From Streptomyces spectabilis (lineage in GTDB: Bacteria > Actinomycetota > Actinomycetes > Streptomycetales > Streptomycetaceae): a DNA stretch of 64,000 nt. A program made the translations under genes and the position numbers. How positions within the stretch are numbered: the first letter of the stretch is position 1; each line of letters opens with the position of its first letter. Under the pieces are notes generated by a model that was not told where the DNA came from, searched no databases, and saw nothing but the letters and a program-made list of their open reading frames with translations. The stretch spans positions 2,118,501 through 2,182,500 of the forward strand of contig NZ_CP023690.1 of the NCBI RefSeq assembly GCF_008704795.1. The letters run 5' to 3'. Shown here in pieces: positions 1-64,000 of the stretch.

Positions 1-41
1 TGCGTCCCCACTCCGATCTGCTGCTCCGGCTCACTCGTCAT
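1..41 (-). CDS. HIT-family protein, N-terminal fragment
   Basis: Only the first 13 codons are inside the window. The visible peptide begins MTSEPEQQIGVGT, which I recognise as the N-terminus of the HIT-domain nucleotide hydrolase usually found directly downstream of thrS in Streptomyces. The gene runs in the same direction as thrS and starts about 90 nt after its stop codon. An in-frame ATG four codons upstream (position 53) is a possible alternative start. The histidine-triad domain itself lies outside the window, so identification rests on the N-terminal sequence and synteny. Confidence 0.6.
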   Translation of the reverse strand, partial: MTSEPEQQIGVGT

Positions 42-73
42 GGTGGTCAGCATATTCGCCACCGGGAGCGCGA

Positions 74-105
74 CGAGGGGCGGCCCCGAACGGGACCGCC
101 CCTCG
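74..105 (-). terminator. GC-rich hairpin between thrS and the HIT gene
   Basis: A 10-bp perfect stem (CGAGGGGCGG / CCGCCCCTCG), one internal mismatch and a further 3-bp stem close on a GAAC loop. No U-tract follows, so it may be a weak terminator or an RNA-processing/attenuation element rather than a full stop between the two genes. Confidence 0.5.
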
Positions 106-131
106 CAGCCGGGCCGTGACGCGGGCGGGCG

Positions 132-2111
132 TCAGACCTGGGTGCGCTCCTCGACCACCTTCAGGATCTTGGCGATGGCCTCGCTGGCCGGGATGCCGTT
201 CTCCTGCGAGCCGTCGCGGTAGCGGAAGGACACCGCGCCCGCGTTCATGTCGTCGTCGCCGACGATCACCATGAACGGCACCTTGGACTTCTGCGCGTTC
301 CTGATCTTCTTCTGCATCCGGTCCGAAGAGGCGTCCACCTCGACCCGAAGGCCGTGCTTCTTCGCCTCCTCCGCGAACTCCTGGAGGTACGGCACGTGCG
401 CGTCCCCGACCGGGATGCCGACGGCCTGCACCGGAGCCAGCCACGCCGGGAAGGCACCCGCGTAGTGCTCAAGCAGCACCCCGAAGAACCGCTCGATCGA
501 GCCGAACAGCGCGCGGTGCAGCATGACCGGCTGCTGCTTGGAGCCGTCGGCGGCGGTGTACTCGAGCCCGAACCGCTTCGGCTGGTTGAAGTCCACCTGG
601 AGGGTCGACATCTGCCAGGACCGGCCGATCGCGTCCTTCGCCTGGACGGAGATCTTCGGCCCGTAGTACGCGGCCCCGCCCGGGTCCGGCACCAGCGGCA
701 GGCCCTGCTTCTCGGCGGCCTGGCGCAGCGCCTCGGTGGCCTCGGCCCAGTCCTCGTCCGAGCCGATGAACTTGTCGGAGTCGTCGCGGGTGGACAGCTC
801 CAGCTCGAACTCGTTCAGGCCGTAGTCGCGCAGCAGGTCCAGGACGAAGGTGAGGAGCTTGTCGAGCTCCTCCGCCATCTGCTCCTTGGTGCAGTAGATG
901 TGCGAGTCGTCCTGGGTGAAGCCGCGCGAGCGGGTCAGGCCGTGCACGACGCCCGACTTCTCGTAGCGGTAGACCGTGCCGAACTCGAAGAGACGCAGCG
1001 GCAGCTCGCGGTAGGACCGGCCGCGCGACTTGAAGATCAGGTTGTGCATCGGGCAGTTCATCGCCTTGAGGCGGTAGTTCTGCTCGTCGAACTCGATTGC
1101 CGGGAACATGCCGTCCGCGTAGTGCGGCAGGTGCCCCGAGGTCTCGAAGAGCTTCTCCTTCGAGATGTGCGGGGTGTTCACGAACTCGTAGCCCGTGTCC
1201 TCGTGCCGCTTGCGGGAGTAGTCCTCCATCACCTTGCGGATGACGCCGCCCTTGGGGTGGAAGACCGCGAGGCCCGGGCCCAGCTCCTCCGGGAAGGAGA
1301 ACAGGTCGAGCTCGGCGCCGAGCTTGCGGTGGTCGCGCTTCTCAGCCTCCGCGAGGAACTCCAGATGCGCCTTCAGCTCGTCCTTGGACGGCCACGCGGT
1401 GCCGTAGATGCGCTGGAGCTGCGGGTTCTTCTCGCTGCCGCGCCAGTAGGCGGCGGCGGAGCGCATCAGCTTGAACGCCGGGATGACACGGGTGCTGGGC
1501 AGGTGCGGACCGCGGCAGAGGTCCTTCCAGCACAGCTCGCCGGTCTTGGCGTCCAGGTTGTCGTAGATCGTCAGCTCGCCCGCGCCCACCTCGGCGTCGG
1601 CGCCGTCGGCGGCCTGCGCGGCGTTGCCCTTGAGGCCGATGAGCTCCAGCTTGTACGGCTCGTCGGCGAGCTCGACGCGGGCGTCCTCGTCGGTGGTGAC
1701 CCGGCGCGAGAACTTCTGCCCGCGCTTCTGGATCTCCTGCATCTTCTTCTCGACGCGCTTGAGGTCCTCCGGGGTGAAGGGCTCCTTGACGTCGAAGTCG
1801 TAGTAGAAGCCGTCCCGGATGGGCGGGCCGATGCCGAGCTTGGCGTCGGGGAAGAGCTCCTGCACGGCCTGGGCCATGACGTGCGCGGTGGAGTGGCGCA
1901 GGATGTTCAGGCCGTCCTCGGAGGAGATCTCGACCGGCTCGACCTCCTCGCCGTCCTCGATCTCGTACGCGAGGTCCTTCAGCTCGCCCCCGACGCGCGC
2001 GGCGACGATGGTGCGCTCGCCCGCGAAGAGCTCGGCGGCCGTGGTGCCCGTGGTCACCACGCGCTCTTCCCGCTCGGAATCGCGTTGGATGATCACACGG
2101 ACGTCTGACAC
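132..2111 (-). CDS. thrS: Threonyl-tRNA synthetase
   Basis: Class II aminoacyl-tRNA synthetase that charges tRNA-Thr in the cytoplasm. The 659-residue product has the full family layout: an N-terminal TGS domain, an editing domain with an HxxxH motif ([10 protein letters not shown]) and the catalytic core with the zinc-binding segment [10 protein letters not shown] and the motif 3 region [11 protein letters not shown], then the anticodon-binding domain. The GTG at 2111 was chosen because AGGAGA sits about 6 nt upstream and the protein then begins MSDVRVIIQ, as expected for the TGS domain. The longer frame to 2162 has no ribosome-binding site. A TACGAT hexamer at 2171-2166 is a plausible -10 element. 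No T-box leader was recognised. This is a complete housekeeping gene. Confidence 0.97.
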
Positions 2112-2231
2112 CGGTCTCTCCTGTCTGAGGGGGCTGCGGCAGATCCTCGCCTGCTCGCGCAACGAATCGTACCGAGCCGGTGGGGCCCACCGCGAAACGG
2201 TTGTCCGCGGGCGGCCCGCGCTCCCCCGCCC

Positions 2232-3500
2232 TCAGTCGGTGCTGCACGCCTCCTCGAAAAAGTCGAGGTTCTCCTGGAGCGACTTCAGCAAGCGGTCCCG
2301 CTCGGCGTCGTCGACCTGCACCGGCACCACCTGCGTGGCCCCGGTGAGCCTGCGGAAGCCGCCGCGGCTCTCCAGACGGCCGTGCACGCGGATCGGCAGG
2401 CCGACCAGATGGGCGTGACCGGCGATCCGGTACGCCTCCTCGTCGAGGGACATCCGTACGTGCGGGACCTCGGCGCCCGCGAGCACCCGCACCCGGACCG
2501 TGCCCGCGCCGCGCGGCCCCGAGCGGCGCATGCGCACCACGGCCCCGGTGATCCGCACCGGCACGGACGGCTCGTCGCGCAGGTAGCGGGCGCTGGCCTC
2601 GCGCAGGACGGCGAGGTCGCCCGGGGAGAACTCGACGGGCTCGGTGGCGGCCGCGCAGCCCTCGGGGACGCCCGCGGCGGGCGACCACTCGACGTGGACG
2701 CGGGCGCCCTCGGTGCCGCGCACGAGGGCGACGACGGCCTCGACCAGCTCGTGGCTGACGCCGGCCGCGACGGCGCCGTCGAAGGCGTCCATGCCGCCGG
2801 TGGCCCGCCGGTAGTCGACGGCCTCGCGGGCCGCGTACAGCGCCTGGTGCAACCGTACGGCCAGCGGCCGGGCGGCGGAGACGGGCACGAAGGCGGTGAG
2901 GCGGCGCCCGCCGGGCGCGGTGCCCACGAGGACGTTCTCCAGGGAGGCCGTGGCGGGGCGGCGGTGCCGGGCGCCGTAGTACCCGGCGCGCTCGCGCGCG
3001 GCGAGGGCCCCGGCGAGGAGCATCTGCCGGGCGGCGGCCCGCAGCTGTTCCTCCACGGTCCAGGACGCGGTGCCCGCGGGCCCGCCGGGGACGTCGCGCC
3101 ACCAGCGGATCTCGTCGCTGGGCACGGTGAGCGACACGAGTACGTCGCGGGCCGAGGGCGCGGGGCTGCGGGTGAGGGCGGTGAGCGCCTCGTCGATGAG
3201 GTCGTCGCTGTCGGGGAAGGCGCGGTTCTCGGGGACGAGCAGGCTGGTGCCGCGGGCGGCCGGTCCCGGCGGGGTCCAGCGGGAGTAGCGTCCGGCGGCG
3301 CCGCCGCGGCGCTGCCAGCCGTGCCGGTGGAGGAGGGCGATGAGCACGGCGGGGTCGACGCGGCCGGGGTCGGGCGGTTCGGACCAGGTGCCGGGGGCTT
3401 CGACGGGGTGGGGTCGTACGCCGCGCAGTCCTCGTGCGGCGGGCGCGGTGACCGGGTCGTCGCCGCGTGCGGGGGCTGGGTCGTCGATCGGGCGGTGCAT
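2232..3500 (-). CDS. Uncharacterised 422-residue protein coupled to a DUF4365 gene
   Basis: I do not recognise the family. The protein is soluble-looking, with no signal peptide or membrane segment, and is rich in Arg/Ala/Val. A moderately conserved-looking middle (helical, about residues 150-330) is followed by a C-terminal part with several short beta-like stretches. The ATG at 3500 has a strong GGAGGGAG site 7 nt upstream. The start codon shares one base with the stop codon of the upstream DUF4365 gene (TGATG), so the two are almost certainly translationally coupled. The codon bias matches neighbouring core genes. Function is unknown; work on a nucleic acid together with the nuclease-like DUF4365 partner is only a guess. 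Confidence 0.8.
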   Translation of the reverse strand: MHRPIDDPAPARGDDPVTAPAARGLRGVRPHPVEAPGTWSEPPDPGRVDPAVLIALLHRHGWQRRGGAAGRYSRWTPPGPAARGTSLLVPENRAFPDSDDLIDEALTALTRSPAPSARDVLVSLTVPSDEIRWWRDVPGGPAGTASWTVEEQLRAAARQMLLAGALAARERAGYYGARHRRPATASLENVLVGTAPGGRRLTAFVPVSAARPLAVRLHQALYAAREAVDYRRATGGMDAFDGAVAAGVSHELVEAVVALVRGTEGARVHVEWSPAAGVPEGCAAATEPVEFSPGDLAVLREASARYLRDEPSVPVRITGAVVRMRRSGPRGAGTVRVRVLAGAEVPHVRMSLDEEAYRIAGHAHLVGLPIRVHGRLESRGGFRRLTGATQVVPVQVDDAERDRLLKSLQENLDFFEEACSTD

Positions 3501-4066
3501 CAGGGTCTCCCTCCCGTGCCGACGCGCGTCATGATCTCGCAGAGTGCGCGGTCGTCGAAGATCCGTGCGGTGGGGACGCGGACGGTGGTCCTCCGTCTGC
3601 CGGTCACGGGGTGTCCGGCGAGGTTGGTCCAGTAGCAGCAGTGCCGCAGGTCGAGCCGGTCGTGGCCGGCGCGCAGCCAGTCGTCCTGGGACCGGGGCAC
3701 GAGCATGACCACCAGTATTTTGTGCACCGATACCGGGGTGCGGGCGAGCTTCTCCAGGTGGGCGTTGTCCAGGGTGAAGGAGAAGGCGGGGCCCTTGGGG
3801 CGGGGCGGGATCTGGTAGGTGCACTTGAGCTGCACCTTGATGGTGACTTCGTCGTCGACGGTGTGGCCGGGGGCACTGTGGCTGACGTGCCAGTCGATGC
3901 CGTTGTCAGGGAAGGGCTGCGAGAGGGAGCATCCGGCCGCCGCGGCGACCGCGTGCAGATAGCCCACCTGAAGGGTCTCCATGCAGGCGGTGGTGGCGAG
4001 TGTGCCGCGCGGCGGTGCGATCCGCTCGGGCAGCAGCCCGCCCTGTTCGGGCTGCGCGAGCGCCAT
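3500..4066 (-). CDS. DUF4365 domain protein, possible PD-(D/E)xK-like fold
   Basis: The 188-residue protein has the DUF4365 pattern: an N-terminal helix-rich segment, then a core around residues 75-160 containing GIDWHVS, the motif VQLKCTY, and downstream ILVVMLVP and CCYWTNL. The Asp-(n)-Q-x-K arrangement is what led DUF4365 to be placed near PD-(D/E)xK nuclease-like proteins, though I have this from memory. It is the first gene of a tight pair with the unknown gene that follows. AGGA lies 2 nt ahead of the ATG at 4066. The divergent exonuclease gene at 4234 is 167 nt away. No biological role is established from the sequence. Confidence 0.75.
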   Translation of the reverse strand: MALAQPEQGGLLPERIAPPRGTLATTACMETLQVGYLHAVAAAAGCSLSQPFPDNGIDWHVSHSAPGHTVDDEVTIKVQLKCTYQIPPRPKGPAFSFTLDNAHLEKLARTPVSVHKILVVMLVPRSQDDWLRAGHDRLDLRHCCYWTNLAGHPVTGRRRTTVRVPTARIFDDRALCEIMTRVGTGGRP

Positions 4067-4233
4067 GTCCTGAAAGCCTTCCGAACCGGTGAAATCCCCG
4101 CTTGAGCCGTCAATCAGTCGGCTCCGTACCTGTGTTGTCTCCTGAGCGGGTTCGGCGCAAACGGCCCGGGTATCACCTGCGTGAGGCAGGAGCGGAGGTC
4201 AACTGCCACATCTGAACGAGGAGTTGCGTCGGG

Positions 4234-4959
4234 ATGACGTGCTGGTACGAGGGGCCCTTGGCCGCATTCGACACGGAGACGACGGGTGTCGACGTGGAGA
4301 CCGACCGGATCGTGTCGGCCGCCGTCGTCGTGCAGAACGGCGCGGGGGCCCGCCCGCGAGTGACACGCTGGCTGGTGAATCCGGGGGTGGAGGTGCCGGC
4401 GGCGGCGACGGCGGTGCACGGCCTGACACAGGACCATCTGGAGCGCAACGGCCGCTGGCCGGCGCCGGTGATGGAGGAGATAGGCCGGGAGCTGGCGGAG
4501 CAGGGTGCGGCGGGGCGGCCGCTGGTGGTGATGAACGCGCCGTTCGACCTGACGCTCCTGGACCGGGAGTTGCGCAGGCACCGCGCCTCGTCGCTCTCGC
4601 GCTATGTGGGGGGCTCACCGCTGTGCGTGCTCGATCCGCGGGTCCTGGACCGGCATCTGGACCGGTACCGCAAAGGGCGGCGCACGCTGTCGGACCTGTG
4701 CGAGCTCTACGGGGTGGAGCTGAGCGGCGCCCATGACGCGGCGGCCGACGCGCAGGCGGCGCTGGATCTGGTGCGCGCTCTCGGCCGTCGTTTCGCCGCG
4801 CGGCTCGACCGCCTGTCGCCCGCCGAGCTGCACACGTTGCAGGCGGTGTGGCACGCGGCGCAGGCGCGGGGGCTGCAGACGTGGTTCGCGCGCAGCGGTT
4901 CGTCGGAGACGGTGGACCCGGCGTGGCCGCTGCGGCCCGAACTGCCCGCGGCCGCCTGA
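4234..4959 (+). CDS. DnaQ-like 3'-5' exonuclease (DEDDh)
   Basis: A 241-residue single-domain exonuclease of the DNA polymerase III epsilon type. Exo I is FDTETTG with catalytic D13 and E15. Exo II is MNAPFDLTLL. Exo III is HDAAADAQAAL, which supplies the histidine and last aspartate of the DEDDh set. The C-terminal tail after about residue 190 is outside the fold. GAGGAG lies 10 nt before the ATG. The absence of a polymerase, helicase or BRCT domain suggests a stand-alone exonuclease in DNA repair or RNA trimming, not a replicative proofreader. It is followed by 80 nt and then the terminator of a convergent tRNA gene. Confidence 0.9.
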   Translation: MTCWYEGPLAAFDTETTGVDVETDRIVSAAVVVQNGAGARPRVTRWLVNPGVEVPAAATAVHGLTQDHLERNGRWPAPVMEEIGRELAEQGAAGRPLVVMNAPFDLTLLDRELRRHRASSLSRYVGGSPLCVLDPRVLDRHLDRYRKGRRTLSDLCELYGVELSGAHDAAADAQAALDLVRALGRRFAARLDRLSPAELHTLQAVWHAAQARGLQTWFARSGSSETVDPAWPLRPELPAAA

Positions 4960-5037
4960 GGCCTGACGGGGCGCAAGCGTCGGCCGGCGGGCTCCGCGCG
5001 TCGGGCAGCAGGCTCCGGGCCATGGCCTTCGGGCATG

Positions 5038-5066
5038 AAAAAACCGGTCCGTCTGCGACGGACCGG
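5038..5066 (-). terminator. Intrinsic terminator of tRNA-Val(CAC) copy 1
   Basis: A 9-bp perfect stem (CCGGTCCGT / ACGGACCGG) with a 5-nt loop. Read on the minus strand it is followed by six consecutive T residues. This is a textbook rho-independent terminator placed 12 nt after the tRNA. Confidence 0.88.
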
Positions 5067-5077
5067 CATTCTCCGGG

Positions 5078-5149
5078 TGGGCGATACTGGGTTCGAACCA
5101 GTGACCTCTTCGGTGTGAACGAAGCGCTCTCCCACTGAGCTAATCGCCC
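5078..5149 (-). tRNA. tRNA-Val(CAC), copy 1
   Basis: A 72-nt cloverleaf with a 7-bp acceptor stem GGGCGAT/ATCGCCC, anticodon stem CTTCG/CGAAG with loop TTCACAC (anticodon CAC, reads GTG), T-loop TTCGAAC and discriminator A. CCA is not encoded. It is identical over its whole length to the copy at 5873-5944. Confidence 0.95.
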
Positions 5150-5222
5150 GGGAACGCACTGAACAATACAGGTCCGGGCGCCGATCCTTCAAACCGCCCG
5201 CTCGCCCGACGGCCGCGACCCC

Positions 5223-5693
5223 TCAAGGGCGTGCAGCGTGCGGTCCTTCCCGGTCGAGGCGGGCGGCGAGACCGCGGCGTCCTGCGCGCATCATCAGCGC
5301 GTGGTTGAGGAGGAGGAGCGGCCTGCCGGGGACGGCGAGGCGGCGCAGCAGGGGTTTGCGGACGTCGACTTCCTGGTCGTAGCGCGCGCGGGTGCCGCCG
5401 CCTGGCGCGGGCGTGAGGGTCCAGCGGGCCCAGCCGTCGAGGTCGCCGGTCATGGTGATGGCGAGGACGCCGCGCCCGGGGTCCCGGCACCGCTCGCGGG
5501 CGGTGATCACTAGGTCGTACGGCAGGACGGAGCGGAAGCGCGCGGTGCCGCTGCGGTCGTCGAGGAGGGCGACCTCGCGGACCTGGGGCCACCAGGCGGG
5601 GTAGTCCTGGGCGCGTTCGAGAGCCGCATAGACGACGGCGGGCTCGGCGCGCAGATTCCATACGCTGCGGAAGCGGTAATGGCACCAGTCCAT
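5223..5693 (-). CDS. SRPBCC (START-like) family protein
   Basis: The 156-residue product has the helix-grip pattern of SRPBCC/polyketide-cyclase-like proteins: an opening beta strand (YRFRSVWNL), the conserved helix AVVYAALERAQDYPAWWP, then alternating strands and a long C-terminal helix around residues 115-150. Family members bind hydrophobic ligands in a deep cavity. The ligand here cannot be inferred. It sits alone between two identical tRNA-Val genes. The ribosome-binding site ahead of the ATG at 5693 is weak (GAAG). Confidence 0.8.
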   Translation of the reverse strand: MDWCHYRFRSVWNLRAEPAVVYAALERAQDYPAWWPQVREVALLDDRSGTARFRSVLPYDLVITARERCRDPGRGVLAITMTGDLDGWARWTLTPAPGGGTRARYDQEVDVRKPLLRRLAVPGRPLLLLNHALMMRAGRRGLAARLDREGPHAARP

Positions 5694-5830
5694 GGCTTCA
5701 AGTCTGCCGCCGCGGGCCGCGATCCGCGCCCCGTTTCCGACGGGGCGTCAACTCGAAGAAATAGGAAGCAGTTATTCCGGACGGTTCGGGGTGGTCCGTG
5801 AATTTCATGAAAGGGCGTCAAATACGACAG

Positions 5831-5862
5831 TGGCCCGGAGGCTGTTTCCAGCCTCCGGGCCA
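5831..5862 (-). terminator. Terminator of tRNA-Val(CAC) copy 2
   Basis: A 14-bp perfect stem (TGGCCCGGAGGCTG / CAGCCTCCGGGCCA) with loop TTTC begins 11 nt downstream of the tRNA in the minus direction. It lacks a clear U-tract, unlike the terminator of copy 1. Confidence 0.8.
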
Positions 5863-5872
5863 CAATCCCGGG

Positions 5873-5944
5873 TGGGCGATACTGGGTTCGAACCAGTGAC
5901 CTCTTCGGTGTGAACGAAGCGCTCTCCCACTGAGCTAATCGCCC
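5873..5944 (-). tRNA. tRNA-Val(CAC), copy 2
   Basis: The 72-nt cloverleaf is identical to 5078-5149, with anticodon CAC and discriminator A. The two copies carry unrelated terminators and flanks, so identity is confined to the mature tRNA. Confidence 0.95.
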
Positions 5945-6040
5945 GGGCACAGAGAGAACATTACCCCATGTCAGAGGGTGCTTGTGACCAGCTGACCGAG
6001 CCGGTCCCCGGCGGGCTCGCGGAGTCCGCCGGGGCGCCGC

Positions 6041-6487
6041 TCACTGATCGTTGATCTTCCACGGCATCTCGAGGCCGTACTTCCAGAGGTAGACCCCGGC
6101 GAGGGCGCCGACGATCACGAGACCGATCGACGTGAGGATGATGTTGCGGCGGCGGACTCTGGGGTCGAGCGCGCGCTGTGCGGCCTCGGTGACCTTCCGT
6201 TTCGTCCACCGGAGCACGAGCTGCGCCCAGACGAACTCGGTCGCCCAGATCGCCATGCCACAGAAGATCACTACCCAGCCGGGTCCCGGCAGCGGCAGCA
6301 TGATGATGCCCACGACCACGACCGCGAGCCCGACGATGAAGACGCCGACCTGCCAGCTCAGGTGCAGTGCGCGACGTGCCTTGACGAACTCCGGCGCCCG
6401 CGATCCGAAGGGCTTCTCGGGCTTGGTCGTGCCCTCCGCGCCCTCGGCCGCCTCGGCCACCGTCGGCTCGTTACTCCCCGTATTCAT
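6041..6487 (-). CDS. PGPGW/TIGR02611 family membrane protein
   Basis: A 148-residue integral membrane protein. After a charged, Glu-rich N-terminus (about 45 residues) come two adjacent membrane helices joined by the hallmark LPLPGPGWVVI turn (about residues 65-105). An amphipathic basic stretch follows, then a third helix near residues 120-140. The function of this family is unknown. The start at 6487 gives the MNTGSNEP N-terminus; the longer frame opens on a TTG without a ribosome-binding site. The gene is divergent from ssgB, with 191 nt between the starts that must hold both promoters. Confidence 0.85.
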   Translation of the reverse strand: MNTGSNEPTVAEAAEGAEGTTKPEKPFGSRAPEFVKARRALHLSWQVGVFIVGLAVVVVGIIMLPLPGPGWVVIFCGMAIWATEFVWAQLVLRWTKRKVTEAAQRALDPRVRRRNIILTSIGLVIVGALAGVYLWKYGLEMPWKINDQ

Positions 6488-6678
6488 GCCGCCAAACCCT
6501 ACCGGACGGAAACCCGTCACCGGAATGGCCGTACGAACCAATCGGACAGTCCGCCATACGAGCCACCTAAAGACACCCAAAACTCTCAGAGGGGTTTACA
6601 ACGGCACCGTAGGTGGCATGTCGATTTCGCCGACGTGCGAATCCCCGAGCGCACACTGAGCGAAAGGCCTTGGCGCTT

Positions 6679-7092
6679 ATGAACACCACGGTCAGCTGCG
6701 AGCTGCACCTGCGCCTCGTTGTGTCGAGCGAGTCCTCACTGCCTGTACCCGCAGGACTGCGGTATGACACAGCCGATCCCTATGCCGTGCACGCCACCTT
6801 CCACACCGGAGCCGAGGAGACCGTCGAGTGGGTGTTCGCCCGCGACCTCCTCGCCGAGGGCCTGCACCGGCCCACCGGCACCGGCGACGTCCGTGTCTGG
6901 CCGTCCCGCAGCCACGGTCAGGGCGTCGTCTGCATCGCCCTGAGCTCCCCCGAGGGTGAGGCTCTGCTCGAGGCCCCGGCGCGGGCCCTGGAATCGTTTC
7001 TGAAGCGGACCGACGCGGCCGTGCCGCCCGGCACCGAGCATCGTCACTTCGATCTCGACACGGAGCTCTCGCACATTTTGGCCGAAAGCTAG
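6679..7092 (+). CDS. ssgB: SsgB, sporulation septum-positioning protein
   Basis: The 137-residue SsgA-like protein starts MNTTVSCELHLRLVV and matches the highly conserved SsgB of Streptomyces in length and sequence. Established knowledge: SsgB is recruited by SsgA to future septum sites in aerial hyphae and tethers FtsZ there, so it is required for sporulation-specific cell division. The fold is the all-SALP beta-barrel without membrane segments. GAAAGG lies about 13 nt upstream of the ATG. In S. coelicolor its transcription is reported to depend on a stress/developmental sigma factor; I could not assign the promoter here. Finding ssgB is the strongest single indicator of a sporulating Streptomyces-type host. 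Confidence 0.96.
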   Translation: MNTTVSCELHLRLVVSSESSLPVPAGLRYDTADPYAVHATFHTGAEETVEWVFARDLLAEGLHRPTGTGDVRVWPSRSHGQGVVCIALSSPEGEALLEAPARALESFLKRTDAAVPPGTEHRHFDLDTELSHILAES

Positions 7093-7297
7093 TCCGGCCC
7101 GTCCGGGAGCCGCCCACCGCCGTCCACTCGGGGAGACGGGGTGGGTACGACAACGACATAGCAGGCACAGCAGACACCGGCGCCGGTGCCGCGGCACTCC
7201 GCGGCTCCGGCGCCGTGGCGCGTACGGCGTGAGCCGCTAGCATCGGCCAGCATCAGGCGGGCGCCCGCCCGACCCTCATCAGGCCAGGGAGCGAATC

Positions 7298-7969
7298 GTG
7301 CTGATCACCCATGACACCAGGTGCGCGCTCGACGCCGTGGTCGATCTGGTGAACTCCGCCCCGGACGACCCGGACGACGAGGGCGGTGGCAACCCCGAGG
7401 GACTGGCGGACGTCGCGGCCCTGCGCGCGTTCGTACGCAACCACTCGATCAGTGACGTCGGGACGCTCACGGAGCGGGACCTGGCGGCCGTGCACCGCAT
7501 CCGCGGCCGGTTCGCCGAGGTCTTCGCGGCCGCCGAGGCGCATGCCGCCGCGTCCCTGCTGAACGAGCTGGTGGCCGCGGCGGGCACCACGCCGCGTCTG
7601 ACCGACCACGACGGCTACGACTGGCACGTCCACTACTTCGCTCCCGGCGCCTCCGTCGCCGACCACCTGGCGGCGGACTGCGGGATGGCGCTGGCCTTCT
7701 TCGTCGTCGCGGGCGAGCAGGAGCGGCTGCGCCGCTGCGAGGCGCCGGACTGCCGCAGGGCCTTCATCGACCTGTCCCGGAACCGCTCGCGCCGCTACTG
7801 CGACAGCCGCACCTGCGGCAACCGTCTGCACGTCGCCGCCTACCGGGCCCGGCGCCGGGAGGCGGCGGGTCTGGAGCAGGGCACCCCTCAGGGCGGTGAT
7901 CTCGAACGGGACAAGCTGGAGCGGGAGCGCCTGGAGCGGGGGCTACAGCAGGAACAGGTCGTGCAGTGA
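7298..7969 (+). CDS. ABATE/CGNR zinc-finger protein, probable transcriptional regulator
   Basis: The 223-residue protein has an N-terminal ABATE-like helical region (DAVVDLVNSAP onward) and a C-terminal CGNR zinc finger. The finger cysteines are C147 and C152 (CEAPDC) and C168 and C173 (YCDSRTCGNR), matching the family's stress-linked DNA-binding module. After it comes a basic stretch and a charged Glu/Gln-rich tail (EREREL-like). The start is GTG with AGGGAG 6 nt upstream. Target genes are unknown. The last 27 nt overlap the 3' end of a convergent small-membrane-protein gene. Confidence 0.87.
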   Translation: MLITHDTRCALDAVVDLVNSAPDDPDDEGGGNPEGLADVAALRAFVRNHSISDVGTLTERDLAAVHRIRGRFAEVFAAAEAHAAASLLNELVAAAGTTPRLTDHDGYDWHVHYFAPGASVADHLAADCGMALAFFVVAGEQERLRRCEAPDCRRAFIDLSRNRSRRYCDSRTCGNRLHVAAYRARRREAAGLEQGTPQGGDLERDKLERERLERGLQQEQVVQ

Positions 7970-8113
7970 GGCCATGAGCAGCAGGCAGCCGATCACCGCC
8001 AGGAAGATCATCAGCGGGGGCTGGGAGAGGGCGAAGAGGCAGCCTCGCGGCTCGTCGGCGGTTCCGTGCCCGTCGGGCGGGGCGGGTTCGCTCTGTGTGG
8101 TGGTGTCCAGCAT
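7943..8113 (-). CDS. Small single-pass membrane protein (56 aa)
   Basis: The protein has a polar, Pro-rich N-terminal half (MLDTTTQSEPAPPDGHG) and one hydrophobic helix near the C-terminus (PLMIFLAVIGCLLLMASL), which predicts an N-in or N-out single-span protein. The start at 8113 is preceded by GGCGAG. The stop codon lies inside the convergent CGNR gene, giving a 27-nt tail-to-tail overlap. I recognise no family. Confidence 0.6.
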   Translation of the reverse strand: MLDTTTQSEPAPPDGHGTADEPRGCLFALSQPPLMIFLAVIGCLLLMASLHDLFLL

Positions 8114-8292
8114 CTCGCCGTGATGATGGCGTAGCGCACACACCCCCGCTGACCAACACGCCCGGTCGCAGCGGCAGTTCGCCGCATTCCGTGACCTTGG
8201 TGGGCCCGGCGCGGCGTACTTGCGATCGGTGTCCGCGGATACGCTCGAACCGGCGACCCCGCAGGGTGACGACCGGCGCGCGAGCCGCCCGG

Positions 8293-8334
8293 CTCAGCGG
8301 CCGTGCCTCAGCGTCCGTGGCTCAGCGGCCGTGC
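8293..8334. repeat. Three tandem 14-bp repeats
   Basis: CTCAGCGGCCGTGC, CTCAGCGTCCGTGG and CTCAGCGGCCGTGC follow one another without a gap in the intergenic space just past the stop codon of the membrane protein at 8348-8785. No coding role is evident. Confidence 0.7.
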
Positions 8335-8347
8335 TCTTGGCTTCGGC

Positions 8348-8785
8348 TCATATCCCGTGCTTCTTGAGGATGGCCTCGATGTCGCTGAAGTCCTCCGCGG
8401 GGGCCGCCGCCGGCTTCGCCTTGGCCGTGGGCCTGGCGCCCGCGCCGAGGGTGGGGGCGGAGGCCGCGGGGGCGACCGCGTCGCGCTGGGCCGCCTTCGC
8501 CGCCGCCCTGCGCTCCTTGCGGGTGCCTCCGGCGCGGCGCTCGGCCGAGCGCGTGCCCAGGAACAGCAGCCACGCGGTGCCGAGGACGCCGAAGCCCGCC
8601 CAGGCGACCGGGCTGAAGGCGGTCTCGGCCGCCCATTCGACGGCGCCGGTCATGACCAGGCCCAGCGGGACCAGGGCATAGGCCGCGAGGCGGGCCGCGG
8701 CGAGGAAACGCTTGCGGTACGCCGTGACGGCGGCTATGCCAAGGCCGGCCGCGGCGACGGCGGAGCAGATGGTCTCGGCAATCAT
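8348..8785 (-). CDS. Small integral membrane protein with Ala-rich cytoplasmic tail
   Basis: The 145-residue protein has three hydrophobic segments (about residues 1-20, 31-48 and 57-77), a basic patch, an Ala/Pro/Lys-rich low-complexity tail and a strikingly ordered last stretch, FSDIEAILKKHGI. The sharply defined C-terminal motif after a flexible linker suggests a docking peptide. GGAGGA lies 5 nt before the ATG. Some relatives carry an unreliable 'cellulose synthase' label; nothing here supports a glycosyltransferase. Confidence 0.7.
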   Translation of the reverse strand: MIAETICSAVAAAGLGIAAVTAYRKRFLAAARLAAYALVPLGLVMTGAVEWAAETAFSPVAWAGFGVLGTAWLLFLGTRSAERRAGGTRKERRAAAKAAQRDAVAPAASAPTLGAGARPTAKAKPAAAPAEDFSDIEAILKKHGI

Positions 8786-8971
8786 CCCGGTCCTCCAGGC
8801 GTGCGGGTGTGGTGCGGTCGCGCGGGCACGGTGTGGTCACGCTTGTCCCTTCCATCCTGCACCTGGCCGGGCACTGGTAGCCACGGCGTACGGCGGACAT
8901 CAGGGAGATATCCGGGTCGGCCCTCCTCCCCAGGTGCCGGTGGGCGGGCGGCCGCCTGGGAGACTGTGCGC

Positions 8972-9493
8972 ATGAACGACTCTTCCACCACCGGCCCCGC
9001 CAGCCCCGTCGTCATCGACTTCTGGTGCGAGCTGCAGTGCCCCGACTGCCGCACCGCCCTGGACGACGTGCGCGCCCTGCGGGAGCGCTACGGCGACCGC
9101 GCCGAGCTGCGTCTGCGCCACTTCCCGCTGGAGAAGCACCGGCACTCCTTCGCCGCCGCGCAGGCCGCGGAGGAGGCCCTGGAGCAGGGCAAGGGCTGGG
9201 AGTACGTCGAGGCGGTCCTGGCCCGGGTCGAGGACCTGGACCGCAAGGGAGAACCCCTCCTGGTCGAGGTGGCGCGGGAACTCGGCCTGGACGCCGAGGA
9301 GTTCGACACCGCCCTGGTGGACGGGCGGCACATCCTGATCGTCGACGCCGACCAGGCCGAGGGCAAGGCGATCGGGGTCACCGGGACGCCGACGTACGTC
9401 GTGGGCGGCGAGCGCCTCGACGGCGGCAAGAGCCAGGACGGCCTGCGCGAGCGCGTCGAGGAGATCACCGACCGCCTGCTCGCGCGGGGCTGA
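8972..9493 (+). CDS. DsbA-family thioredoxin-fold oxidoreductase
   Basis: The 173-residue protein has the redox motif C23-P-D-C26 after the first strand (VIDFWCELQCPDC) and the cis-proline segment GVTGTPTYVV near residue 135. A helical insertion lies between, as in DsbA/2-hydroxychromene-2-carboxylate isomerase-like proteins. No signal peptide is present, so it should act in the cytoplasm, probably in thiol exchange or detoxification linked to mycothiol; the last point is inference. GGGAG precedes the ATG by about 8 nt. Confidence 0.85.
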   Translation: MNDSSTTGPASPVVIDFWCELQCPDCRTALDDVRALRERYGDRAELRLRHFPLEKHRHSFAAAQAAEEALEQGKGWEYVEAVLARVEDLDRKGEPLLVEVARELGLDAEEFDTALVDGRHILIVDADQAEGKAIGVTGTPTYVVGGERLDGGKSQDGLRERVEEITDRLLARG

Positions 9494-9530
9494 CACCGGC
9501 CGCCGGGTCCCGCGCGGCGGCCCGTACGGG

Positions 9531-10355
9531 TCAGAACAGCTGCTTGTACAGGTAGTACGCGTCCGGCTCGTAGCCGAGCGACGCGTACAGGCGCAGGGCC
9601 GGGGTGTTGCCCGCGAACACGTTCAGGCCGATGCGGGTCCTGCCCGCTGCCAGGCACTGGCTCTCGGCGAGGAGCATCAGCGAGCGGCCGTGGCCGCGGC
9701 CGCGGTGCTCCTCGCGGACCTCGACGTCGTACACGAAGCTCTCGTCGTCGCGCTCGGCGATCCACAGGGTGCCCACCACCGCCTCCGCCTCGGTCAGGAC
9801 GCTCAGGCGGGTGCCCGGGGTGGCCGGGCCCTCGGGCAGGAAGCGGGCGTAGTCCCGCGCGGCCTTGTCGTGCGCCTCGGCCTCGGGGACGCCGCGCTCG
9901 ATCCACTCGTGGGCGTAGGTCTCCTTCGCGTGCGCCAGCCAGTCCGGGAACTCGGCGTCCGTCATGGGGCGCGCCCGCACGCCTTCGGGCAGGGCGGGCG
10001 GCGCGGCGGGCAGCGCCTTGGACATGTTGCGGTTGCGCTCCACGTAGCCGAGCGCGGTGGCGAGGTCCAGCGCGCCCGGCGCGTCCGCGAGCACCTTGAG
10101 CTCGATGCGGGTACAGCCCCAGCCGCGCGCCACCTCCTCGGCGGCGAGGGCCGCCACGGTGGCACGGCCGCGGCGGCGGTCCCGCTCGTCGATCCGCAAC
10201 TCCAGGATCTCGGCGACGCGGCGACCGAAGACGGAGTGCGTGGCCAGCTGGATCCGGCCGACGGGGCGGCTGTTCACGCACACGTCGTACGCGCGTGACT
10301 TCGAGCCGTCAGTGCTCTGCTGGAGCGGCCCGGCCGGCCGCAGAGTCGTGGTCAT
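9531..10355 (-). CDS. Tandem GNAT-domain acetyltransferase
   Basis: The 274-residue product contains two GNAT modules. The N-terminal module covers about residues 25-125, with the acetyl-CoA loop RRRGRATVAAL. The C-terminal module covers about 145-274, with the better preserved REEHRGRGHGRSLMLLAE loop and the closing NTPALRLYASLGY. The double-module plan recalls mycothiol synthase MshD, but MshD signature regions are not obvious, so only the family is called. The start is uncertain: ATG 10355 was chosen, with ATG 10373 or GTG 10358 possible, because none has a convincing ribosome-binding site. The substrate is unknown. Confidence 0.8.
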   Translation of the reverse strand: MTTTLRPAGPLQQSTDGSKSRAYDVCVNSRPVGRIQLATHSVFGRRVAEILELRIDERDRRRGRATVAALAAEEVARGWGCTRIELKVLADAPGALDLATALGYVERNRNMSKALPAAPPALPEGVRARPMTDAEFPDWLAHAKETYAHEWIERGVPEAEAHDKAARDYARFLPEGPATPGTRLSVLTEAEAVVGTLWIAERDDESFVYDVEVREEHRGRGHGRSLMLLAESQCLAAGRTRIGLNVFAGNTPALRLYASLGYEPDAYYLYKQLF

Positions 10356-10420
10356 CACGGGAGTTGTACCCATCCCGCGCCCCCACGTCATCTGTTTTTC
10401 GCGTCGGCCGGGCCCATCCC

Positions 10421-11242
10421 CTACGGGTCCAGGTCGTCGGCGGCGCGCTCGTCGAAGACGCGCATGGCCTTGGCGGTCACCGGGCCGGGGGCGCCGGGCA
10501 GGTCACGGCCGTCGACGCGGTGAACGGCCTGCACGTCGCGCAGGGTGGAGGCGAGGAAGACCTCCTCGGCCCGGTCCAGGACGTCGAACGGCAGGTCGGT
10601 CTCGTGCGCGCCGGTCCACTCGACGGCCAGCGCGCGCGTGATGCCCGCGAGGCAGCCGGAGGCCACCGGCGGCGTGTGGATCTCGCCGTCGAGGACGACG
10701 AAGACGTTCGACCCGGTGCCCTCGCACAGCCGGCCCACGGTGTTCGCGAACAGCGCCTCGGTCGCGCCCTGTTCGGTGGCACGGGAGAGCGCGAGCACGT
10801 TCTCCGCGTACGAGGTGGTCTTCAGGCCGGTCAGGGCGCCGCGCTCGTTGCGGGTCCAGGGGACGGTGATCACGGCGGTGGAGTCGGGCCTGCGCGTGGT
10901 CTCGCCGAGGGCGACGACGAGGGTCGGGCCGTGGTCGCCGCGGTCGGAGCCGAGCGGGGAGAGACCGCCGGTGTAGGTGATGCGCAGCCGCCCGAGGGCC
11001 ATGGGGTTGGCCTCCAGGACGGCGGCGCAGGCGCGGCGGACCTCGTCCAGGTCCGGCTCGGGCAGGCCGAGGCCGCGCGCCGAGCGGGCGAGCCGGTCGA
11101 GGTGGCGGGTGAGCGCGAAGGGCCGTCCGGCGACCGCCTTCACCGTCTCGAAGATGCCGTCGCCGACGGTCAGGCCGTGGTCGAGGACGGAGACGCGCGC
11201 GGATTCGAGAGCGTGCAGGCCGCCGTTGAGCCATATCTTCAC
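10421..11242 (-). CDS. pabC: Class IV aminotransferase, probable aminodeoxychorismate lyase
   Basis: The 273-residue fold-type IV PLP enzyme carries the Schiff-base lysine K141 in the segment GLKTTSYAENVLAL and the phosphate-binding EGTGSNVFVV loop. It should convert 4-amino-4-deoxychorismate to p-aminobenzoate for folate. That assignment rests mainly on the coupled upstream chorismate-binding enzyme, because class IV sequences alone do not separate the lyase from branched-chain or D-amino-acid aminotransferases. The GTG start at 11242 has GGGAGGA 8 nt upstream. The start overlaps the stop of the upstream gene by 4 nt (GTGA). Confidence 0.82.
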   Translation of the reverse strand: MKIWLNGGLHALESARVSVLDHGLTVGDGIFETVKAVAGRPFALTRHLDRLARSARGLGLPEPDLDEVRRACAAVLEANPMALGRLRITYTGGLSPLGSDRGDHGPTLVVALGETTRRPDSTAVITVPWTRNERGALTGLKTTSYAENVLALSRATEQGATEALFANTVGRLCEGTGSNVFVVLDGEIHTPPVASGCLAGITRALAVEWTGAHETDLPFDVLDRAEEVFLASTLRDVQAVHRVDGRDLPGAPGPVTAKAMRVFDERAADDLDP

Positions 11243-12282
11243 GAAGGGGTTCCTCCCGTTGGTTCGTACGTTCCCGACGCTACCGCCAGCAGCCGCTCGG
11301 CCTTCAGCTCGGTCTCGCGCCACTCCCCCTCGGGGTCGGAGCCCCAGGTGATGCCGGCGCCCGTGCCGAACCGCAGGACGCCGTCGGCGCGGTCGATCCA
11401 GAACGTGCGGATGCCGACGGCCAGCTCGGCCGTGCCCCGATCGGCGTCGACCCAGCCGACGCCGCCGCAGTAGGGGCCGCGGGGCGCCGTCTCCAGGGCC
11501 TCGATGATCCGCAGGGCGCTGGACTTGGGGGCGCCGGTGACGGAGCCGGGCGGGAACGCGGCGCCGAGCAGCTCCGGCCAGCCCGCTCCGGGGCGCAGCT
11601 CGCCGCGGACGGTGGAGACGAGGTGGACCAGGCCCGGGTGCTTCTCGACGACGCACAGGTCGGGCACGGTCACGGTGCCGGTCCCGCAGACGCGTCCGAG
11701 GTCGTTGCGGACGAGGTCCACGATCATCACGTTCTCGGCGTAGTCCTTGTCCAGGAGGTCCGCCTCGGTCCGGCCGGTGCCCTTGATCGGCCCCGACTCG
11801 ACGACGCCGCCCGTGCGGCGCAGGAACAGCTCGGGCGAGGCGGTGGCGACCTCCACGCCGTGCCCGGGCAGGCGAATCGTTCCGCCGTACGGAGCGGGGT
11901 TCCCGCGCGCGAGGAGGGCGGTCAGCGCGTCGATGTCGGCGTCGCCGGGGACGGGCGCGGACAGGACCCGGCAGAGGTTCGCCTGGTAGACGTCCCCGGC
12001 CGCGATGTGCGCGCGGATCCGGCGTACGCCGTCCGTATACGCGGCGCGGTCGAGGGAGGACGTCCAGTCACCGGCCGCCGGGCCGTGCCAGGCCCCGGGC
12101 ACGGGGGCGGGCACCGGCTCCTCGCGCACACGGCCGAAGCGGGCGCACACCAGGCGGCCCTCGAAGTCCGCGCAGACGGCCCAGAAGCCGCTGCCGTCCA
12201 GGGCGGAAGGGTCGCTGGTCACGTCGCGCAGATCGGTCGCGACAAGGCCGCCGAAGCGGGCCAGAGGAGGCAGGTCGTGCAC
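11239..12282 (-). CDS. pabB: Chorismate-binding enzyme, aminodeoxychorismate synthase component I
   Basis: The 347-residue protein has the chorismate-binding fold of anthranilate/aminodeoxychorismate synthases. The motif GPIKGTG (K167) separates PabB from TrpE, which has alanine at that position; the lysine is the covalent catalytic residue in aminodeoxychorismate synthase. Other signatures are DLVRNDLGRVC and PGSVTGAPKSSALRIIE. It is short for the family because the N-terminal subdomain is reduced. No PabA glutamine amidotransferase lies alongside, so a subunit from elsewhere, or shared with TrpG, would be needed. The GTG start at 12282 has a weak ribosome-binding site. It is translationally coupled to the lyase downstream. 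Confidence 0.86.
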   Translation of the reverse strand: MHDLPPLARFGGLVATDLRDVTSDPSALDGSGFWAVCADFEGRLVCARFGRVREEPVPAPVPGAWHGPAAGDWTSSLDRAAYTDGVRRIRAHIAAGDVYQANLCRVLSAPVPGDADIDALTALLARGNPAPYGGTIRLPGHGVEVATASPELFLRRTGGVVESGPIKGTGRTEADLLDKDYAENVMIVDLVRNDLGRVCGTGTVTVPDLCVVEKHPGLVHLVSTVRGELRPGAGWPELLGAAFPPGSVTGAPKSSALRIIEALETAPRGPYCGGVGWVDADRGTAELAVGIRTFWIDRADGVLRFGTGAGITWGSDPEGEWRETELKAERLLAVASGTYEPTGGTPS

Positions 12283-12368
12283 GGCTGCGAGTCTATGACC
12301 GGCGCTCCTGCGGCGCCCCGGGCCCGGGTGACCAGGGCGGCAGCGCAGCACGCTGCGCAAACGCGTTT

Positions 12369-12396
12369 TTGTACTGGCCCAGGAATCCGCTAGAGT
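12369..12396 (+). promoter_or_regulatory. Promoter of the tRNA cluster
   Basis: TTGTAC at 12369 and TAGAGT at 12391 are separated by 16 nt (17 if the -35 is read as TTTGTA). They lie 43 nt ahead of tRNA-Gly. This is a good fit to the vegetative HrdB-type consensus. Confidence 0.65.
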
Positions 12397-12438
12397 TCAA
12401 CACGTCGCCGGGACGCGGAAGCGGACTGGGAAAGACAA

Positions 12439-12511
12439 GCGGACGTAGCTCAGTTGGTAGAGCGCAACCTTGCCAAGGTTGAGGTCGCCAGTTCGAACCT
12501 GGTCGTCCGCT
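12439..12511 (+). tRNA. tRNA-Gly(GCC)
   Basis: A 73-nt cloverleaf with acceptor GCGGACG/CGTCCGC, anticodon loop TTGCCAA (anticodon GCC) and T-loop TTCGAAC. It is the first gene of a five-tRNA plus-strand cluster. Confidence 0.95.
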
Positions 12512-12551
12512 CGCAGGAACGCGGGGGATCATCCCGAAACCCCGTACTCCT

Positions 12552-12622
12552 GGTGGAGTGGCCGAGAGGCGAGGCAACGGCCTGCAAAGCCGTCTACACG
12601 GGTTCAAATCCCGTCTCCACCT
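12552..12622 (+). tRNA. tRNA-Cys(GCA)
   Basis: A 71-nt cloverleaf with acceptor GGTGGAG/CTCCACC, anticodon loop CTGCAAA (anticodon GCA) and discriminator T (U in the RNA), as usual for tRNA-Cys. Confidence 0.94.
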
Positions 12623-12626
12623 CCAA

Positions 12627-12698
12627 GGACGATTAGCTCAGCGGGAGAGCGCTTCCCTGACACGGAAGAGGTCACTGGTTCAATCCCAGTATCGTCCA
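12627..12698 (+). tRNA. tRNA-Val(GAC), copy 1
   Basis: A 72-nt cloverleaf with anticodon loop CTGACAC (GAC) and acceptor GGACGAT/ATCGTCC. It starts only 4 nt after tRNA-Cys, so the two come from one transcript. Confidence 0.95.
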
Positions 12699-12752
12699 CT
12701 GGAATCTCTGATCATGAGACTCACGGGTCTGTGATCACGCAGAGGTTTCCCC

Positions 12753-12824
12753 GCGCGATTAGCTCAGCGGGAGAGCGCTTCCCTGACACGGAAGAGGTCA
12801 CTGGTTCAATCCCAGTATCGCGCA
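12753..12824 (+). tRNA. tRNA-Val(GAC), copy 2
   Basis: Identical to copy 1 except for the acceptor stem, which is GCGCGAT/ATCGCGC. The changes at positions 2 and 3 are compensated on the 3' side, so the stem is intact. Confidence 0.95.
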
Positions 12825-12867
12825 CGCAGCACCTACCACCTGCGGGTATACACTCGCTGATGGTCCC

Positions 12868-12939
12868 GCGCGATTAGCTCAGCGGGAGAGCGCTTCCCTG
12901 ACACGGAAGAGGTCACTGGTTCAATCCCAGTATCGCGCA
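12868..12939 (+). tRNA. tRNA-Val(GAC), copy 3
   Basis: Identical to copy 2 over all 72 nt, including the GCGCGAT acceptor stem. It is the last gene of the cluster and is followed at once by a terminator. Confidence 0.95.
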
Positions 12940-12948
12940 CCAGCTCCA

Positions 12949-12982
12949 CGAAGCCCCCGGCCGTCATCGGCCGGGGGCTTCG
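12949..12982 (+). terminator. Terminator of the tRNA cluster
   Basis: A 15-bp perfect stem (CGAAGCCCCCGGCCG and its complement) with loop TCAT starts 9 nt after the last tRNA. Confidence 0.88.
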
Positions 12983-13050
12983 TCGTGTGCGCGTGCCGGT
13001 GCTCCCGGCGGGCGGGGACCGCCAACGGCCTCCGCCCGCCGGGAACCGGG

Positions 13051-13350
13051 TCAGGACGAGAACAGCATGTGGCCGAAGCTCTTGTGCCGCTTGTGACCGT
13101 GGTGGCCGTGGTGCTCGTGGTGGCCGTGGTGCGGGGCGCCCCAGGCGGGGGCGGGCGCGGCCGGGTAGCCCTGGGGCGCGGCGGGCGGCACGGGCGGGGC
13201 CTGGTGGCCGCTCCACTGGCCCTCCAGGCGCGTCAGGGCCTCCAGCTCGCCGTAGTCGAGGAATATGCCGCGGCAGCCGCCGCACTGCTCGATCTGGACG
13301 CCGTTGCGGTTGTACGTGTGCATCGGCGCGTGGCATTTGGGACAGTGCAT
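13051..13350 (-). CDS. TFIIB-type zinc-ribbon protein with His-rich tail
   Basis: The 99-residue protein opens with a zf-TFIIB ribbon (CPKC at residues 3-6 and CGGCRGIFLDYGELE around 23-37). A Pro/Ala linker follows, then a histidine-rich segment (HHGHHEHHGHHGHKRH, near 74-89) ending in SFGHMLFSS. The N-terminal ribbon family is of unknown function. The histidine cluster could bind Zn or Ni; that is inference. It is convergent with the tRNA cluster terminator. Confidence 0.8.
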   Translation of the reverse strand: MHCPKCHAPMHTYNRNGVQIEQCGGCRGIFLDYGELEALTRLEGQWSGHQAPPVPPAAPQGYPAAPAPAWGAPHHGHHEHHGHHGHKRHKSFGHMLFSS

Positions 13351-13419
13351 GGGCGGCTCAACTCCTGGCCGGTCGTGACAGTTTCGCCGGATGTCTGCCC
13401 GGCTTCGGTGCGTCGCACC

Positions 13420-14376
13420 CTACTTCGGGCCGATGGGCGCCGGATCGGGAGGGACGGCGATCATCCGGCGGCAGGCGTCGACGACGTCCCGCTCCACTTC
13501 GTCCAGGTCACGGCCGTCGGCCACCGTCTTGGTGAGCGCGAGCGCGGCCGTCTGCACGGTCAACGCGCGGGCCGGGACGTCGAGCGCGGGCCACGGGTCG
13601 CCGCCGTCGGCGGGGACGGCCGGGCCGCCCGCCGCGCGGTACGCGTCCAGGAACCGCGTCCACTCCGCCGCGCCGAGCAGTCCGCAGGCGTACCAGGCGG
13701 CCGGCCGGGCCAGGTCCCAGGCGGGGTCGCCGAGGCCCAGGTCGTCGATGTCGATCAGCAGCCACCGGCCGTCGGAGGCGCGGACGAGCTGGCCCAGGTG
13801 CAGGTCGCCGTGGCACAGGTACGGCCTGCCCGGCGGCGAGGCCTCGGCCCGGGCCCAGGGGGGCAGGGCCGCCCAGGCGCTCTCGACGGCGGGGGCATCG
13901 GGGTGCGGGGCCTTCGCCGTCGCCGCGCGCAGGCGGGCGAGGGCCCGGGCCGCCTTCTCCGGGCCCCGCATGGGCGGGAGGCCGGACGGCAGCCGTACGG
14001 GCGGGGTGCGGTGCAGCCTGGCCAGGAGGGTGGCGACGGCCTCCCAGGGGGCCGCGTCCGGGTCGTTCCGGTCCACCGGGGTGCCGTGCGGCCAGAGGGT
14101 GACCAGGCGGCCGTGCAGCGGGGCGGGGTGCGGGCTCAGCGGGGCCAGGAGGACGCCCGCGAGGTCGGGGTGGGCCGCGGTGGCCAGACGTGCGGCCAGC
14201 GGCCGCTCAGGGGTGCCTGGGGCGTGGGCCTTGGCCACGACCTCCCCGTGGCGGACGACCGCGGCGTCGGGGCGGTCGGCGAGGACGGCGGCGGGCGGGG
14301 CGCACGGGCAGGCGTGCGGGGCGGGGGCGTGGGCCCGGAACTCGGCGTGGGCGGCCAGGGCGGGGAGGAGGGTCAC
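13420..14376 (-). CDS. Aminoglycoside-phosphotransferase-like (APH) family kinase
   Basis: The 318-residue protein has the APH/choline-kinase catalytic core: CHGDLHLGQL with H189 and D191 (the Brenner motif, with Gln196 where Asn is usual) and the metal-binding segment IDIDDLGLGDPAWD. The N-terminal lobe is Ala/Pro-rich and its P-loop region is poorly conserved. Many actinobacterial members phosphorylate small metabolites such as maltose or sugars rather than drugs, so resistance should not be assumed. The GTG start at 14376 has AGGAC 6 nt upstream. Its upstream region carries four 17-bp tandem repeats. Confidence 0.78.
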   Translation of the reverse strand: MTLLPALAAHAEFRAHAPAPHACPCAPPAAVLADRPDAAVVRHGEVVAKAHAPGTPERPLAARLATAAHPDLAGVLLAPLSPHPAPLHGRLVTLWPHGTPVDRNDPDAAPWEAVATLLARLHRTPPVRLPSGLPPMRGPEKAARALARLRAATAKAPHPDAPAVESAWAALPPWARAEASPPGRPYLCHGDLHLGQLVRASDGRWLLIDIDDLGLGDPAWDLARPAAWYACGLLGAAEWTRFLDAYRAAGGPAVPADGGDPWPALDVPARALTVQTAALALTKTVADGRDLDEVERDVVDACRRMIAVPPDPAPIGPK

Positions 14377-14440
14377 GGAGGTCCTGAGAGGGTGCGGGGC
14401 TGCCGTGAGCGTACGGGGTGGAGCCGCACGGAGGTGCCCC

Positions 14441-14508
14441 GGTCCCCATGGCGGGCAGATCCCCGTGGCGGGGAGGTCCCCATAGCGGGCAGATCCCCAT
14501 GGCGGGGA
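14441..14508. repeat. Four tandem 17-bp repeats
   Basis: Four contiguous 17-bp units of the form GGTCCCCATGGCGGGCA and GATCCCCGTGGCGGGGA alternate, so the true period may be 34 bp. Each unit contains a near-palindrome TCCCC...GGGGA. The array lies between the APH start (14376) and the terminator of the next upstream gene, i.e. in the APH leader. Confidence 0.85.
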
Positions 14509-14516
14509 GAAAAGAA

Positions 14517-14548
14517 CAGCCCGCGCAGCTCCCCAGCTGCGCGGGCTG
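14517..14548 (-). terminator. Intrinsic terminator downstream of the small membrane protein gene
   Basis: A 14-bp perfect stem (CAGCCCGCGCAGCT / AGCTGCGCGGGCTG) with loop CCCC, followed on the minus strand by the T-rich run TTCTTTTCT. It separates the gene at 14635 from the APH gene. Confidence 0.85.
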
Positions 14549-14634
14549 TGTGCCGTCCGCCGCACCCCCGTCCCCACGGGGTTTCATGGCCGGATGTCCC
14601 CGCCCGGACCGCTCTTCCGGGCCTGGGGCGCCGC

Positions 14635-14838
14635 TCAGCGCCCCAGCATCTCGCCCACGGACGACGCTTGTGTGAGCACTGCCTCCCAGCCGCCGAAGGC
14701 GACGATCAGCAGCGCTGCCAGGGGGAGGACCATGAGCGTGGCCACCAGCGGGTGGCGGGTTCCGGAAGGCCGGACGCCCAGGGTGGAGAGCTTGCGTCCC
14801 CGTGTGCGGATCATCGTCCGCGGCGCGGTGTCCGCCAT
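14635..14838 (-). CDS. Small single-pass membrane protein (67 aa)
   Basis: The protein has a basic N-terminal third (TMIRTRGRKLSTLGVR), one membrane helix (LVATLMVLPLAALLIVAFGG, about residues 31-50) and a short C-terminal tail. GGAAGGGAG lies about 7 nt before the ATG. The basic N-terminus suggests an N-in orientation. The family is not recognised. Confidence 0.65.
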   Translation of the reverse strand: MADTAPRTMIRTRGRKLSTLGVRPSGTRHPLVATLMVLPLAALLIVAFGGWEAVLTQASSVGEMLGR

Positions 14839-15058
14839 GGCCACTCTCCCTTCCTGACTTTGTTGTTCATGGAGGTTCGTTGGCAGCGGCGGGTGTCTGA
14901 CCTCGGGGGACGAGTGCTGCACCCGCCGCTTGACCTCAAATTTAGGCGCGGGGGGCGCGTCGCACGTCATGCCCTCGTACCGATTGGCGGGCCTCCCGGA
15001 GGATGACCGCTCGTCACACAACTACTCCCGTGGGTGGAGACGGAGACCTAGGTCCCTC

Positions 15059-15325
15059 CTAGGTCTCAGGGTCTTCCCCGAGGGGGCGTCCGGTTCGCTC
15101 CGAGCTGTCCTCCCTCGGGACGGGCTGCTCGACCAGGGCGAGGACGCGGGTCGCCATGAACCGTGCGGTGCGCACGACGGAGCCGCTGCGGGTGACTTCG
15201 CTCACTTCCACCACTCCCCTGCGGACGGCGGTCTCCACACGGCGGCCCGCCCTGCTCGCCACCACTTCGTACGTACGCGTCGTGTCCCCGGCGTCCACGA
15301 CTATCTCCACGCGATCACCCTTCAC
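15059..15325 (-). CDS. Small conserved-looking hypothetical protein (88 aa)
   Basis: The protein starts with KGDRVEIVVDAGDTTRTYEV and consists of an alternating beta-strand pattern followed by a charged, probably disordered tail. It has no membrane segment and no cysteines. The GTG start at 15325 has AAGGGGGA about 9 nt upstream. It is divergent from the Ser/Thr kinase gene, with 196 nt between the starts. I recognise no family. Confidence 0.6.
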   Translation of the reverse strand: MKGDRVEIVVDAGDTTRTYEVVASRAGRRVETAVRRGVVEVSEVTRSGSVVRTARFMATRVLALVEQPVPREDSSERTGRPLGEDPET

Positions 15326-15521
15326 GGGATCAATCCCCCTTCGACGGTGGGTGGTTGGGGGTGCGGGTGACGGCGATGAGCCCTGGGCGCGCGCCACCTG
15401 ACCACTTTTCAAGTTTCGCACCGGGCACTGACAATCGATCGGACCGCGAGGGCGCGGCCTCTGCACGGCCCGGGCCGTGGAAACGTAAGCTGTGGCTCGT
15501 CAGACGGACCGGGCAGCGGGG

Positions 15522-16844
15522 ATGAACATGGCGATGATGCGCCTGAGGCGCGAGGACCCGCGTGTCGTCGGCTCGTTCAGGCTGCACAGGCGGCTGGGCG
15601 CCGGCGGGATGGGTGTCGTCTATCTGGGCTCCGACCGTCGCGGGCAGCGTGTGGCGCTGAAGGTGATCCGGCCCGATCTGGCCGAGGACCAGGAGTTCCG
15701 CTCGCGCTTCGCGCGGGAGGTCTCGGCCGCCCGGCGCATCCGCGGCGGGTGCACCGCCCGGCTCGTCGCCGCCGATCTGGAGGCCGACCGGCCCTGGTTC
15801 GCCACGCAGTACGTCCCCGGTCCCTCGCTGCACGACAAGGTCGCGGCCGAAGGGCCGCTGTCCGCCGCCGAGGTCGCCGTCGTCGGCGCCGCCCTGTCCG
15901 AGGGGCTCGTCGCCGTGCACGAGGCCGGTGTGGTGCACCGGGACCTCAAGCCGTCGAACATCCTGCTGTCCCCGAAGGGGCCGCGGATCATCGACTTCGG
16001 GATCGCCTGGGCCACCGGCGCCTCGACCCTGACCCACGTCGGCACGGCCGTCGGCTCGCCCGGCTTCCTCGCCCCCGAGCAGGTGCGCGGCGCCGCCGTC
16101 ACGCCCGCCACGGACGTCTTCGCGCTCGGGGCGACCCTCGCGTACGCGTCGATGGCGGACTCGCCCTTCGGGCACGGCAGTTCCGAGGTCATGCTCTACC
16201 GGGTCGTCCACGAGGAGGCCCAGCTGCGCGGCGTGCCGGACGCGCTTGCGCCGCTGCTGCGGGCCTGTCTCGCCAAGGACCCGGAGGAACGTCCCAGCAC
16301 GCTCCAACTGTCGCTGCGGCTCAAGGAGATCGCGGCCCGCGAGGCGCAGGGGCTCAGCGACGTGCGGCCGCCCGCACCCCGCCAGGAGCAGCACGAGCGC
16401 CCGACGGGTCGTCTCGCCGAGGAGTACGCGGAGCAGCGCACCCAGCGCCGCGCGGCGCCGGGCACTCCCCCGCCGCGCACCGGTGGGCCCCGGACCAACG
16501 GCTCCCGCGACGGCGGTCCGCGTACGGGCGGCTCCAAGACCGGCGGTGCGCGTACGGGCGGCTCGCGGCCGTCCGCGCCGCGCGGCACCCGGGGCTCCAG
16601 CGGCAGGACCGGCCCGCGCAGCGGCACCGGGCGGCAGGGGCCGCGCACCACCGGCACCCGGCTGCGGCCCGCCAACCCCCGGCTGCTGCGGCAGCGGCTC
16701 TTCGTGTTCGTGGTCGTGACGCTGCTCGTGGCCCTGGGGATCGCGGCCGCGCAGGGCTGCCAGGGGCCCGCGCGCGGGCTCGGCGACGTCCGGCAGGAGC
16801 AGGGCGTCAGCGATGTGCGCCCGGGGCACGACAGCGGTTCGTGA
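15522..16844 (+). CDS. Membrane-anchored Hanks-type Ser/Thr protein kinase
   Basis: The 440-residue protein is a complete eukaryotic-type kinase. It has a glycine loop LGAGGMGVVYLG (26-36), the catalytic lysine K47, HRDLKPSN with D141, DFG at 158-160 and the activation-segment end SPGFLAPEQV. A Gly/Arg/Thr/Pro-rich linker (about 300-390) with short RTGG/RTNG-type repeats follows, then one membrane helix (about 393-412) and a short external tail. No PASTA or sensor domain is present, so the stimulus is unclear. Several ATG codons cluster at 15522-15533 and the exact start among them is uncertain; a GTG at 15492 is also in frame. Confidence 0.88.
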   Translation: MNMAMMRLRREDPRVVGSFRLHRRLGAGGMGVVYLGSDRRGQRVALKVIRPDLAEDQEFRSRFAREVSAARRIRGGCTARLVAADLEADRPWFATQYVPGPSLHDKVAAEGPLSAAEVAVVGAALSEGLVAVHEAGVVHRDLKPSNILLSPKGPRIIDFGIAWATGASTLTHVGTAVGSPGFLAPEQVRGAAVTPATDVFALGATLAYASMADSPFGHGSSEVMLYRVVHEEAQLRGVPDALAPLLRACLAKDPEERPSTLQLSLRLKEIAAREAQGLSDVRPPAPRQEQHERPTGRLAEEYAEQRTQRRAAPGTPPPRTGGPRTNGSRDGGPRTGGSKTGGARTGGSRPSAPRGTRGSSGRTGPRSGTGRQGPRTTGTRLRPANPRLLRQRLFVFVVVTLLVALGIAAAQGCQGPARGLGDVRQEQGVSDVRPGHDSGS

Positions 16845-16874
16845 CCGTCGGCGCCCGCGGCGGCCGCTGACGGG

Positions 16875-17702
16875 TCAGGACGCGGGGCGGCCCGTCGCCA
16901 CGGCGTAGAAGGCCACGGCCGCCGCCGCGCCCACGTTCAGCGAGTCGACGCCGTGCGCCATCGGGATGCGCACCCATTCGTCGGCGGCGACCAGGGCCTG
17001 CCGGGACAGTCCCTCGCCCTCCGCGCCGAGCATCAGGGCGACGCGCTCCATGCGGTGGGGGGCGGCCTCGTCGAGGGTCCTGGCCTTCTCGTCGGGGGTC
17101 AGGGCGAGCAGGTTGTAGCCCGCGTCGCGCACCCCTTCCAGGCCCTTGGGCCAGGAGTCCAGACGGGCGTACGGCACGGAGAAGACCGCGCCCATGGAGA
17201 CCTTCACGGAGCGGCGGTAGAGGGGGTCGGCGCAGTCCGGGGAGAGCAGGACGGCGTCCATGCCGAGGGCCGCGGCCGACCGAAAGATCGCGCCGATGTT
17301 CGTGTGGTCGTTGACGGCTTCCATGACCACCACGCGGCGGTGGGTCCGCAGGAGCTCGTCGGCGGTGGGCAGCGGCTTGCGCTGCATGGAGGCGAGGGCG
17401 CCGCGGTGCACGTGGTAGCCGGTGACGCGCTCGGCGAGCTCGGGGCTGACCGCGTAGACCGGGGCGGGCACCTCGTCGATGACGTCGCGCATGACGTCGA
17501 CCCACTTGGCGGAGAGCAGCATCGAGCGCATCTCGTAGCCGGCGAGCTTGGCGCGCCGGATGACCTTCTCGCCCTCGGCGATGAACAGGCCCTCGGCGGG
17601 CTCGCGCTTGCGGCGCAGCTCGACGTCGGTCAGGCCGGTGTAGTCGCGCAGGCGCGGGTCGTCCGGGTCCTCGATGGTTTCGATGCTGCTGAGATCGGCC
17701 AC
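16875..17702 (-). CDS. SPOUT (TrmH/SpoU) family RNA 2'-O-methyltransferase
   Basis: The 275-residue protein has an N-terminal substrate-binding segment (GLFIAEGEKVIRRA) and a C-terminal SPOUT domain with the three family motifs: NDHTNIGAIFRSA, VALMLGAEGEGLS and IPMAHGVDSLNVGAAAAV. These form the trefoil-knot SAM site. The RNA target (23S rRNA or tRNA) cannot be assigned from sequence. The start is GTG at 17702 with AAGG 12 nt upstream. It follows cobA by 70 nt on the same strand and may be its last co-transcribed gene, although the functions are unrelated. Confidence 0.9.
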   Translation of the reverse strand: MADLSSIETIEDPDDPRLRDYTGLTDVELRRKREPAEGLFIAEGEKVIRRAKLAGYEMRSMLLSAKWVDVMRDVIDEVPAPVYAVSPELAERVTGYHVHRGALASMQRKPLPTADELLRTHRRVVVMEAVNDHTNIGAIFRSAAALGMDAVLLSPDCADPLYRRSVKVSMGAVFSVPYARLDSWPKGLEGVRDAGYNLLALTPDEKARTLDEAAPHRMERVALMLGAEGEGLSRQALVAADEWVRIPMAHGVDSLNVGAAAAVAFYAVATGRPAS

Positions 17703-17772
17703 AGGGTGATACTGCCTTGTCCGGGGAGAGGTGCCAACGGCTGCGAGAGGGTTCCGTTACCGATGGTTACGG

Positions 17773-19044
17773 TTACGGGTTCCGGGGCTCGTGGGGGGTG
17801 TCGGTGCCCGCCGCACCGGGGGCGCGCACGGCCACCACATCGCCCACGACGATGACCGCGGGGGGCTTCACCTCATGGGTGCGGACGGCCTCGGCGACCG
17901 TGGCCAGGGTGGCGTCGACACGGCGCTGGGCGGCCGTCGTGCCCTCCTGGATGAGCGCGACGGGGGTGTCGGCGGGCTTGCCGTGGGCGGTCAGCGCCTC
18001 GGCGATCCGGCCGATCTTGTCGACGCCCATGAGGATGACGAGGGTGCCGCGCAGCTTGGCCAGGGCGGGCCAGTCGACGAGGGAGCGCTCGTCGTCGGGG
18101 GCCACATGGCCGCTGACCACGGTGAACTCATGGGCCACGCCCCGGTGCGTGACCGGGATGCCCGCGGCGCTCGGCACCGAGATCGAGCTGGAGATGCCGG
18201 GCACGACCGTGCACGGGATGCCCGCTTCGGCCAGGGCCTGGAGCTCCTCCATGCCGCGGCCGAAGACGTAGGGGTCGCCGCCCTTGAGCCGGACGACGGA
18301 CCTGCCCTGCTTCGCGTGCTCGATCAGGGCGTTGTTGATGGCCTCCTGGGCCATGAAGCGGCCGTACGGGATCTTCGCCGCGTCGATCACCTCGACGTGC
18401 GGCGGCAGCTCGGCGAGCAGGTCGCGCGGGCCGAGCCGGTCGGCGATGACCACGTCCGCCTCGGCCAGGAGCCTGCGGCCGCGGACCGTGATCAGGTCGG
18501 GGTCGCCGGGGCCGCCGCCGACGAGCGAGACGGCACCGGTGGTGGCGCGCGAGCGGTGGTGCGGGGCCACCAGGGTGCCGTCGCGCAGGCCCTCCACCAC
18601 GGCGTCGCGGATGGCGGCGGTGTGGCGGGGGTCGCGCTCCTTGGCGTCCGTGGTGAGGACGGCGACGGTGACGCCCGCGCTGTGGCCGGTGGCCGGGGTC
18701 CAGGCGGTGGCCTCGTCGGCGTCGTCGGAGCGGACGCACCAGACGCGGTCGCGCTCCCCCTCGGCCGATGCCAGCGTGTTGGCCTCGGGGTCGCTGGTGG
18801 AGATCAGGGCGTACCAGGCGCCGGTGAGGTCGCCCTCCTCGTACCTGCGCCGGTGCCAGGTGATCTCGCCGCCGGTCGCCATCGCCTCCACCGACGGGGT
18901 GGCGGACGGCGAGACGAGGTGGACGTCCGCGCCCGCCGCGATGAGGGCGGGGAGGCGGCGCTGGGCCACCTGGCCGCCGCCGAGGACCACGACGCGGCGG
19001 CCGGTGAGGCGGAGGCCTACGGGGTAGGCGGGGTGTACGGCCAT
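17773..19044 (-). CDS. cobA: Uroporphyrinogen-III C-methyltransferase with N-terminal siroheme-synthase domain
   Basis: The 423-residue protein has two modules. Residues 1-160 form a CysG-like precorrin-2 dehydrogenase/ferrochelatase domain with the NAD-binding VVVLGGGQVAQRR. Residues 168-410 form the SUMT domain with VGGGPGDPDLIT, the LKGGDPYVFGRG loop and VPGISSSISVPS. It should methylate uroporphyrinogen III to precorrin-2, which feeds siroheme and cobalamin. The ATG at 19044 was chosen because the conserved N-terminus starts there and GAGGAG lies upstream. The gene follows the bluB-cobT fusion by 198 nt on the same strand. No cobalamin riboswitch was found upstream. Confidence 0.93.
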   Translation of the reverse strand: MAVHPAYPVGLRLTGRRVVVLGGGQVAQRRLPALIAAGADVHLVSPSATPSVEAMATGGEITWHRRRYEEGDLTGAWYALISTSDPEANTLASAEGERDRVWCVRSDDADEATAWTPATGHSAGVTVAVLTTDAKERDPRHTAAIRDAVVEGLRDGTLVAPHHRSRATTGAVSLVGGGPGDPDLITVRGRRLLAEADVVIADRLGPRDLLAELPPHVEVIDAAKIPYGRFMAQEAINNALIEHAKQGRSVVRLKGGDPYVFGRGMEELQALAEAGIPCTVVPGISSSISVPSAAGIPVTHRGVAHEFTVVSGHVAPDDERSLVDWPALAKLRGTLVILMGVDKIGRIAEALTAHGKPADTPVALIQEGTTAAQRRVDATLATVAEAVRTHEVKPPAVIVVGDVVAVRAPGAAGTDTPHEPRNP

Positions 19045-19242
19045 GGCGGTGCGGCTCCTCGTCGGGGCGGGAGAGTGGGCGCTACTGCTCTGGAGCGGCC
19101 CTGACGTGCGGATTTTAGAGGTGGCTTCAGCGTACGGCGGGGGCGGGGGCCACGGCGGGGCAAGGGGCTCGCGGCGGGGGGGCGGGGGCAAGGGCCGGGG
19201 CGGCCGACCGCCCCGGTGCCGCGCCCCCGGTCCCGCGCCGTG

Positions 19243-22200
19243 CTACTTCTCCGTGACGCCCGCGGAGTCGAACGTCGCGACCTCGTGCATCGCCCGTGCC
19301 GCGCTCTGTACGACCGGGAGGGCGAGCAGGGCGCCGGTGCCCTCGCCCAGGCGGAGGTCCAGGTCCACCAGGGGGCGCAGGCCGAGCTTGTTCAGGGCGG
19401 CCACGTGGCCGGGCTCGGCGCTGCGGTGGCCCGCGATGCAGGCGGCGAGGACCTCGGGGGCGATGGCGCGGGCCACCAGGGCGGCCGCACCGGCGCTGAC
19501 GCCGTCCAGGATCACCGGGGTGCGCAGCGAGGCGCCGCCGAGGAGCAGGCCCACCATCGCCGCGTGCTCCAGGCCGCCGATGGCGGCGAGGACGCCGATG
19601 GGGTCGGCCGGGTCCGGCTGGTGCAGCTCCAGGGCGCGGCGGACGACCTCGACCTTGCGGGCGTGCATCTCGTCGTTGATGCCGGTGCCGCGGCCGGTGA
19701 CCTCAAGGGGGTCCGCGTCCGTGTAGACGGAGATCAGAGCCGCGGACGCGGTGGTGTTGGCGATGCCCATCTCACCGGTCAGGAGGGCCTTGTTGCCCGC
19801 CGCGACCAGGTCGCGGGCCGTCTCGATGCCGACCTCGATGGCGGCCTTGACCTCGTCGCGGGTCAGGGCCGGGCCCGTGGTCATGTCGGCCGTGCCGGGC
19901 CTGATCTTGCGGGGCAGCAGGCCGGGCGTGGCCGGGAGTTCGCTGGCCACGCCGACGTCGATGACGCAGACCTCGGCACCGACCTGGGTGGCGAAGGCGT
20001 TGCAGACGGCGCCGCCGCCCAGGAAGTTGGCGACCATCTGGCCGGTCACCTCCTGGGGCCAGGCCGTGACGCCCTGGGCGTGCACGCCGTGGTCGCCCGC
20101 GAAGATCGCGACGGCGGCCGGCTCCGGGATCGGCGGCGGGCACATCCGGGACAGTCCGGACAGCTGGGCGGAGATGATTTCGAGCATGCCGAGCGCCCCG
20201 GCGGGCTTGGTCATGCGTTTCTGGCGCTCCCAGGCCTCGCCGAGCGCCTTGGCGTCCAGCGGGCGGATGTTGCCGACGGTCTCGGCGAGCAGGTCGTGCG
20301 GGTCCTCGCCGGGCAGCGCGCGACGGCCGTACGTCTCCTCGTGGACGACCCACGACAGCGGACGGCGCTTCGACCAGCCCGCCTGCATCAGCTCGGGCTC
20401 GTCCGGAAACTCGTCGACGTAGCCGACGCAGAGGTACGCCACGACCTCCAGGTGCTCCGGCAGGCCCAGGGCACGGACCATCTCGCGCTCGTCGAAGAAG
20501 CTGACCCAGCCGACGCCGAGGCCCTCGGCGCGGGCCGCGAGCCACAGGTTCTCCACCGCGAGCGCGGAGGAGTACGGGGCCATCTGCGGCTGGGTGTGGC
20601 GGCCCAGGGTGTGGCGGCCGCCGCGGGTGGGGTCGGCGGTGACGACGATGTTCACCGGCGTGTCGAGGATGGCCTCGATCTTCAGTTCCTTGAACTGCTT
20701 GGCGCGGCCCTTGGGCAGCGACTTCGCGTACGCCTCGCGCTGGCGCTGGGCCAGTTCGTGCATGGTCCCGCGGGTCTCGGCGGAGCGGATGACCACGAAG
20801 TCCCAGGGCTGGGAGTGGCCCACGGACGGCGCGGTGTGGGCCGCCTCCAGGACGCGGAGCAGCACCTCGTGCGGGATGGGGTCGCTGCGGAAGCCGTTGC
20901 GGATGTCGCGGCGCTCGCGCATGACGCGCAGGACGGCCTCGCGCTCGGCGTCGGCGTAGCCCGGGGCGGGCGGGTCGAGCGGGGCGGCGGGCTCGACCGG
21001 CGCCGCGTCCGCCGGGAGCGGCTCGGCGAGGTCGGACTCGTCCGGGAGCGGCGGGGTGCCCAGGTCCTCGGGGCCCTCGGGGGCCTCGCCGAGGTGCTCG
21101 GGCAGGCCGGTGGCTTCCCCGGGGCCCAGGGGGACGGCGAGGTCGGGGGCTGCGGCCGGGGTGGCGGGGTCGGTCGGTTCGGCCGGGTGAGGTACGTGCA
21201 TCGGCTCGTCGGGGTCGGTCGTCTCCTGGGCGGGCGGCAGCTGGCCGTCCGGCGCGGCGACGGGTGCGGGTGCCGCGGTGGCGGCGGGAGCGGCGGTGGG
21301 CCGGTCGCCGTCGCGGGGTGCGGGCACGGTGGGTACGGGCTGCTCCCCGGGCTCGGCGTGCGCCTCGACGGCGGCGGGGGCTTCGGGGGCGGCGGGGGCC
21401 TCGGAGACGGGCCGCTCCTGCGGCGCGGCCTCGTCGGCGACCGGCAGCTCTGCCGCCGGTACGGGGGCGGGGGACACGGCGGCGTCCGGTACGGCCGGGC
21501 CCTGGGCCGCGGCGTCCGCCGCCGGGGCGGCGGCGGGCGGCTCCTGCGCGGCCGTCTCGTCGGGCTGCTGCGGAGCGAAGTACTCCGGCGGTACGGCGAG
21601 CGGTCGCGGCGGCGTCGGCGCCAGGTGCGGGGTGGTCGGCACCGAGCCCTCGACCGGCACGAACTGACCGAGCGGCGGGGGCACTTGCACGTCGGGACCC
21701 GGCATGGCCTGGGGCTGCTGCGCGCCCGCCTCCGGCCACGGCTGGGCGGCGTCGGGAGCCTGCGGGGCGACGGCGGCGGCCTCGGGCTGCGCGACCGCCG
21801 GACCCGGCGCCGACGCGTCGGCGAACGGAGCCTCGTCGTCGACGAACGCGGGCTCGTCGTCGACGAAGGACATGGGGGGCGGCACGGGGACGCCCGGCGC
21901 GACCCGGACGGTGACGGCCTCGGAGGCGACGGGCGCGGCCTCGGCGTCCGGCCCCTCCGTGCCGTCCGTGCCCTCGGCGGTCCCGGCTGCGGCGGCGGTC
22001 TCGGCCGGGCCGTGCGCGGCGTCCTGGGCGGGCCCGGACTCGGCAGGCTCGGGGACGGCGGATTGCGCCGGCGCGTCCGCCTCGGGGGCGCTCGGAACAG
22101 CGGAATCCGCAGTACCGGGCGCGTCCGGGGCATCGGAGGCGAGGACGGCGCTTTCGGCGCTCTCCGGCTGCGCGGGGTCGGCGGTGTGCGCCGACGGCAT

Positions 22201-23466
22201 CTCCTGCGCCCCGTCGGGCGCCGCCGCGTCACCGGCTGCGCCCGATGCCTCGACCGGCTGCGGGACGGCGTCCGTCGGGGCGAGCTGGGGCGCGACGGGC
22301 GCGCCTTCCGGGGCGGGTGCGGCGTCTGTGACGACAGGGGCGTTCGCGACGTGCGTGTCGTCGGAGGCCTCTGCGACGGCGGAGACCTCCGGGGTATCCA
22401 GGGCGTCCGAGGTGGCCGGGGCCTCCGAGGGACCTGTGCCAAGCGGGGCCGCCGCGACGGACGCGCCTTCCGGGGCCACCGGGGCAGCCAGTACTGCCGG
22501 GTCTCCCGGGCCTGCCGGGACTTCCGGGACCTCAGTGGCCTCTGGGACGACCGTTTCTGCAGCGGTGCCCTGGGGGTTCTGCGTCGGTACGACCGGGGTC
22601 GGGGGCTGCGCGCCCCAGGGCATCGCGCCTTGCGGCGGGATCTCGCCGAGCTGCGGCCCCGGCAGGGCGCCGGTGTCCTCGCGCGGGACGTCCAGGTACT
22701 CGGGGCCGCTGGTGGGCGGGCCCGGCCGGCGTACCGGCACGGCGTGCGGCGCGGCGCCCGCGGGGCCGCGGTCGGCGAGGGAGAGCACGGGGCTCGCGGC
22801 GCCGTCGGGGACGACGGGCGCGGCCGGGCCGCGGTGCAGCGGGCGGCGGGCGGTCCCGTGGTGCGAGGCGGGGGTGTGCGCGGGGCCCGAGGGCAACGGG
22901 ACACCGGTCAGGTCCACGGAGCCGCTGTCCCGGCCCGCCGTCTCGTGCGGTCCGGGCTGGTGGGCGGCCTGCTGGTGGGCGGCCTGCTCCTGGAGGGCCT
23001 GCTCCTGGACGAAGGGGGCCGGGGCCGCGAAGGGCTGCTCCTGGCCCGCCTGGGCCTGCCCCGCCTGAGCCTGGCCGACCTGCACCGGCTGCGCGGCCGG
23101 AACCGCCTGGGCGAACGCCGCCGGGGCGGCGTGCTCCTGCCCGAACTGCGCGGACACCGCGCCCGGCTGGGCGGGCACGCCCGGCGCGCCGCCCTGCGGC
23201 ACGCCCTGTGGTGCGGCCGTCCGCACGGGCGCCACGCCCGCGGCGGGCGCTCCGGACGGTGGCTGCTGCGCGATGCCCGGCTGCGCGGCCTGCGCCTCGC
23301 TCCACGCGCCCTGGGCACCCGGCATCAGCAGCAGGTCGTCGTCCTCGGCGGGGTGCTCGGAGGGGTCGAGGAAGGTGTAGGGGCCCGGCGCGGGGACGCC
23401 CGACTGCTCCACCATGCCTGCGCCCTCCGGCTGCCCCTCGCCCGGGACCTGGCCGGTGTCGGTCAT
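19243..23466 (-). CDS. cobT: BluB-CobT fusion with long disordered N-terminus
   Basis: The 1407-residue protein has three parts. Residues 1-836 are low-complexity Ala/Pro/Glu/Val/Gln sequence with no recognisable fold. Residues 837-1055 are a nitroreductase-like BluB domain (MRERRDIRNGFRSDPIP, SVGHSQPWDFVVIR, the family's flavin-binding arrangement), which makes 5,6-dimethylbenzimidazole from FMNH2. Residues 1063-1407 are CobT (FAGDHGVHAQGVTAWPQEV, NTTASAAL, ILDGVSAGAAAL, HRSAEPGH), the nicotinate-nucleotide:DMB phosphoribosyltransferase. One polypeptide would therefore make and activate the cobalamin lower ligand. GAGGGG precedes the ATG by 7 nt. Domain calls are firm. The role of the N-terminal tail is unknown, and an internal start cannot be excluded. 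Confidence 0.92.
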   Translation of the reverse strand: MTDTGQVPGEGQPEGAGMVEQSGVPAPGPYTFLDPSEHPAEDDDLLLMPGAQGAWSEAQAAQPGIAQQPPSGAPAAGVAPVRTAAPQGVPQGGAPGVPAQPGAVSAQFGQEHAAPAAFAQAVPAAQPVQVGQAQAGQAQAGQEQPFAAPAPFVQEQALQEQAAHQQAAHQPGPHETAGRDSGSVDLTGVPLPSGPAHTPASHHGTARRPLHRGPAAPVVPDGAASPVLSLADRGPAGAAPHAVPVRRPGPPTSGPEYLDVPREDTGALPGPQLGEIPPQGAMPWGAQPPTPVVPTQNPQGTAAETVVPEATEVPEVPAGPGDPAVLAAPVAPEGASVAAAPLGTGPSEAPATSDALDTPEVSAVAEASDDTHVANAPVVTDAAPAPEGAPVAPQLAPTDAVPQPVEASGAAGDAAAPDGAQEMPSAHTADPAQPESAESAVLASDAPDAPGTADSAVPSAPEADAPAQSAVPEPAESGPAQDAAHGPAETAAAAGTAEGTDGTEGPDAEAAPVASEAVTVRVAPGVPVPPPMSFVDDEPAFVDDEAPFADASAPGPAVAQPEAAAVAPQAPDAAQPWPEAGAQQPQAMPGPDVQVPPPLGQFVPVEGSVPTTPHLAPTPPRPLAVPPEYFAPQQPDETAAQEPPAAAPAADAAAQGPAVPDAAVSPAPVPAAELPVADEAAPQERPVSEAPAAPEAPAAVEAHAEPGEQPVPTVPAPRDGDRPTAAPAATAAPAPVAAPDGQLPPAQETTDPDEPMHVPHPAEPTDPATPAAAPDLAVPLGPGEATGLPEHLGEAPEGPEDLGTPPLPDESDLAEPLPADAAPVEPAAPLDPPAPGYADAEREAVLRVMRERRDIRNGFRSDPIPHEVLLRVLEAAHTAPSVGHSQPWDFVVIRSAETRGTMHELAQRQREAYAKSLPKGRAKQFKELKIEAILDTPVNIVVTADPTRGGRHTLGRHTQPQMAPYSSALAVENLWLAARAEGLGVGWVSFFDEREMVRALGLPEHLEVVAYLCVGYVDEFPDEPELMQAGWSKRRPLSWVVHEETYGRRALPGEDPHDLLAETVGNIRPLDAKALGEAWERQKRMTKPAGALGMLEIISAQLSGLSRMCPPPIPEPAAVAIFAGDHGVHAQGVTAWPQEVTGQMVANFLGGGAVCNAFATQVGAEVCVIDVGVASELPATPGLLPRKIRPGTADMTTGPALTRDEVKAAIEVGIETARDLVAAGNKALLTGEMGIANTTASAALISVYTDADPLEVTGRGTGINDEMHARKVEVVRRALELHQPDPADPIGVLAAIGGLEHAAMVGLLLGGASLRTPVILDGVSAGAAALVARAIAPEVLAACIAGHRSAEPGHVAALNKLGLRPLVDLDLRLGEGTGALLALPVVQSAARAMHEVATFDSAGVTEK

Positions 23467-23779
23467 GCGTACCCCTCGCCCATCGGTTAGTCCTTCTGTG
23501 ACCGCCCGTCATCCACAACGAGCTCGCGAGCCGAGCGGCAACGCGCCGCGTACGGACCACAAGGCATTGTCGCGGTTGCTCCGCCACCGCGGCAGCGTGA
23601 TCGGCCACGGTCCGCTGTGGACTGCGCCACGTCGCGCGTCCAGCGGTCCCGCCGTACCACACGCACCCCCCAAAACGGGCGAGCTTTCCGGACATTGACT
23701 CAGGAATCGCCGGGCGCCCAGGTGCGGTACAACGATCGGCCAGCCTACCGCGCACCGCGCGGTAGGAGGGCCGCCAGGG
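23467..23779. other. cobT-cobL intergenic region
   Basis: The 313 nt between the cobL stop and the bluB-cobT start contain the cobL terminator (23744-23766) and presumably the promoter of the fusion gene. I searched by eye for a cobalamin riboswitch core and found no convincing match. No coding signal is supported. Confidence 0.5.
23744..23766 (-). terminator. Hairpin downstream of cobL
   Basis: A 10-bp perfect stem (CCTACCGCGC / GCGCGGTAGG) with a 3-nt loop lies 14 nt after the cobL stop codon. There is no U-tract, as is common in this genus. Confidence 0.7.
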
Positions 23780-24991
23780 TCACGCGGTGCGGTCGAGAAG
23801 CAGCCCGGAGAGCAGGAAGACGACGGTCCGCTTCCGCTCCGTCCAGGCGCGGGTGTCGAGTTCGACGGACTGCAGGAGGGCGCACTCGACGGCGTATCCG
23901 TGCTCCGACAGGTTCCGGCCCAGGAGTTCGGCGGCGTCGCGGGTCGGGGCGTGCGTGACGATGCGCTCCGGGCGTCGGTCGGCGACGGCGGAGACCACCG
24001 CCGCTCCCCCGCCCCCGACGCGTACGACGTCGGGTTCCGGGAGGCTTTCGAGGACGTGCGGCGCGGTGCCGTGCACGATGTGGGCCTGCACGCCGAAGCG
24101 GCGCGCGACGGCCGTGGCGCGGCCGCAGGCGTCCGGGTCGCGGTCCACGGCGATGACGGCGGCGCCGAACCGCGCCGCCTCCGCGGCGAACGCGCCGCTG
24201 CCGCAGCCGATGTCCCAGACCAGGTCGCCCACGCGGGGGCCGAGGCGGGCGAGTTGGGCGGCGCGGATGCGGTCGGTCTCGCCTTCGCCGAGCTCGTGCT
24301 CGCCGCCGTACGCGGCGGCGGGCAGGGCCCAGCCGCGCGGGTCCGTACCGGGGTCGCGGCCCGCGATCCAGCCGCTGTCGTGGGCGGCGGCGCCCCCGAT
24401 GACGATGACGACGTTGGGGTCGCGCCAGCTGTGGTCGGCGGCCTTGTCCGAGGTGACGACGGAGACCTGCTCCCGCTCGGTGCCGAGCTCCTCACAGATG
24501 ACGAAGGTGCGGTGGACGCCGTCGAGGAGCAGGCCGAGCTCCGCGGGCCCGGCGCCGGGCGAGGTGAGCACGGCGACCTTGCTGTGCGCGCGGCAGACGT
24601 TCACGGCCCGGCGCAGCGTGCGCCGGTGGGCGACCACGACCTGGGCGTCGTCCCAGGGCATGCCGGCCCGGGCGAAGGCCTGGGCGACGGCGGAGACGGC
24701 GGGGACGACCTCGACCTCCAGGCCGAACTCCGGGGCGCGCAGCGTACGGACGACGCCGAAGAAGCCGGGGTCGCCGTCCGCGAGGACGACCGCCGTGCCG
24801 CGGTGGGCGGCGATGCGGCGGGCGGCGAGGGAGACGCTGCCGAGGCGGATGCGCTCGGCCGTCGGCGGGACCTCGGGGAGCGCGAGGTGGTGGGCGGCGC
24901 CCGCCACGAGTGTCGCGGCGCTCAGCGCGGAGCGTGCCGCGGTGGTCAGCGGCGAGCCGTCCCAGCCGATCACCGTGACCCGGTCGGCCAT
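23780..24991 (-). CDS. cobL: Precorrin-6Y C5,15-methyltransferase (decarboxylating), CbiE-CbiT fusion
   Basis: The 403-residue bifunctional enzyme of the corrin ring pathway. Residues 1-205 are the CbiE-type tetrapyrrole methylase (VTVIGWDGSPL, VVLADGDPGFFGV). Residues about 230-400 are the CbiT-type SAM domain with motif I VWDIGCGSGAFAAEA and the acidic IAVDRDPDA. The fusion is the usual CobL arrangement. GCAGGAGA lies about 9 nt before the ATG. It is upstream of the bluB-cobT and cobA genes on the same strand, with a terminator hairpin in between, so the three cobalamin genes are probably separate or leaky transcription units. Confidence 0.93.
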   Translation of the reverse strand: MADRVTVIGWDGSPLTTAARSALSAATLVAGAAHHLALPEVPPTAERIRLGSVSLAARRIAAHRGTAVVLADGDPGFFGVVRTLRAPEFGLEVEVVPAVSAVAQAFARAGMPWDDAQVVVAHRRTLRRAVNVCRAHSKVAVLTSPGAGPAELGLLLDGVHRTFVICEELGTEREQVSVVTSDKAADHSWRDPNVVIVIGGAAAHDSGWIAGRDPGTDPRGWALPAAAYGGEHELGEGETDRIRAAQLARLGPRVGDLVWDIGCGSGAFAAEAARFGAAVIAVDRDPDACGRATAVARRFGVQAHIVHGTAPHVLESLPEPDVVRVGGGGAAVVSAVADRRPERIVTHAPTRDAAELLGRNLSEHGYAVECALLQSVELDTRAWTERKRTVVFLLSGLLLDRTA

Positions 24992-25049
24992 CGTCGTCTG
25001 TCTCCTGCGGTCGCGGGTCGTCGGGTGGGAGGCCGGTGGGTGCGGCCCG

Positions 25050-25286
25050 GTGGGAGCGTACCTGCTGCGCGGCCGGGGAACGCCGCCACGGCGGCGTCCC
25101 GGTGGAATCCAGCCCGTCCGGCGCGTGAGGACGAGGCCGCGGGCCGGTGGGAGAGTACTTGCTGTGCGGCCAGGGGACGTCGCACGGCGACGTCACGGTG
25201 GAATCCAGCCCGTCCGGCGTTTGAGGACGAGGCCGCAGGCCGATGGGTCCAGCCCGTCCGGCGCCTGAGGACGAGGCCGCAGGCCG
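25050..25286. repeat. GC-rich dispersed repeat, three copies
   Basis: Three copies of a 35-bp element, GCCCGTCCGGCG-NN-TGAGGACGAGG and onward, lie at 25112-25146, 25208-25242 and 25252-25286. The first two belong to 96-bp tandem units that also share a 5' hairpin (ACGCCG/CGGCGT in one, ACGTCG/CGACGT in the other). The same 35-bp element recurs at 42408 and 42504. It can fold as GCC-CGTCC paired with GGACG-A-GGC, then GGCC-GCA-GGCC. The array fills most of the 322-nt gap between cobL and the acetyltransferase, where I see no gene. Confidence 0.9.
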
Positions 25287-25313
25287 ATGGGCAGCTCACG
25301 CCGCCCGAGGCGC

Positions 25314-25961
25314 TCAGTTCCAGTCGGAGAACGCCGTCAGGTGTTCCGTGACGCCTTCGAGGTCCTCCGGCAGGAGGCTCCACACGATGAGGTCGGTGCG
25401 CAGGTCGATCCAGCCGCCGAGCGGGTCGCCGCCGTTTCTGACCCGTGCTATCCAGGCGCCGCGCAGGACGCCCTCGCTGATGCAGCCGATCTTCTGCGCG
25501 ACCTGCTGCGCCGCGGTGTTGTCGGCGGCGGTGCGCAGCTCGATGCGCTCGAACTTCTGGTCGTGGAAGAGCCACTGGGCGGTGGCGAGCGCGGCCTCGG
25601 ACGCGTAGCCCTCGCCGCGGGCCCAGGGGGCGGTCACGTAGCTGAGTTCGCTGGAGCGCACCCGCCAGTCGGTGCGGCGCAGCTGGACGGCGCCCACCAG
25701 GCGCTGGGTGAGGAACTCGGTGACGGCGAGCGAGATGCCGCGCCCGGCGGCCCGCTCGGCGGGGGCCTGCTCGGTGATCCAGGCGCGCGCGTCGGCCTCG
25801 GTGTACGGCTGGGGCACGGCGGTCCAGGCGGTGACGAGCTCGTCGTTCATCATCTCCGCGTACGCGGGGACGTCCGCCTCGTCGAGAGGGCGCAGCACCA
25901 ACCGCTCCGTGCTGATGGAGATGTCGGGAAACCCCGAGGAGCCTGTGGAGGCTGTAGTCAT
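25314..25961 (-). CDS. GNAT N-acetyltransferase, RimJ/RimL type
   Basis: The 215-residue protein begins with the RimJ/RimL opening STERLVLRPLDEADVPAYAEM. It continues to the acetyl-CoA-binding region APWARGEGYASEAA and the terminal NTAAQQVAQKIGCISEGVLRG. Relatives acetylate ribosomal protein N-termini or small amines; the substrate here is unknown. GGAG lies about 7 nt before the ATG at 25961. Two inverted repeats lie 62-98 nt upstream of the start and may be operators. Confidence 0.86.
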   Translation of the reverse strand: MTTASTGSSGFPDISISTERLVLRPLDEADVPAYAEMMNDELVTAWTAVPQPYTEADARAWITEQAPAERAAGRGISLAVTEFLTQRLVGAVQLRRTDWRVRSSELSYVTAPWARGEGYASEAALATAQWLFHDQKFERIELRTAADNTAAQQVAQKIGCISEGVLRGAWIARVRNGGDPLGGWIDLRTDLIVWSLLPEDLEGVTEHLTAFSDWN

Positions 25962-26022
25962 GCGCCGCTCCGTAACCTTCTCGGGCCTGTCGCTCCGTGA
26001 ACCGTGGTGGCCCTGGGGGACC

Positions 26023-26059
26023 TTCAGGCCTGCTGAAGTGTTCAGCATGCAGCATGCTG
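26023..26059. promoter_or_regulatory. Pair of inverted repeats upstream of the acetyltransferase gene
   Basis: TTCAG-GCCTG-CTGAA (26023-26037) is followed by the 17-bp perfect palindrome CAGCATGC-A-GCATGCTG (26043-26059), which is itself preceded by another TTCAG. The elements lie between the acetyltransferase start and the terminator of the met operon. They look like operator sites for an unidentified regulator. Confidence 0.5.
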
Positions 26060-26073
26060 ACGCGCAGTCGCAC

Positions 26074-26110
26074 CACGGGGTCCTCTCCGCGTCGCGAAGA
26101 GGACCCCGTG
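26074..26110 (-). terminator. Terminator of the met transporter operon
   Basis: A 13-bp perfect stem (CACGGGGTCCTCT / AGAGGACCCCGTG) with an 11-nt loop, located 26 nt after the stop codon of the second metQ gene. Confidence 0.8.
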
Positions 26111-26135
26111 CGTGTGGCCAGGACACCGGTGCGGG

Positions 26136-26963
26136 TCAGCCCGTCGTGACGGGCAGCACCGACCCCTTGTACTCGTCCTCGATGAACTTCTTCACCTCGG
26201 GCGACTTCAGGAGCTTGGCGAGCTTCCTGACCTCGGGGTCGTCCTCGTTGCCCCGCTTCACGGCGAGGACGTTGTTGTACGGGTTGTCCTTCACCGACTC
26301 CAGGAGGATGGCGTCCTCCTTGGGGCTCAGGCCCGCGTCGAGCGCGAAGTTGTTGTTGATGACGGCCGCGTCGACGTCCTTCAGGGAGCGCGGCAGCTGC
26401 GCGGGCTCCAGGGGCTTGATGGTGAGCTTCTTCGGGTTGGCCGCGATGTCCTCGGGGGTGGCGTTCGCACCCGCACCCTTCTTGAGCCCGATCACGCCCT
26501 TGGAGGCGAGCAGTTGGAGCGCCCGGCCTTCGTTGGTGGTGTCGTTCGGGACGGCGACGGTGGCTCCGGACTTCAGCTGGGTGACGTCCTGGAGCTTCTT
26601 GCCGGAGTCCGCGTACACGCCCATCGGCGGCAGGTAGACCTCGGTCACCGGCACCAGGTCCGCCTTCTTGGAGGAGTTGAAGTCCTTCAAGTAGGGGGTG
26701 TGCTGGTAGAGGTTGGCGTCGAGGGAGCCCTCCTGGAGTGCGGTGTTCGGCGCGACGTAGTCGGTGAACTCGCGGATCTGGAGGTCGAGGCCCTCCTTCT
26801 CGGCCAGGTTCTTCTGGATGTACTCGAGGACCTCACCGGCCGGGGTCGGGGTGGCTCCGACGACGAGCTTGTCGCCGTCGGAGCCGGAGCCCGAGCCGCA
26901 GGCGGTCAGGCCGAGCGCCAGGGCCAGGGCCCCGGCCGCCACGGCTGTGACCGGCGTCCGCAT
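26136..26963 (-). CDS. metQ: MetQ/NlpA-family substrate-binding lipoprotein, second copy
   Basis: The 275-residue protein has a lipoprotein signal peptide ending in the lipobox LTAC (Cys about 22). The NlpA-family domain follows: VGATPTPAGEVLEYIQ, EFTDYVAPNTAL, VAVPNDTTNEGRALQLL and DVDAAVINNNFALDAGL. It should bind methionine or a related amino acid outside the membrane and deliver it to MetI/MetN. The ATG is one base after the TGA of the preceding metQ (TGACATG), so translation is coupled. The two copies are clearly paralogous but diverged, so they may differ in ligand, for example L- versus D-methionine or the sulfoxide. Confidence 0.9.
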   Translation of the reverse strand: MRTPVTAVAAGALALALGLTACGSGSGSDGDKLVVGATPTPAGEVLEYIQKNLAEKEGLDLQIREFTDYVAPNTALQEGSLDANLYQHTPYLKDFNSSKKADLVPVTEVYLPPMGVYADSGKKLQDVTQLKSGATVAVPNDTTNEGRALQLLASKGVIGLKKGAGANATPEDIAANPKKLTIKPLEPAQLPRSLKDVDAAVINNNFALDAGLSPKEDAILLESVKDNPYNNVLAVKRGNEDDPEVRKLAKLLKSPEVKKFIEDEYKGSVLPVTTG

Positions 26964-26964
26964 G

Positions 26965-27798
26965 TCAGAACGCCGCGACGATGGAGCCGTCGTACTTGTC
27001 GTCGATGAACTTCTTGACCTCGGGCGAGGTGAGGAGCTTGACGAGCTTCTTCACGCGCGGGTCGTTCTCGTTGCCCTTCTTCACGGCGAGGAAGTTGCCG
27101 TAGGGGTTGCCCTTGGCCTTCTCGGCGACGAGGGCGTCCTTGGCGGGGCTGAGGTCGGCCTCCAGGGCGTAGTTGCCGTTGATGACCGCGGCGTCGACGT
27201 CCTTGATGGTGCGCGGCAGGGCCGCGGCCTCCAGCTCCTTGAACTTCAGGCCCTTGGGGTTGGACGCGATGTCCTTGGGGGTGGCCTCGAAGCCGACGCC
27301 GTCCTTGAGCTTGATGACGCCGTTGTCCGCGAGGAGCTTCAGGGCGCGCGCCTCGTTGGTGGTGTCGTTCGGGATGGCGACCGTCGCGCCCTTGCCGAGC
27401 TCGTCGAGCCCCTTGACCTTCTTCGAGTAGACGCCCAGCGGCTCCAGGTGCACCGTGCCGTTCGGGACGGGGACGATGTCCGTCCCGTTCTTCTTGTTGA
27501 AGTCGTCCAGGTACGGCTTGTGCTGGAAGTAGTTCGCGAAGACCTCACCCTGCTGCGTCGCCGTGTTCGGCGTGACGTAGTCGGTGAACTCCTTGACCTC
27601 CAGGTCGAGGCCCGCCTTCTTCGCCAGCTTCTTCTGGACGAAGTCGAGGATCTGGCCCTGCGGGGTCGGGGTCGCGGCGACGACGAGCGGGCCGTCCTTG
27701 TCGCCCGCGGAGCCCTTGTCCGAACCGCAGGCGGTGAGCCCCAGGGTGAGGGCTCCGGCGGTCAGGACAGCAGCTGTGATCTTGGTGGTGTTACGCAC
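26965..27798 (-). CDS. metQ: MetQ/NlpA-family substrate-binding lipoprotein, first copy
   Basis: The 277-residue lipoprotein has a signal peptide with lipobox LTAC followed by GSDKGS. The mature domain has the same NlpA landmarks as its downstream paralogue: VAATPTPQGQILDFVQ, EFTDYVTPNTAT, VAIPNDTTNEARALKLL and DVDAAVINGNYALEADL. The GTG at 27798 was chosen because GGAGAAAGG lies about 8 nt upstream and it gives a normal-length signal peptide. It follows metI by 96 nt on the same strand and is the first of two adjacent binding-protein genes. Confidence 0.92.
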   Translation of the reverse strand: MRNTTKITAAVLTAGALTLGLTACGSDKGSAGDKDGPLVVAATPTPQGQILDFVQKKLAKKAGLDLEVKEFTDYVTPNTATQQGEVFANYFQHKPYLDDFNKKNGTDIVPVPNGTVHLEPLGVYSKKVKGLDELGKGATVAIPNDTTNEARALKLLADNGVIKLKDGVGFEATPKDIASNPKGLKFKELEAAALPRTIKDVDAAVINGNYALEADLSPAKDALVAEKAKGNPYGNFLAVKKGNENDPRVKKLVKLLTSPEVKKFIDDKYDGSIVAAF

Positions 27799-27894
27799 GA
27801 AAAGTGCCTTTCTCCATGGGTGGTACACCCCCGCGGTCGGTGGCTGCGGGGTGGCGCTGGGCGTTCGCTGGGCGAACTCAGCAGATCTGGGGGC

Positions 27895-28644
27895 TCAGGA
27901 GGCCTTGACGGGCTCGGCCTCGGCCGTGAGGGTCTTCGGGGTCTTGGCGCGCAGCAGCTTCAGGGTCGGCGCGGGCCCCGAGTGACCGCCGCGCCGGTGG
28001 AGCCTGCGCGCGGCGAAGTCACCGACGAACTGGATGATCGAGATGACCACGGCGAGGATGCCGACGGTGATCCACATCAGCTCGGTCTCGAAGCGCTGGT
28101 AGCCGTAGCGGACCGCGAGGTCGCCGAGGCCGCCCGCGCCGACGGTGCCGGTGATGGCCGAGTAGCCGATGAGGGCGACCACGGTCGTGGTGGCGCTGGA
28201 AATCAGCGACGGCAGCGACTCCGGTACGAGGACCTTGCGGACGATCGTCCAGGTGTTGCCGCCCATCGACTGCACGGCCTCGACCAGGCCGTGGTCGACC
28301 TCGCGCACGGCCGTCTCGACGAGGCGGGCGAAGAACGGGATGGCGCTGATCGCGAGCGGCACGATCGCCGCCTCACGGCCGATGGTGGTGCCGACGATGG
28401 AGCGCGTGAAGCCCATCAGGGCGACCATGAGGATGATGAACGGCATCGAGCGGCCGATGTTCACGACCTGCCCGATCACCTTGTTCACGACGACGTTCTG
28501 CAGCAGGCCGCCGCGGTCGGTGAGCACCAGGAGCAGGCCGAGCGGCAGTCCCGCGGCGACCGCGATGAGCGCCGACCAGCCGACCATGTAGAGGGTGTCC
28601 CAACAGGCCTGCTCCAGCAGGGGCTGCATTTCGTCCCAGGTCAC
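27895..28644 (-). CDS. metI: Methionine ABC transporter permease
   Basis: The 249-residue protein is a five-helix MetI-type permease. It contains the coupling-helix region EAVQSMGGNTWTIVRKVLVPESLPSL, which contacts the ATPase, and the helix segments GWSALIAVAAGLPLGLLLVL and ITVGILAVVISIIQFVG. The GTG start overlaps the metN stop codon by 4 nt (GTGA), so the two are translationally coupled. It works in the cytoplasmic membrane with MetN and the MetQ lipoproteins. The last 30 residues form a basic cytoplasmic tail. Confidence 0.94.
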   Translation of the reverse strand: MTWDEMQPLLEQACWDTLYMVGWSALIAVAAGLPLGLLLVLTDRGGLLQNVVVNKVIGQVVNIGRSMPFIILMVALMGFTRSIVGTTIGREAAIVPLAISAIPFFARLVETAVREVDHGLVEAVQSMGGNTWTIVRKVLVPESLPSLISSATTTVVALIGYSAITGTVGAGGLGDLAVRYGYQRFETELMWITVGILAVVISIIQFVGDFAARRLHRRGGHSGPAPTLKLLRAKTPKTLTAEAEPVKAS

Positions 28645-29693
28645 TTGGCACCTTCCTTCACCAGCACGGAGTCCTGCGGCGCGGGCGTGTCGTGCCCGGC
28701 GACGTCGACCTGGAGGCCCTGCTCGCGCAGGAAGCCGATGGGCACGACGTTCTCCTCGAAGCGGCCGGGCAGCTCGATGCGCATGCGCCCGACCTGCTTG
28801 CCCGCGACGGTGTCCATGGCGGCGCCGAGGATCGAGATGTCGATGTTGTACGTGCGCGACAGCTGGGAGATGACCGGCTGCGTCGCGGCCTCGCCGTGGA
28901 AGGTGACGTCGACGACGGTGCGGTGGTCGCCGGAGGCGGCGCCGCTGAGCGGGAACAGCGCGGCGGCGAGCTGCGAGCCGGGCGTGGCCAGGAGCTCGCT
29001 GACGGTGCCGGACTCCACGATCTGCCCGCGCTCCATCAGCGCGGCCGAGTCGCAGACGGTCTTGACGACGTCCATCTCGTGCGTGATGAGCAGGACGGTC
29101 AGGCCGAGCTGCTGGTTGAGGTCGCGCAGGAGCTGGAGGATGGAGCGGGTGGTCTCCGGGTCGAGGGCGCTGGTGGCCTCGTCGGAGAGCAGCACCTTCG
29201 GGTCGCCCGCGAGGGCGCGGGCGATGCCGACGCGCTGCTTCTGGCCGCCGGAGAGCTGCGCCGGGTAGGACTTGGCCTTGTCGGCGAGGCCGACGAGGTC
29301 GAGCAGTTCGAGCGCCTTGCGGCTGCGCTCCTTGCCGGACAGGCCGAGGATTTCGAGCGGCAGCTCGATGTTGGCCTGCACGGTGCGCGAGGACAGCAGG
29401 TTGAAGTGCTGGAAGACCATGCCGATGCGGCTGCGGGCGGCCCGCAGCTCCTTGCCCGCGCGCGGGCCGCGTCCGGCGAGCGCGGTGAGGTCCTGGCCCG
29501 CCACCGTCACGGTGCCGGAGCTGGGACGCTCCAGGAGGTTCACGCAGCGGATGAGCGAGGACTTGCCGGCGCCGGACTGGCCGATGACGCCGTACACCTC
29601 GCCTTCGCGTACGTGGAGGTCGACTCCGTCGAGGGCGGTTACTTCACGACCGCGTGAGCGGTAGACCTTGGTAAGGCCGGAAGTGGTGATCAC
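28641..29693 (-). CDS. metN: Methionine ABC transporter ATP-binding protein with NIL domain
   Basis: The 350-residue protein has Walker A GQSGAGKSSL, the Q-loop VFQHFNLL, signature LSGGQKQRV, a Walker B region in which LSDEATSALDP replaces the usual D-E sequence normally, and the H-loop LLITHEMDV. The C-terminal 85 residues form the NIL domain, which binds methionine and allosterically inhibits the transporter in characterised MetN proteins. The GTG at 29693 is preferred (GGAA 8 nt upstream; the domain starts MITTSGLTKVYRS). An ATG at 29726 is in frame without a ribosome-binding site. It is the first gene of the metN-metI-metQ-metQ operon. Confidence 0.94.
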   Translation of the reverse strand: MITTSGLTKVYRSRGREVTALDGVDLHVREGEVYGVIGQSGAGKSSLIRCVNLLERPSSGTVTVAGQDLTALAGRGPRAGKELRAARSRIGMVFQHFNLLSSRTVQANIELPLEILGLSGKERSRKALELLDLVGLADKAKSYPAQLSGGQKQRVGIARALAGDPKVLLSDEATSALDPETTRSILQLLRDLNQQLGLTVLLITHEMDVVKTVCDSAALMERGQIVESGTVSELLATPGSQLAAALFPLSGAASGDHRTVVDVTFHGEAATQPVISQLSRTYNIDISILGAAMDTVAGKQVGRMRIELPGRFEENVVPIGFLREQGLQVDVAGHDTPAPQDSVLVKEGAK

Positions 29694-30085
29694 TGGGTTT
29701 CCGTCACTGTCGAGTGCGCGGCGCATGGTGTCGCCGGGGCACGGGGCATTCGTTCGGAACGCGGCACGGTTCTCGCGGTGGCGGTGGAACCGGAGGACGT
29801 GTGCGCGGGGCGGGCTCGCTTCCTCCGTGTCGCCCGGGGGCGGGACGCGGGGTGCGGGGCACGGCGGCTTCGCTTCGGGGCGCGAGGCTCAGTGGTACAG
29901 GGGCCCTCAGAAGGCGCACATTCGACACATACAACGAGCACCGGGCGTCGTCATCGCCTCGGTCGCAAGGGTGCGGTTGCTCGTCGTGGTCATGCGGACA
30001 GTAAAACACGCGGGCCGCGTCGCACCGCCACCGCTGTCCGAATAGCGGACGCTCGACGCCCGCCAGTCGGACGGTCGGCGTCGCC
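29694..30085. other. metN-HAD phosphatase intergenic region
   Basis: This 392-nt gap contains the leader-peptide candidate at 29907-29993 and about 210 nt of structured GC-rich sequence before metN. I looked for an S-box/SAM riboswitch and found no match to the conserved core, so control by a leader peptide or a protein is more likely. The met promoter is presumably upstream of 29993, but I cannot place it. Confidence 0.5.
29907..29993 (-). CDS. Candidate Cys/Met-rich leader peptide upstream of metN
   Basis: A 28-codon open reading frame, MTTTSNRTL through to the C-terminal CMCRMCAF, ends 214 nt ahead of the metN start in the same orientation. Three Cys and two Met codons fall within the last eight residues. 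An internal ATG at 29930 would leave just the peptide MCRMCAF. That is the layout of an attenuation leader whose translation reports on sulfur-amino-acid supply, and the downstream operon imports methionine. No ribosome-binding site is evident, so a leaderless start is possible. Hairpins exist downstream (stem CGGAGGA/TCCTCCG at 29821-29826 with its partner; CGGTTC/GAACCG near 29790), but I cannot assign a clear terminator/antiterminator pair. Confidence 0.45.
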   Translation of the reverse strand: MTTTSNRTLATEAMTTPGARCMCRMCAF

Positions 30086-30766
30086 TCACAGGCCCCTTCC
30101 GACGCGGGTGACGATCTCCACCCCACCCGCTGTGGCCTGCGCCGACACCTCCGAGAGGTCCCGCACGAGCACATCGGCGGACAGCTCGGCCGCGGAGTGC
30201 GTTGTGGTCAACGCCACGGTGGTCATGCCCGCGGCCCGGCCCGCCGTGAGACCCGCGGGGGCGTCCTCGAAGACCACGCAGCGCGCCGGGTCGACGCCGA
30301 GCGTCCGCGCGGCGAGCAGGAAGGGCTCCGGGTCGGGCTTGCCGCGGGTGATGTCGTCGGCGGCGATCAGCGTCTTGGGGCGGATGCCCACCTCGCCGAG
30401 GCGGGCCTCGGCCAGGCGGCGGGTGGCGGAGGTGACCACGGCCCAGCGCTCGGGCGGCAGCGAGGCGAGCAGATCGAGGGTGCCGGGCAGCGCGACGACG
30501 CCGCCCGCGACGTCGGAGACCTCAAGATCCTCGATCCGCGCGACCGCCTCCGCGACCCGCTCGGCGGGCAGCAGATCGGCGACGATCTCGGCGGCGGGGC
30601 GTCCGTGCAGCTCGACCCGCCCGAAGTCCTCGGCGGTGATCCCGTACTCCCCCGCCCAGCGCGTCCAGCACCGCGTCACCGACTCCATCGAGGAGATCAG
30701 CGTGCCGTCGTTGTCGAACAGGAGCGCCTCTGCCTGGATCTTCCGGGGATCAGCCTGGGTGTTCAT
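30086..30766 (-). CDS. HAD-superfamily phosphatase
   Basis: The 226-residue protein has all four HAD motifs: LLFDNDGTL with D18 and D20, VTSAT, the lysine of GKPDPEPFL and the acidic VFEDAPAGL. A helical cap occupies about residues 30-95. It looks like the phosphoglycolate/sugar-phosphate phosphatase branch (GPP/DOG-like); the substrate is unresolved. The start at 30766 gives a normal N-terminus, and the longer frame to 30859 would run into the divergent promoter. It is divergent from the membrane-protein pair that begins at 30858. Confidence 0.87.
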   Translation of the reverse strand: MNTQADPRKIQAEALLFDNDGTLISSMESVTRCWTRWAGEYGITAEDFGRVELHGRPAAEIVADLLPAERVAEAVARIEDLEVSDVAGGVVALPGTLDLLASLPPERWAVVTSATRRLAEARLGEVGIRPKTLIAADDITRGKPDPEPFLLAARTLGVDPARCVVFEDAPAGLTAGRAAGMTTVALTTTHSAAELSADVLVRDLSEVSAQATAGGVEIVTRVGRGL

Positions 30767-30857
30767 GGGGATCGACCCTACGCGGACACCGCCCGGCCGC
30801 TCCCGGGCCCCCGGGGCCGCGCGCATCGGGCCTTTTGGCCCGTAATAGGGTCTCGGC

Positions 30858-31217
30858 ATGCTTGTTGCCCTGACCGTCGCGACCTCCGTGGCCGCGCTCG
30901 CGCTCGCGGCCTGGTGCGGCTTCGCCGCCTACCGGGACCAGCCGACGAAGGACTGGCACTTCATCGGCATGGGCGTGGTCACCCTCCTCGCCCTGATCCA
31001 GCTGATCGTCGGCATTGTGCAGCTGGCCCGGGGCGAGCACCCGGAGCAGGGCACGACGATCTTCGTGGCGTATCTGATCGGCTCGTTCGCCTGCGTCCCG
31101 GCGGCGGGCTTCATGTCGCTGGCCGAGCGCACCCGCTGGGGCTCGGCGACCGTCGCCGCGGGCGGCGTGGTCCTCGCCGTGCTCGAAGTGCGCCTGTACG
31201 ACATCTGGGGAGGCTGA
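30858..31217 (+). CDS. Four-helix small membrane protein (119 aa)
   Basis: The protein has four hydrophobic segments at about residues 3-22, 38-58, 67-86 and 95-110. Short polar loops include YRDQPTKDWHF and ARGEHPEQG. It has no recognisable catalytic motif. The stop codon is separated by one base from the GTG of the next gene, indicating an operon of two membrane proteins that probably work together. Confidence 0.75.
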   Translation: MLVALTVATSVAALALAAWCGFAAYRDQPTKDWHFIGMGVVTLLALIQLIVGIVQLARGEHPEQGTTIFVAYLIGSFACVPAAGFMSLAERTRWGSATVAAGGVVLAVLEVRLYDIWGG

Positions 31218-31218
31218 G

Positions 31219-31656
31219 GTGGCCGTGACCGCGTCCGGAAAGGCACCCGAGCAGGACGGGCCGAAGCGGCAGAAGCTGATCAGCGGCCCCGGCATCCTGC
31301 TGGTGTGGCTGTACGGCGTGATGGTGGTCGGCGCCGTGTCGCGCTCGGCGGTGCAGATCGCGACGGACTTCGACAGGGCGCCGCTCGCCTACACCCTGTC
31401 GGCGCTCGCCGGTGTGGTCTACGGCTTCATCACGTACTCACTGGTGCGCGGCGGCGAGACGGCCCGCAGGGCGGCGCTGGTGTGCTGCGCCGCCGAGCTG
31501 GTCGGCGTGCTCGGGGTCGGGGCCTGGACCCTCGCGGAGCCGTCCGCGTTCCCGGACGCGACGGTCTGGTCGGACTTCGGCATGGGGTACCTGTTCATCC
31601 CCGTGCTGCTTCCGGTGACCGCCCTGTACTGGCTGCGCCGCTCCAGGCGGCCCTGA
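31219..31656 (+). CDS. Four-helix small membrane protein (145 aa)
   Basis: After a charged N-terminus (ASGKAPEQDGPKRQK) come four membrane helices at about residues 27-45, 57-75, 85-105 and 122-138, ending in the basic RRSRRP. The GTG start is one nucleotide after the stop of the preceding membrane-protein gene, so translation is likely coupled. It is convergent with the downstream GNAT gene (8 nt between stops). No function can be inferred. Confidence 0.75.
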   Translation: MAVTASGKAPEQDGPKRQKLISGPGILLVWLYGVMVVGAVSRSAVQIATDFDRAPLAYTLSALAGVVYGFITYSLVRGGETARRAALVCCAAELVGVLGVGAWTLAEPSAFPDATVWSDFGMGYLFIPVLLPVTALYWLRRSRRP

Positions 31657-31663
31657 CCTGCGC

Positions 31664-32188
31664 CTAGGCGCTGGCCACGAAGGCCGGCGCGGGGGCGGCG
31701 TCGGTGGCGTCCTTGGCGAGCGTCACCACCGTCAGCTTCTCGTCCACGCGCCGGGTGCTCACCGGCGCGTACCCGTGCTTGCGGTACAGCTGGAGGTTGC
31801 TCTCGCTGCGGTGGCCGGTGAACAGCTCGAAGCGGCGGGCCGCACCGCCCTCGCCGAGCCGTCGCTCTATCGCGTCGAGGAGCCGCCCGCCCAGGCCGTG
31901 CCGCTGCATCCGCGGGTGGACGACGAGCTTGCCGACGCGGGCCGTACCCGTCCCGTCGACGCTGGCCCGTACGGAGGCCACGACCTCGGTGCCGAGCCGC
32001 GCGACCAGGACGGTGCCCCCGGCCAGCTCGGCCTTGAGGGAGTCCAGGGACTGGGTCAGGGGCTCGATCGAGTAGTCGCCGTAGAGCTCGGCCTCGCTCT
32101 GGTAGCAGAGGTACTGCAGTTTGAGGATCTGCTCGGCGGCGTCCTGGTCGTCGGCCGCCGCTTCCGAGATGGTCACGCTCATGCCCAT
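31664..32188 (-). CDS. GNAT N-acetyltransferase
   Basis: The 174-residue single GNAT domain has the acetyl-CoA loop MQRHGLGGRLLDAIERR and the closing NLQLYRKHGYAPV. The N-terminal helices contain LKLQYLCYQSEAELYG. GGGAGG lies 9 nt before the ATG at 32188. It starts 41 nt after the stop of the sigma-like gene on the same strand and so may be co-transcribed with it. A link between the two functions is not evident. Confidence 0.85.
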   Translation of the reverse strand: MGMSVTISEAAADDQDAAEQILKLQYLCYQSEAELYGDYSIEPLTQSLDSLKAELAGGTVLVARLGTEVVASVRASVDGTGTARVGKLVVHPRMQRHGLGGRLLDAIERRLGEGGAARRFELFTGHRSESNLQLYRKHGYAPVSTRRVDEKLTVVTLAKDATDAAPAPAFVASA

Positions 32189-32228
32189 GTGTGCATGCCT
32201 CCCGCTCACCTGCTCCACCGGTTGTCCC

Positions 32229-32753
32229 TCACTCCTTTCCCCACGGGCCAGGAGTCGCAACCTCTTGCGCGAGCATTCTGCGCAGGCATCCCAGGCATCG
32301 GGAACGTTCCGGCCCCAAAGATCCTTGTGACATTCCCAACTCTCCTGCGATTTCACGGTAAGTGAGGTCCTTGGGCGACAGAAGTGCAGCCAGGAGCCGA
32401 GGACACCGTCCGGGGAGCTTGCGTACGGCCGCGCGCAGGATGCGGTGCCGGTCGGCCCGCAGCACGCGCTGCTCGGGGCCGCCCTGGAGGTCGTCGGCCG
32501 GTTCGGTGACGTACGGCCGCTCGCGGCGGGCGGTGTGCCGGCTGCGGTGGGCCTCGTCGCGGACGGCGGCGCGCAGCCAGTCGGCGGGGTCGGTGAGCGA
32601 CCCCTTGGCGTCCAGGTGTTCGAGCAGGCGCAGCCACACGGCCTGCTCGAGGTCGCCGGGTTCGGCGCCGGAGCCGTGCGCCTCCGCCGAGGCCTCCGCG
32701 GCGAGCAGCGGACGCAGGGCGGTGACGAGGTCGGGCGAGAGCGAGGGCGTCAT
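32229..32753 (-). CDS. ECF-like RNA polymerase sigma factor
   Basis: The 174-residue protein has a reduced sigma region 2 (DLEQAVWLRLLEHL followed by DWLRAAVRDEAHRSRHTARRE) and a C-terminal region 4 helix-turn-helix (LTYREIAGELGMSQGSLGPERSRCL). Region 2.1 is short relative to typical ECF factors. It carries Cys residues near the C-terminus (RCLGCLRRML). No anti-sigma factor gene is adjacent; the downstream gene is a GNAT. Promoter specificity is unknown, and the ribosome-binding site at 32753 is weak. Confidence 0.8.
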   Translation of the reverse strand: MTPSLSPDLVTALRPLLAAEASAEAHGSGAEPGDLEQAVWLRLLEHLDAKGSLTDPADWLRAAVRDEAHRSRHTARRERPYVTEPADDLQGGPEQRVLRADRHRILRAAVRKLPGRCPRLLAALLSPKDLTYREIAGELGMSQGSLGPERSRCLGCLRRMLAQEVATPGPWGKE

Positions 32754-32827
32754 ATCCGCGACGACGCGGCCGTTTCGGCGCCGGGTTTCCGAAACGGCCG
32801 CGGCTCACCCCAACCGGGAGTTCTCCG

Positions 32828-34018
32828 TCATTCGTTGACAGAACCGCCGGCCCGGAAGTCGGCGGCCGCGAGGAGCGCCGTGTCCGGGTTGTCGGAGAAG
32901 ATCCCGTCGATGCCGGTGGCGAAGTACTTCTTGAACGCGCCGAAGGCGTCGCCGTACGCGGTGGGGTCGGTGCCCTTCTTGAAGTCGGCGGGCAGGAAGG
33001 TGTTCTCGTTGCGCATCGTGTACGGGTGCAGGATCAGGTCCGCCGCGTGGGCGTCGCGCACCAGCGTGGTCGGCTCCAGGAGCTTGCCGTCGGGGCCCTT
33101 GGGGATGATCAGGTCCAGGGTCGGGCCGATGCCCTTGGCGTACGAGGCCATCCAGCGCAGGCCCTCGGGCTTGATGAGGTCGGCGACGGTGCGCGGGTCG
33201 TTCGCCTCGACGAAGTCCCACGGGCGCGAGTTCGCCGTCGAGAGCAGGACGACGCCGGGCGCGTCGACCAGCTTGCGGAGCCGCTGGATGCTGCTGGGCT
33301 CGAAGGACTGCAGGAAGTTCGGCGAGTGCCTGCGGTGCCGGTTGTAGCGGCGCAGGAGCTTGGCGAGGGGCTCTTCGAGGCCGAGGCCCAGCTTGCGGAA
33401 GTAGGTGGGGTGCTTGGTCTCGATGTGCAGCCAGACCCGGCGGCCGCGCTCGCGGCCCGCGCGCTCGGCCCAGCGCAGGACCTCTTCGAGGGTCGGCACC
33501 TCCCAGCGGCCGTCGTAGAGGGTGTTGCGCTGGCGGGTGCCGGGGATGCGCTCCTTGGCGCGCAGCGTCTTCAGCTCGGCGAGCGTGAAGTCCTCGGTGA
33601 ACCAGCCGGTGAGCTGGGCGCCGTCCACCGACTTGGTCGTCTTGCGGTCCGCGAACTCCGGGTGCGCGGCGACGTCCGTGGTCGCGGTGATGTCGTTCTC
33701 GTGACGGCAGACGAGATGGCCGTCCTTGGTGGGCACGACGTCCTGCTCAATGACGTCCGCGCCCATGTCGAGGGCGAGTTGGTACGAGCCGAGCGTGTGC
33801 TCGGGCCGGTAGCCGCTCGTGCCGCGGTGCGCGATGACCGTGGGCACCGGCAGGTCGCCGCCGTGCCCGTGCCCGTGGCGGCCCTCGGCTCTCGCCACGC
33901 CGGGCGCGCCCGCGACGGCCGCGCCCGCCCCGAGGACCGCGGCCCCCAGGACGGCCCGCCGCCCCGGGCTCGTCCCCGTCCGCCGCTCGGCCGTCGCGCC
34001 GTATTCCTCGTTCGCCAT
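32828..34018 (-). CDS. Tat-exported glycerophosphodiester phosphodiesterase
   Basis: The 396-residue protein begins with a twin-arginine signal (GRRAVLGAAVLGAGAAVAG, ending around residue 45). The TIM-barrel GDPD domain follows: AHRGTSGYRPEHTL with catalytic H64 and R65, the metal-binding IEQDVVPTKDGHLVCRHE and the C-terminal GIFSDNPDTAL. It hydrolyses glycerophosphodiesters to glycerol-3-phosphate and an alcohol outside the membrane, so it can scavenge phosphate and carbon. AGAGGGAG lies 7 nt before the ATG. The insert around residues 100-190 is longer than in minimal GDPDs. Confidence 0.92.
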   Translation of the reverse strand: MANEEYGATAERRTGTSPGRRAVLGAAVLGAGAAVAGAPGVARAEGRHGHGHGGDLPVPTVIAHRGTSGYRPEHTLGSYQLALDMGADVIEQDVVPTKDGHLVCRHENDITATTDVAAHPEFADRKTTKSVDGAQLTGWFTEDFTLAELKTLRAKERIPGTRQRNTLYDGRWEVPTLEEVLRWAERAGRERGRRVWLHIETKHPTYFRKLGLGLEEPLAKLLRRYNRHRRHSPNFLQSFEPSSIQRLRKLVDAPGVVLLSTANSRPWDFVEANDPRTVADLIKPEGLRWMASYAKGIGPTLDLIIPKGPDGKLLEPTTLVRDAHAADLILHPYTMRNENTFLPADFKKGTDPTAYGDAFGAFKKYFATGIDGIFSDNPDTALLAAADFRAGGSVNE

Positions 34019-34453
34019 GGAGGGCTCCCTCTTCGTGTACTGCCTTGTGCCGCCTTGCACCTGACAAAGCGGCACCGATCGTAGGTGGCGACAGGTGACG
34101 TACGGGAGACCCGGGGTCGAACGTACGGGTGACGCGCGATGGCCGAAGGCCGCACGGGGCGCGAGGGCGCGCGTGCCCGGCGCGGGCGGGAGGCGGGCTT
34201 CAGGCCGTCCGGGCCCCGGGCGGGCTTCCGGACGCGGCCGTCGGCGAGCGTGAGAAGGGCCACTCGGACAAGCCGCGCAGTTCGTACGGCGATACGGTCG
34301 TGGTCGAAGGACCCTCGTGGGGCAAGGGGCACGCAAACTCAGGTCAACTCTGCGTATCGGTCGCATGAACCCGATGTGCGTTCAACGGGGACCCGCGAGT
34401 ATGGTCCTCACCTGCAGCGACTTGCCGTCGACCCGTTGACACCGGAGGAACCG
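34019..34453. other. Divergent intergenic region, GDPD/acyltransferase
   Basis: These 435 nt must hold both divergent promoters. I see CGTACGGG repeated at about 34096 and 34120 and a TATGGT hexamer at 34400, but I assign no promoter with confidence. The reading frame that runs through this stretch into the acyltransferase has no ribosome-binding site and is judged non-coding. Confidence 0.4.
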
Positions 34454-35125
34454 TTGTCCCGTCTAGCGCTCCTGAAGGCAGTGCTCGGACCGATCTTGCG
34501 CCTGACGTTCCGCACGAGAGTGGAAGGTGCCGAGAACATCCCCGGGACCGGTCCGGTCATCCTGGCCGGAAACCACCTCACGTTCATCGACTCGATGATC
34601 CTGCCTGTCGTCTGTGACCGGGCGGTCTACTTCATCGGCAAGGACGAGTACGTCACGGGCAAGGGCCTCAAGGGCCGCCTCATGGCGTGGTTCTTCACCG
34701 GCGTCGGCATGATCCCGGTGGACCGCGACGGCGGCCGGGGCGGCGTGGCCGCCCTGATGACCGGCAAGCGGGTCCTGGACGACGGCCAGATGTTCGGCAT
34801 CTACCCGGAGGGCACCCGCTCCCCCGACGGCCGGCTCTACCGCGGCCGCACGGGCATCGCCCGGCTCACGCTGATGACGGGCGCGCCGGTGGTGCCGTTC
34901 GCCATGATCGGCACGGACAAGCTGCAGCCGGGCGGCAAGGGCCTGCCGCGCCCGGGCCGGGTGACGGTCCGCTTCGGCGAGGCGATGGAGTTCTCCCGCT
35001 ACGACGGCATGGACCGCGACCGCTATGTGCTGCGCGCGGTGACGGACTCCGTGATGACGGAGGTCATGCGTCTGTCCGGGCAGGAGTACGTGGACATGTA
35101 CGCCACGAAGGCGAAGGCGGCCTGA
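34454..35125 (+). CDS. 1-acyl-glycerol-3-phosphate acyltransferase (PlsC family)
   Basis: The 223-residue protein has the acyltransferase motifs in order: GNHLTFIDS with H41 and D46 (HX4D), then IPVDRDGG, YPEGTRSPDG and VPFAMIGTD. It transfers an acyl chain to lysophosphatidic acid in the membrane. The start is TTG at 34454, chosen because GGAGGA lies 5 nt upstream and the product then begins MSRLALLKAVLG. An in-frame run from 34139 is unsupported. It ends 8 nt before a very long hairpin terminator. Confidence 0.9.
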   Translation: MSRLALLKAVLGPILRLTFRTRVEGAENIPGTGPVILAGNHLTFIDSMILPVVCDRAVYFIGKDEYVTGKGLKGRLMAWFFTGVGMIPVDRDGGRGGVAALMTGKRVLDDGQMFGIYPEGTRSPDGRLYRGRTGIARLTLMTGAPVVPFAMIGTDKLQPGGKGLPRPGRVTVRFGEAMEFSRYDGMDRDRYVLRAVTDSVMTEVMRLSGQEYVDMYATKAKAA

Positions 35126-35133
35126 GCAGGGCC

Positions 35134-35185
35134 GCCCACGGCGAAGGGCCGCACCCCGCGCGGGGTGCGGCCCTTCGCCGTGGGC
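35134..35185. terminator. Long bidirectional hairpin terminator
   Basis: A perfect 24-bp stem on a GCGC centre between the convergent acyltransferase and MFS genes. The symmetry allows it to serve both strands. No U-tract is needed in this GC-rich context. Confidence 0.88.
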
Positions 35186-35197
35186 CGGGCGGCGGCG

Positions 35198-36742
35198 TCA
35201 GGGGTGCTCGACGCCGTCGTCCAGCTTCTGCCCCTTGAGCAGGAACCAGGCCGCGACGGCCGTGGCGAGCAGCACCGCGGCGCCGACGCCCGCGGCGACC
35301 CGCAGGCCGTCGACGAAGGCGTCCTGCGCGGCCGACACGAGCGGGCCCGCCGTGTGCGCGGGAAGGCCGGCGCTCGCCTCGACGGCGCCGCCGAGGGATT
35401 CGTGCGCGGCCGACGCGACGTCGGCCGGGGTGCCCGCCGGGGCGGTGAAGTCGCGGTAGACGCCCGTGACGATGGAGCCGAGCAGGGCGATGCCGAGGGC
35501 CGCGCCCAGTTCGTACGCCGTCTCCGAGACCGCGGAGGCCGCGCCCGCCTGCTCCTTGGGCACGCTGGACAGGATCACGTCGGCGGTCACCGTGAAGGAG
35601 AAGCCCGCGCCGACGCCGACCACGAGGAGCGCGGCGCCGAGGAGCGGATAGCCCGTGTGCTGGCTCAGGGTGGTGAGCGAGGCGAGGGCGAGGCCCACCG
35701 CCGCGAGTCCGCCCGCGACCACGGCGCGCACCGAGAACCGGCGTGCCACCAGGCCCGCGATCAGGCCCGCCGTCACCGCGCCGAGCGCGGCGGGCAGTTC
35801 GGCGAGGCCCGCCTCGAACGGCTGCCTGCCCTGGACTAGTTGCAGGAACTGCGACAGGAAGAAGACCAGACCGGACAGGCCGAGGATGGTCAGCAGGTCG
35901 GCGAGGACGGCGGCGGAGAAGCCGCGGTTGCGGAACAGCCGCATGTCCAGGAGCGGCGCCTGGAGGGTGAGCTGGCGCCGGACGAACCAGGTGAGCGCGC
36001 CGACACCGACGGCGCCCGCGGCGAACACCTCCCAGCCCGCGCCGGTGGCCGCCGCCTCCTTGACCGCGTACACCACGGCGATCATGCCGATGAGGGACAG
36101 GGCGACGCTGATCAGGTCCCAGGGGCCGGGCGCGGGGTTCTTGGACTCGGGGAGCAGCTTGATGCCGACGAGGACGAGCACGGCCATCACGGGCAGGTTG
36201 ATCAGGAAGACCGAGCCCCACCAGAAGTGCTCCAGCAGGAAGCCGCCGACGACCGGGCCGATCGCCGCGCCGGCCGACGCCATGGCGCCCCACACGCCGA
36301 CGGCGATGCTGCGCTCGCGCGGGTCGTGGAAGATGTTCCGGATCAGGGCGAGCGTCGAGGGCATCAGCGTCGCGCCGGCGACGCCGAGCAGCGCCCGCGC
36401 CAGGATCATCAGCTCCGGCGTGGTGGCGTAGGAGTTGAGCACGGACACCGCGCCGAAGGCGACGGCCCCGACGAGCAGCAGCTTCTTGCGGCCGATGCGG
36501 TCGCCGAGGCTGCCCATGGACACCAGCAGGCCGGCGATCACGAACGAGTAGACATCGCCGATCCACAGGAGCTGGTTCCCGGACGGCTTGAGGTCCTCGC
36601 TGATGTACGGCGTCGCGAGGCCGAGGACGGTGGCGTCGACGGCGACGAGGAGCACGGCGAGGACGAGCACGGCCAGGGCCAGCCACCGGCCGGGCGGGCG
36701 GGCCACCTCGGTCGGCGAGGTGCGCTGTGCGGTCCTGGTCAT
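35198..36742 (-). CDS. DHA2-family MFS drug efflux transporter
   Basis: The 514-residue protein has 14 predicted membrane helices of the DHA2 drug:H+ antiporter type. The family A motif GSLGDRIGRKKLLL follows helix 2. The antiporter motif C-like region is GPVVGGFLLEHFWWGSVFL. GGAGAGTGG precedes the ATG. The gene overlaps the stop codon of the upstream TetR gene by 4 nt (ATGA), so expression is set by that regulator. The exported compound is unknown. Confidence 0.92.
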   Translation of the reverse strand: MTRTAQRTSPTEVARPPGRWLALAVLVLAVLLVAVDATVLGLATPYISEDLKPSGNQLLWIGDVYSFVIAGLLVSMGSLGDRIGRKKLLLVGAVAFGAVSVLNSYATTPELMILARALLGVAGATLMPSTLALIRNIFHDPRERSIAVGVWGAMASAGAAIGPVVGGFLLEHFWWGSVFLINLPVMAVLVLVGIKLLPESKNPAPGPWDLISVALSLIGMIAVVYAVKEAAATGAGWEVFAAGAVGVGALTWFVRRQLTLQAPLLDMRLFRNRGFSAAVLADLLTILGLSGLVFFLSQFLQLVQGRQPFEAGLAELPAALGAVTAGLIAGLVARRFSVRAVVAGGLAAVGLALASLTTLSQHTGYPLLGAALLVVGVGAGFSFTVTADVILSSVPKEQAGAASAVSETAYELGAALGIALLGSIVTGVYRDFTAPAGTPADVASAAHESLGGAVEASAGLPAHTAGPLVSAAQDAFVDGLRVAAGVGAAVLLATAVAAWFLLKGQKLDDGVEHP

Positions 36743-37290
36743 GGTTCCACTCTCCGTCGTGCGCCGCCGATGAGCAGCTCGGCGATCATGTAGCTGAAGT
36801 CCTTGCTCGCGACGCGGCCGTCGAGGACGGCCCAGGCGCCGGAGCTGACGAGGCCGTACAGGGCCTCGGTGAGCCAGACCGGGGTCAGGTCGATGCGGAA
36901 CTCGCCGCTCTCCTGACCGCGCCGGAACAGCTCGGCCACGCGGGTGTCGATCCGGGACCAGCCCTCGTGCTGCGACTCGCCCTCGAACAGCGCGTTCTCC
37001 GTGACGAGGAACGCGAGCAGTCCGGCGGCGGGCTGGAGCTCCTTGACCAGGCGCCGCAGCGCGTCGGCGGCGCCGCCCTCGTCGAGGCGGGCGGCGTCGA
37101 GGGCGAGCTCGCACTCCCTCAGGCCGAGGTCTTCGAGCGCGCGGACGAGCGCGTCCCGCCCGGCGAAGTGACGGTGCAGGGTGGCCCTGCTGACACCCGC
37201 GGCCTTCGCGACCTCGTCCATGGTCGCGGAGCCTTTGCGGGTGAGCAGGGCGGCGGCACCGCGCAGCACCTGGTCTCGGTCGACAGACAT
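36739..37290 (-). CDS. TetR-family repressor of the MFS efflux gene
   Basis: The 183-residue protein has an N-terminal helix-turn-helix (MDEVAKAAGVSRATLHRHFAG) and a ligand-binding C-terminal domain with a large helical bundle. The ATG at 37290 was chosen because the longer frame starts upstream without a ribosome-binding site. There is no ribosome-binding site at this start either, so a leaderless or near-leaderless transcript is likely. A palindromic operator lies 20 nt upstream. Coupling to the efflux gene (ATGA overlap) makes autoregulation of the two-gene operon the expected arrangement. Confidence 0.9.
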   Translation of the reverse strand: MSVDRDQVLRGAAALLTRKGSATMDEVAKAAGVSRATLHRHFAGRDALVRALEDLGLRECELALDAARLDEGGAADALRRLVKELQPAAGLLAFLVTENALFEGESQHEGWSRIDTRVAELFRRGQESGEFRIDLTPVWLTEALYGLVSSGAWAVLDGRVASKDFSYMIAELLIGGARRRVEP

Positions 37291-37309
37291 GAGACAACCA
37301 TAGACCACA

Positions 37310-37327
37310 TGAGACAGATTTGTCTCA
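37310..37327. promoter_or_regulatory. Probable TetR operator
   Basis: TGAGACA-GATT-TGTCTCA is a perfect 18-bp inverted repeat 20 nt upstream of the tetR start. A third half-site (ATGAGACA, 37289-37296) overlaps the start codon itself. The placement over the promoter region fits negative autoregulation. Confidence 0.75.
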
Positions 37328-37421
37328 CGAGAGGCGTACGGGTCTTACCGCCGGGGCACGCCCTCGGAGAGACGGGCACAGCGAGTCGGCGTCAGGGTGT
37401 CAGGGCTTCGGCGTCCGGGCC

Positions 37422-38399
37422 TCAGTGCCAGGGCAGCGCGGCCCGCGTGCTCCAGTACGCGGCGGGCTCCTCGGCCAGGGCCCCGGCGCGCTCCAGGTCC
37501 TCCGCGTCCAGATCGACGGCCGCGGCGTGCAGGTTCGACACGAGCTGTACGGAGGTGGCGGCGCCGGAGAGCACGACGCCCGCCCAGGGCTCGCGCAGGA
37601 CCAGGGCCAGGGCGACGGCGTCGCAGCCGAGGCCGGTCCGCTCGGCGACGGCGCGCAGGGCGGCGGGCGCGTGTTCACCGGCCAGGCGGCCGTTGGCCAT
37701 GCCCTCCTTGACCAGGACGGTCAGACCCGCGTCGTGGGCCTCGGCGAGCGCGGGCCCGGCCGAGGTCTCCAGGGCGTTGTAGGTCGCCTGGACGGTGCGG
37801 AAGAGCGGCGCGCCGCCGACCGTCACGTCCAGGGCGGCGCGGATCGCCGCGGCCTGCTCGGGGCCGCTCACGGACAGGCCGACGGTGACGCCCTCGGCGG
37901 CGAGGTCGGCGAGCCGGGCGTGCAGCTCCTTGTCGGTCAACGCCGGGCTCCCGGGCGTGACCGAGTGGATCTGGTAGAGGTCGAGCCGCCCGCCGAGCAG
38001 CGCGGCGGTCTCGGCGCGCTGGCGGTCGTACGCGGCGACACTGTGGTCCTTGACCTCGTGCGCGGTGGCGTCGGTGCGCCAGTCGGCCGTGTAGGTGTAG
38101 CCCCACTTGCTGCCGACGACGACGTCGGCGGTGTCGGCGGCAGGCCTGCTCGCCAGCCAGTCGGCGAGGAACTCCTCGGAGCGGCCGTAGGAGCGGGCCG
38201 CGTCGACGTAGCGCACGCCGAGGGCGTAGGCGGCGTCGAGGAGTTCGAAGGCGCGCTCGCGCAGGGCCTCGACGCTGCGGGACGGCGGCAGGTCGGCCTC
38301 GCGGCCCAGGGTGATGTAGCCGGGCCTGCCGACGGCGGCCAGGCCGAGGCCGATGTGGGCGGTGGGGGTGGTGGCTTCGGCCAGGCGGGCGAAGGGCAT
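37422..38399 (-). CDS. Aldo/keto reductase family protein
   Basis: The 325-residue TIM-barrel oxidoreductase has DAARSYGRSEEF with the catalytic Asp/Tyr region, VGSKWGY with the lysine, and LDLYQIHSV with the histidine. The NADPH region near the C-terminus (LSGAATSVQLVSNL) matches the AKR pattern in diverged form. The ATG at 38399 has GGAG 7 nt upstream. Between it and argH lie 122 nt. The substrate is unknown. Confidence 0.87.
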   Translation of the reverse strand: MPFARLAEATTPTAHIGLGLAAVGRPGYITLGREADLPPSRSVEALRERAFELLDAAYALGVRYVDAARSYGRSEEFLADWLASRPAADTADVVVGSKWGYTYTADWRTDATAHEVKDHSVAAYDRQRAETAALLGGRLDLYQIHSVTPGSPALTDKELHARLADLAAEGVTVGLSVSGPEQAAAIRAALDVTVGGAPLFRTVQATYNALETSAGPALAEAHDAGLTVLVKEGMANGRLAGEHAPAALRAVAERTGLGCDAVALALVLREPWAGVVLSGAATSVQLVSNLHAAAVDLDAEDLERAGALAEEPAAYWSTRAALPWH

Positions 38400-38522
38400 G
38401 AGGGGCTCCACGCTTCGGGGGTGGGACGCGGCGAGGGGAGCACGCGGGTCGCGCACTCCCCTCCGCTCAACGTAACCCTCCCCGGGTGGGCGGGCCCTGG
38501 CGGGGCGCCCCGGGGCCGCTCG

Positions 38523-40031
<1,509 letters not shown>

Positions 40032-40046
40032 CTACCGCTGGGGGCC

Positions 40047-41240
40047 TCAGGCCAGGTCGCGCTTGGCGGCGATCTTCGACGACAGGGCGAAGATGTCGAT
40101 GAAGCCCTGGGCCTTCGACTGGTCGAAGGTGTCACCCGTGTCGTACGTCGCGAGGTTGAAGTCGTAGAGCGACTGCTCGGACTTCCGGCCGGTGACGACG
40201 GCGCGGCCGCCGTGCAGGGTCATCCGGATGTCGCCGCTGACGTGCTGGTTGGCCTCGTTGATGAAGCCGTCCAGGGCCCGCTTGAGCGGGGAGAACCACA
40301 GGCCGTCGTAGACCAGTTCGCCCCAGCGCTGCTCGACCTGCCGCTTGTACCGGGCGAGCTCGCGCTCGACCGTGACGTTCTCCAGCTCCTGGTGGGCGGT
40401 GATCAGCGCGATCGCGCCCGGGGCCTCGTACACCTCACGGGACTTGATGCCGACGAGCCGGTCCTCGACCATGTCGATCCGGCCGATGCCCTGGGCGCCC
40501 GCGCGCTCGTTGAGCTGCTGGATCGCCTGGAGGACGGTGACGGGCCTGCCGTCGATGGCGACCGGGACGCCCTCCTTGAAGGTGAGGACGACCTCGTCGG
40601 CCTCGCGCGGGGTCGCGGGGTTGGAGGTGTACTCGTAGACGTCCTCGATCGGCGCGTTCCAGATGTCCTCGAGGAAGCCCGTCTCGACGGCCCGCCCGAA
40701 GACGTTCTGGTCGATGGAGTACGGCGACTTCTTGCTGGTCGCGATCGGCAGGCCCTTGTCCTCGCAGAAGGCGATGGCCTTGTCCCGCGTCATCGCGTAG
40801 TCCCGCACGGGGGCGATGCACTTCAGGTCCGGGCCGAGCGCCTGGATGCCGGCCTCGAACCGCACCTGGTCGTTGCCCTTGCCGGTGCAGCCGTGGGCGA
40901 CGATGCCGGCGCCGTGCTTGTTCGCGGCGGCCACCAGGTGCTTGACGATGGTGGGCCGGGACAGGGCGGAGACCAGCGGGTACCGGTCCATGTAGAGGGC
41001 GTTGGCCTTGATCGCCGGGAGGCAGTACTCGTCGGCGAACTCGTCCTTGGCGTCCGCGACCTCGGCCTCGACGGCACCGCAGGCGAGCGCGCGCTTGCGG
41101 ATGACGTCCAGGTCCTCGCCGCCCTGGCCGACGTCCACGGCGACGGCGATGACCTCGGCGCCCGTCTCCTCGGCGATCCAGCCGATGGCGACGGAGGTGT
41201 CCAGGCCGCCCGAGTAGGCGAGTACGACGCGCTCGGTCAC
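40047..41240 (-). CDS. argG: Argininosuccinate synthase
   Basis: The 397-residue ATP-pyrophosphatase-type ligase joins citrulline and aspartate. Signatures are the N-terminal [14 protein letters not shown]-loop and [14 protein letters not shown]. The GTG start at 41240 follows GAGGAG by about 7 nt. ARG-box-like sequences lie directly upstream (41255-41303), where ArgR would repress. It is the first gene of argG-argH. In S. coelicolor argG is elsewhere from argH as far as I recall, so the neighbouring placement here is worth noting. Confidence 0.97.
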
Positions 41241-41254
41241 GGGTTTCTCCTCAC

Positions 41255-41303
41255 AGTGCATTCGCTCGCTCAGTGCATTCACTGATATGCATGAGTATGC
41301 ATT
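41255..41303 (-). promoter_or_regulatory. ARG-box-like operators upstream of argG
   Basis: TATGCATGAGTATGCATT (41286-41303) resembles the Streptomyces ARG-box consensus with its paired ATGCAT-type halves. A second, imperfect site is formed by the direct AGTGCATTC repeats at 41255-41263 and 41272-41280. Together they sit where ArgR-arginine would block argG. Confidence 0.72.
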
Positions 41304-41416
41304 GCTCCGCATGTTTCGTCAATCCGGGACGCGCTCCGCGGCGCACGGGACGCATGTAGTGACCACATATCGAGACGGGGTTGCGCCCCCGCGGTCGCTG
41401 GACGTTGCATCTCCGG

Positions 41417-42424
41417 GTGCGGACCGAACAGACGACTCCCAGCGCCACGGCGGCCGTCGGGGCCCCGGGCGGCGCCGACCGGGCCGCGCGCCGGGCCGTC
41501 ACCGTCTTTCCCGTCCTGGTGCTCGCCGCGGGCGCCGTCGGACTCGCGGCCCCTGACGCCTTCGCGGGCTGGAAGCCGAGCGTGCCGTACCTGCTCGGCG
41601 TGGTGATGTTCTGCATGGGTCTGACGATGACCCCGGCGGACTTCCAGGGGGTCGCACGGCGACCCTGGGCCGTGGCGCTCGGCCTCGTCGCGCACTACGT
41701 GATCATGCCGGGCCTCGGCTGGCTGGTCGCCCACGCCCTCGACCTGTCACCGCAGTTGGCTGCCGGGGTGATCCTCGTCGGCTGCGCGCCCAGCGGCACC
41801 GCCTCGAACGTGGTGACGTATCTGGCGCGCGGCGACGTCGCGCTCTCGGTGTCCGTCGCGACCGTCTCCACGATGGTCGCGCCGCTCGTCACACCGCCGC
41901 TGACGCTGCTGCTCGCGGGCGAGTACCTGCCGGTGGACGCGGGCTCGATGGTGACGGACATCCTCAAGACGGTGCTGCTGCCCGTCGTCGCGGGCCTGCT
42001 GGTGCGGCTCTTCCTCGGCCGGTACGTGGACCGGGCGCTCGGCGCGCTGCCGTGGCTGTCCGCCGCCACCATCGCCGTCATCGTCGCGGTGGTCGTCGCG
42101 GGCAGCGCGGCGGCGATCAAGTCGGCCGCCGCGCTCGTCCTGCTCGCGGTGGTGCTGCACAACGGGCTCGGCCTCGCCCTCGGCTACGGCGCGGGCCGCC
42201 TGGCCCGGCTCGGGGCACCCGCGTCGCGCGCGATGGCCTTCGAGGTGGGCATGCAGAACTCGGGCCTGGCCGCGTCCCTGGCCACCGCCCACTTCAGCCC
42301 GCTGGCGGCCCTGCCCGCAGCGATCTTCTCGGTCTGGCACAACGTGTCGGGCTCACTGGTGGCGGCATGGATGGCCCACAAGGACAAGGCAGGCCGGGCC
42401 CCTTCGAGCCCGTCCGGCGATTGA
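41417..42424 (+). CDS. Bile acid:sodium symporter (BASS) family transporter
   Basis: The 335-residue protein has about ten membrane helices of the BASS/SBF fold, with helix segments LLGVVMFCMGLTMTPADF and VILVGCAPSGTASNVVTYLA and the crossing region FEVGMQNSGLAASLA. The start is uncertain: GTG at 41417 gives MRTEQTTPSATA; no strong ribosome-binding site is seen, so the transcript may be leaderless. Its stop codon (TGA at 42422-42424) lies inside a dispersed 35-bp repeat. A near-duplicate of its C-terminal coding sequence follows downstream (see the repeat at 42408). Substrate is unknown; anions or pantoate/bile-acid analogues are typical. Confidence 0.85.
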   Translation: MRTEQTTPSATAAVGAPGGADRAARRAVTVFPVLVLAAGAVGLAAPDAFAGWKPSVPYLLGVVMFCMGLTMTPADFQGVARRPWAVALGLVAHYVIMPGLGWLVAHALDLSPQLAAGVILVGCAPSGTASNVVTYLARGDVALSVSVATVSTMVAPLVTPPLTLLLAGEYLPVDAGSMVTDILKTVLLPVVAGLLVRLFLGRYVDRALGALPWLSAATIAVIVAVVVAGSAAAIKSAAALVLLAVVLHNGLGLALGYGAGRLARLGAPASRAMAFEVGMQNSGLAASLATAHFSPLAALPAAIFSVWHNVSGSLVAAWMAHKDKAGRAPSSPSGD

Positions 42425-42538
42425 GGACGAGGCCGCAGGCCGACCGACCCACTGGTGGCGGCATGGATGGCCCGCAGACAGAAGACCAGCAGCGGGAACT
42501 GAAGCCCGTCCGGCGATTGAGGACGAGGCCGCAGGCCG
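42353..42538. repeat. 96-bp tandem unit holding two dispersed-repeat copies
   Basis: Two 35-bp copies of the same element found at 25.1 kb lie at 42408-42442 and 42504-42538, 96 bp apart. The segment CACTGGTGGCGGCATGGATG and its continuation, at about 42354, is repeated at 42450, so each copy is the 3' part of a 96-bp tandem unit. The first unit contains the real 3' end and stop codon of the symporter. The second retains an alternative ending in the same frame. Orientation is the plus strand at both loci. Confidence 0.88.
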
Positions 42539-42568
42539 ATCAGGCCGCGCCAAGGCCGGGGCCCGGCC

Positions 42569-43114
42569 TCAGTGCTCGTTGGACGCCAGCCGCAGCAAGT
42601 GGTCGGCCAGGGCCTGGCCCCCGGTCGCATCCCTGCTGATAAGCATCACCGTGTCGTCGCCGGCGATCGTGCCCAGGATGTCGTGCAGCTCGGCCTGGTC
42701 GATCGCGGAGGCGAGGAACTGGGCGGCTCCGGGCGGGGTGCGCAGCACCACGAGATTGGCGGAGGCCTCGGCGGAGATGAGGAGTTCGCCGGACAGGCGC
42801 CGCATCCGCTCCTCCTTCGCCGACTCGCCGAGCGGGGCCCGCGGCGTGCGGAAGCCGCCCTCGCTCGGCACGGCGTAGATGAGGTCGCCCTCGGCGTTGC
42901 GGATCTTGACGGCGTTCAGCTCGTCGAGGTCGCGGGAGAGGGTCGCCTGGGTGACGCTCAGGCCGTCGTCGGCGAGGAGCTTCGCCAACTGGCTCTGCGA
43001 GCGCACCGGCTGCCGGTTGAGGATGTCGACGATCCTGCGGTGCCGTGCCGTGCGGGTCTGTGGCACCGCGGGCCCGGCGGACTCCCCGCGCTCGTTGCGC
43101 TGCGCATGGCTCAT
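42569..43114 (-). CDS. argR: Arginine repressor ArgR
   Basis: The 181-residue protein has an N-terminal winged helix-turn-helix ([13 protein letters not shown] through [15 protein letters not shown]) and a C-terminal oligomerisation/arginine-binding domain ([17 protein letters not shown]). It forms a hexamer that, with arginine, represses the arg operons at ARG boxes. The gene is the last of the argCJBDR operon. It starts 7 nt after argD on the same strand, with GGAG about 13 nt before the ATG, so it is co-expressed with its own targets, as is usual in actinomycetes. Confidence 0.96.
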
Positions 43115-43121
43115 CGTCGTC

Positions 43122-44381
43122 TCATTCTCCGGATCGTCCGTCCCCGTTCGCCGCGGCCGCGGCCTGGTCGAGGACGCCGGGCAGGGCCCGGAGGAAGGCG
43201 TCCACCTCGGTGTCGCCCACGTTCAGGGCAGGCATCAGCCGTACGACATCGGGGGCGGGCGCGTTGACCAGGAAGCCGGCGTCCTGAGCCGCCTGCTGCA
43301 CCTGCGCGGCCAGCGGCTCGGTGAGCACCATACCCAGCAGGAGGCCCGCGCCCCTGACATGGTCGACCATGCCGTGCCCCGCTGACTCGATTCCGTGCCG
43401 GAGCCGTTCGCCCGCGCGCTTGGTGCGGTCGAGCAGCCCCTCGGCGGTGATCGTGTCGAGCACGGCGAGCCCTGCGGCACAGGCGACGGGGTTGCCGCCG
43501 AAGGTCGTGCCGTGGTGGCCGGGGCGCAGCAGCTCCGCGGCCGCGCCGAAGGCGACGGTGGCGCCGAGCGGCAGGCCGCCGCCGAGGCCCTTGGCGAGCG
43601 TGACGACGTCGGGGAGCACGTCCTCCTCGGCGAAGTGCGCGAACCAGTGGCCGGTGCGGCCGACGCCGGTCTGCACCTCGTCGAGGACCAGGAGGGTGCC
43701 GGTGGCGCGGGTGATCTCGCGGGCCGCCCTCAGATATCCGGCGGGCGGCACCACGGCGCCGTTCTCGCCCTGGATCGGCTCGATGATCACGAAGGCGGTG
43801 TCCTCGGTGACCGCCGCGCGCAGGGCGTCGACGTCTCCGTACGGTACGTGCGTCACGTCGCCGGGCAGCGGCAGGAACGGCTGCTGCTTGCCGGGCTGGC
43901 CGGTGAGGGCGAGCGCGCCCATGGTGCGGCCGTGGAAGCCGCCCTCGGTCGCGACCATGTGCGGGCGGCCCGTCAGCCGGCCGATCTTGAAGGCTCCCTC
44001 GTTGGCCTCCGCGCCGGAGTTGCAGAAGTACACGCGTCCGTCGCGGCCGAAGAGCTGGAGCAGCCGCTCGGCGAGCGCGACGGGCGGCTCGGCGACGAAG
44101 AGGTTCGAGACGTGGCCGAGCGCGGCGATCTGCCGTGAGACGGCGTCCACCACGGCCGGGTGCCCGTGGCCGAGCGCGTTCACCGCGATGCCGCCGACGA
44201 AGTCGACGTACTCCTTGCCGTCCGCGTCCCAGAGCCTGCTGCCCGCGCCGCGCACCAGGGGCAGGCGCGGGGTGCCGTAGTTGTCCATGAGCGCTCCCTG
44301 CCAGCGCGCGGTCAGCGACGCGTTGAACGAGGGGGCCGGGGTGGACGGGGTGGACGGGGTGGACGGGGTGGCGGCGGTCAT
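43122..44381 (-). CDS. argD: Acetylornithine aminotransferase
   Basis: The 419-residue class III PLP aminotransferase converts N-acetylglutamate semialdehyde to N-acetylornithine. The Schiff-base lysine K264 lies in [15 protein letters not shown]. The cofactor loops [12 protein letters not shown] and [15 protein letters not shown] and the characteristic [15 protein letters not shown] region are present. The N-terminus has a Thr/Pro/Ser repeat ([10 protein letters not shown]) before the domain. Its ATG overlaps the argB stop codon by 4 nt. Confidence 0.95.
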
Positions 44382-45295
44382 GCCGTGGCTCCCTCGGTCG
44401 GCGCGTCGGGCACGACCATCGTGCCGATTCCTTCATCCGTGAAAATCTCCAGCAGGATCGAGTGCTGGACCCGGCCGTCGATGACGCGGGCCGTCTGCAC
44501 GCCGTTGCGCACCGCGTGCAGACACCCCCGCATCTTGGGGACCATGCCGCTGGACAGCTCGGGCAGGAGCTTCTCCAGTTCCGTGGCGGTGAGGCGGCTG
44601 ATCACGTCGTCGCTGCGGGGCCAGTCCTCGTAGAGGCCCTCCACGTCGGTGAGGACCATCAGCGTCTCGGCACCAAGCGCCGCAGCGAGTGCCGCAGCCG
44701 CCGTATCAGCATTGACGTTGTAGACATGCCCCGTGTCACCTTCGTCCTGGGAGCGGGCGATGGAGGAGACCACCGGGATGCGGCCGTCGGTGAGCAGCGC
44801 CTGGATGGCTCCGGTGTCGATGTCGGTGACCTCGCCGACCCGCCCGATGTCGACCGGCTCGCCGTCGATGAGCGGGCGGTGCCGGGTAGCGGTGATGGTG
44901 TGCGCGTCCTCGCCGGTCAGGCCCACGGCCAGCGGGCCGTGCTCGTTGAGCAGGCCCACGAGCTCCCGCTGCACCTGCCCGGCCAGGACCATGCGGACGA
45001 CATCCATGGCCTCGGGCGTCGTGACGCGCAGGCCCGCCTTGAACTCGCTGACCAGGCCCTGCTTGTCGAGCTGGGCGCTGATCTGCGGGCCGCCGCCGTG
45101 CACCACGACGGGGCGCAGGCCCGCGTGGTGCAGGAAGACGACGTCCTGGGCGAAGGCCGCCTTCAGCTCGGCGTCCACCATGGCGTTGCCGCCGAACTTG
45201 ATGACGACGGTCTTGCCGCGGTGCCGGGTCAGCCAGGGCAGCGCCTCGATGAGGGTCTGCGCCTTGGGCAGGGCGGTGTGCTTGCGGGTGCTCAT
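44378..45295 (-). CDS. argB: Acetylglutamate kinase
   Basis: The 305-residue amino-acid kinase phosphorylates N-acetylglutamate. Landmarks are the N-terminal FGGNAMVD and [13 protein letters not shown] for substrate and phosphate binding, and [10 protein letters not shown] near the C-terminus. The segment around [21 protein letters not shown] matches the arginine-sensing region. It is translationally coupled to argD (ATGA). A 66-nt gap separates it from argJ upstream. Confidence 0.95.
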
Positions 45296-45361
45296 GGGGT
45301 GTTCAGGGTCCTTGGGTTCAGGACGGGCTGCCCGGGGCGGGACCGAGCGGTCCCGCCGGGC

Positions 45362-47594
<2,233 letters not shown>

Positions 47595-47653
47595 AGATCT
47601 TGTGCCGCCCCGGTCTCCCGGACGGCACCGGTGTCCGGTGGCCAAGACACCAC

Positions 47654-47683
47654 CGCCCCGGTCGGCGGTTGCCGACCGGGGCG
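47654..47683 (-). terminator. Terminator of the isocitrate dehydrogenase gene
   Basis: A perfect 13-bp stem (CGCCCCGGTCGGC / GCCGACCGGGGCG) with a GGTT loop, 42 nt past the stop codon of the gene. Without a U-tract, as is common in this genome. Confidence 0.8.
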
Positions 47684-47724
47684 AGCGGTGCGCCTGCCTC
47701 ATGGCACCTGGCGGGCGGGCGCCG

Positions 47725-50073
<2,349 letters not shown>

Positions 50074-50487
50074 TCACGGCCCCGGGGCCCAGACGCCCGT
50101 CGCCGTGCCCTCGCGCACATGGCGTTCGTACGCCACGACCTTGCCGTGGATGATCTCCAGGCTCGCGCCGAGCTCGGCCAGCTTCGCGCGGACGGCGCGT
50201 TCGTGCTCCTGGAGCAGCGCGAGCCGCTCCGGTTCGTTGCCCGGGCCCGAGCGGACGAGGCCGGCGAAGCGCTTGAGCGTCGCGATCGGCATGCCGGACT
50301 CGCGCAGCCGGTTGCAGAGCAGGAGCCACTCCACGTCGGCGGGCTCGTACACGCGCCGCCCGCCGCCGGTGCGCGGTACCGGCCGCAGGAACAGCTCCTC
50401 GCGCTCGAAGAACCGCAGCGCGTGCACGCTGAGCCCGGTCTCCCGCGCGACCTGCCCGATGGACTTGCCCTCGGCCCGCTGTGCCAC
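50074..50487 (-). CDS. MerR-family transcriptional regulator
   Basis: The 137-residue protein has the MerR winged helix-turn-helix at its N-terminus (SIGQVARETGLSVHALRFFEREELF), a dimerisation helix near residues 80-110 (ERLALLQEHERAVRAKLAEL) and a short C-terminal tail. There is no metal-binding or CxxC cysteine pair, so it should respond to a small molecule or redox signal in an unusual way. The GTG start at 50487 has GGAGGCG 5 nt upstream. It is divergent from an SDR gene whose promoter has the long MerR-type spacer. Confidence 0.87.
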   Translation of the reverse strand: MAQRAEGKSIGQVARETGLSVHALRFFEREELFLRPVPRTGGGRRVYEPADVEWLLLCNRLRESGMPIATLKRFAGLVRSGPGNEPERLALLQEHERAVRAKLAELGASLEIIHGKVVAYERHVREGTATGVWAPGP

Positions 50488-50510
50488 CTTCGCCTCCGCG
50501 CGTGCTCGGC

Positions 50511-50541
50511 TTGATCTAGATCGCAGTCTAGGTTCTAGCGT
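50511..50541 (+). promoter_or_regulatory. MerR-type promoter of the SDR gene
   Basis: TTGATC (50511-50516) and TAGCGT (50536-50541) are separated by exactly 19 bp, the lengthened spacer that MerR activators reshape. An inverted repeat CTAGA-TCGCAG-TCTAG (50516-50531) sits inside the spacer. The neighbouring divergent merR gene is the natural candidate regulator. Confidence 0.72.
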
Positions 50542-50548
50542 TCCGGCC

Positions 50549-51514
50549 ATGACGACCAAGACAGCTGAGCAGCGCGGAACCGGTTCCGGACACGGCGCGT
50601 GGAGCACCGCCGACGACGTGCTGGAGGGCGTGTCCCTCAAGGGCAGGACCGCGCTCGTCACCGGCGGCCACTCGGGACTCGGCCTGGAGACGACCCGGGC
50701 GCTCGTCCGCGCCGGTGCCCGCGTGCTCGTCCCGGCGCGCAGGCCCGAGGCGGCCGCGACGGCCCTCGGCGGCCTTCCCGGCACGGAGGTGGCCGCCCTG
50801 GACCTCGCCGACCTCGACAGCGTGCGCGCCTTCGCCGACCGCGTCCTGGACACGGGCCGCGCCCTCGACCTGCTGATCGCGGGCGCGGGCGTCATGGCCT
50901 GCCCCGAGACCCGGGTCGGGCCCGGCTGGGAGGCGCACTTCGCCGTCAACCACCTGGGTCACTACGCCCTGGTCAACCGCCTCGCCCCGGCGCTGAGCCC
51001 GGGGCGGGCCCGGGTGGTGGCGGTGGCCTCTTCGGGGCACTTCCTCTCGGACATCCGCTGGGCCGACCCGCACTTCCACCGAGGCTACGACCGCTGGCTC
51101 GCGTACGCGCAGTCGAAGACCGCCAACGCGCTGTTCGCCCTGCACCTGGACCGGCTCGCCGGGAGCGGGGGGCCGCGCGCCTTCGCCGTGCACCCGGGCA
51201 GCGTCCTCACCCCGCTGCAGCGGCACGTGCCGCGCGAGGAGCAGCTCGCCCTGGGCTGGGTCGGGGCGGACGGCACCCCGGCCGAGGGCTTCAAGTCCCC
51301 GGCGCAGGGCGCGGCGACGGCCGTGTGGGCCGCCACCTCGCCCCTGCTCGCGGACCGCGGCGGCGCCTACTGCCAGGACTGCGACGTCGCCGGGCCCGCC
51401 ACCACCGACGACATGCTCGTCGGCGGCGTCAAGCCGTGGGTCAGGGACCCCGGGTCGGCGGCCCGGCTGTGGGAGCTCTCCGCCGAGCTCACCGGCGTGG
51501 ACCACTTCGCATAG
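50549..51514 (+). CDS. Short-chain dehydrogenase/reductase
   Basis: The 321-residue SDR protein has the nucleotide motif TGGHSGLGLE, the strand-4 NAG-like IAGAGVM and the catalytic YxxxK (YAQSKTANA), where tyrosine and lysine are present. The N-terminal 25 residues are extra to the family core. The start follows the -10 element by only about 8 nt, so the message would be nearly leaderless. Expression is probably under the adjacent MerR regulator. Substrate unknown. Confidence 0.87.
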   Translation: MTTKTAEQRGTGSGHGAWSTADDVLEGVSLKGRTALVTGGHSGLGLETTRALVRAGARVLVPARRPEAAATALGGLPGTEVAALDLADLDSVRAFADRVLDTGRALDLLIAGAGVMACPETRVGPGWEAHFAVNHLGHYALVNRLAPALSPGRARVVAVASSGHFLSDIRWADPHFHRGYDRWLAYAQSKTANALFALHLDRLAGSGGPRAFAVHPGSVLTPLQRHVPREEQLALGWVGADGTPAEGFKSPAQGAATAVWAATSPLLADRGGAYCQDCDVAGPATTDDMLVGGVKPWVRDPGSAARLWELSAELTGVDHFA

Positions 51515-51536
51515 CCGACGCCGGCCTCCCGGCGGT

Positions 51537-53084
51537 TCACGCCGTCGGGCAGGTGACGTCCTCGCGGGGCAGGTCGCCCCCGCCGAGGTAGGCGTTCACG
51601 GCCCGGTCGGCGCACGGCACCGGGTCGAGTCCTTCGGCCTCGCGGCCGTAGACGCCGTGCCCGCGGAGGTCCACCGTGACCATGCGGGAGCCGCGCAGCG
51701 CCCGGTGCATGGCGAGCGCGTCGCGGTACCGGGTGTGGTCGCGCTTCGCCTGGAGGAGCAGCACGGGCACGTCGTTGCCGATGGTGACGGCGGGCTCGCG
51801 CGGCGCCGGGAAGTAGGGGCAGGGCGCCGTCACGCCGTTCACGAACGGTCCGAAGACGGGCTCGGTGGCGCGGCTGCGCAAGCTGTTCCGCCAGTACGTC
51901 TCCGGGGCGCCGGGCCAGCCCCCGGCAGGCCAGCCGCCGTCGCCGCACATGAAGATCATGCCGCCGAGCATGCCGTCCGCGAGCTCGGGCGACTTCAACA
52001 GCTCGATCATGCGGGCGAGTTCGGGCCCCGGCTCGGCGGTCCCGCCGTGGGCGGCCGCGACCAGGTCGCGGACGACGGCGGCCGCCGTCGGGTCGTTCTC
52101 GGCCTGGACGAGGGGCTGCTTGAGGATCATCCGCAGCAGCGGCGCGTTCAGGCGCAGCCCGTCGACGCGCAAGGGCCGCCGCTCGGCGCGGGCGAGCAGC
52201 GACTCCACCTGCCGCCGGACCGCGGCGGCCGTACGGCCCAGGTGGTAGGGGGAGTCGCGGCGGGCCGTCCACGCCGCCCACTCGTCCAGGGCGGCCTCGG
52301 CGGGCCCGCCGGAGCGCTGGAACTGCTCGTACTGCGTGGCGGCCGGGTCGGTGACGGAGTCGACGACGAAGCGGTCCACGCGGTCCGGGAACATCTGCGT
52401 GTAGGCGGCGCCCAGGTCGGCGCCGTACGACACGCCGTAGTACGAGAGGCGGCGTTCGCCGAGGGCCGCGCGGATCACGTCCATGTCGCGGGCGACGTTG
52501 CGCGACGAGGCGTGCGGAAGGAGCCGGGCATTGTCGCCGCGGGCGTGGCAGCGGCGGGCGTCCTCGCGGGCGGCCGCCAGGCTCTCCTCGAAGTCCCTGC
52601 GCGGTGTGGTGGTCGGCCCCGGCTCGGCGGGCTCGCGGGCCGGATCGCAGGTCAGCGGGGTGCTCTCGCCGAGGAAGCGCGGGTCGAAGCCGATCAGGTC
52701 GTAGGCGCGCGCCACGTCCTTCAGGGCCGGGCGCAGGGCGAGCGTGGAGGCGAGGCCGAGGCCGCCGGGCCCGCCGGGGTTGGAGAGCAGGACGCCGCGC
52801 CGCTCCCCCGCCGGGGCCTCGGCCTCGATCCGGGAGACCGCGATCGTGAGGGTGCGGCCTTCGGGTTCGGCGTAGTCGAGCGGCACGGTGACGTCGGCGC
52901 ACCGGGCGCCCGCCGCCCGCAGCTCCTTCTGACCGGGCGAGCAGGCGCCCCAGGTCAGGTGCTGGTTCCGGTACGCGGCCAGGGCCCCGCCCGCCGGGTC
53001 CGGCGGCTGGGCCGTGGCGGGCACGCCGCCCGCGAGCAGGGCGGCGAGCCCGAGGCCCGCCGCGGTGAAGGTGACGGCACGCAT
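51537..53084 (-). CDS. Secreted alpha/beta hydrolase, TAP-like tripeptidyl aminopeptidase family
   Basis: The 515-residue precursor has a signal peptide (residues 1-25; a Sec-type signal with Ala-x-Ala end). It belongs to the Streptomyces TAP/SlpD-SlpE hydrolases. The oxyanion-loop motif is [12 protein letters not shown]. The nucleophile S219 lies in [11 protein letters not shown]. The Asp is near [11 protein letters not shown] and the catalytic His in DLRGHGVYG. Cys pairs along the mature chain suggest disulfides. It should trim tripeptides from proteins or peptides outside the cell. It is convergent with the SDR gene across 22 nt. Confidence 0.9.
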
Positions 53085-53255
53085 GACGCTCCGGGATGGG
53101 GTGGACGGGAGGTGCAGGACGGTCCGCGAACCCCGCTCACGCTACGAACACGCGCGCCGGACGGCCATCCGGCCAGCCGCCACTCCGGCCCTGGGGCCAC
53201 CCGGAGCCGCCGCACTGGTGCGGGCCCCCGCTCCGGCCCCGCCCCGGTCCCGCGC

Positions 53256-53286
53256 TTGCGTTGGAGCGCGCTCCAACTCCTACGGT
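53256..53286 (+). promoter_or_regulatory. MerR-type promoter and palindrome upstream of the aldo/keto reductase
   Basis: TTGCGT (53256-53261) and TACGGT (53281-53286) are spaced by 19 bp. The 18-bp perfect palindrome GTTGGAGC-GCGCTCCAAC (53260-53277) fills the spacer. No MerR gene is adjacent; the nearest one, at 50074-50487, has a differently sequenced operator of its own. Confidence 0.72.
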
Positions 53287-53349
53287 CACGGACGTGATCA
53301 CCGCACCGCGGGGATCCGCGCAGACCACCGCACCACCTGGAGGTACGAC

Positions 53350-54877
<1,528 letters not shown>

Positions 54878-55264
54878 AGCCGATCTTCTCGTAGACGCCG
54901 TGGGCGTCCCCGGTCGCGAGCAGGATCCTGCGCAGCCCGTGGGCCGCCAGGTGATCGCGTATGCCCGCGGCGAGGGCGGTGCCCAGGCCGGTGCCGCGCA
55001 CCGAGCGGTCCACGTAGACGTCGCAGAGCCAGGCGAAGGTGGCCCGGTCGGTCACCACGCGCGCGTACGCCACCTGGTCGCCCGACGCGGTCTCGTACAC
55101 GCCGAAGTTGAGGGAGCCCGCGATCGCGGCGTCCTGCTTGGCGCGGGGGCGGCCGAGGGCCCAGTAGGCGTCGGTGGACAGCCAGTGGTGGACGCGGCCT
55201 GCGTCGATGCGGGCGGGGTCGGTGGACAGCTCGTACCCGTCGGGCAGCGCGTGGTTCGTGTCGG

Positions 55265-56701
55265 TCATGCCGTCACCTCATCACAGGCCACTGACAGCCG
55301 CCGGACGCCTTCGGCGATCTCCGCCGTGCCCGCGAGCGCGGCGAAGCCGATGCGGATGTGCCCTGCCGGGGGCTCCGCAGCGAAGTACGGGCGGCCGGGG
55401 GCGACCGCGACCCCGGCGCGCAACGCGGCCGCCGCCAGGGCGAGTTCGTCGGTGCCGTCGGGAAGGCGCAGCCACAGGTGGTAGCCGCCCGCGGGGACGT
55501 GCGGCAGGGCGAGCGCGGGCAGGCGCAGCCGCAGCGCGGCCACCAGCGCGTCCCTGCGCTCCTTCAACTCCCCCGCCACGGAGCGCAGATGGCGGGGCCA
55601 GGCCGGGGAGCCGACGAGTTCGAGCGCGGCCTCCTGGAGGGGCCTGGGCACGAAGAAGTGGTCGACGACCTGGATGGTGCGCAGCCGTTCCAGGACGGGC
55701 CCGCGCGCGACGAGGGCGCTGACCCGGAAGCTCGGCGAGGTGGCCTTGGTGAGCGAGCACACGTGCACGACCACGCCGTCCCGGTCATCGGACGCCAGGG
55801 GCCTCGGCAGCGGCCCCGCGTCCTCGTGGACGAGGCGGCGCACGAAGTCGTCCTCGACGACGAACGCCCCGGCGGCGCGGGCGATGCGCAGCACCTCGGG
55901 GCGGCGCTCGGCGGACAGCACGGCGCCGGTGGGGTTCTGGAACAGCGGCTGGCAGACGAACACGCGCGCCCCGGTCGCCTCGAACGCGGCGGCGAGCAGC
56001 TCGGGGCGCACCCCGTCGGTGTCCACCGGCACCGGCACCGGGCGCAGCCCGGCGGCCCGCGCGATGGCGAGCAGACCGGGGTACGTGGGCGATTCGATGA
56101 GCACCGGCGCGCCGGGCGGGGCGAGCGCCCGCAGCGCGGTCGTCAGGGCGCTCTGCCCGCCCGCGGTGATCAGGACCTCGGCCGCGGTGATCGCGCCGCC
56201 GATGCCGCGCGCGAACCACTCGCGCAGCTCGGGCAGGCCGTCGACCGGGGGCCGCTCCCAGGCGCCGGGCCGCCGCCCGGCCCGCGCGAGGGCGGCGGCC
56301 ATCGCGCGCTCGGGCTGGAGCGAGGGGTGCAGATAGCCGCCGTTGAACTCGATGACGCCCGGGCCCGGCGCGGCGAGCGTGGCGAGCACCCCGGAGGCGT
56401 CCACCGAGCGCGGCACCACGTCGGCGGTGGCGTCGGCGCTCAGGGACACCTCCTGCCACGAGGTGTCACCCACCGGGACGGCGGTGCCCGGCGCGTGCGC
56501 GCGGAAGGCACCGGCGCCGGGCCGGGTGACGACCAGGCCCTCCGCGGCGAGCTGTGCGAGGGCGCGCGACACGGTCACCGGGCTCACCCGGAACCGCTCG
56601 ACCAGGGCCCGGCTGGAGGGCAGCTTTCCACCTGGAGAGTAGCGGTCCAGCTCATTTCGCAGCTGATACGCCAACTCACCCACACTGCTACGCTGTTGCA
56701 T
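55265..56701 (-). CDS. MocR/PdxR-type regulator (GntR HTH plus aminotransferase-like domain)
   Basis: The 478-residue protein has an N-terminal GntR winged helix (LPSSRALVERFRVSPVTVSRALAQL, about residues 27-60) and a long class I aminotransferase-fold domain. The PLP-type lysine K319 lies in HVCSLTKATSPSF and the cofactor segment NPTG in PLFQNPTGAVL. Such regulators sense PLP or a substrate and bind DNA at direct repeats. The ATG at 56701 overlaps the start codon of a divergent DMT transporter gene (shared CATG), and TATCCT 9-14 nt upstream suggests a leaderless message. Confidence 0.9.
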   Translation of the reverse strand: MQQRSSVGELAYQLRNELDRYSPGGKLPSSRALVERFRVSPVTVSRALAQLAAEGLVVTRPGAGAFRAHAPGTAVPVGDTSWQEVSLSADATADVVPRSVDASGVLATLAAPGPGVIEFNGGYLHPSLQPERAMAAALARAGRRPGAWERPPVDGLPELREWFARGIGGAITAAEVLITAGGQSALTTALRALAPPGAPVLIESPTYPGLLAIARAAGLRPVPVPVDTDGVRPELLAAAFEATGARVFVCQPLFQNPTGAVLSAERRPEVLRIARAAGAFVVEDDFVRRLVHEDAGPLPRPLASDDRDGVVVHVCSLTKATSPSFRVSALVARGPVLERLRTIQVVDHFFVPRPLQEAALELVGSPAWPRHLRSVAGELKERRDALVAALRLRLPALALPHVPAGGYHLWLRLPDGTDELALAAAALRAGVAVAPGRPYFAAEPPAGHIRIGFAALAGTAEIAEGVRRLSVACDEVTA

Positions 56702-56743
56702 GAGAGCACAGGATAGCGCTACTGAACAGCGGCGGATAGCGGT
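56689..56743. promoter_or_regulatory. Overlapping divergent promoters and direct repeats
   Basis: TACGCT (56689-56694) precedes the plus ATG at 56700 by 5 nt. TATCCT (minus strand, 56715-56710) precedes the minus ATG at 56701 by 8 nt. Both fit -10 elements of leaderless transcripts. Two direct repeats, GGATAGCGCT (56711-56720) and GGATAGCGGT (56734-56743), are 23 bp apart, a layout typical of MocR-type sites. I could not place convincing -35 elements. Confidence 0.55.
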
Positions 56744-57629
56744 CCCGCGAGTCCCCCAGGCCGTCCCCTCCTCCCGCCGCGTCGGCACCCTCCAGGCCGC
56801 CCTCGGCGTCACCGCGTTCTCGCTCACGTTCCCCGCCACCGCCTGGGGCCTCGAAGGCATCGGCCCCTGGAGCTTCGTCGCCCTGCGCTGCGTGCTGAGC
56901 GCCCTCGTCGCGGGCGGCTGTCTGCTGGCGCTGCGCGTGCCGCCGCCCCGGCGCGCCGACTGGCCGGGGCTCGCCGTCGTCGCGGGCGGCACGGTGGTGG
57001 GTTTCCCCCTGCTCACGACGCTCGCCCTGCAGACGTCGAGCACCGCGCACGCGGCCGTCGTCGTCGGTCTGCTGCCGCTGACGACGGCCGTGTTCTCCGT
57101 ACTGCGCACCGGCGCCAGGCCCTCGCGCGCCTTCTGGGCGGCGGCGCTCGCGGGCGCCGCCGCCGTGGTCGCGTTCACGGTCCAGCAGAGCGGCGGCGCG
57201 CTGACGACCGCCGACCTCTATCTGTTCGGCGCGCTCGTGGTGTGCGCCGCCGGCTACACCGAGGGCGGCCGCCTCGCCCGGCACATGCCCGGCTGGCAGG
57301 TCATCGGCTGGGCCCTCGTCCCGTGCCTGCCGCTCGGCGTCCTCTGGGCGGCGCTCGCCCTGCCGCACGAGGCGTTCCGGCTCACCGGGCACAGCACGGC
57401 GGGCCTGCTGTACTCGGCGATCGGCTCGCAGTTCCTCGGCCTGCTGGTCTGGTACCGGGGCATGGCCGCGATCGGCATCCCCAAGGCCAGCCAGCTCCAG
57501 CTCGCCCAGCCGCTGCTCACCCTGGTCTGGTCGGTGTTCCTGCTCGGCGAGACGCTGACCCCCGCCGCGCCGCTCACGGCCGCCGCCGTCCTGGTGTGCA
57601 TCGCCGCCACCCAACGCGCGCGCGGGTAG
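56700..57629 (+). CDS. EamA/DMT-family transporter
   Basis: The 309-residue protein has ten membrane helices in two EamA repeats (FSLTFPATAWGLEGIGPWSFVALR and SAIGSQFLGLLVWYRGMAAIG with GIPKASQLQLAQPLLTLVWSV). Family members export metabolites or amino acids. Its ATG overlaps that of the divergent MocR gene. MocR-DMT pairs are common, so regulation by that protein is likely. The first 25 residues are a hydrophilic extension, and a downstream start cannot be excluded. Confidence 0.87.
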   Translation: MRAQDSATEQRRIAVPRVPQAVPSSRRVGTLQAALGVTAFSLTFPATAWGLEGIGPWSFVALRCVLSALVAGGCLLALRVPPPRRADWPGLAVVAGGTVVGFPLLTTLALQTSSTAHAAVVVGLLPLTTAVFSVLRTGARPSRAFWAAALAGAAAVVAFTVQQSGGALTTADLYLFGALVVCAAGYTEGGRLARHMPGWQVIGWALVPCLPLGVLWAALALPHEAFRLTGHSTAGLLYSAIGSQFLGLLVWYRGMAAIGIPKASQLQLAQPLLTLVWSVFLLGETLTPAAPLTAAAVLVCIAATQRARG

Positions 57630-57709
57630 GCGCCAACCGAGGCCACCGGTCGTACACTGTCCGCCACGCACCGCCACCAACAGCGACGCGGACGAGGAGG
57701 TCACTCCCC

Positions 57710-57904
57710 ATGCAAGCATCCGTGGGCGACCGGCTGCTGATCCACGGCAGGATCGTCGGACAGCACGACCGGACTGCGGAAGTCATCGAGGTCCTCGGAG
57801 CGAACGGCGGCCCGCCGTACCGCGTCCGGTTCGAGGACGGTCACGAGACAGTGATGTCCCCGGGCCCCGACACCGTCGTGCGCCCCTTCGCCACCAACGA
57901 CTAG
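57710..57904 (+). CDS. DUF1918 small protein (64 aa)
   Basis: The 64-residue beta-rich protein (VGDRLLIHGRIVGQHDRTAEVIEV and PPYRVRFEDGHETVMSPGPDT) is a clear DUF1918 member, SH3-like in appearance. Function unknown. GAGGAGG lies 12 nt before the ATG. The stop is 21 nt from the convergent glycosidase stop. Confidence 0.86.
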   Translation: MQASVGDRLLIHGRIVGQHDRTAEVIEVLGANGGPPYRVRFEDGHETVMSPGPDTVVRPFATND

Positions 57905-57925
57905 GCGCCGCCCCGGCCGCGGACG

Positions 57926-59149
57926 CTACGGTGCCGGGTACGTGTAGTGGTCGTCGACAACGCGCTGCATCGCGCCGATCCTGTCGGCGGCCACGTGCTT
58001 CGCCGAGTAGAACACGTGCCCGCGCACCCGCGGGAAGCCCTTCGCGTACGTGAGGTGGCGGGACAGCTCGGTCGGGTCCTGCCAGGGCGCGGGCTGCGCC
58101 GGGTCACCCGCCTTGTACAGCGCCTCGCCCACGTACAGGCGCACGCCCGTCCCCCGGGCCACCTCGTCCCACCAGGGCACCAGCTTCGCGTAGTCGGCGG
58201 CGGGCAGGCCGATGTGCCAGTAGAGCTGCGGACAGATGTAGTCCAGCCAGCGCTTGCGCACCCAGCCGCGGGTGTCCGCGTACAGGTCGTCGTAGGTCTG
58301 TACGCCCGCCCGCGTGTCCGATCCTGTCGGGTCGGTGGCCGCGTTGCGCCAGACCCCGAAGGGGCTGATCCCGAACTGCGTGCCCGGCCGGGTCTTCTTG
58401 ATGCGGGTGCCCATCTCGCGCACGAGGCGGTCGATGTTGTCCCGCCGCCACGAGGCCCGGTCGGGGAAGGCGCCGCCGTAGCGCGCGAAGGCGTCGTCGT
58501 CGTCGAAGACCTGGCCCGCCACCGGGTACGGGTAGAAGTAGTCGTCCCAGTGCACGGCGTCCAGGCGGTAGCGGCGCACGGCGTCGAGCATGGCCTGCTG
58601 CACGAACCGTCTGACCTCGGGCAGACCGGGGTTGTAGAACAGCTTCCCGCCGTAGGGCACCACCCACTCGGGGTGCACGCGCGCGGGGTGGCCCGGCACG
58701 AGCCGGGAGGGATCGGCGTGCATGGCGATCCGGAACGGGTTGAACCAGGCGTGCAGCTCCAGGCCGCGGTAGTGCGCCTCGCGCACGGCGGTGCCCAGCG
58801 GGTCCCAGCCCGGGTCCTTGCCCTGCGTGCCCGTGAGGTACTCCGACCAGGGCTCGTAGGTCGACGGCCAGAACGCGTCGGCGGTCGGTCGCACCTGGAG
58901 GACCACCGCGTTGAGGCGGCGGCGCACGGCCTCGTCGAGGTGGGCGATCAGCTCCGCGCGCTGCTGGTCCGGCGACAGGCCCGGCTTGGAGGGCCAGTCG
59001 ATGTTCACCACCGTCGCCACCCACATGCCCCGCATCTCGCGCCCCCGGTGTCTGGAGCCCGCACCCGCCGCCGCGTCCCCGCCTTTCGCGAGCCCCGCGG
59101 CCACCGATGCCGCCGCCACGGTGAAGGCCCGACGTGACATACGCCTCAT
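57926..59149 (-). CDS. Tat-exported glycoside-hydrolase-like protein (GHL10, DUF187)
   Basis: The 407-residue TIM-barrel protein has a twin-arginine signal (MRRMSRRAFTVAAASVAAGLA). GHL10 landmarks are MRGMWVATVVNIDWPSK, LQVRPTADAFWPSTYEPWS, HWDDYFYPYP, GISPFGVWRN and ICPQLYWH. This family is related to glycosidases acting on cell-wall or polymeric glycans. Conserved Asp residues in the HWDD motif are probable catalytic groups. The ATG at 59149 has GGGGA 8 nt upstream; a second ATG, at 59140, is an alternative. Confidence 0.88.
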   Translation of the reverse strand: MRRMSRRAFTVAAASVAAGLAKGGDAAAGAGSRHRGREMRGMWVATVVNIDWPSKPGLSPDQQRAELIAHLDEAVRRRLNAVVLQVRPTADAFWPSTYEPWSEYLTGTQGKDPGWDPLGTAVREAHYRGLELHAWFNPFRIAMHADPSRLVPGHPARVHPEWVVPYGGKLFYNPGLPEVRRFVQQAMLDAVRRYRLDAVHWDDYFYPYPVAGQVFDDDDAFARYGGAFPDRASWRRDNIDRLVREMGTRIKKTRPGTQFGISPFGVWRNAATDPTGSDTRAGVQTYDDLYADTRGWVRKRWLDYICPQLYWHIGLPAADYAKLVPWWDEVARGTGVRLYVGEALYKAGDPAQPAPWQDPTELSRHLTYAKGFPRVRGHVFYSAKHVAADRIGAMQRVVDDHYTYPAP

Positions 59150-59321
59150 GTTCCCGTCCCCTGATTCTCGAAATCCCCGGACAAGCCCTGGCCGTTCGGG
59201 GACAGCATGCCCGACCCGGGCGGCCGCGCACCGCGACGCGCGGAGTAACGTTCACCGGCGAGGCAGGGACCGGCATCACACGGGGGACCTGCCGCCCCTG
59301 TAGATGAGCGAAAGGCACGAG

Positions 59322-60194
59322 GTGACCGACTCTATGGCCGACATTGCGCGCGTCGGAGTGGTGGGCTGTGGCCAGATGGGCGCCGGGATCGCAGAGGTCT
59401 GCGCCCGCTCCGGCCTGGACGTGAAGGTCGCGGAGACCACCGGAGAGGCCCTGGAGATCGGCCGCACGCGGCTGTACAACTCCCTGTCCAAGGCGGCCGA
59501 GCGCGGCAAGCTCTCGGAGGAGGAGCGGGACGAGACGATCGCGCGGCTCAGCTTCACCACGGACCTCGGCGAATTCGCCGACCGCGACCTCGTCATCGAG
59601 GCCGTCGTGGAGAACGAGCAGGTCAAGACCGAGATCTTCCAGGTGCTCGACCAGGTGGTGACGCGCCAGGACGCGATCCTCGCCTCCAACACCTCCTCCA
59701 TCCCGCTGGTGAAGCTGGCCGTGGCCACGTCGCGGCCCGACCAGGTCATCGGCATCCACTTCTTCAACCCCGCCCCCGTGCAGCAGCTCGTCGAGCTGAT
59801 TCCGGCCCTGACCACGTCGGAGGGCACGCTCAGCCGGGCGCAGCTGTTCACGGAGAAGGTGCTCGGCAAGCACGCCATCCGCGCCCAGGACCGCTCCGGG
59901 TTCGTGGTGAACGCGCTCCTCATCCCGTATCTGCTCTCCGCGATCCGGATGTTCGAGTCGGGCATCGCCAGCCGCGAGGACATCGACAACGGCATGGAGA
60001 TGGGCTGCGCCCACCCGATGGGCCCGCTCAAGCTGGCCGACCTCATCGGCCTCGACACGGTGGCGTCCGTCGCCGACTCCATGTACGCCGAGTACAAGGA
60101 GCCCCTGTACGCCGCTCCCCCGCTGCTCCAGCGCATGGTCGACGCGGGCCGTCTGGGCCGCAAGTCGGGTTCGGGCTTCTACACGTACGGCTGA
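59322..60194 (+). CDS. 3-hydroxybutyryl-CoA dehydrogenase
   Basis: The 290-residue enzyme has the NAD site GVVGCGQMGAG (G15-x-G17-x-x-G20), the middle motif ENEQVKTEIFQVL, the catalytic region SNTSSIP and GIHFFNPAPVQ with the histidine, and the C-terminal dimerisation domain (GMEMGCAHPMGPLKLADL). It oxidises 3-hydroxybutyryl-CoA to acetoacetyl-CoA, supplying C4 units or degrading fatty acids. The GTG at 59322 is chosen (GAAAGG 8 nt upstream, MTDSMADIARVG). An ATG at 59304 and one at 59334 are in frame. Confidence 0.93.
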   Translation: MTDSMADIARVGVVGCGQMGAGIAEVCARSGLDVKVAETTGEALEIGRTRLYNSLSKAAERGKLSEEERDETIARLSFTTDLGEFADRDLVIEAVVENEQVKTEIFQVLDQVVTRQDAILASNTSSIPLVKLAVATSRPDQVIGIHFFNPAPVQQLVELIPALTTSEGTLSRAQLFTEKVLGKHAIRAQDRSGFVVNALLIPYLLSAIRMFESGIASREDIDNGMEMGCAHPMGPLKLADLIGLDTVASVADSMYAEYKEPLYAAPPLLQRMVDAGRLGRKSGSGFYTYG

Positions 60195-60289
60195 CGCGCG
60201 CGCGGCCGGGCACGCGCAGGGATATGGATGGGTGTGCTCCGGTAGCCGCTACGCTGTGTGGCTGAATTCAAGTCAGTTTCCGGCCAGTT

Positions 60290-60324
60290 CACGGGCCCGG
60301 CACTCGCCGAGTGCCGGGCCCGTG
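60290..60324. terminator. Long hairpin downstream of the 3-hydroxybutyryl-CoA dehydrogenase gene
   Basis: A perfect 16-bp stem (CACGGGCCCGGCACTC and its complement) with a 3-nt loop. It is 95 nt beyond the dehydrogenase stop and could also end a short RNA begun near the TACGCT at 60249. Confidence 0.75.
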
Positions 60325-60327
60325 TCG

Positions 60328-60344
60328 TTCACACACCGTGTGCG
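60328..60344. promoter_or_regulatory. Imperfect inverted repeat TTCACAC-N3-GTGTGCG
   Basis: This site resembles the perfect TTCACAC-GGG-GTGTGAA found upstream of the NsdA-like regulator (62836-62852). It lies about 110 nt before the GTG of the small coiled-coil protein gene and may be a second binding site for that regulator. Two of the outer bases differ. Confidence 0.45.
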
Positions 60345-60454
60345 CGACGGGCTCGCATATGCCCTGCGCACACTCTCCCGCCCCGACCACCAGGCGAGTT
60401 GACTTTCCGCTGCGCACAGGGGGGATGCGACCCACTACCGAGAGGAGCGGACTC

Positions 60455-60712
60455 GTGACCACCGACCCCGAGCGTCCCGTGGTCCCGGAAGAACTCGCAG
60501 AGTTACGTCGGAGCCTGGACGTGGGTCTCGCCCGCGTCGACGGACAGCTCGCGTTACTCACCCAGCGCGACGTACAGCACACCAAGGACCAGGACGACCT
60601 GTCCGTGCGGATCGCGGCCCTGGAACACACCCGCTGGCCACTGCCGGCCCTCGCCGCGCTCACCGCGGTCGGTGCGCTCGCCGTGGCGGTCTGGCAGGCC
60701 ATCGGACACTGA
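60455..60712 (+). CDS. Small coiled-coil, C-terminally anchored membrane protein (85 aa)
   Basis: A hydrophilic, heptad-rich N-terminal part (ELAELRRSLDVGLARVDGQLALLTQRD) is likely a coiled coil. A single C-terminal membrane helix (LPALAALTAVGALAVAVWQAI) follows. It has the general build of a phage-holin-associated XhlA-like or tail-anchored protein; no family is claimed. GAGGAG lies 8 nt before the GTG. Confidence 0.72.
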   Translation: MTTDPERPVVPEELAELRRSLDVGLARVDGQLALLTQRDVQHTKDQDDLSVRIAALEHTRWPLPALAALTAVGALAVAVWQAIGH

Positions 60713-60733
60713 CCCAGGGCCGCGTCCGAGCGG

Positions 60734-61276
60734 TCAGCGCGCGTCCTCGCCGAGGCGCAGATGGTGCAGCAGGAGGAGCGCCGCCGCCATGTTGGCGGCC
60801 GGGACCTCACCGCGCGCCACCATGTCGGGAACGAGCTTGAGCGGCACCCACTCGCGTCGGTCCGACTCGAAGTCGTCCTCGGGGTGGCCGATGTAGGTCC
60901 CCTCGTCCGACCAGTAGATGTGGTGCCGGGCGTCCGTGAGCCCGTTGGACGGCTCGACGCTCATCAGGTGTCGCAAGGGTCCCGGCCGCCAGCCGGTCTC
61001 CTCCTCCATCTCACGCGCCGCCGCGCAGGCGATGTCCTCTCCGTCCTCCACCACCCCGGCCGCGAGCTCCCAGCCCCAGCTGTCGGTGATGAAGCGGTGC
61101 CGCCACAGGAGCAGCACCTCGTTGGCCTCGTTGACCACCGTGGCGATCGCCACCGGGCGGAGCCGTATCAGGAAGTGGTCGAGGTGCCGGCCGTTCGGCA
61201 GCTCGACATCTGCGAGATTGACGGTGAACCATCGGTTTCCATACACAGTCTGTTCGCTCTGCTTCGTCCACTGCAC
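60734..61276 (-). CDS. NUDIX hydrolase
   Basis: The 180-residue protein has a complete NUDIX box at residues 74-96 (G74 x5 E80 x7 R88-E89-M-x-E92-E93-x-G95) and the surrounding beta-alpha-beta fold. It has the general appearance of the ADP-ribose-pyrophosphatase type (EETGW, VEPSNGLTDARHHIYWSDE). The GTG start has GGAAGG about 9 nt upstream. It is convergent with the coiled-coil gene (22 nt between). Its substrate is unproven. Confidence 0.9.
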   Translation of the reverse strand: MQWTKQSEQTVYGNRWFTVNLADVELPNGRHLDHFLIRLRPVAIATVVNEANEVLLLWRHRFITDSWGWELAAGVVEDGEDIACAAAREMEEETGWRPGPLRHLMSVEPSNGLTDARHHIYWSDEGTYIGHPEDDFESDRREWVPLKLVPDMVARGEVPAANMAAALLLLHHLRLGEDAR

Positions 61277-61440
61277 GGTTCTGCCACCTTCCGCCGAGTA
61301 GATGGCAATATCGCAGCAGGAGGGTGTGAGAGCACTCGGCGCACGGCGGAGCGACGTAGCACGTGTCAGGCGTCGTTCCGCACCCCTTCCGCCGGGGTCA
61401 CGGCGTCACAGAGAACCGCGCCTCGCTGCGCCCCCGCTCC

Positions 61441-62790
61441 TCACAGCGGTACCCGCAGCGCTCCGTCGATCAGCTCGGCGGCCTCCGCCGTGCCCGCGCA
61501 GTCGCTGCGGACCAGGTACTCGCGCACCGCCCGCAGCCGGTCGCGCAGCCGCTGGGACTCCATCCCGCGCGCCTGCTCGGCCATCTCCACCGCCGTGGCC
61601 ACCGCCTCGTCGGTGTTCCCCTGGCGCAGCTCGATCTGGCTGAGCATGGCGAGCCGGTGCACCCGGCCCCGGTCGTGCGCCGGGGTGTCCACCGCGGCGG
61701 CCGCGTGTTCGCGCGCCGCCGCGAGATCGCCGAGGCTGAGCAGCGCCTCCGCCACCTGTACGTTCACCAGGCCCGGCTGGACATAGCCCGTCTCGTCCGG
61801 CTCCCGGCCGCGCCGGATGCGGTCGGCGGCGACCTCGGCACGCCGGATGCACGACAGCGCGCTGCTGCCGTCGCCCAGGTGCGCGTACGCCTTGGCCTGC
61901 ATCGCGTAGAGGTCGGAGGCGAGCGCGGGCGTGATGTCCCGGCCCGCGGCGCGCAGCGCGGCCTCCGCGAAGGCCACCGCCTGGCGGAACTCGCGCATGA
62001 ACAGGGACTGGTTGACGAGCAGCGCGATCACATACGCGCCGAGCCCCCGGTCCCCGCTCGCCTTCGCCAGGCGCAGCGCCTGGTGGAAGTAGCGCTGGGC
62101 GAGACCGTGCGCGTCCGAGTCGTAGGCACAGATGCCCGCTATCGCCACCAGGCCGCCGGTCGCGCGGTGCAACTGGCGCCCCATCGCGTCGGTGTAGCTG
62201 CCGCGGAGCAGCGGCGCCGCCTCCGCGTTGAGGAAGCCGACGATGCGGCTGCGGGTCGCGATGCCGCCGGTCTTGCGGTACATCTGCTCGTAGTGCGCTC
62301 GGCCCGCGCGCAGCATCTCCAGGTCCGCCATGCTCACCGGGTGCCGGCCACCGCGCGAGACGTCGGTGTCCTCCGGCGGGTTCTCCCACTCCCACACCGG
62401 CATCACGGCGGGCGTCCCGGTCACCGCGGGCGCGCCGAGCAGATGCGGGCGCTGCTGCTCGTCCGACCGCCACAGCGCCGTCGCCCGCTCGACGAACCCG
62501 GAGAGCGTGGAGGCCATCGAGCCGCCGCGGACGGCCGGGCCGCCGGGCACGCCGAGGCCGATGTCGTCGAGCGTGACGGTGCGCTGCAGCCGCGCCGCGA
62601 GCACCTCGCAGATCAGGTCGGGCACCTGGCCGCGCGGGCGCTGGCCCTTCAACCAGCGGGCCACGGCGGTGTGTTCGTATCTCAGCGCGAGGCCGCGGGC
62701 CTTGCCCGCCTGGTTCACATGTGCGGCCAGGCCCGCGTGCGAGATGCCGGCTTCGTCGAGGATCGCGTCGAGCAGGGTGTTGGGCTGCAT
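61441..62790 (-). CDS. NsdA-like regulator with atypical N-terminal HTH and TPR-like C-terminus
   Basis: The 449-residue protein begins MQPNTLLDAILDEAGISHAG, followed by an XRE-like segment (LRYEHTAVARWLKGQRPRGQVPDLICEVLA) and a long helical, repeat-rich C-terminus with TPR character (AYAHLGDGSSALSCIRRAEVAADR and QPGLVNVQVAEALLSLGDL). This is the layout of the NsdA/NsdB family, which represses morphological differentiation and antibiotic production in Streptomyces; the assignment of this copy to that role is inferred. GGAGGG lies 5 nt before the ATG at 62790. A perfect inverted repeat sits about 45 nt upstream. Confidence 0.82.
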   Translation of the reverse strand: MQPNTLLDAILDEAGISHAGLAAHVNQAGKARGLALRYEHTAVARWLKGQRPRGQVPDLICEVLAARLQRTVTLDDIGLGVPGGPAVRGGSMASTLSGFVERATALWRSDEQQRPHLLGAPAVTGTPAVMPVWEWENPPEDTDVSRGGRHPVSMADLEMLRAGRAHYEQMYRKTGGIATRSRIVGFLNAEAAPLLRGSYTDAMGRQLHRATGGLVAIAGICAYDSDAHGLAQRYFHQALRLAKASGDRGLGAYVIALLVNQSLFMREFRQAVAFAEAALRAAGRDITPALASDLYAMQAKAYAHLGDGSSALSCIRRAEVAADRIRRGREPDETGYVQPGLVNVQVAEALLSLGDLAAAREHAAAAVDTPAHDRGRVHRLAMLSQIELRQGNTDEAVATAVEMAEQARGMESQRLRDRLRAVREYLVRSDCAGTAEAAELIDGALRVPL

Positions 62791-62835
62791 GAATGCCCTC
62801 CGGTGGCTCGGTCCGCCCAGCGTAGTGGAGCGCCC

Positions 62836-62852
62836 TTCACACGGGGTGTGAA
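62836..62852. promoter_or_regulatory. Inverted repeat TTCACAC-GGG-GTGTGAA
   Basis: A perfect 7-bp arm repeat with a 3-bp centre, 46 nt upstream of the NsdA-like start. It is a plausible operator, perhaps autoregulatory. A related site exists at 60328. Confidence 0.6.
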
Positions 62853-63060
62853 CGGAGTGCTCGCATCCGGGGGGTACGCGCTCTGCCGCACGGGGCACGC
62901 GGTCGGTTGACTGAGGGACCTCACCAGGAGGCGGCCGGGCCGTCGGCTCCCCCCTCACTCAGCGCGACGGCCCCTCGTCGGCGCCGTCCGTACGTCCGTC
63001 GTCTGCCCGGCAGTTCCACGACGGCGCGGACGGCGCGGGCCGCACCACACCGGGCGGTGT

Positions 63061-64000
63061 TCAGCTCATGGTGCGGGCGCACCGCCCGGTCTCCGTCTGC
63101 TGTCGGGGGACCCTCTTGCGGTCGTTGCGCAGGACGAGCAGCGCCGCGTCGTCGGACGGGAGGCGGCCGATGTGCCGCAGGAGCCTCGCGTACACGGCCT
63201 GGATCACCTGCTGCGGCGACACCGGCTGGGCCCTCGCGGCCTCGCCGAGCACGGCCTGCAGCGGGAAGAACCGCCCCGAGCCGTCGCGCGCGTCCGCCAC
63301 CCCGTCCGTGTGCAGCACCAGGGCGTCGCCGGGCAGCAGCCTGCCGCAGTGCTGCACGGGGAGTTCGGCGGGCAGCGGGAAGGGGCCGAGCGGCGGCAGC
63401 GGTTCGCCGCCGGGCATCTCCTGGGCGCGGCCGCGCAGCCGGTACGGCCACGGATGGCCGCAGTTGAGCGCCCACACCTCGCCGTCCTGGCTGATCTCCA
63501 CCAGGAGGACGGTCACGAACTCCTCGGCGACCGGGTTGTCCGGCGCCGCGGCGCCGCTCGCCGGATGCTCGGTGCGGGAGCGCTCCCGCAAGTGCCGGGC
63601 CAGGGCCCGCTCCAGGCGCCGCAGCACCTGCGGCAGTTCGGGCTCGTCGTGGGCGGCCTCGCGGAAGCTGCCGAGCACGGCGGCGACGGTGCCGATCGCG
63701 GCGAGGCCGTGGCCGCGCACGTCGCCCATGACGACGCGCACGCCGTGGTCGGTGGCCGCGACCTCGTACAGATCGCCGCCGACGGAGGCGCCGTGCGACG
63801 CGGAGAGGCGGCCCGCGGCCAGGGCGAGCCCTTCGATGCGCGGCGGCAGCGGCCGCAGCAGGACGTTCTGCGCGGCGCCCGCGACCTCGCGGATCTGCCG
63901 CAACTCCCGGATCAGCGCGTGCCGCACATGGAATATGAGCCCCGTGCCGACGGCGAAGAAGACGGCGCTGGTGACGATGCGCGCCCCCAGACCGTGCTGC
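63061..64000 (-). CDS. SpoIIE/RsbU-type PP2C phosphatase, N-terminus outside the window
   Basis: The visible 313 codons run into the window edge without a stop, so this is a 3' fragment. The part past the edge starts in a hydrophobic segment (VTSAVFFAVGTGLIFH), which suggests a membrane-anchored protein with the catalytic domain following. The PP2C domain includes SVGGDLYEV and VVMGDVRGHGLAA, ALNCGHPWPY and VLHTDGVADARDGSGRFF with conserved Asp residues for two metals, and PSDDAALLVLR. It should dephosphorylate an anti-anti-sigma factor. The cognate partner is not in view. Confidence 0.88.
   Translation of the reverse strand, partial: QHGLGARIVTSAVFFAVGTGLIFHVRHALIRELRQIREVAGAAQNVLLRPLPPRIEGLALAAGRLSASHGASVGGDLYEVAATDHGVRVVMGDVRGHGLAAIGTVAAVLGSFREAAHDEPELPQVLRRLERALARHLRERSRTEHPASGAAAPDNPVAEEFVTVLLVEISQDGEVWALNCGHPWPYRLRGRAQEMPGGEPLPPLGPFPLPAELPVQHCGRLLPGDALVLHTDGVADARDGSGRFFPLQAVLGEAARAQPVSPQQVIQAVYARLLRHIGRLPSDDAALLVLRNDRKRVPRQQTETGRCARTMS

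Follow-up and report, generated by a model that had tools for sequence, protein, structure and literature searches.

The minus strand of the window, the whole 64,000-nt stretch of Streptomyces spectabilis DNA that was analysed, carries a metNIQ methionine-import operon preceded by a short open reading frame (ORF), the leader, and by several further elements (Table 1). On the same strand, a gene for a HAD-type hydrolase (30086-30859) ends upstream of the leader. The operon contains a tandem pair of metQ-type NlpA lipoprotein genes (26136-27828, minus strand). The tRNA genes of the window form a group of five at 12439-12939 (plus strand) and a group of two at 5078-5944 (minus strand).

Table 1. 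Features of the metN upstream region and the metNIQ operon in the window.
Feature	Position	Strand	Details
Palindrome, candidate operator	30035..30051	-	CGTCCGCTATTCGGACA; conserved block upstream of the promoter
Extended -10-like element	30000..30008	-	TGTTTTACT; ends 6 nt before the ATG
Leader ORF, metL homologue	29907..29993	-	MTTTSNRTLATEAMTTPGARCMCRMCAF, stop TGA; from reading, conservation and S. lividans metL (PMC8079986)
P1, 5' strand (predicted)	29979..29987	-	ORF nt 7-15
P3 hairpin, junction arm (predicted)	29964..29975	-	ORF nt 19-30; 19-22 pair with 27-30
P2 hairpin (predicted)	29940..29963	-	ACCGaGGCG/CGCCCGGU; ORF nt 31-54; 31-39 pair with 47-54, one bulged A
P1, 3' strand (predicted)	29931..29939	-	ORF nt 55-63, ending in the first Cys codon
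Putative control-codon stretch	29916..29933	-	UGU AUG UGU CGA AUG UGC (Cys-Met-Cys-Arg-Met-Cys)
GGGC adjoining the stop	29903..29906	-	Proposed 5' strand of an H-type pseudoknot
Post-stop hairpin (predicted)	29869..29886	-	CUCGC-GCCCCGAA-GCGAG; base mismatch in the window; loop GCCC could pair with GGGC
C-rich spacer, candidate Rho entry region	29694..29906	-	213 nt; no U-tract; C 0.46, G 0.286
metN-proximal hairpin (predicted)	29714..29742	-	GUGC..CGGCG/CGCCG..GCAC
Conserved block before the metN start	29694..29713	-	UCGACAGUGACGGAAACCCA
metN	28641..29693	-	GTG start, GTGATCAC conserved as start; ABC_tran and NIL domains
metI, permease	27895..28644	-	BPD_transp_1
metQ, lipoprotein, first copy	26965..27828	-	Lipoprotein_9
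metQ, lipoprotein, second copy	26136..26963	-	Lipoprotein_9

The original prediction described a 28-codon frame in the metN orientation with three Cys and two Met among its last eight residues, and direct reading of the minus strand confirms both. The gap to the GTG of metN at 29693, given there as about 214 nt, is 213 nt. Of the 447 ORF ends examined in the six frames of the window, this leader alone carries three or more Cys and two or more Met among its final eight residues, and none of 46,719 ORF ends in 60 Markov-simulated windows does so. No NCBIfam or Pfam family matched the 28-aa peptide. A 60-aa GTG-started extension of the leader was discarded, its sole NCBIfam match being a chance one far below the cut-off of the family. 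In line with the earlier claim that the gap holds no SAM riboswitch core, Rfam yielded no family in the leader-metN gap when the whole window was searched at gathering scores, and none in 29680-30090 at E≤5. A SAM or other Rfam riboswitch was rejected, as no curated covariance model matched in the gap.

One member of this leader group is already known. In S. lividans TK24, metL (SLIV_29928) has been reported as a leaderless gene and a predicted attenuator of metNIQ; the study calls it methionine-dependent and remarks on its methionines and threonines (PMC8079986). The published peptide, MSTTSDRTPATEATTTPGARCMCRRMCAF, is letter for letter the leader of two of our loci (L133 and L168), and the S. 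spectabilis leader has the same position before metN, lies on the same strand and belongs to the same sequence family. The passages on metL likewise mention the lack of a typical rho-independent terminator, treat one species, call the termination unclear and do not speak of a conserved RNA fold, of a part played by cysteine or of how widely the leader occurs (PMC8079986). The transcript over the leader that the original prediction anticipated is thereby published for the S. lividans ORF.

The leader DNA (131 bases) matched 140 of 150 Streptomyces genomes at E≤0.001. These matches and 14 named records gave 155 loci with a leader, of which 154 have a metN orthologue downstream, 146-255 nt past the leader stop; the remaining one, L218, lies near a contig end. 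One further candidate locus, L222, was dropped as a short chance match without metN. Identical leaders were counted once, leaving 143 distinct ones of 28 to 37 residues (139 of them in the codon columns), and other genera were kept out of the Streptomyces counts. The leaders were also placed by a frame-blind rule, running from the first ATG after a -10-like motif to the next CGAATG or CGCATG. In all 164 distinct placed leaders (145 from Streptomyces, 14 from other Streptomycetaceae and 5 from a second family) this distance was divisible by three, across 11 different lengths, and none contained an internal stop. The strict placement rule failed on 35/228 loci (18/192 in Streptomyces, 8/22 in other Streptomycetaceae and 9/14 in the second family). 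By looser motif rules the leader precedes metN in 21 of 22 loci from other Streptomycetaceae genera, with L245 as the exception; these 22 comprise 20 of the best-scoring loci of a MetN search across Streptomycetaceae, whose best 30 matches were made into loci and read, and two named Kitasatospora records.

Both the frame and its Cys/Met codons are therefore conserved in orthologous metN gaps, as the original prediction expected. It had also expected the flanks to drift; instead, conservation of the RNA to either side is roughly on a par with that of the codons. The conserved frame and codons, together with the published transcript, support reading the ORF as a leader peptide that may sense sulfur amino acids. 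That it should be a chance ORF within a conserved intergenic region, which does hold other conserved DNA (palindrome and promoter), is extremely improbable: the frame is held in every placed leader, simulation never attained the codon clustering, and a leaderless transcript of the S. lividans homologue is published (PMC8079986). We conclude that the leader is real and conserved and very probably functional, and that the metL of one species is now seen within a wider structured, Cys/Met-coded module.

Beyond what the published passages on metL describe, the distinct Streptomyces tails keep Cys as well as Met. At least one Cys is present in 143/143 tails and at least two in 141/143; for Met the corresponding numbers are 142/143 and 122/143, and the tail of L214, with no Met, has four Cys. 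On these counts, cysteine has at least as strong a claim as methionine to be the sensed residue. In the 30 distinct leaders longer than 28 residues, the sequence after residue 20 consists chiefly of C (94), R (78) and M (66). Codon usage in the tails is skewed: UGU makes up 294/403 of the Cys codons and CGA 141/389 of the Arg codons, compared with 20/123 and 38/1210 in 32 large ORFs of the window. This excess indicates that the nucleotide sequence of the tail is itself selected. The Cys/Met codons could thus partly be by-products of constraint at the RNA level and, as they sit in sequence-constrained RNA, their conservation alone is no proof of amino-acid sensing.

At minimum energy the leader folds into a three-way junction of P1, P2 and P3, with a z-score of -2.42 for 104 nt and -1.88 for 300 nt. 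Two alignments, each taking 45 of 153 sequences, were used to assess the pairing. For the junction together with the downstream hairpin, 91.3% of cells pair across 45 diverse leaders and both partners have changed in 8 pairs, a number reached by 1 of 500 shuffles; the count of further pair types, one weak measure of five, was reached by 64 of 500. P2 pairs in 98.9% of cells in 45 leaders and is kept with a shorter loop in several other genera. In several other Streptomycetaceae the P1 pairing GAGC/GCTC is replaced by GAAC/GTTC, a joint change that turns Ser into Asn and Ala into Val, and P1 is absent from the folds of several other genera (e.g. L240, L248, L252, L043 and L044). RNAalifold run on the same alignment retained P2, lacked P1 and paired the tail with the downstream hairpin. 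We kept P1 in the model despite this result because of the shuffle controls and the cross-genus compensation. The leader frame thus overlaps a predicted three-way-junction RNA with compensatory changes.

Such an RNA might do the regulatory work by itself, either as a riboswitch or as the target of an RNA-binding protein, with the ORF incidental. The compensatory pairs of the junction fit this explanation, and so do codons 18 and 19, which are nearly fixed as GGT (136/139) and GCT (134/139) when these make up 94/1357 Gly and 42/2075 Ala codons in window ORFs. On the other hand, all length changes of the ORF stay in frame (164/164 placed leaders), no Rfam family is present, and the second family exchanges the 5' RNA yet holds the frame into C-R-M-C-stop. 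We therefore regard a purely RNA-based regulator as unlikely.

Conservation runs on beyond the leader stop, through GGGCCC and into the hairpin CUCGC-GCCCCGAA-GCGAG. In the genome of the window the hairpin pattern has one exact place (25 places with at most two mismatches, compared with 13 for a reversed control). The pairing of this region was counted in an alignment, A3, of 37 of 53 candidate sequences, which left out 8 that lack the hairpin and 8 that have it, so that the following counts lean towards the module. The candidate pseudoknot stem GGGC/GCCC is paired in 97.3% of cells with no double change; its only changes are one-sided (C-G to U-G in 3/37), and the pseudoknot is hence a candidate. 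The post-stop hairpin is paired in 96.2% of cells and shows a double change at one pair (4/37), with at least one such pair arising in 344 of 500 shuffles. The hairpin as such is missing in 8 of the 53 candidates, among them Kitasatospora.

A covariance model, R1, was built from an 80-position stretch around the module. It found one place in the genome of the window. At stricter filters and E≤0.001 it matched 43 of the 394 genomes scored within the class; 39 of these belong to the same genus, 3 to a single other family (f17), and one match is weak. Of the listed genomes without a match, one (G501) is of the same genus; 331 further non-matching genomes fall outside that listing. In 200 genomes of f17, R1 matched 13, from 3 of 68 genera (L302 and L320-L331 among the loci concerned). 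All 13 f17 loci have a CGAATG 211-317 nt before a metN whose product is 60.0-64.0% identical. An Actinomadura record (L046), from the order Streptosporangiales, has a CGAATG 391 nt before a MetN of 61.4% identity, and by its likeness to this record the second family probably belongs to that order. The module is patchy there, perhaps through horizontal transfer of the operon together with its leader, through loss in other lineages, or because the filters removed weak matches.

The leaders of the second family retain C-R(-R)-M-C before the stop, with ends such as CRRMCDR, CCRMCAF and CRMCGC; four leader starts (L327, L329, L330 and L331) are tentative. The CGAATG, the stop, GGGCC and the hairpin are common to both families, while the N-terminal part is unrelated. 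The last codons, the stop, GGGC and the hairpin form a module that is nearly identical across the two families. As an alternative to codon starvation, the nascent C-R-M-C-x-x chain could be an arrest peptide, stalling the ribosome at or near the stop on a small molecule such as SAM or a thiol. R-M-C-x-x-stop is indeed the most constant peptide stretch in both families, and the CGA codon is retained; however, conservation covers no more than about six residues, many Streptomyces leaders have Arg in place of the last Cys (the RMRAF types), and nucleotide constraint accounts for much of the invariance. We find an arrest peptide quite unlikely. That the ORF encodes a small functional Cys-rich protein and stands ahead of metN by chance is very unlikely: the frame is conserved and translated, but the N-terminal parts of the two families are unrelated, the peptide has no Pfam or NCBIfam family, the genome of the window holds one copy of the module, and 154 of 155 leaders precede metN.

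The ten Streptomyces genomes without a leader DNA match fall into three groups. Two (G113 and G135) combine metN with a strong R1 match and carry the 28-codon leader MTGASSHHQAPETGTLSGARCPRRMCAR; six have neither; and in two (G008 and G050) metN runs to a contig end, with weak R1 matches at E-values of 0.087 and 0.0058, the latter on another contig. The six have no metN orthologue (the best MetN-like match is 44-48% identical), nor did R1 match them at E≤0.001, one weaker match having an E-value of 0.092. Likewise, eight other Streptomycetaceae without metN at E≤1e-60 gave no R1 match at E≤0.001 (one partial match at 0.076). Module and metN orthologue go together, in presence as in absence, in all eight of the Streptomyces exceptions that could be judged.

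A strict sigma-70 consensus scan returned nothing at the locus. Of 151 distinct upstream sequences, 133 have the motif CTGNTT[TA]A[CA]T no more than 25 nt from the ATG and 6 nt (71) or 7 nt (62) before it, as would be expected if the transcript began at the ATG. The spacer between leader and metN is rich in C in all 153 loci (mean C 0.447, mean G 0.285; C exceeds G in 153/153), and its longest T run is 5, in one locus, and at most 3 in 143. No U-tract terminator was found between leader and metN in the window or in these 153 spacers, and the sole terminator-like match in 29600-30120, at 30025-30008, lies upstream of the ATG. A classical intrinsic-terminator attenuator was rejected, as there is no G+C-rich hairpin with a U-tract between leader and metN. 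In the region before metN, 6 of 9 predicted pairs show double changes in Streptomyces, all 6 in the metN-proximal hairpin, which covaries there though its sequence changes; it was not recognised by eye in the two Kitasatospora records.

Taking these results together, the ORF is probably a translated, leaderless leader peptide that acts as a ribosome-mediated attenuator of metNIQ and would respond to Cys/Met supply. On the observed frame, codons, RNA folds and metN linkage we base the following model, in which we infer the stalling and the sign and target of control. The transcript would start at or beside the ATG, as RNA-seq by others shows in S. lividans and the promoter pattern suggests here, and a ribosome would load on the 5' AUG and open the three-way junction in the ORF. 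When Cys-tRNA, and perhaps also Met-tRNA, is short, the ribosome would stall in UGU-AUG-UGU-CGA-AUG-UGC and leave GGGC and the hairpin free to fold; at good supply it would reach the stop, cover GGGC and break the module fold. The state of this fold would then decide either the passage of RNA polymerase through the C-rich spacer or the translation of metN. As no U-tract terminator is seen, Rho-dependent termination appears to be the likeliest switch, with translational control in second place.

No competing terminator/antiterminator pair was identified at the locus, and no clean switch between two states emerged when the RNA was folded in six states with a masked ribosome. In the window the control codons could be paired with the metN start, but this pairing was rejected because true pairs are no better than cross-genome pairs: the mean duplex energy over 141 distinct loci was -31.9 kcal/mol for true, -32.0 for crossed and -28.3 for shuffled combinations. 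A more specific version of the model, a ribosome-gated pseudoknot attenuator, seems possible though doubtful. In it, a module of about 55 nt would be opened or closed by the position of the ribosome on the Cys/Met codons, the stop-adjoining GGGC pairing with the GCCCCGAA loop. If true, it would be a self-contained, terminator-free sulfur sensor, nearly identical in two actinobacterial families with the rest of the leader replaced.

Related systems offer partial parallels. As an experimental precedent, mycobacterial polycysteine leaderless short ORFs reportedly attenuate downstream genes on cysteine (Canestrari et al. 2020, as cited in PMC9031893 and PMC13236596). The metN leader resembles them as a short ORF, here with a predicted leaderless start, whose conserved Cys codons cluster near the stop; it differs from those ORFs as cited in that Met and Arg codons stand among its Cys codons, which overlap a predicted three-way junction and border on a conserved module with a hairpin and perhaps a pseudoknot, and in that its target is a methionine importer. 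The LEU element upstream of leuA in Actinobacteria is described as combining a leader peptide with a conserved pseudoknot-type fold (Seliverstov et al. 2005, PMC1262725), for which the metN leader has a candidate; amino acid and target gene differ, and the codon run of the LEU element pairs with the leuA Shine-Dalgarno box, whereas the comparable pairing here shows no co-evolution. With the classical trp and leuS attenuators of Streptomyces, as presented in that paper, it shares a leader ORF with control codons but not the G+C hairpin with a U-tract after the leader (PMC1262725). The same source cites S. coelicolor ilvB, where changing candidate control codons had no effect, and this counts against a codon-based attenuation reading.

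In the openly licensed literature that we searched, we found no starvation or codon-change experiment on the leader, nor any previous account of the conserved RNA that surrounds it. This tiny gene and its conserved folded RNA, found in Streptomyces and some relatives, very probably tune the methionine-import genes to the supply of sulfur amino acids. If so, a major antibiotic-producing genus would control its uptake of methionine through a leader that appears to read cysteine as much as methionine. The leader would also be a compact and well conserved case for actinobacterial attenuation without U-tract terminators, a question left open for the cys and leu leaders of Actinobacteria in the passages on them (PMC1262725). 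R1 can be used for annotating such leaders.

Upstream of the promoter, the palindrome in its relaxed form, TCCGN1-3ATNCGGA, is present in 89 of 151 distinct upstream sequences. The form TGTCCGNNATNCGGACA occurs at 9 places in the genome with one mismatch, 30035-30051 included (the others among L253-L261), and allowing up to two mismatches raises the count to 72, compared with 32 for a control. ORFs near the other copies include those for an amino-acid permease, two family-5 solute-binding proteins, a cysteine dioxygenase, CstA (with the site at its 3' side), an ACT-domain phosphatase and an aminotransferase. The palindrome may mark a regulon of amino-acid or peptide uptake.
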